A stretch of DNA of 20,053 nucleotides from a virus, in the IMG/VR virus record IMGVR_UViG_3300006990_003156, positions 1 through 20,053 of that record; one strand, given 5' to 3'. A program made the translations under genes and the position numbers. This document shows, piece after piece, positions 1 to 20,053 of the stretch (the stretch's first letter is position 1; each line of letters starts with the position of its first letter). The notes under the pieces are model-generated. The model saw only the letters and a program-made list of their open reading frames with translations, searched no databases and was not told the DNA's origin.

Positions 1-868
1 CCAAATTAGACTTAATCGCTTGTGCCACTTCTGGTGTTGCTTCTTTTATTCGTGCCGCTCGTTCCGCTGACTCTCTGGTACTTTCTACTGCTCGTTCTGC
101 TGCCCGCGGTATTCTTTCTGCTAGGTCTGTTGATTTCTGCACCAAGCCTTGTACAGGTGTTGATTGTGGAAATGCTTTTACTGCTTCTGTTGATTTCTTA
201 GCGGCTTCTATTGTTGGTCCTTTTACCGACTCAATTCCACTACCCACTTTTCGGAGTGTTTGTTTTGTAGCTTGTTGTGCTGCTCCTGCCACTTCTCCTG
301 TAACTTTTGCCCCAGGGTACAGCTCTATAAACCCAAGTAGTGCTTCTAGGTCTTGTGATTTTTCTGGGTTTTCAACTTTGTATTGCTCGTATCTATCGCT
401 TACACCGTCTGCGTATTCTTTAATCATCTCTAAACCTTTCCGCCCTACAGGTGTTTCAATTAGCTCTTTTGCTTTCTTTTTTATAGGTTCTGAAATTTGA
501 TCTGGAACGGCTGCATCTGCAAGTGTTCCGAACACCACCTCAGCCCCCCCGCTAAGTAAATTCCCGGCAAGCCTGTATGCAGTTTTCACTTTCCCCGCTT
601 TTCCTTGCTCTAGTGAACCTGCTGCTTTCACTATCTTTGGGGTAATACGTTCTGCTGCCCCCTCAAATCTATCTTTTGCTCTGCCGCTAAAGTCTTTTCG
701 TTTCGGAATGACACGCTTTTGTGTACGTTCGGCGACAATCTCCTCGTATCTAGCTCTTATTTGTTCGGGAGTAGCCTTTGGTTTTTGTGTGTTTGTAACA
801 GTAGAAGCCGCTTGCCTTTCTGCAAGTATTTCTTCATACCTTTTTTTTATTTCTTGAGGTGTTGGCAT
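1..868 (-). CDS. Alanine-rich helical virion protein, 3' end cut by window edge
   Basis: The frame opens at the ATG at 868 and stays open to base 1, giving at least 289 residues; the C-terminus lies outside the window. I read the translation directly. The N-terminus has an imperfect tandem repeat, PTPQEIKKRYEEILAER followed by ATPEQIRARYEEIVAER. After it comes a long Lys/Glu/Ala-rich helical region with many short amphipathic segments (for example around STDLAERIPRAAERAVEST) and no Cys. It starts 4 nt after the stop of the M23 protein gene, in the same operon. Long Ala/Glu-rich proteins at this place in short-tailed phages are often internal virion or DNA-ejection proteins, and a tape-measure-like protein is the alternative. 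Function is inferred from position and composition only; no catalytic motif is visible in the part present. Confidence 0.75.
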   Translation of the reverse strand, partial: MPTPQEIKKRYEEILAERQAASTVTNTQKPKATPEQIRARYEEIVAERTQKRVIPKRKDFSGRAKDRFEGAAERITPKIVKAAGSLEQGKAGKVKTAYRLAGNLLSGGAEVVFGTLADAAVPDQISEPIKKKAKELIETPVGRKGLEMIKEYADGVSDRYEQYKVENPEKSQDLEALLGFIELYPGAKVTGEVAGAAQQATKQTLRKVGSGIESVKGPTIEAAKKSTEAVKAFPQSTPVQGLVQKSTDLAERIPRAAERAVESTRESAERAARIKEATPEVAQAIKSNL

Positions 869-872
869 ATTT

Positions 873-3005
873 TTACGCTAGTGCTATTAGTCTTTGTTCA
901 ATTTCTCTTGGTGACATGTATGTGCCGTCTGGTCTTTTCACTGTAAGGTCTAAATGGCTTCCGTCTCCACCCTTACCTGGGACTGTTGTCCCTGTGTTAC
1001 CACCTGTCCCTAGTAGTTGCCCTCTTTTTATTTGTTGACCTGGTTGTACATCCATACCGTCTAAATGACTATACCAAACGCTGTTTCCATTTGTGTCCGT
1101 AACTCTAACTTGGTTCCCGAAACCTCCGTTTGTCCCTACAAATTCCACTACTCCATCTACATCGCTTTTTATCGGATCACCTATCTTCAAGTCAATGTCC
1201 AATCCGTGTGCCCAAATTGGGCTGCCATCCTCTCTGAAGCTCCCATAAGCTGTGATGTTCCCTAGTGATAATGAGCCTGTTGTAGCTTGTTCTGTGTCGC
1301 TACCAACTGAGTTAAAACGTGATGTTCCCGCCCCTAGTGCCTGCTCTGCCTCTTGCCGGGTAATCCCCATTTCTTGCATTAGTTGATCTACTGCGTCTTG
1401 GTCTATCACAGGTGTACTTGTTGTCCCTAGACTACCTATTTCTGTTTCAATTCCTGCTTTGAGTCTTTCTGCTGAGTCCTTGATTAATTCCAATTGTTCG
1501 TTAAAGAACTTCTCAGTTGTCTTAAAGCCTGGGTTTACTTTGCTTCTACCTTCCCCAAGGTCTGTGATTTTTAAGTTTGACAAAGCACTCGCAGCCCCTT
1601 GTAAGATAGCAAGTTCTTTTTCACTTAACGCCCCAAGTGTTCCACCCCTTGATTTCAACTCTGTTAGGGTGTCTAGTGTTTCTTGGCTTAACAGCTGATC
1701 TATTAGTGCTATTGCATTGGTTCTTTTAGCGTTTAAGTCTTCCCCTAGTGAGAATCTTGCTGCTGAGTTCGGACCAACGGCTGACTTAAAACCAGGGGAT
1801 GATGTGATTGAGTCGATCAGGTTGATTTTCTCTGTTAGTGTTTCTGCCTGTGCTGACAACTTGCTAGCATCTTCGTTTTCTCCTCCTACGGTTAGCCCTG
1901 ACGCTTCGCCGTCACCCCCCCCTGGGATTACCATTTCCCATTCTTTTTTTGTAGGGTCCCACTGCCAGATTGCCCCATCTTTGGCTGTTCTTGTCTCTGG
2001 TTTTGTAGGGTCTGACGGTTTTGCTGGTGCTGTAACAAATTCGCCTGTTGCTGGGTTGTAAATGCTGTCTCCCGGGGATACTTTGATTGACTTAGCAGCT
2101 TCTGTCGTTTCAGTGTTTTTCTCTTTGAATTTGTTGTATTGTCCTTTCAATATGTCTACGTCTACACCTAGTTCTTCTGCCATTTGAGAAAACGTATCAT
2201 CACCTATCTCTACACCGCTATAAAACGCATTTTCGATAGCGTCTGATACACGCAAGGCTTTACGCTCTCTTTGCCCTGTCAAGAAAGTTACATATTCTTC
2301 TGCTCCTTGTTTTTGTGCTGCTGTTTTAGCGGCTAGTTCTGCTGCTACTGAGTTTCTTACTTGCGACATAATAGCTTGTAGCTCTGCCCTTTGTTCTGCT
2401 TGGATTGCGTCCATAACTGCTTTATTCATGCCATGTACTGCTTCTGTTTGCGATGCCCCGAAGTCTGAACCGACTAGACCACGTCGGCTTTGGATTGCTG
2501 TACTACTTCCAATACGTCCACGTCCTCGAATGTTTTCTGCTGCTTTCTTTTCTGCGTACACCCTATTTAGGGCATCAATTTCAGCTTGGAAACGGTCCAT
2601 CGTATTTTCCCTGATTTTTGCTTCGTCTGGTTCTTCTTGTTGTTTTTTTAGGATGTTTGCAAGGTTTTGTTCAGCACTGGCGATTCCTTCGTCTGCCTGT
2701 GGAACAAACCCACTAAACAGCTCCCCGACAGTTGGTTCTTGTCCTTCTGTACGTCCAATTTCTTCTTGGCTTGCAGAATTAGGGTCCACAAAAGAAGGCA
2801 TCCCTCCTGCGGCGTCCTCTTGTGCTGCTTGGGTTCTTGCGGATTCACCTAAATTGAACTGTTGTGTGTCGCTAACAAACCTATCTTGCCCGTTAACGGA
2901 GGAAATAGACCCGATACCTTGAGCAACGTTATGCTCTGCAATCCATCTGAGTCTTTCCGGGTCTGTTATCTTTCCGGTTGTTTTGAATGTTGATGCTCTT
3001 GCCAT
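873..3005 (-). CDS. Virion protein with C-terminal M23-like peptidase domain
   Basis: A 710-residue protein. Residues 1 to about 575 are mostly helical and linker-like: an acidic, Gln-rich N-terminus, a likely coiled coil around 100-250, and a Gly/Pro-rich linker near 330-370. Residues about 580-710 look like a LytM/M23 zinc metallopeptidase, a fold that cuts peptidoglycan cross-links. Visible elements are AHGLDID (H600, D603), a GGFGNQV strand, WYSH (H647) and GSHLDLTV (H684, D686). M23 enzymes normally read HxxxD and HxH; here the first spacing is one residue short and the last His is Asp, so zinc binding or activity may differ. The likely role is local wall digestion during DNA entry, carried in the virion. 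It follows the fibre gene and precedes another helical virion protein. The start has no SD, and TAATAATATG precedes it. Confidence 0.85.
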   Translation of the reverse strand: MARASTFKTTGKITDPERLRWIAEHNVAQGIGSISSVNGQDRFVSDTQQFNLGESARTQAAQEDAAGGMPSFVDPNSASQEEIGRTEGQEPTVGELFSGFVPQADEGIASAEQNLANILKKQQEEPDEAKIRENTMDRFQAEIDALNRVYAEKKAAENIRGRGRIGSSTAIQSRRGLVGSDFGASQTEAVHGMNKAVMDAIQAEQRAELQAIMSQVRNSVAAELAAKTAAQKQGAEEYVTFLTGQRERKALRVSDAIENAFYSGVEIGDDTFSQMAEELGVDVDILKGQYNKFKEKNTETTEAAKSIKVSPGDSIYNPATGEFVTAPAKPSDPTKPETRTAKDGAIWQWDPTKKEWEMVIPGGGDGEASGLTVGGENEDASKLSAQAETLTEKINLIDSITSSPGFKSAVGPNSAARFSLGEDLNAKRTNAIALIDQLLSQETLDTLTELKSRGGTLGALSEKELAILQGAASALSNLKITDLGEGRSKVNPGFKTTEKFFNEQLELIKDSAERLKAGIETEIGSLGTTSTPVIDQDAVDQLMQEMGITRQEAEQALGAGTSRFNSVGSDTEQATTGSLSLGNITAYGSFREDGSPIWAHGLDIDLKIGDPIKSDVDGVVEFVGTNGGFGNQVRVTDTNGNSVWYSHLDGMDVQPGQQIKRGQLLGTGGNTGTTVPGKGGDGSHLDLTVKRPDGTYMSPREIEQRLIALA

Positions 3006-3012
3006 ATTATTA

Positions 3013-3093
3013 TTATTGGTTTAATGCGTTGCTAGCGTATGGACTTCCAGCTATTGGCTGAGAGATATTAAATGTATAAAGCTTGATGGACAT
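3013..3093 (-). CDS. Possible 26-residue peptide between fibre and M23 genes
   Basis: An ATG at 3093 opens a 26-residue frame (begins MSIKLYTFNISQPIAG) that ends with TAA at 3013. It fills the gap between the fibre stop at 3103 and the next start at 3005, with 9 and 7 nt of spacing. It has the T before ATG seen at other starts here. There is no recognisable domain. It could be a real micro-protein or chance; the exact tiling of the gap is the only argument for it. Confidence 0.35.
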   Translation of the reverse strand: MSIKLYTFNISQPIAGSPYASNALNQ

Positions 3094-3102
3094 AGTTTTA
3101 CT

Positions 3103-4575
3103 TTATGAGTCATTTACTGTACCTGGGGTAATACTTGGAATTTTAATATATCCGAGTTGGAAGTTGCGTACTTCACCACCACCTGTTCCATTCGTCCGAG
3201 AGTACAGCTGAACCAGATCACCTGTTTCCACTGAGATATCTTCTGTGTAGGTTTGGAATGTACCCGAAGTGGTGGTACGTTCAGTACCTACAGCCACGCC
3301 GTTAATATAAATCCGTCCGTCACGACTATTCGCACCACCAGAGGAATCTCTCATTTGAAAAGTTGTATGTACTGTTCCTGCCACCTCGTTGTATTGGATT
3401 TCTTTATATTTAGTGTAAGTGGAACCTGATACAGAATCTGTAGTGTTGGCTTCATCAACTATGTTTCCGTCAAATGGTATGGTTACATACTTGCTTGATG
3501 CCATGTCGTTCGTTGACGCTACTAGTAATTGTGTTTCGCTTACTGCAACCCCAACTAGTACAGCTTCAGTCCCAACTGTTGTCCCGATAGTACCTACAGC
3601 ATCTTGTACATAGTAGTATTCACCTTCTGACAACCCTGTGAACCCAGCAACAATATTAGACACTTGTACTGTAATTGGGTTTCCGTCTGTAGAGTCTGTA
3701 GTTGCAAAACCGATAAATCGAAGGGTATTCAGATCATTGGCATCACATGCGTATACCTCATTGTCTGAAGTATCTTGGTATACAGGTACAGGCAGTGTTG
3801 CCCCGCTGATTGTTTCACCGGCGTTCAGAGAAATTGTTGATAGTATTTTGCTCGAAAGCCAATCATCGGCAATCTTTCCGCTACCATCTGCCCTTACTAC
3901 CGCATTCGCTGTACTAGCCGTAGCTGTATCATCTTCTGTTACAAAAGTATTACTTGAACTTGGTGTTCCTGCACTACCTGCCAAGGCATCCACCATTCCT
4001 GATGTTACACTAGATGTATCTACGGTTGGTACACGGTTATCGTTATCCCCTACCGCAATAGGCTCTGTAGCACTTACTGGTGCTACACTCATCTTTGAGA
4101 TACCCTTAACTGTTGTGCTTGCGTCTGCTCCACCTGCTATAGCTACGCCGTCAACATATGCTTTTGTAGCAATTTGGTTTGCTGAACCAATTGTTGCTGT
4201 ACCGTCATATTTCAGCGGTGTATCTGCATCTAGATTCGTAGTACCGTCTAGTAGGTCGTTAATATATTTAATGTGTGTAAAGTTTGTAATTTTTACAGAA
4301 GAACCTACACGATGTTCCCGTACTGTACCGCTAGACTGCACACCTTGCCGTGTAACGCTTTTAATTGCTGATAACGATGTACCACTCAAAGTACAAATGA
4401 TATGCTCTTTTTGGGCATTATCCCCGTTTAGTGTGAATGCGTACTCACCGCTCGGCAATGCTACGCCGTCATCGTCTGTTGCTGATTGTAGTGTTGCAGT
4501 TGTACCACCTACCGCAATTTTGGTTGCTAGTGTTGTTGTAAAATCTGCTACTATTACTGCTAGTTTAGTTGCCAT
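3103..4575 (-). CDS. Tail fibre / receptor-binding protein
   Basis: A 490-residue, Ser/Thr/Ala/Gly-rich, beta-rich protein with the layered make-up of a trimeric phage fibre. Residues 1-100 form a compact module (TTLATKIAVGGTTATLQS, then EHRVGSSVKITNF) likely to attach it to the tail. Near 130 there is the ATKAYVDG motif common in fibre proteins. Residues about 150-245 are low-complexity shaft-like sequence (KGISKMSVAPVSATEPIAVG). Residues about 245-490 are beta-strand-rich and could include a jelly-roll-type sugar-binding head, with GRIYINGVAVG and VETGDLVQLYSR. It probably binds the host surface. It lies directly after the propeller-like tail gene and before the M23 virion protein, the usual order of neck, fibre, then ejection proteins. 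No chaperone or glycosidase motif was seen. Confidence 0.8.
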   Translation of the reverse strand: MATKLAVIVADFTTTLATKIAVGGTTATLQSATDDDGVALPSGEYAFTLNGDNAQKEHIICTLSGTSLSAIKSVTRQGVQSSGTVREHRVGSSVKITNFTHIKYINDLLDGTTNLDADTPLKYDGTATIGSANQIATKAYVDGVAIAGGADASTTVKGISKMSVAPVSATEPIAVGDNDNRVPTVDTSSVTSGMVDALAGSAGTPSSSNTFVTEDDTATASTANAVVRADGSGKIADDWLSSKILSTISLNAGETISGATLPVPVYQDTSDNEVYACDANDLNTLRFIGFATTDSTDGNPITVQVSNIVAGFTGLSEGEYYYVQDAVGTIGTTVGTEAVLVGVAVSETQLLVASTNDMASSKYVTIPFDGNIVDEANTTDSVSGSTYTKYKEIQYNEVAGTVHTTFQMRDSSGGANSRDGRIYINGVAVGTERTTTSGTFQTYTEDISVETGDLVQLYSRTNGTGGGEVRNFQLGYIKIPSITPGTVNDS

Positions 4576-4585
4576 ATTTTTTTAA

Positions 4586-6466
4586 TTATTGATCAGTTTG
4601 TGTACCGTCTAGGCTCACATTTTGTTTTTGCCTGTATTGTTTTGGTATGCGGTTTTCGAATTTGAGAATATCCCAGAACTTCCGCATGTCTAGATCGAAG
4701 TATCCGATACCTGTTGGCTTTAGTCGTATACCTATTGTTCTAAACTTCCCGGTCTTTAGTCTCAATTGAATAAAGTATTTAAAGACCTCTGTGGCGTCCG
4801 CTCCTCCGATTTGTTCCTCACCTATCATTGCTTCCCCTATTGTGCTTGATTGGCTGTAGTCTACATATCCACCGTCTCCCCGAATTGTACCCACTTGCTC
4901 ATATTCACCTTTATCCACACTCATGTATACTTCTACAACTTGGTCCGGGTCTATGCGTCCTTTTAGCTGTAACCTACGCACTTTCTTTAGGTTTTCAATC
5001 CCTAGTGTGTCGTCCTTACTATCCCATGTAGCCTCTACGGTCAACCCTAGGTCGTCGAATCCATCAAATGTGCTATATACCGACTGCGTTATAGAGTCTC
5101 CTACATATAGCTTGTCCTGATCTTGGATTGACATTTTCCCTGTGTACTTCACCACGTCCACTGTCTTTCCTTGCAAGTCGCACATCAGAATCGTGTCGTT
5201 GTTTACTGCACCGCTTGACTTACAGTACACTAGAATCCATCTATCATATGCACCAAAACCACACTCGTCATAGGTGTAGTCTGAAAACTTGAATTGTGGG
5301 AATAGAATCTTTGGCTCGACGTTCCCGCTCACTTTATTACGTGCTAGGATTGTCATTTCTGGTTTCGTCGGGTTTGTTGTGTTTATAAAAAATATACCCT
5401 TATTGGTAGAGTATGCCGCTCTGAAAAATGGCAGTCCCATTTCTTTACGGTATACAACGTTTGTTGCTCCTAGGTCGTCTGCATCAAGCGACAAAAAGTA
5501 TGCACTCTTTTCTTTTAGTGAGTAGTACGCTCCATCTTGCCCTAGTAGTACGGTTAGAATTGGATCACCGCCTTCATCTTGTGGAAACTGGAATCCTTCC
5601 CCTGCTAACCGTGGGACTGACTTTGAGAAGTCACATACCCCATCTACTGTTGAGTCCTCCCATTGATAGTCACTCGTTACCGCCCCAGTAGTAGTATCTG
5701 AAAATGTAATATCGTATGCTCCTGTAGCGTAGTTTACGGTACCAGTACCCCCTAAATCGCTTGTTACTGTCCCGTCATAATTATCTGTAAATGTTTCTGT
5801 TCCGGCGGCTACTGTTGCTGTAAATGTAATTCCGAAAGCGTTTCGCCTTGATCCACCTGCTTTGAATGCAAGTGTACCAGTGTAGTTAGTACTACCTAAT
5901 GCTCCTATCGCTTCTGCTGATACTGTTGTGTATACGGTTGAATCCTGTGGGTCGATATGCGAACCGTAAAGCCCTGTTTTGTCCTCTGCCCTATCCCATA
6001 GGATTGTACGCCCTGTATCAATGATTATCTTTCCTTTAAAGTTCTTGACAGAATCATATACATCTATAGGACTGTCCGGGTTAGCGTTCACTATCTTCCA
6101 GTACCCGTCTACACCGTTTACAAACGTAAAAGCCCCAGCTAGTGAGGAATAGTTTGCAAATGTATACTCTGCGTCTTCTGTAAGCCCTGTAATACAATCC
6201 TGCCAATCTGTGCCATCAAAGTATTTAATAGTCGTACCAAACTTTGCATAGATAACTATTGTGCCGTCGGTTTTATACCCTGCTTTCAGTCCTGTACACT
6301 CTCCTACAGAACCCTCATCGCCCAGTGCTACACGTCCTCCTACTAGTACTACTTTACCGTCCCTTGTAACAAAATTAACACTAGCTTTTGCAGCGTCTTT
6401 TGGTATTTTTTCAGACCCTAGGAGGTTGTGAATACCGCTTTTGAATATGTTAATCTCATTATCCAT
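4586..6466 (-). CDS. Tail/neck beta-propeller-like structural protein
   Basis: A 626-residue beta-rich protein. Repeated short strands with aromatic and Gly turns (YKTDGTIVIYAKFG, IKYFDGTDWQD, YYSLKEKSAYFLS) suggest a beta-propeller, as in podovirus tail-nozzle or head-closure proteins such as the T7 gp12 or P22 gp10 types. That assignment is by general pattern and gene order, not by a firm motif. Residues about 178-268 look like a separate beta-sandwich module inserted into the propeller: TGTLAFKAGG, then TFTDNYDGTV, GTGTVNYATGAYDITF and YQWEDS. The C-terminus (from about 490) contains VRRLQLKGRIDPDQVVEVYM and KTGKFRTIGIRLKPTG, which look like an outer strand-rich domain. The start is 1 nt after the adaptor stop, so translation is probably coupled. 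No SD. Confidence 0.7.
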   Translation of the reverse strand: MDNEINIFKSGIHNLLGSEKIPKDAAKASVNFVTRDGKVVLVGGRVALGDEGSVGECTGLKAGYKTDGTIVIYAKFGTTIKYFDGTDWQDCITGLTEDAEYTFANYSSLAGAFTFVNGVDGYWKIVNANPDSPIDVYDSVKNFKGKIIIDTGRTILWDRAEDKTGLYGSHIDPQDSTVYTTVSAEAIGALGSTNYTGTLAFKAGGSRRNAFGITFTATVAAGTETFTDNYDGTVTSDLGGTGTVNYATGAYDITFSDTTTGAVTSDYQWEDSTVDGVCDFSKSVPRLAGEGFQFPQDEGGDPILTVLLGQDGAYYSLKEKSAYFLSLDADDLGATNVVYRKEMGLPFFRAAYSTNKGIFFINTTNPTKPEMTILARNKVSGNVEPKILFPQFKFSDYTYDECGFGAYDRWILVYCKSSGAVNNDTILMCDLQGKTVDVVKYTGKMSIQDQDKLYVGDSITQSVYSTFDGFDDLGLTVEATWDSKDDTLGIENLKKVRRLQLKGRIDPDQVVEVYMSVDKGEYEQVGTIRGDGGYVDYSQSSTIGEAMIGEEQIGGADATEVFKYFIQLRLKTGKFRTIGIRLKPTGIGYFDLDMRKFWDILKFENRIPKQYRQKQNVSLDGTQTDQ

Positions 6467-6467
6467 A

Positions 6468-7094
6468 CTAGTATTGTTGTAGTTTTGCGTTCCACATAGC
6501 CATATCCCGAAGGTAGCCAGTGTAGAGTGATTGATTCTCTGCTGCGTAACTCCGAGCTTTGTCGAATAGCTGGATTACCATATCTTCCACACACATACCG
6601 TGAAAAATAGCATGCTGGAACCGCTCCGGGAATATAGGCTCAGTCTCTAGTGTTAGATCATCTGGTACAGCCTTATAGTCAAATGAGTATGTTGCACTTG
6701 ATGATTGTGCTACAGGGAATACCACTTGATCGTTTCGTACATCCACATAACACACATTGTTTGTGTTGTCATATTGTTTTCTGTCCGACCAATTCACCAC
6801 TTGGTACGGTGAACCATCTACAAATACTACTACAGGCTTTGCGTTCATTTCCCGGCTAATGGAATTATCGGTATAGTTGAAGTTTTCTATAATATGTGAA
6901 AAGTCTGTCGGGAGTGTAATCGTTGTAGTACTATCTACTGTCCCTGATGCTTCTTTCTTCAAGATTTCCCAGTCCCTATCGTCGCACACCTTGTGGTAGA
7001 TTTTGTTTACTAACGCAAGTTCTTCTGCTGTGCTGAGTTCTGACATATCGTCAACATACAGCTCGAATCTTGTGATTATTTCTTGTCCTATCAT
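6468..7094 (-). CDS. Neck adaptor / head-tail connector-like protein
   Basis: A 208-residue protein directly after the capsid gene. It starts with a helical segment (ELYVDDMSELSTAEELALVNKIYHKVCDDRDW) typical of short neck or adaptor proteins. A beta region follows (TTTITLPTDFSHI, YQVVNWSDR, VVFPVAQSSSATYSFDY), then the LPTDF...PERFQHAIFHGMCVE pattern, and a C-terminal helix with DMAMWNAKLQQY. Proteins of this size and pattern between the major capsid and the tail gene usually join portal to tail. The assignment uses position and overall pattern; a tail-tubular-A-like role is the closest analogy. ATG is preceded by TCAAAAAATATG, with no SD. Its stop is followed by the next ATG with a 1-nt gap. 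Confidence 0.65.
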   Translation of the reverse strand: MIGQEIITRFELYVDDMSELSTAEELALVNKIYHKVCDDRDWEILKKEASGTVDSTTTITLPTDFSHIIENFNYTDNSISREMNAKPVVVFVDGSPYQVVNWSDRKQYDNTNNVCYVDVRNDQVVFPVAQSSSATYSFDYKAVPDDLTLETEPIFPERFQHAIFHGMCVEDMVIQLFDKARSYAAENQSLYTGYLRDMAMWNAKLQQY

Positions 7095-7118
7095 ATTTTT
7101 TGATTAGTGTACTCTATA

Positions 7119-7138
7119 CAACCCTTATAAAAGGGCTG
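7119..7138 (-). other. Stem-loop between capsid and adaptor genes
   Basis: In the RNA, CAGCCCTT pairs with AAGGGTTG around a TTAT loop: 8 pairs, one of them G-U. No T-tract follows on the minus strand, so it is not a standard intrinsic terminator. Sitting just after the capsid stop, it could protect the 3' end of an abundant capsid message or lower read-through into the neck genes. Confidence 0.55.
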
Positions 7139-7148
7139 TAAGAATGTA

Positions 7149-8363
7149 CTATGCTGAGATTCGTACGTCAAGGAACATTTTAGCTCCGTCTGCGAAAGTT
7201 TTAACTCCGCCGAGGTAGCTTGAGAATACGTTAGTTCCACGACGATCGTCAGTAGGTCGCATGTCTACTTTCTTCATGTCTTGTAGTACAGCTTCGATTC
7301 CACCTTTTTTACCGAAGTAACAGTGGATTGCATTGAGTGTCCATGTGTCAGTTCCATCAGTAAGTGTTTCTGATACTGCTACACGTCCTGCACCAACTTG
7401 TACGATTGAAGCTACGTCATCTGTGTTGTTGTTTTCAGCTGTAATGCCTGTAAGGAGTGCTTGGTCTGCTGCTGTTGCTGCACTGTAACCAGTGTCAGTA
7501 GCTTCAGCTTCTGCATTTGCTCCACCAGCGTTTAGCCACTCAACGAGGTTTGCTCGTGTGATGTCTACTGTAGAACAAATGTGGATTTCACTTTCTCCAC
7601 CTGAGAGAGTTGCTACAAAAGTGACTGTTACACCGTTGTAAGTAATTGTGTCTCCATCAGTTGGGTTAGTAGCAAGTGCAAGATGTGCTCGTGCTGTTAG
7701 GTTTTCGGATACGTACATTCGAGCGTTTGAAACGTCTCCTGTGTATCCGTTTGCAAATGTACTTCCTGCGAGGTCAATGTTTTTTCCAAGTAGGTATTGA
7801 GTAACATCTGAAGCTGCGTATGAGTCAAGTACAAATACTAGGTTAGAAAGAACTTGGTTGTTCTTTGAACGAAGTTTTGCAGGCATACGTGCTGCCATTT
7901 GTGGCACAGTTGTTGAACTAAGTGTAATAGGTACGTTAGATGAAACACCTGTAGTAAGATCACCAGTATCAAATGCGTATAGTGCGTTTGGTACTTGCCC
8001 GAATACACGTCCATCAAAGTCTTCTGCAACTTTGTGAGCGATTTTTGCTCCGATTACTTCACCTGGATTAAGTGGACCAGCTTGTGTTACTTCTCCATCT
8101 GAGATGTGGAAAACTGCTTCTTTTTCTAGGTTGATTTCGAGTAGTTCTGAAGTGTCAGTAACTGAATCGATTGTAGATGCTGAACCTCGTGTTACAGTTC
8201 GTACTGCTACTCCTGTAATATCATAGGCTACACGTTCTACGCTTTCTCCGAATTTGAGAACTGGCTCAAAACGGAAAGAAGCAACTTCTTTAGCAACAAG
8301 TACTTTTTGGAATACTTCTTGGTATGTGTTGTCAAATGCTTCTTTGTAGTTTGTCAAAGACAT
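7149..8363 (-). CDS. Major capsid protein with inserted beta domain
   Basis: A 404-residue protein, called the coat protein from size, position right after the scaffold, and sequence pattern. The N-arm begins MSLTNYKEAFDNTYQEVFQK and leads into an HK97-like core: IGAKIAHKVAEDFDGRVFG near 104-122, SNLVFVLDSYAASDV near 173-187, then GDVSNARMYVSENL near 209-222. Residues about 231-344 do not fit the core. They resemble a secreted-style beta-sandwich module (TNPTDGDTITYNGVTVTFV ... GTDTWTLN), and the core resumes at AIHCYFGKKGGIEAVLQDM and ends GGVKTFADGAKMFLDV. Such insertions usually project from the capsomer surface. It follows the scaffold stop by 7 nt, so the two are probably co-translated. 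No SD; AAGAAAAATATG precedes the start. The capsid role is firm, and the exact domain limits are estimates. Confidence 0.88.
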   Translation of the reverse strand: MSLTNYKEAFDNTYQEVFQKVLVAKEVASFRFEPVLKFGESVERVAYDITGVAVRTVTRGSASTIDSVTDTSELLEINLEKEAVFHISDGEVTQAGPLNPGEVIGAKIAHKVAEDFDGRVFGQVPNALYAFDTGDLTTGVSSNVPITLSSTTVPQMAARMPAKLRSKNNQVLSNLVFVLDSYAASDVTQYLLGKNIDLAGSTFANGYTGDVSNARMYVSENLTARAHLALATNPTDGDTITYNGVTVTFVATLSGGESEIHICSTVDITRANLVEWLNAGGANAEAEATDTGYSAATAADQALLTGITAENNNTDDVASIVQVGAGRVAVSETLTDGTDTWTLNAIHCYFGKKGGIEAVLQDMKKVDMRPTDDRRGTNVFSSYLGGVKTFADGAKMFLDVRISA

Positions 8364-8370
8364 ATTTTTC

Positions 8371-9111
8371 TTATATGTATTGAGACACTCGGTTTATTAG
8401 GTCTTTATTGTACTTTGCTTTTAGTGTTGGGTTTGATAACACTTCTTTTAAGTACGCTGGGTCTTTTTTAGCTCTATCTGTATCTACGTCGAGGCTGTCG
8501 TTTTTACCAGCTCTTGTAGATGCTGAGTCGATGCTACGTCGTCCCTGAACTGTATTACCGTATGTGTCCTCAATTAGTTGAATAAAGGTCTTGTTCGAGT
8601 TGTTGGCAGCAAGTGATAGTGTTTTAATTACATCTTTGTTTACTACTCCTTCAAGCTCCGGTAGTCGTTCCATTGCTTTTTTGAAGTGCTTATTGAAAGT
8701 TGCATCAATCTTAGCGGCTCGCTCCTTTTGTTTCATAGGTGCGAGCTTACTTTCCATCTCTGCTGTGTTCTGTGCTCGAACGGCTGCTGCAAACTCATCA
8801 AGAAAATCAGAGTCTACACCATGTTTGTCGGCAAGTGCTTTGATGTCAGTGTTTACCTCTCGAGAAGATGAACCTGCCTCAATACTCTTTTGTAGCTCTT
8901 TCATCTGTTTCTGCATTTCCTTGTTGCTTTTCTTCATTTCAAGGAATGTAGAGAGTGGAACGCTGTCGTCCTTTTTCTCAGATTTAAGTGCTTCTCCGAC
9001 TGTCGCTTCTTTTGGTTCCGGAGCCACTTGCTCTTTCCCCGCTACTTCTGCGATTGTAGGTTCTGTATCTTTTACCGCCACTTCTGGCGTAGTTTCTTTG
9101 GGTGTATCCAT
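8371..9111 (-). CDS. Scaffolding protein
   Basis: A 246-residue highly charged protein placed between the portal-side genes and the major capsid gene, the usual scaffold position. The N-terminal 55 residues are Pro/Glu/Lys/Val-rich and probably disordered. Residues about 56-110 form a coiled coil (STFLEMKKSNKEMQKQMKEL). A helical middle follows (DSDFLDEFAAAVRAQNTAEM). The basic C-terminus (PTLKAKYNKDLINRVSQYI) is the kind of segment that contacts coat protein in known scaffolds. No protease motif (Ser/His triad) is evident, so it is unlikely to be a fused prohead protease. It starts just after a 115-nt structured leader and is followed 7 nt later by the capsid start. The call rests on position plus composition. 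Confidence 0.8.
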   Translation of the reverse strand: MDTPKETTPEVAVKDTEPTIAEVAGKEQVAPEPKEATVGEALKSEKKDDSVPLSTFLEMKKSNKEMQKQMKELQKSIEAGSSSREVNTDIKALADKHGVDSDFLDEFAAAVRAQNTAEMESKLAPMKQKERAAKIDATFNKHFKKAMERLPELEGVVNKDVIKTLSLAANNSNKTFIQLIEDTYGNTVQGRRSIDSASTRAGKNDSLDVDTDRAKKDPAYLKEVLSNPTLKAKYNKDLINRVSQYI

Positions 9112-9226
9112 AGAATATAAATCACTTTTACGTCTGATCTCGACGGAGTTTTATACCTCCACTCAGAAGGAAAAACGGAATGTTGTCCGCACGCTACCCC
9201 CGACGTATCGGGAGCAGTAGCGATCT
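9112..9226 (-). promoter_or_regulatory. Structured leader before scaffold and capsid genes
   Basis: This 115-nt gap, the longest inside the virion operon, carries consecutive hairpins in the minus-strand RNA. First, CCCGA-TACG-TCGGG sits inside a GCTAC/GTAGC stem (about 9192-9221). Second, GCGGA-CAACAT-TCCGT is followed by TTTT, a weak terminator-like shape (about 9170-9188). Third, GGAG/CTCC is nested in TCTGA/TCAGA (about 9134-9167). No convincing sigma70 promoter was found. It could set the ratio of capsid and scaffold to upstream genes by partial termination or RNA processing. Confidence 0.5.
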
Positions 9227-9511
9227 CTATTCTTGTAATAAGGCTTTTAAAGCATCCTGTGCTACCCTACTGTTTTCTTCTGCTCTAGTTAGAACTCTCA
9301 ACAGTCCGAGGTCTGCCTGTAGTTTAGCTATGGTAGCCCGCAACTTAGTGTCGCTCGCTTCCTTATAGCCTCCTATTAGGCTCTCTACACTGCCCACTAC
9401 ATCCCTCCCCAAAGAGTCAATGAGTATCTTACCACCTTCAGTATTTGGAATAGCTGACAGTGCTTTCATTTTCTCTACGTCTTCTTTGATTAGGTCTAGT
9501 GATTCGGTCAT
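9227..9511 (-). CDS. Small helical protein of unknown function
   Basis: A 94-residue mostly helical protein (begins MTESLDLIKEDVEKMKALS; helix TKLRATIAKLQADLGLLRVLTRAE near the middle). No Cys or catalytic motif is visible and I do not recognise a family. Its ATG overlaps the stop of the preceding gene as ATGA (9508-9511), so translation is almost certainly coupled. Its place between portal and scaffold suggests a head-assembly accessory, such as a decoration or head-maturation factor, but this is inference from position only. It is followed by the 115-nt structured leader. Confidence 0.8.
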   Translation of the reverse strand: MTESLDLIKEDVEKMKALSAIPNTEGGKILIDSLGRDVVGSVESLIGGYKEASDTKLRATIAKLQADLGLLRVLTRAEENSRVAQDALKALLQE

Positions 9512-9861
9512 ACAATTTCAATTCCTGTTTGTTCTTTGACTGCTTCTTTTACCTCTGCGTATTCAGCGAGGGCTTCTTCTCGTGCTGTAATTGCTGCTGC
9601 ACATTCATCGGCTAGGACTTTAGCGTCCCAGTATAGGAAAATAGCGTGCATGTCTTCGTCCGACATTTTAATTAGTTCCGGATTGTTGTTTGCAACATTC
9701 GTCATCTTTGCTTCTTCAAGCTCTTTTTGTGCTGTGGCTTGCTTGATCTCTTTTTCCAAACGCATTTCATGTTGAAGTACATCTGCTGTGGTGAACTCGT
9801 GCGAGTGTCCAGTTTTAGAAAATACTCCTTCTTCCCCTTCTACTTGTGTGTATTTGATCAT
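9508..9861 (-). CDS. Coiled-coil protein downstream of portal, unknown function
   Basis: A 117-residue acidic protein. Residues about 1-20 (MIKYTQVEGEEGVFSKTGHS) look beta-like. Residues about 25-55 form a charged helix (HEMRLEKEIKQATAQKELEE), and 75-117 are helical and Ala/Glu-rich (AITAREEALAEYAEVKEAV). It overlaps the portal stop by ATGA (9858-9861) and the following gene by another ATGA, so portal and the two small proteins form a translationally coupled block. No known domain is recognised. A role in head assembly is inferred from position. Confidence 0.8.
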   Translation of the reverse strand: MIKYTQVEGEEGVFSKTGHSHEFTTADVLQHEMRLEKEIKQATAQKELEEAKMTNVANNNPELIKMSDEDMHAIFLYWDAKVLADECAAAITAREEALAEYAEVKEAVKEQTGIEIV

Positions 9862-11822
9862 ACTTGTGGTGATATTGAATCAGATAATTGAGTTGGCTCT
9901 TCTAGTAGTTCTGTAGCACCTTCTTCTGCTACTACATCTCCTTTTGGTAATGCTCCTCCACCTTCTGTTAATGCTTTGTTAGCTTCCGCCTGTACAGCCC
10001 TTGCCTCATTACGCATGATGATTGGCTCTAGTTGGTCAACATACATTGCCATTACTGCAAACTGTTTCTTGCTCATGTCTGCTTGGTGATCTCGCATGTA
10101 GTTTACAAGTTTCTGTTTGTATGCGTTGTTTGCCAAGTAGTTCAACGGTACATCTTCACCCTCCAACAAGCCTTCTATGTCTGCGTCTGCTTCGCTCATT
10201 AACTCTGAATTACCATAGAATGATGTATCAAGTAGCTGTCCGATCTCATCTTCTGAAAGTCCGGCAATACCTGCTTTAATCTCAAATGCTTTCTTTTGAT
10301 TAATTAGTGGGTTTGCTGTTTGTGAGTTTAGAAAGTTGATCTTTGCTGTCTTGTCTTGAATAGATGATAGTGTTTGTGCATTGCTTGCCTCTACACTTAA
10401 TGCAAACTCATCTGTTTTCTTGAAAATGTCCGATCGTTTCACTTCTTTAACTTCTATCCCGTCTGGTCCAATAATATCAATGGCTGTTTTCTTTACTAGG
10501 TGTTGCCGTACTCCCATTTCATATAATCTACCAAATCTCTTGTACCCGTGTGAGTATGATTTGTTTAGTAGTCCGAACCTGTCGGCTGTTGCAGCTTGGT
10601 TTCCTTCGTAGATTCCTACCTTTCCACGTTCATCCGCTACCCCTGCTGATCCTGCTGTTACTCCACTAGCTTTCTCTTGTATTCCTTCCAATATCTGGAA
10701 CACATCGAGCGGAGTACGAATACTAGGCGTCTGGAGCGTCTGAATGGCTCTATTAGCGTCGTAGTCTCCTTTTGTGAGTATAAACCCGTCTCGGCGGTAT
10801 TTGAGCTGTGAAAGGTTCTCAATGGCTGATACGTTTACTACTTTTTGAGGCTTGTTGATTGCTTCTGCGTTATCTAGCATTTGATTGATAGAAACGTCTT
10901 GTGCCATGAATATTTCACGTGCATAGTCACAGTAACTTGGTGTCCAGAACTCTGTAAGGTCTGGGAACGCTGCCCATGTCCAGATTGGCCATGCTCCTAG
11001 TGGGTACTTCTCCGTTGGCAAAAACACTTCTTGGAGTGGCTCACATCTGATACAGTTGCCGTGATTATCCATTAATAGGTAGTACCGTAGTCCATCCTCT
11101 TGGTATGTAGTGAACCATCTCCAGAACTTAAACTTGGTGCGGTCATTATTCTCTTTATGTCCTAGAGTGCTCTGTGCGTATTCCCTAGTCTTCTTGTTTG
11201 TTTCTTCTTGCGTTTCTTCCCCTGCGTTTCCGCTTCCTGCCAGTAGTTGGTCAACGGCTTTCTTATTATAAATCTTATTTTTTACACCTTCTTTCAGTTG
11301 CCGTCTATCTAGCATTACTGAGTAGCTACCGAGGTATCGTGCTTCTTCAATGTCGATTCCACCACATGACGGGTCGATTAGAAAGTCGTATACGTCAATT
11401 GGTTCTAGGTGTGGTACATATCTCCCGTTAATACTGTCTGCAAAATATGAGTACACTGCACGCCCATAGATAATTGCCTGCTTCTTTCCTACAATGTCTT
11501 TCATGTCCCACATGTCTTCGTCTTGGTCTCTTTGCCGGAGTGAGTTTAGTAGCTCCACTCGTTTTAGTTGTGAGTTCTTTCGCTTCACAAACTTGAACAC
11601 TAGCGGGTTATCAATCTTTGATAGTAGTGTGTGTACAAACTCTTGCATCCGTCCTAGGTTCACGTTTGCCCTTGCTTCTTTTAGCTTCCGCTTCTTTGAA
11701 TAGTATGCGTCTTCGTTCTTTTGCCAGTTACTTACCTTTCCTTGCTTGTAGTCTCGGGCAAACGAAATCTCCTCAATTGCTTGAGAAGCTATTTTGTCTA
11801 TTGTTATTTTGTTAATCGCCAT
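9858..11822 (-). CDS. Portal protein
   Basis: A 654-residue protein located directly after the large terminase, the canonical portal position, and within the length range of podovirus-type portals. The N-terminus is helical and basic (RANVNLGRMQEFVHTLLSKI). A central region follows with FLIDPSCGGIDIEEARYLG, WPIWTWAAFPDLTEFW and EIFMAQDVSINQMLDNAEAINKP, and then a long alpha-helical stem-like stretch (VFQILEGIQEKASGVTAG). The GVTAGSAGVADERGKVG part lies where portals often have a Gly-rich loop. The acidic, Ala/Glu-rich C-terminus (after 560) is probably the barrel or a disordered tail. The portal ring forms the DNA channel at one capsid vertex and docks the terminase. The start is 4 nt after the terminase stop, with no SD. 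Confidence 0.88.
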   Translation of the reverse strand: MAINKITIDKIASQAIEEISFARDYKQGKVSNWQKNEDAYYSKKRKLKEARANVNLGRMQEFVHTLLSKIDNPLVFKFVKRKNSQLKRVELLNSLRQRDQDEDMWDMKDIVGKKQAIIYGRAVYSYFADSINGRYVPHLEPIDVYDFLIDPSCGGIDIEEARYLGSYSVMLDRRQLKEGVKNKIYNKKAVDQLLAGSGNAGEETQEETNKKTREYAQSTLGHKENNDRTKFKFWRWFTTYQEDGLRYYLLMDNHGNCIRCEPLQEVFLPTEKYPLGAWPIWTWAAFPDLTEFWTPSYCDYAREIFMAQDVSINQMLDNAEAINKPQKVVNVSAIENLSQLKYRRDGFILTKGDYDANRAIQTLQTPSIRTPLDVFQILEGIQEKASGVTAGSAGVADERGKVGIYEGNQAATADRFGLLNKSYSHGYKRFGRLYEMGVRQHLVKKTAIDIIGPDGIEVKEVKRSDIFKKTDEFALSVEASNAQTLSSIQDKTAKINFLNSQTANPLINQKKAFEIKAGIAGLSEDEIGQLLDTSFYGNSELMSEADADIEGLLEGEDVPLNYLANNAYKQKLVNYMRDHQADMSKKQFAVMAMYVDQLEPIIMRNEARAVQAEANKALTEGGGALPKGDVVAEEGATELLEEPTQLSDSISPQV

Positions 11823-11826
11823 AGTT

Positions 11827-13305
11827 TTAGATACCTATATCGTCGTATAAAATTTCTGCTTCGTATTGTTCTGTATGTACTTCTGGGTATGGTGGTTCAC
11901 ATAGTTTTAACCCGTAGGCTAGTGAGTCCACTACGTCGTCGTGTAATGCTCTAGGAAACTTCAACTCTTCTTCCTCTAAGTCATCGCACTCTCCTTCTAT
12001 GTGAAAGATGTGTCCAGCTTCATACTTTGGTGTAAGACCTTCAATCCGTACATTTTTATTAATCCCACCATGAGACAACAGTATGATGTTTGGATACTTC
12101 CCCCTCAGTGCCATTTCATCCTCCATGAATGGTTTTATCGCTTCTGTGTATGCGGTCTTCTCTATCCCTATCTTCTCGCACCCCTCATCGTGTAGTTGGA
12201 ATATTACATCTATTAAGCTCTTTGGCCCTATACGGTACTTCTTAGCTGATACGTACCAGCGGTTCTCCTTATCTACATACACCTTAGAAATACCTGTGCT
12301 ATCGCTCTTAGCATGTTTGCTGAGTGCTGTATCTATCAATGCAAACTTCCTTGTCCTCATGTCTTCTACCTGTGCTCTAGTCTTATACTTGAACCATTTC
12401 TTAAAAAACTTTTGGCTTGCTTCATCTACTGGTTCATTTAACATTTCAGCACTGTATACTAATGATCCGAATTGGATCTTTTTATCTTCTAGGCTTACCT
12501 TGTTAGTCCCTACTGCCTCTGCGTTAGTCATTACATACTTATCTGGCCATGTAGGCTTCCCGTCTTTCTCTACCGGGACCATTCTTACCTTTAGTCTGTC
12601 ATCTACCTTTGCTCTATCAAATAGTGTTTGTACGCTTCCAAACTCTGTAATGTAGTTACCTAGGTATATTACCTTGGCTGTACTGTCTAGTCCTGCTTTA
12701 AACTCGTTGATATGCTTGATAACCTGCTCTGTGTAAGCCTTTGAGTCCTTTGTCTTATTCGTTTCAAAGTCATCAAGTAGTAGAAAGTCTGGTCGTTGAT
12801 GTCCATGTACACGTCCACGTACTGATTCTTGTGTACTGTGAGCCTCTACCCGGATACCATTATTCGTCACAAAGTTATTAATCCGCTTCTGGGTTGCCTT
12901 GTCCTTCTCTCTCTTGGCGTTATATAACTCTCCGAAGTCCGCTACATATCTCTGATTGGTTTGCATCTCTACAACTATATCGAACAGTATGCGTTCTGCG
13001 TTCTCTTTATCAAAACTATCTACATTTAGGTACCGTCGTTTCTTGAATGTTATCACCCATAACACAAATGCTTTACTAATAGATGTCTTTGCACTCTCTC
13101 GAAACATTACCCATGCTATCTCTCTATACTTATCATCCATCATGTCCGCTAAGTCTTCAAACATCTCAAAGTGAAATGGTGCAAACCTGTATTTGATGTA
13201 GTCTACGAAGTAATAGACAAAGAACAATGCGAAGTCCTGCTCTGCAAGGTATACACGTTCTTCCCTCGTGCCGTTCATCATTGCTTGCAGTGACTTCTTA
13301 TTCAT
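11827..13305 (-). CDS. terL: Terminase large subunit
   Basis: A 492-residue DNA-packaging motor protein with an ATPase followed by a nuclease. The ATPase shows a Walker A variant at 68-75 (FRESAKTS), Walker B at about 174-181 (FLLLDDFE, acidic pair D178/D179), and a GNYITEFG coupling region near 216. The nuclease part has the RNase H-like acidic set: D325 in FALIDTALS, E382 in IGIEKTAY, and the signature HDDVVDSLAYG at 455-465 (D456, D457, D460). It cuts concatemeric DNA and drives it through the portal. The Walker A lacks the usual GxGK glycines but keeps the Lys/Thr, a variant known in many phage terminases. It begins 3 nt after a 48-residue ORF and sits between small terminase and portal. 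Confidence 0.95.
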   Translation of the reverse strand: MNKKSLQAMMNGTREERVYLAEQDFALFFVYYFVDYIKYRFAPFHFEMFEDLADMMDDKYREIAWVMFRESAKTSISKAFVLWVITFKKRRYLNVDSFDKENAERILFDIVVEMQTNQRYVADFGELYNAKREKDKATQKRINNFVTNNGIRVEAHSTQESVRGRVHGHQRPDFLLLDDFETNKTKDSKAYTEQVIKHINEFKAGLDSTAKVIYLGNYITEFGSVQTLFDRAKVDDRLKVRMVPVEKDGKPTWPDKYVMTNAEAVGTNKVSLEDKKIQFGSLVYSAEMLNEPVDEASQKFFKKWFKYKTRAQVEDMRTRKFALIDTALSKHAKSDSTGISKVYVDKENRWYVSAKKYRIGPKSLIDVIFQLHDEGCEKIGIEKTAYTEAIKPFMEDEMALRGKYPNIILLSHGGINKNVRIEGLTPKYEAGHIFHIEGECDDLEEEELKFPRALHDDVVDSLAYGLKLCEPPYPEVHTEQYEAEILYDDIGI

Positions 13306-13308
13306 AGG

Positions 13309-13455
13309 CTATAGTTGCTCTGTCTTGATTACATCCCCATTAGCATTATACGTCTTCCGATATTGCACACCGTCTTGTGTAAACTCGAATGTCTTTGGCT
13401 CTTCTACTTTCTTTGTTCGCTTTTTACGAACTTTCTTTGGTTTTACTTCTTCCAT
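13309..13455 (-). CDS. Small basic protein between terminase genes
   Basis: A 48-residue frame (begins MEEVKPKKVRKKRTKKVEEP) that ends with TAG at 13309. The N-terminal half is a Lys/Arg/Glu tail; the second half (FEFTQDGVQYRKTYNANGDV) looks like one short beta-hairpin. It starts 1 nt after the small-terminase stop in a TAATATG context and ends 3 nt before the large-terminase ATG. No family is recognised. It could bind DNA through its basic tail. The tight spacing on both sides is good support that it is real. Confidence 0.7.
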   Translation of the reverse strand: MEEVKPKKVRKKRTKKVEEPKTFEFTQDGVQYRKTYNANGDVIKTEQL

Positions 13456-13456
13456 A

Positions 13457-13837
13457 TTACAATAAGTTATTTAGTTTTTCTTTTTGTTCTTCTGTTAGAC
13501 CTAGTACCAAGTCCCTGCCGTCTCCCCCTGTTAATTCCTGCCTAGTGCTAAATCGTTTCTTCCCTATGGTGCTGGCCAAGAACTTTGTGATGTCTGCTTT
13601 TACTTTTATATCATCATCTTGTTTTGCAAGCATTTTCAAGTTTTCTTCCGCAATACTCAAAAGCTCTACGTCCTTGACAATACTTGACACCCATTCTACA
13701 CGGCTTCCCATGTTCTTTGAGTACTCGTCTGAGAACCCTGCGGCTAGTCCTGACTTATAGATATTACCAAACGTCTCGCTCTCTGGGTTGCAGTAAGCCT
13801 TCTTAAATGCGATGCGTTGTGGATTCATCTTTGTCAT
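13457..13837 (-). CDS. Terminase small subunit
   Basis: A 126-residue protein immediately upstream of the large terminase. The N-terminal part (NPQRIAFKKAYCNPES, then GNIYKSGLAAGFSDEYSKNM) fits the helix-turn-helix DNA-recognition region seen in Terminase_2-type small subunits. The middle is helical (VKDVELLSIAEENLKMLAKQDDD), and the C-terminus (LGLTEEQKEKLNNLL) is a likely terminase-binding tail. It would recognise the packaging site and form a ring that stimulates the large subunit. The start follows the previous gene's stop by 4 nt and has no SD. The call is strong from pattern plus position. Confidence 0.85.
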   Translation of the reverse strand: MTKMNPQRIAFKKAYCNPESETFGNIYKSGLAAGFSDEYSKNMGSRVEWVSSIVKDVELLSIAEENLKMLAKQDDDIKVKADITKFLASTIGKKRFSTRQELTGGDGRDLVLGLTEEQKEKLNNLL

Positions 13838-13841
13838 ATTA

Positions 13842-14009
13842 TTACTTCTTATTACCTTTTTTCTTCTCTGGCTTAGCCTCTACCGGCTTAATACTTTTAA
13901 CAAGTGTTATTGCTGCTTCTGCTACTTCTAGTCCCCCTGCTTTTGTTGCAACATGTAAAAGGCTTTCAAGTGCTCGTTTCTTGTTTTCGTCTAGTTCTAA
14001 TACGTACAT
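13842..14009 (-). CDS. Small protein with basic tail upstream of small terminase
   Basis: A 55-residue frame (begins MYVLELDENKKRALESLLHV), ending with TAA at 13842. A helical Ala/Leu/Val-rich body precedes a Lys-rich end (PEKKKGNKK). It is one of two starts here without T at -1 (C at -1) and has no SD. It lies 4 nt before the small terminase, in the same transcript. No family is recognised; the composition suggests a small, possibly nucleic-acid-contacting, accessory protein. The frame is open and dense, and no better ORF covers it. Confidence 0.65.
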   Translation of the reverse strand: MYVLELDENKKRALESLLHVATKAGGLEVAEAAITLVKSIKPVEAKPEKKKGNKK

Positions 14010-14019
14010 GGTGTTACTT

Positions 14020-14160
14020 TTATGTCTCTGTAAATAATCTTTGACTGGTTATATATTGTTCCTCAAGGTCGCTTAAAACCTGAGAAATGTTCCCGCTTAG
14101 ATTATCAGCGTGGAATGTGTCTACGCCGTTGTCAGTTTTTACTACTAATGTTACTTCCAT
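14020..14160 (-). CDS. Small acidic protein near start of late operon
   Basis: A 46-residue frame (begins MEVTLVVKTDNGVDTFHADN) that ends with TAA at 14020. The first half predicts two beta-strands (VTLVVKTDNG and TFHADN); the rest is helical (ISQVLSDLEEQYITSQR). It resembles the short beta-beta-alpha proteins common in phages. The start context is CGTATATG. It is the first reasonably supported gene downstream of the late promoter region. No known function. Confidence 0.6.
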   Translation of the reverse strand: MEVTLVVKTDNGVDTFHADNLSGNISQVLSDLEEQYITSQRLFTET

Positions 14161-14183
14161 ATACGTTTTAGGATAAAAGGCGA

Positions 14184-14219
14184 GCAACTAGAGTATGCTT
14201 GGTAGCATCTTACTGTTGC
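14184..14219 (-). other. Imperfect hairpin in late leader
   Basis: Arms GCAAC and GTTGC enclose a perfect inner hairpin ATGCT-TGGT-AGCAT, separated by mismatched 6-nt sides. It lies between the terminator and the 46-residue gene. No T-tract follows. It could be part of the untranslated leader of the late message; this is structure by eye only. Confidence 0.4.
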
Positions 14220-14329
14220 CGTTTGAGTTGTGTTGAGCGTGACTTTTGCCCGCCTACCATCATCATATTATTCATACGTTGACCTGTTGGTTGCACGCCG
14301 TCTACACTAAAACAAAAAAAGTACAGCAT
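14210..14329 (-). CDS. Possible leader peptide overlapping the late terminator
   Basis: A 39-residue frame whose ATG (14329) lies in the loop side of the terminator hairpin. It begins MLYFFCFSVDGVQPTGQR and ends Gln/Arg-rich (RSTQLKRQQ). A shorter version starts at the ATG at 14275 (MNNMMMVGGQKS). AGGA motifs lie upstream, but at poor spacing. If translated, ribosomes on it would break the terminator stem, which suggests attenuation. It could equally be untranslated leader. Confidence 0.3.
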   Translation of the reverse strand: MLYFFCFSVDGVQPTGQRMNNMMMVGGQKSRSTQLKRQQ

Positions 14330-14344
14330 AGGTTGCTAGTACTT
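14314..14344 (-). terminator. Intrinsic terminator just downstream of the late promoter
   Basis: In the minus-strand RNA, AAGTAC-(T)-AGC pairs with GCT-GTACTT around the loop AACCTAT, a 9-bp stem with one bulged T. It runs straight into TTTTTTTG. This is a good Rho-independent terminator. It lies only about 20 nt after the likely start site of the promoter, so it would cut nearly all transcripts unless read through. Confidence 0.7.
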
Positions 14345-14359
14345 CCTTTTCTCTCCTAT

Positions 14360-14377
14360 GTATAGAGTATACTATAC
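14360..14377. promoter_or_regulatory. Inverted repeat overlapping the -10 box (possible operator)
   Basis: GTATAG and CTATAC are perfect 6-bp inverted arms around AGTATA, the -10 hexamer (read on the minus strand as TATACT). A dimeric regulator bound here would block or alter polymerase at this promoter. The protein that would bind is not identifiable in the window. Confidence 0.45.
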
Positions 14378-14394
14378 AAAGAGGGTATTTTCAA
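14366..14394 (-). promoter_or_regulatory. Sigma70-like promoter of the virion operon
   Basis: On the minus strand, TTGAAA (14394-14389) and TATACT (14371-14366) are separated by exactly 17 nt, close to the -35/-10 consensus. It is placed between the accessory-gene block and the terminase-portal block, right where a late promoter is expected. It is the only convincing promoter found in the window. Confidence 0.75.
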
Positions 14395-14399
14395 GTGGT

Positions 14400-14765
14400 T
14401 TAGTCTTTTATTTTTTTGCTTAACCTTAGCATAACGGACTCCTCTCTAAGCAGTAAACCGACCAAATTGTCCACAATGTTGTACTCTCTTGATATTTTAC
14501 TCCTTGCATCCTTCATTTCCTGAGGCTTGGCTAATGTCTTCATGTCTGCTATCCGGTCTATCTTAGTCTGAATTTCAAAAATGATTTCATTACGCCTTTG
14601 CTCTGATATTTCAAGTAGTAATTTGAGTTCCTTTGTGTATTCTTCTAGTTTGTTCCTTTGTGCTACCCTGATGTTTTTTTTGTATCTCAAATAATGGGTA
14701 GAACAGAGTCTTAACTTTTTCGAGCCAAATATGTTTAGTTTTGTATTACATGTTTTACACTTCAT
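14400..14765 (-). CDS. Zinc-ribbon plus coiled-coil small protein
   Basis: A 121-residue protein. The N-terminus has CKTC (C3/C6) and a later C21 followed by H24 (LRLCSTHYLRYKK), a plausible zinc-binding knuckle. The rest is a long charged helix (residues about 40-115, KLEEYTKELKLLLEISEQRRNEIIFEIQTK and on), a likely coiled coil. It suggests a DNA- or protein-binding adaptor; I do not recognise the family. It is the last gene before the late promoter, and the -35 box lies only 6 nt after its stop codon. Start at TTTATGAAG, with no SD. Confidence 0.75.
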   Translation of the reverse strand: MKCKTCNTKLNIFGSKKLRLCSTHYLRYKKNIRVAQRNKLEEYTKELKLLLEISEQRRNEIIFEIQTKIDRIADMKTLAKPQEMKDARSKISREYNIVDNLVGLLLREESVMLRLSKKIKD

Positions 14766-14796
14766 AAAGCCGACAAGCTGAAATATGAATAATCTC

Positions 14797-15150
14797 CTAC
14801 ATTTCTTTTTTAATATCTTCTAGTACTTTGGATGATTTGTTTTTTAATCCTTCTATAGCTCGGTTATACCCGTACACCCCACCCCCCGCAAATTCTCTAG
14901 CACTTGTTCTTCTCCCTGCATCATCCCACTCAAAATTATGGACATCTTTTATGTCTTCCTCTTTCAGCTCACTCTTACTCGCCATATACTCAGCCCCTGC
15001 TAGGAAGGCTTGTTTGAGCAAGTACTCTATCCCATCAGCACCCCAGATAGTATCGTCATTACATACCATAAATGCTTCCCCTGATGGTATCCCATAACCC
15101 CTAGGCTCAAGTTTTCTAAACTCTTCTAGTACGTCTTTTAGTTCTTGCAT
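14797..15150 (-). CDS. Unknown phage protein, 117 residues
   Basis: A 117-residue protein, acidic at the N-terminus (MQELKDVLEEFRKLEPRGYG), with a helical middle (IEYLLKQAFLAGAEYMASK) and a Gly-rich turn (EFAGGGVYGYN) before a Lys-rich tail. No catalytic motif. It lies between two small unknown genes, 31 nt before the zinc-ribbon gene. It has a single open frame, and no other gene of comparable length overlaps. Function unknown; it is part of the early/accessory block. Confidence 0.75.
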   Translation of the reverse strand: MQELKDVLEEFRKLEPRGYGIPSGEAFMVCNDDTIWGADGIEYLLKQAFLAGAEYMASKSELKEEDIKDVHNFEWDDAGRRTSAREFAGGGVYGYNRAIEGLKNKSSKVLEDIKKEM

Positions 15151-15160
15151 AAATTACTTA

Positions 15161-15322
15161 TTATGAGTTAGGCTGCAAACTCTCCCAAGATGGCATTTCA
15201 GGGGTGAGTCTATCTGCCATATCATTAAAATAATCCGCCCTTTTTTGGTATAACTCTTTTGTAATCTTACGTTGCTCTATTTCTAATTTCACCATGTCTA
15301 TGTGTTCTGTGGTTTCTTTCAT
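15161..15322 (-). CDS. Small helical protein, 53 residues
   Basis: The frame starts at the ATG at 15322 (begins MKETTEHIDMVKLEIEQR) and ends with TAA at 15161. It is helical and highly charged in its first half and ends PSWESLQPNS. The start context is TTAATATATATG, the A/T-rich pattern of this genome. It fills the space between the 43-residue gene and the 117-residue gene. No family is recognised. Confidence 0.6.
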   Translation of the reverse strand: MKETTEHIDMVKLEIEQRKITKELYQKRADYFNDMADRLTPEMPSWESLQPNS

Positions 15323-15343
15323 ATATATTAACTAAGTGTTGAG

Positions 15344-15475
15344 TTAGATTGCTCTCTTTGATTTTCCACACCTCCTACACTTCCGAAAGTCGTGGCATGT
15401 CCCGCTTGTTCTGTAGCTTGCGTGGACATACTCATATTGATGCCTGCAAAATAATCTTTTTAGTATTTCTTTCAT
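15344..15475 (-). CDS. Small Cys/His zinc-knuckle protein, 43 residues
   Basis: A 43-residue frame (begins MKEILKRLFCRHQYEYVHAS; ends CRRCGKSKRAI) with TAA at 15344. C10 and H12, C27 and H28, and CRRC (C33, C36) form a likely zinc site. Very short proteins with a CxH near the start and CxxCG near the end are common in tailed phages; their role is unknown. It starts 7 nt after a perfect AT-rich inverted repeat and overlaps the 3' end of the 119-residue gene by 44 nt in another frame. Confidence 0.6.
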   Translation of the reverse strand: MKEILKRLFCRHQYEYVHASYRTSGTCHDFRKCRRCGKSKRAI

Positions 15476-15791
15476 ATATATTATCTATAATATATTGTTC
15501 TGCTTCTTCTTTTTTGCCTTGTTGGACAAGTTCAAGAACCTTCTTAGTTTTGTAGCTCTTTTTTCCAAAAATTTCATCAGAATACTTTACACATAAGTCG
15601 TTTAGTATGTCGTAGGCTGGACATAGTGGGAGGGTGTTGTACTCATCAGTTCCCCATGTGAGAATATCTTGTCCCGCATCTTTGTCGCTAGAACCCTCCC
15701 ACTTATGACTCCACCACCAATCACTCCCTTTTTTAAACCCTTTATTTCGTAGAAACTTCGAGAGTTTTAGGCTTGTGTATTTGTTTTGCAT
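15432..15791 (-). CDS. Unknown phage protein, 119 residues
   Basis: A 119-residue protein. It begins MQNKYTSLKLSKFLRNKGFK, and has an aromatic segment with WWWSHKWEGSS, an acidic turn (DILTWGTDEYNTLPL) and a helical half with PAYDILNDLCVKYSDEIFG and QGKKEEAEQYIIDNI. I have the impression that short phage proteins with this SLKLSKFL...PAYDILNDLC pattern are common, but no function is known to me. It starts 8 nt after the C5 methyltransferase stop and overlaps the downstream 43-residue gene by 44 nt. Start context TAAAATATG. Confidence 0.8.
   Translation of the reverse strand: MQNKYTSLKLSKFLRNKGFKKGSDWWWSHKWEGSSDKDAGQDILTWGTDEYNTLPLCPAYDILNDLCVKYSDEIFGKKSYKTKKVLELVQQGKKEEAEQYIIDNIYERNTKKIILQASI
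15476..15495. repeat. Perfect AT-rich inverted repeat
   Basis: ATATATTAT and ATAATATAT are perfect 9-bp arms around CT. The block sits inside the 119-residue gene, just upstream of the ATG of the 43-residue gene. A 13-nt part of it, TATCTATAATATA (15482-15494), recurs exactly at 17217-17229, upstream of the C5 methyltransferase. It could be a protein-binding site or a -10-like promoter element. Confidence 0.5.
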
Positions 15792-15798
15792 ATTTTAG

Positions 15799-17172
15799 CT
15801 ATTTATTGACTAACTTCTCTACGATCGCTCTGATTACATTCACAGTAACTGCGTTCCCTAGTGTTTTGTACCGTTGAGTATCGCTTATTGCGACTAAATC
15901 CCCAGAGAAAACTTTAATCAGATCGTCCAGCTCTTTATCACCCGACATCTCTCCCCGTCCATTGACACCATCTTTTGTCCAGCCGTCTGGAAATCCTTGT
16001 AGTCTTTCGCACTCTGTAGGGGTTAGTCTTCTAATCCTGGACTTGTCTGAAAGCAGGCTGTCTTTTGCTATTGCTTGACTAGTTATTGTACCAATTATAT
16101 GGCTGTCTTTTGGTACTAGTTCTCTGTGCCCACCTGAGAATGGAGTTAAGTCACGTCCGTTTTTCTGTGCTTCTGCTCTTGCTCTTTTTCCCTTCTCTGT
16201 TCTACGCCATTGCATAGGCTTTACATCAGCATGTTTACATTTAGCTTTTTCTGTGCCTCCACCGAGAGGAAATACTTCGGGTCTACTTGTTCCTCTAAGA
16301 TGTCCGATAATGAACACTCGCTCCCTGTTCTGTGGGACTCCGTGATTTTTGCTGTTAAGCACTTGCCATTGACAGTCATACCCCAATTCATCAAGCGTTG
16401 AGATGACGGTACGGAACGTGTTTCCTTGGTCGTGAGATAAAAGCCCTTTGACGTTCTCAAGGAGTAAAAGGCGTGGTTGTTTTTCCCTAACAATCCGAGC
16501 GATTTCAAAGAACATTGTACCTCTCGTATCATCGAAGCCTCCTCGCTTTCCTGCGATAGAGAAGGATTGGCAAGGAAATCCTCCGACAAAGAGGTCAAAG
16601 TCTGGCAGGCTTGTTTCGTCAATTTTTGTAATGTCTCCGAAATTAGTGTGTTTTGGGAAATGTTTTTCATAAATTGAGGTTGCATATTTATCTATCTCAC
16701 TAAATCCTACACATATGGGGACATTCTCCATATCTCCCTCTTGCATTATTGCAGTTATAGCACAGGATTTCGTATTTTGTTTTATCGTTTTCTTTGAGTG
16801 CAAGTTGGTATCCGTATCCTGTTCCGTATTTTTTTCTGTCCTTGTGTCCATCCTGTCGTATGTGTTCAAGTGTGAGGAACCGCTCCTCAGATTCTCCGCA
16901 ACAGGCACACTCTCTCCCGTACACTTCAAGGACTCTTTGTCTCCGCAATGCGTTGTGTTTCCTCCCCATTGCTTTGCTTTTTTCTGGGTTTCTTTTTCTC
17001 CACTCAAATTGGTATTTTCTAAGACATTCTTTACATTTTGAGAAGTTGTTTTTGTAAAATTCATTCCCTGTTTTGCAGTATTTACATTTTGGCATAATTT
17101 TAGTGAGTCATAAGCTTGTTGTATTCCTAGGGCAAAACCACCCACTCCTGAAAAGGCATCAAAGTACTTCAT
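15799..17172 (-). CDS. C5 cytosine DNA methyltransferase with a nested HNH insertion
   Basis: A 457-residue protein carrying the standard C5-MTase motifs: I (FSGVGG, 7-12), II-like GFSEIDKYA (156-164), IV with the catalytic Cys C201 in FPCQSF, VI ENV (239-241), VIII QNRER (281-285), IX RLTPTECERLQGFP, and X TLGNAV (437-442). It would methylate cytosine at C5, probably to protect phage DNA. Between motifs I and II about 130 residues (24-150) are Thr/Asn/Lys-rich and disordered-looking. These are the MTase-frame translation of an HNH gene inserted there in another frame; without them the protein is about 330 residues, normal for the family. Start: the upstream ATG in the repeat element is out of frame here, so 17172 is the true start. 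The stop is TAG at 15799. Confidence 0.88.
   Translation of the reverse strand: MKYFDAFSGVGGFALGIQQAYDSLKLCQNVNTAKQGMNFTKTTSQNVKNVLENTNLSGEKETQKKAKQWGGNTTHCGDKESLKCTGESVPVAENLRSGSSHLNTYDRMDTRTEKNTEQDTDTNLHSKKTIKQNTKSCAITAIMQEGDMENVPICVGFSEIDKYATSIYEKHFPKHTNFGDITKIDETSLPDFDLFVGGFPCQSFSIAGKRGGFDDTRGTMFFEIARIVREKQPRLLLLENVKGLLSHDQGNTFRTVISTLDELGYDCQWQVLNSKNHGVPQNRERVFIIGHLRGTSRPEVFPLGGGTEKAKCKHADVKPMQWRRTEKGKRARAEAQKNGRDLTPFSGGHRELVPKDSHIIGTITSQAIAKDSLLSDKSRIRRLTPTECERLQGFPDGWTKDGVNGRGEMSGDKELDDLIKVFSGDLVAISDTQRYKTLGNAVTVNVIRAIVEKLVNK
16700..17095 (-). CDS. HNH endonuclease nested in the methyltransferase gene
   Basis: A complete 131-residue gene running in the same direction as the methyltransferase but in the +2 frame, and wholly inside it (codons 26-158). 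It starts with a zinc-binding CKYC...CKEC segment (residues 4-7 and 20-23). It then shows an HNH-type core: YGRECACCGES, TLEHIRQDG with the catalytic-type His, ILCYNCNNARG, and CPH at the end. This is the pattern of phage HNH homing endonucleases, which nick DNA at target genes to spread themselves. Its stop TAG lies inside the motif II codons of the methyltransferase (GFSE). The coordinates suggest a free-standing homing gene that landed in the MTase. Start context AAAATTATGCC. Confidence 0.85.
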   Translation of the reverse strand: MPKCKYCKTGNEFYKNNFSKCKECLRKYQFEWRKRNPEKSKAMGRKHNALRRQRVLEVYGRECACCGESEERFLTLEHIRQDGHKDRKKYGTGYGYQLALKENDKTKYEILCYNCNNARGRYGECPHMCRI

Positions 17173-17192
17173 ATATAAAACATTTAATTATT
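17170..17192 (-). repeat. Start element copy 1 (before the C5 methyltransferase)
   Basis: The 3' part of this copy reads as TAATTAAATGTTTTAT followed by ATATG on the minus strand. It matches the three other copies except for a 2-nt AT insertion. The insertion puts the first ATG out of frame: it opens ATG-TTT-TAT-ATA-TGA, whose stop overlaps the real start as ATGA. Confidence 0.7.
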
Positions 17193-17216
17193 GTTGTTTT
17201 CTTCATAAAACACTAC

Positions 17217-17229
17217 TATCTATAATATA
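17217..17229. repeat. Second copy of 13-nt AT-rich sequence TATCTATAATATA
   Basis: Exact copy of 15482-15494. Here it lies between the longer beta-class methyltransferase and the C5 methyltransferase, about 45 nt before the C5 start. It might be a promoter -10 region (minus strand TATTATAG) or a common binding site. Short and AT-rich, so chance is possible. Confidence 0.35.
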
Positions 17230-17236
17230 CTTTAAC

Positions 17237-17269
17237 TATTTATTGACTGTTAAAAATCCTAGCCTCTGC
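17237..17269. repeat. 33-nt direct repeat at methyltransferase 3' end (copy 1)
   Basis: Identical to 19109-19141 over 33 nt, and over 39 nt with one mismatch. In both places it encodes the final residues AEARIFNSQ and the stop of a beta-class methyltransferase. The first 11 nt (TATTTATTGAC) plus an adjacent C also occur at the end of the C5 methyltransferase (15799-15810). Confidence 0.75.
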
Positions 17270-18442
17270 AATCTTGCAATACTCAGCGTCTAGGTCTATC
17301 CCTATGAAGTCAAAGTTTTCTTTCTTACATGCTATTCCTGTTGAACCTGAACCCATAAACGGATCTAGTACTGTACCGCCTTTTGGTGTTACTAGGCGTA
17401 CGAGGTACTGCATAAGTTTTACTGGTTTGACTGTTGGGTGCGAATTCTTTTCTGGTTGTTTTGGCTTATTCTCACCTTTTAATGATGCACCACCTAATCC
17501 CATCACCTTACCAGTATTAGCCATCATAGAACCGCCAGTTTTCTCCTCAAATCCCTCCAGCCCCCCATTCCTTTCTTTCTTACTTGCTTTGGCTACATAA
17601 AAATACCTTGCCTTATCTCCCATTCCTGCTGTAGCTTCTTCACTTCCGTCCAAAATTAAATTTGCTGGGAATCTGCCTTGGGTTTTCATTTTCTCAATCG
17701 CTGTATTTTGTTTATCTAAAATAGACTGCTTATCTTTCATCCAAGGTCTTGAGAAACCTTTTCCATCTACCTTATTTTCAGGCATTGAACCAAACGCTTT
17801 TATATTTGACATATCTTCATTACTCTCCACCCTACACTCATCTATATTTATCCCACCAGTACCCCACTCCAACACGTTCTTTGCAATAGTCTTTTCTGAT
17901 AATGGTTTACGTGCTAGTACAATAGGTTCATTGCTTGGTTTAAGGGCTGTTCCCCAGCCTTCGTATGGTGAGTTTCCTTTGGTTATGTGCTTTTCTACAT
18001 TTGAAAAATCTGTTTTTAGCGTTCTCCCGTCCTGTTCTTTGAATTTTTGTAGAGCTTTGATTGCATTGATATTTTTCTTTCCTATAATCTCCCTCTCATT
18101 CCCCTGCAACTTATCAACCGCCTTACCTATATTATGACTTTTCGGAAATCCTGAGCCATATACCCAACTTACCATGTCTCGTATCTCAAATCCTGCGTCC
18201 TCAATCCGTACTGCCCCTCTGTGGTAGGTTCTAGTTCCAAAGAATGAAAGTAGGTGTCCGCCCGGTTTTAGCACTCGGTATACTTCTTTCCATAGTTCAG
18301 TAGTCGGAACATCATAGTCCCACTTCTTGCCCATGAATGAAAGTCCGTATGGTGGATCGCATACTACACTGTCCACGCTGTTTTCTGGTAGTTTTTGTAG
18401 TTCTACTAAACTATCTCCGTTGATTATCTGCATATAAAACAT
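17240..18442 (-). CDS. Beta-class N4/N6 amino DNA methyltransferase (long)
   Basis: A 400-residue methyltransferase for adenine N6 or cytosine N4. Motif order is IV first, then I, so it is beta-class (N6_N4_Mtase type). Catalytic motif DPPY is at 29-32 (DPPYGLSFMGKKWDYDV). The SAM-binding motif DPFMGSGST is at 360-368, near the C-terminus, followed by FIGIDLDAEYC. A long middle (about 100-310), rich in Lys and Gly and with GTGGINIDECRV, is the likely target-recognition region. The two possible starts are ATG-TTT-TAT-ATG; by comparison with the C5 copy I prefer the second (18433), giving 397 residues. It shares its last residues with the shorter beta-class enzyme at 19112. Probably protective modification. 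Confidence 0.88.
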   Translation of the reverse strand: MFYMQIINGDSLVELQKLPENSVDSVVCDPPYGLSFMGKKWDYDVPTTELWKEVYRVLKPGGHLLSFFGTRTYHRGAVRIEDAGFEIRDMVSWVYGSGFPKSHNIGKAVDKLQGNEREIIGKKNINAIKALQKFKEQDGRTLKTDFSNVEKHITKGNSPYEGWGTALKPSNEPIVLARKPLSEKTIAKNVLEWGTGGINIDECRVESNEDMSNIKAFGSMPENKVDGKGFSRPWMKDKQSILDKQNTAIEKMKTQGRFPANLILDGSEEATAGMGDKARYFYVAKASKKERNGGLEGFEEKTGGSMMANTGKVMGLGGASLKGENKPKQPEKNSHPTVKPVKLMQYLVRLVTPKGGTVLDPFMGSGSTGIACKKENFDFIGIDLDAEYCKIAEARIFNSQ

Positions 18443-18451
18443 TTAATTATT
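18431..18451 (-). repeat. Start element copy 2
   Basis: Contains TAATTAAATGTTTTATATG on the minus strand, with the methyltransferase start ATG at its end. Identical over 21 nt to copies 3 and 4. The flanking sequence on the upstream side differs, so this is a conserved initiation or expression element, not a leftover of one long duplication. Confidence 0.75.
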
Positions 18452-19103
18452 AAACCTCACTTATACGTACAATATGGTCGCAAAGCTCTTTTGGCATTGT
18501 ACCCCTACTTAGATAGTCCCTTTTGTGTACATATCCCCAATCGCCGTGTTTGTGAGTTCCCTTTTTACAGGTGTTTAGGAAGTTAGTTTTTTTGTGGTTT
18601 GTCCAAATGTCTGTTGGTTTCATGACATATACATCTTCAAAACCTTTCGCCGTGCCTTTGTTTCCGTATGAGCAGTATGTAACCGTATAGCGTTCTCTAT
18701 CTTTTACAAAGTCCATATGCCTCATTCTCCCCCTTGGGTTCTCTACGAAATAATACTTTGTACCTGCTTTCACCAAAGCGTCAATCAGTTTCCACATCTT
18801 TACGTTTACCACATCATCTTGTTTTGCCATTTCGGTCTTTGGTTGAAGCCCCTCTTTTACTGTTCTGTGCTTATGTGTTGCTATTGAATACGTTGTACAT
18901 TGTGGGGACGCCCAGACAACATCAGGCACACCGCCACACAATTTCACCACATCGCCCACCGTTAGTTCCGACACATCACATGTCAGGTCTGCGTTCACAT
19001 CCTCAGACCAGTCCACTGTAAAAGTCTCATGTCCTTTTTCTTTGAAAGACTTGGCAATATCACCATGTCCACTAAACAGCTCCAATACCTTCATATAAAA
19101 CAT
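18450..19103 (-). CDS. Small C5-methyltransferase-like protein with altered PC motif
   Basis: A 217-residue protein (214 if the second ATG at 19094 is used). The N-terminus MKVLELFSGHGDIAKSF is a SAM-binding motif I of C5 MTases. At 66-69 there is ASPQC (the PC loop normally reads PPCQ; here Pro-Gln-Cys), and 121-128 reads ENPRGRMR, the family's ENV position altered. It lacks the long C-terminal target domain and motifs IX and X, so it is half the usual length. Similar short Dcm-like proteins occur in phages, with unproven specificity. It may be catalytic with a shifted Cys, or act on another substrate. It sits in the methyltransferase array between two beta-class enzymes. Confidence 0.75.
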   Translation of the reverse strand: MFYMKVLELFSGHGDIAKSFKEKGHETFTVDWSEDVNADLTCDVSELTVGDVVKLCGGVPDVVWASPQCTTYSIATHKHRTVKEGLQPKTEMAKQDDVVNVKMWKLIDALVKAGTKYYFVENPRGRMRHMDFVKDRERYTVTYCSYGNKGTAKGFEDVYVMKPTDIWTNHKKTNFLNTCKKGTHKHGDWGYVHKRDYLSRGTMPKELCDHIVRISEV

Positions 19104-19112
19104 TTAATTATT
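19092..19112 (-). repeat. Start element copy 3
   Basis: Same 21-nt element as copies 2 and 4, ending in the start of the small C5-like gene. It overlaps the stop-proximal block of the upstream beta-class gene, so the two elements meet as TTTATTGAC adjoining ATTAATTAT on the plus strand. Confidence 0.75.
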
Positions 19113-19141
19113 TATTGACTGTTAAAAATCCTAGCCTCTGC
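19109..19141. repeat. 33-nt direct repeat at methyltransferase 3' end (copy 2)
   Basis: Same 33 nt as 17237-17269: codes the last residues AEARIFNSQ and the stop of the shorter beta-class enzyme. The two genes diverge sharply upstream of it, at DNA level, even though their proteins are similar in motif I. That argues for recent exchange or conversion at the gene ends. Confidence 0.75.
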
Positions 19142-19795
19142 GATTTTACAGTATTCAGCATTTAGTTCTATTCCGACAAACTTCCTACCTAGCTTTTTGC
19201 ACGCAACCCCCGTTGTACCACTCCCCATAAATGGGTCAATTATAATACAGTCTTTTGGGAGTATCTCTATTATTCTCTCCATAATCAATTTGGGCATTTG
19301 ACACACGTGAGCTGTTTTTTCTTTTGAAACATTTTTTACTTGCTGCACCTCCCACCAGTCATAAAGCCTTGCTCTCCTCCCTTGTTCTATAAGTTTCTTA
19401 ATACGTTTATCCTTTGGGTTTTTATATGGTTGCCCTGATTTTGTGAAGTCTGGCTTAACATTGAAAAAGGCAATGTCTCTGTGTTGTTTTGGTGTATTTG
19501 CGTTGTAAACCCAACTAACAACTTTTTCAGGAAACTCCCCAACCTGAAACGCAAATTTGTACAATTCTTCTGGATAATGGATAATAACTTTTTTGTTGTT
19601 ACCAAATATTTCTTTCAACCAAGTATAGTAATCCTCCTCTGACATTTTGTCCTTATATTCATTATAATGATACCCTACATTGAACGGGGGGTCTGATACA
19701 AAAATAACTTTTTCAAAGTCGATTTTACCTTTGAGTTTTTCAAGTTCGATTAGACAGTCTCCGTTTATGATAGTTACGTCTCTCATATAAAACAT
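19112..19795 (-). CDS. Beta-class N4/N6 amino DNA methyltransferase (short)
   Basis: A 227-residue enzyme (224 if the second ATG at 19786 is used). Motif IV is SDPPFN (35-39), and the SAM motif DPFMGSGTTG is at 187-196, followed by FVGIELNAEYC. It is therefore beta-class like its longer neighbour, but with a short, different target-recognition region (KIDFEKV to about 180). It would methylate adenine or cytosine amino groups in a specific sequence. Its 3' end is identical in DNA to the longer gene's. It follows a structured leader and is the first methyltransferase in the array. No matching restriction endonuclease gene is seen, so protection of phage DNA is the most likely role. Confidence 0.88.
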   Translation of the reverse strand: MFYMRDVTIINGDCLIELEKLKGKIDFEKVIFVSDPPFNVGYHYNEYKDKMSEEDYYTWLKEIFGNNKKVIIHYPEELYKFAFQVGEFPEKVVSWVYNANTPKQHRDIAFFNVKPDFTKSGQPYKNPKDKRIKKLIEQGRRARLYDWWEVQQVKNVSKEKTAHVCQMPKLIMERIIEILPKDCIIIDPFMGSGTTGVACKKLGRKFVGIELNAEYCKIAEARIFNSQ

Positions 19796-19804
19796 TTAAT
19801 TATT
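19784..19804 (-). repeat. Start element copy 4
   Basis: Fourth copy of the 21-nt element, immediately before the short beta-class gene. It follows a CCTCC-rich leader, unlike the other copies. Confidence 0.75.
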
Positions 19805-19805
19805 T

Positions 19806-19857
19806 AGGAGGCTACAGATTAACGTGCTGTAGCACCACGAGATAAAGAACACCTCCT
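19806..19857 (-). promoter_or_regulatory. Leader that can pair an AGGAGG with a CCTCCT
   Basis: The RNA carries AGGAGG (19857-19852) and its perfect complement CCTCCT (19811-19806), with an inner perfect 7-bp hairpin GCTACAG/CTGTAGC (19833-19827 with 19817-19811) over a 9-nt loop. The outer AGGAGG pairing and the inner hairpin compete by one base at 19811. It looks like a switchable SD-like site ahead of the methyltransferase array; no good start codon follows the AGGAGG closely. Confidence 0.45.
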
Positions 19858-19863
19858 GTTGGT

Positions 19864-19881
19864 CTGGGTCAAAGCCCCCAG
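19864..19881 (-). other. Stem-loop after the zinc-ribbon gene
   Basis: CTGGG pairs with CCCAG around GGCTTTGA in the minus-strand RNA. No T-tract follows. It lies 23 nt after the zinc-ribbon stop and may mark its message end. Confidence 0.35.
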
Positions 19882-19904
19882 CCTTGGCTTCCCCCCGGAA
19901 AATG

Positions 19905-20027
19905 TTATGCCTTTTGTTTGTACGTTTTACCGCACGATTGGCACGTGAACTTCACGAACTGCCCGATACGTTCCGCCTTGTGCGGGCAATAGTACTGACA
20001 GTGGTAACAGGTTCTAACAATTGTCAT
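19905..20027 (-). CDS. Small zinc-ribbon protein
   Basis: A 40-residue frame (begins MTIVRTCYHCQYYCPHKAER; ends QSCGKTYKQKA). Cysteine pairs C7/C10 and C29/C32 in CxxC spacing, plus C14 and H16, make a zinc ribbon like those in nucleic-acid-binding proteins. It is the only gene in the window with a clear SD: GGAGGAG lies 6 nt before the ATG. The first gene downstream is the short beta-class methyltransferase, beyond a 109-nt leader. Function unknown; a DNA- or RNA-binding adaptor is plausible. Its strong SD differs from all neighbours, which may mean separate origin. Confidence 0.75.
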   Translation of the reverse strand: MTIVRTCYHCQYYCPHKAERIGQFVKFTCQSCGKTYKQKA

Positions 20028-20053
20028 TGTCTCCTCCTAGAGAACGAATGCGA

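Follow-up and report, generated by a model that had tools for sequence, protein, structure and literature searches.

The closest described relatives of the arrangement treated here come from mycobacteriophages. The ShiLan domain of a mycobacteriophage methylase was described as an HNH endonuclease gene read out of frame, within a host frame that is free of stop codons, and with a patchy distribution (Arsenault, Gosselin and Gogarten 2025, PMC11855218). Gp60 of Pacc40 is a second such case (PMC11855218), and gp54/gp55 of Applejack have been annotated likewise (PMC12613952). The 2025 description covers a few GC-rich mycobacteriophage genes and comes without a statistical test of selection on the open frame. 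Intrusions of another kind are the split genes, in which free-standing homing endonucleases interrupt a host gene, such as mobA in the topoisomerase gene of T4 and mobE in nrdA of Aeh1 (PMC2988022).

Here we describe an arrangement of the ShiLan type in a virus contig of 20,053 bases (the window, by which we mean the whole stretch of DNA analysed), where an HNH endonuclease gene lies inside a C5-cytosine DNA methyltransferase gene, both on the minus strand (Table 1). The original prediction had the HNH gene fully nested and out of frame, and every coordinate that was checked proved correct. The HNH gene indeed starts at codon 26 of the methyltransferase, the first base of its ATG being the third base of that codon, and its TAG falls within the codons of motif II (157/158). 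The methyltransferase frame is kept open as predicted, with all 457 codons intact and 0 host-frame stops. A gene identical to the window methyltransferase, without a single difference, is present in two further assemblies, and an assembly error is thus excluded as the source of the nesting.

Table 1. Features of the nested locus and of -10-like motifs in related loci; L-numbers denote related loci, and positions without an L-number are those of the window.
Feature	Position	Strand	Remarks
C5-cytosine DNA methyltransferase ORF	15799..17172	(-)	457 codons, ATG, open through the insert
Methyltransferase N-terminal segment with motif I (MKYFDAFSGVGGFALGIQQAYDSLK), upstream of the insert	17098..17172	(-)	compared with insert-free homologues
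Methyltransferase core downstream of the insert, from about PICVGFSEIDKYA to the C terminus; border approximate	15799..16722	(-)	used for the core comparison
Methyltransferase residues 42-144, predicted disordered loop from HNH DNA	16741..17049	(-)	pLDDT <50
Nested HNH endonuclease gene	16700..17095	(-)	131 codons, ATG; frame = methyltransferase +2
HNH stop TAG, straddling methyltransferase codons 157/158	16700..16702	(-)	Phe-Ser of GFSEID, motif II
-10-like motif, L006	~2400..2424		
-10-like motif, L074	~450..472		
-10-like motif, L075	~2965..2986		

The outer ORF matches PF00145 in Pfam (E 1.4e-75) and carries the motifs FSGVGGF, GGFPCQS, ENV, QNRERV and GNAVTVNV; the presence of C5 motifs I, IV, VI, VIII and X together with the Pfam match identifies it as a C5 DNA methyltransferase. 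Its aligned core is 73-74% identical to the insert-free enzymes L004 and L038. Codon-position differences in the core are 0.26/0.14/0.49 (positions 1/2/3), and by this measure the core is conserved and under purifying selection. In the AlphaFold2 model (from an alignment of 40 rows) most of the core has a pLDDT above 90, against values below 50 for residues 42-144. The inner ORF matches phrog_2255 (HNH endonuclease, E 1.2e-11), which places it by sequence family among the HNH/His-Me finger nucleases; Endonuclease_7 of Pfam matches it only below its gathering cut-off. The CxxC pairs and H78 are conserved, and the AlphaFold2 model of the HNH protein is ordered (pLDDT 92.3). The top structural matches, on residues 44-131, are nearly all HNH nucleases, T4 endonuclease VII included, and they are weak (Z <=5.2), as are the Foldseek matches of the model (E >=0.33); a sequence search of the PDB gave no usable relative. 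Between the window and L074 the HNH genes differ by 0.18/0.20/0.47 at the three codon positions, and the HNH frame is by this measure under purifying selection.

The methyltransferase is one of four DNA methyltransferase-like genes in a row on the minus strand (15799..19795), in the order C5, N4/N6, a short one matching a phage DNA methyltransferase PHROG, and N4/N6. The neighbouring N4/N6-type gene (17240..18442, minus strand) resembles the Applejack host protein (GSGFPKS...GTALKPS) and has no HNH there; it looks like an empty-site relative of a published host gene. About 80 bp of the window (17221..17299) are repeated at ~85% identity elsewhere in the same region (matching L002 763-840), near junctions of the neighbouring methyltransferase genes.

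Relatives of the window HNH were collected by scans of viral contigs, using the HNH query, the motif CYNCNNA and a second alignment, and from one genome scan and annotated phage and plasmid matches, giving 91 distinct HNHs of the family in total. Eight lineages are nested in methyltransferase ORFs, all of them C5 by Pfam, and the host frame is HNH+1 in 8/8. The insertion lies in the loop between motifs I and II in the window and in L075 (of which L076 is a near-identical copy), between motifs II and III in L006 and L074 (the latter with the same sequence as L088, found in a contig binned as Scalindua), and between motifs III and IV in L110, L094, L114 and L091. A search that was blind to frame found matching methyltransferase sequence around the HNH only in these eight among the 91. 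The window is no isolated case, with seven more nested lineages at three C5-methyltransferase sites. The view that dual coding of an HNH gene inside a host gene is rare needs qualifying, since methylases of mycobacteriophages with the same arrangement were published in 2025 (PMC11855218; PMC12613952).

Cultured phages and plasmids, when searched with the HNHs, yielded only more distant, mostly free-standing relatives. Free-standing members sit between nrdA and nrdB (ANB28), between polA and purA (MeganNoll) and in a tRNA array (Myrna), loci of the kind at which phage homing endonuclease genes are usually placed. The family shares with homing endonucleases a patchy distribution and relatives that are free-standing phage genes at varied loci, and the prediction of a homing-type HNH gene between motifs I and II is supported. 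The objection that HNH-free homologues might carry a similar segment holds in part: at the insert site of the window they do have a hydrophilic loop of very variable length, roughly 0-60 residues, which connects the helix following motif I to the strand that runs up to SEIDKYA. The HNH gene has thus either entered a loop that naturally tolerates changes in length or taken the place of part of it. Comparison with the homologues places the insertion in this variable motif I-II loop, though not with borders exact to the base. In several insert-free methyltransferases (L004, L008, L016, L027, L030 and others) the motif I-II loop shows a recurring hydrophilic pattern like GGxENTxxDEGQRLQxxEG...ERP, which is found across otherwise divergent enzymes.

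Some of the nested loci have features of their own. In L075 (3893..4300; also in L076) a second, unrelated HNH gene of the HTH type (PF13392) lies downstream in the same methyltransferase and splits it into ORFs of 334 and 155 codons, so that the activity of this particular enzyme is doubtful; L075 and L076 differ by six substitutions within 19 bp (3667-3685) near this second gene. The motif IV block (FTIVTGGFPCQPFSHAGRRxGTAD) flanks the nested HNH of L091 on both sides (849..938 and 1404..1493). The two copies agree at only 57 of 90 bases and look like a duplication made at the insertion, perhaps when a divergent donor served for repair; in L091 the HNH+2 frame is open as well (475 codons). 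L110 carries an int-alpA RNA (2897..2961, minus strand; RF02996, 42.1 bits), a hint that the element is integrated or temperate.

The evolutionary histories of the two genes differ. The four clade-1 nested HNHs, which are those nearest the window, group with L078 (support 100/100), and their host methyltransferases are scattered among insert-free ones. Four changes are needed on the methyltransferase tree, a number that holds over the 5-95% range of bootstrap trees, and at least two of them are forced by well-supported branches; the placement of L075 in this tree is unsure because of its long branch. Nested HNHs that cluster while their hosts are scattered look as a mobile gene would.

Translation of the host frame would require the HNH gene to avoid those codon choices that put a stop into that frame. 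Synonymous choices of this stop-making kind are used at 0/55 places in the eight nested lineages versus 561/1259 in 83 free-standing relatives (Fisher p 2.3e-14). From each contig's codon usage 26.9 host-frame stops would be expected in the eight nested HNHs, and none is seen; for the window alone the expectation under its contig's own codon usage is 3.8, again with 0 seen (P(0) = 0.003). The same null predicts well how many of the free-standing relatives have no stop (3 seen versus 4.1 expected); their stops total 353 versus 277 expected. L078 is free-standing and groups within the nested clade, yet it has eight host-frame stops, and the +1 ORFs of the three free-standing genes that happen to have no +1 stop (L145, L205 and L183) contain no methyltransferase. 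In Applejack, where the host frame is HNH+2, it is the +2 frame that uses 0/43 hazards, versus 9/21 for the unused +1 frame. The avoided frame, on these counts, tracks the host frame and not composition.

It should be pointed out that being nested and having an open frame are not wholly independent, since it takes a long ORF to make nesting visible; this dependence was addressed by seeking flanking methyltransferase sequence regardless of frame. The peptide read in the host frame is in most pairs no more alike than the HNH frame forces it to be. The exceptions are the same-site pairs, window-L075 and L074-L006, which are more alike in the host frame than under the null, possibly because of a constraint beyond stop avoidance or simply because of more recent divergence. 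A constraint on the sequence of the read-through peptide was accordingly set aside as absent in most pairs and ambiguous in these two. That the open host frame is under selection is strongly supported by the codon counts, which makes dual coding the best reading of the locus.

As for the start of the inner gene, no Shine-Dalgarno sequence was found at the window HNH; this absence is uninformative, since other genes of the window phage also lack one and start after A/T-rich stretches, as the HNH gene does. Ribosome-binding sites inside the host gene are strong in L114 (AGGAGG before a GTG start), fair in L110, and weak in L074 and L094. Translation of the window HNH is plausible on such grounds. 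An extended -10-like motif, noticed by eye, lies just before the nested HNH start in three lineages, as TGnTATACT in L006 and L074 and as TGTGATAAT in L075. Its distance to the ATG, 6-8 bases, would suit a leaderless transcript.

We consider it highly probable that a homing-type HNH gene invaded a conserved gene without splicing and that both frames are used, one stretch of DNA giving two proteins. A small zinc-binding HNH gene, from a family resembling phage homing endonucleases, would have inserted into a variable loop of the C5 methyltransferase and would have brought no known splicing element with it. The nuclease would be translated in the HNH frame, from an internal start of its own; the methyltransferase frame would run through the same DNA, adding some 130 unstructured, hydrophilic residues to the loop. 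Variants of the insert with a host-frame stop would be removed by selection on the host gene, and the amino-acid sequence of the read-through segment would otherwise be little constrained. Presumably, the nuclease cuts those alleles of the methyltransferase that lack the insert, and repair would then copy its gene into them (homing); the gene could persist in the methyltransferase because the host frame reads through it. We infer that both proteins are translated, that the methyltransferase is active with its insert, and that the nuclease cleaves DNA and homes.

The fate of the insert in the RNA or at the ribosome bears directly on this reading. The homing genes known to be nested mostly reside in introns or inteins, and translational bypassing has a precedent in T4 gene 60, so one could suppose that the insert is spliced out or skipped and that the open host frame is incidental. 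Such removal, however, gives no reason for the unused stop hazards, and there is almost no sequence besides the ORF. Rfam scans at gathering score found no intron in the window or the seven other nested loci, nor did a lax scan around the HNH find an intron family, and a group I or II intron thus finds no support in either kind of scan. An intein was likewise rejected: Pfam found no Hint domain in the methyltransferase ORF, the insert is predicted to be disordered, and a standard intein is ruled out because the nuclease is out of the host frame. The original prediction had spoken against both an intein and an obvious group I intron, and these results bear it out. As the avoided frame follows the host frame, splicing, bypassing and compositional accident are all argued against, and we regard removal of the insert as very unlikely. 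An HNH coding sequence of this kind might also simply have an open +1 frame by chance or composition, and the window HNH alone is indeed unremarkable when its own codons are shuffled (P(0) = 0.19). The nested codon set is itself skewed, however, the free-standing relatives have more stops than expected, and in Applejack it is a different frame, again that of the host, which is avoided. A purely compositional open frame was rejected on the strength of the free-standing relatives and Applejack, and the chance reading, already disfavoured by the eight-lineage test, is in our estimate exceedingly improbable.

Two other readings accept the nesting and differ on what the genes do. The HNH protein could be the restriction enzyme cognate to the methyltransferase, nested for co-inheritance rather than as a homing endonuclease. 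It shares its broad fold with HNH restriction enzymes, for instance PacI (Z 2.8), and the plasmid relative L221 adjoins a DNA methyltransferase gene; but most of the free-standing relatives examined have nrdA/nrdB, polA, tRNAs or capsid genes as neighbours and no DNA methyltransferase adjacent, the insertion sites differ, and the HNH and methyltransferase trees disagree, unlike those of a co-evolving pair. Such a restriction-modification unit seems to us unlikely. That the methyltransferase is a dead remnant, the HNH alone being expressed, has some appeal in L075 with its second HNH gene, but the catalytic motifs are intact in the window, the core is under purifying selection, and stop avoidance would not last in a dead host gene; we hold this to be highly improbable. 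The invasion of a conserved gene by a homing-type gene, with both frames in use, is the reading we prefer.

Dual coding would then probably be a third route, next to introns and inteins and free of splicing, by which endonuclease genes reside in a conserved gene, one that arose several times independently (in C5 enzymes here and in N4/N6-type enzymes elsewhere), with selection purging only host-frame stops and the host enzyme working with a large, translated filler loop. The lower-GC, multi-site and multi-lineage cases answer whether the open host frame is selected, and they add a further methyltransferase class and a further HNH family to those known to have the arrangement, as judged against the open-licence PMC literature, beyond which further precedents may exist. 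Stop avoidance in the host frame offers a simple screen for more hidden nested genes, which are often dropped by annotation pipelines, and the locus lends itself well to experiments on the amount of foreign peptide that a loop in an enzyme can accommodate.

Among the known systems, intron- and intein-borne homing endonucleases likewise lie inside a conserved gene, the difference being that here no splicing element was found and the nuclease is out of the host frame. The mobA and mobE genes are likewise inserted in coding regions of functional importance and have no splicing element, but there the host gene is split into two polypeptides, whereas here the host frame is continuous. The likeness to ShiLan, Pacc40 and Applejack goes further: an out-of-frame HNH gene within that of a phage DNA methylase, a stop-free host frame, a read-through peptide without a recognisable fold, a patchy distribution, and no intron or intein found. 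The window has the stop-free host frame and the patchy distribution in the host gene family, and it is of the ShiLan type by arrangement. The differences lie in the parts. The host is PF01555 (N4/N6-type) in Applejack and Pacc40 and PF00145 (C5) here; the HNH PHROGs are 589 and 374 there and 2255 here; the phase is opposite in Applejack (host = HNH+2) and the same in Pacc40. Three insertion sites are used here, unlike the published mycobacteriophage cases, and there is no sign that the nested-C5 phages infect actinobacteria. The Applejack and Pacc40 HNHs, taken as proxies for the ShiLan HNH, gave no match to the profile of the window family and no significant similarity by blastp (E 0.34 or worse). 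Because these HNHs miss the profile and match other PHROGs best, and because their hosts are N4/N6-type, the window is most likely, by these sequence comparisons, an independent and convergent C5 variant of the ShiLan-type arrangement rather than a relative by descent.
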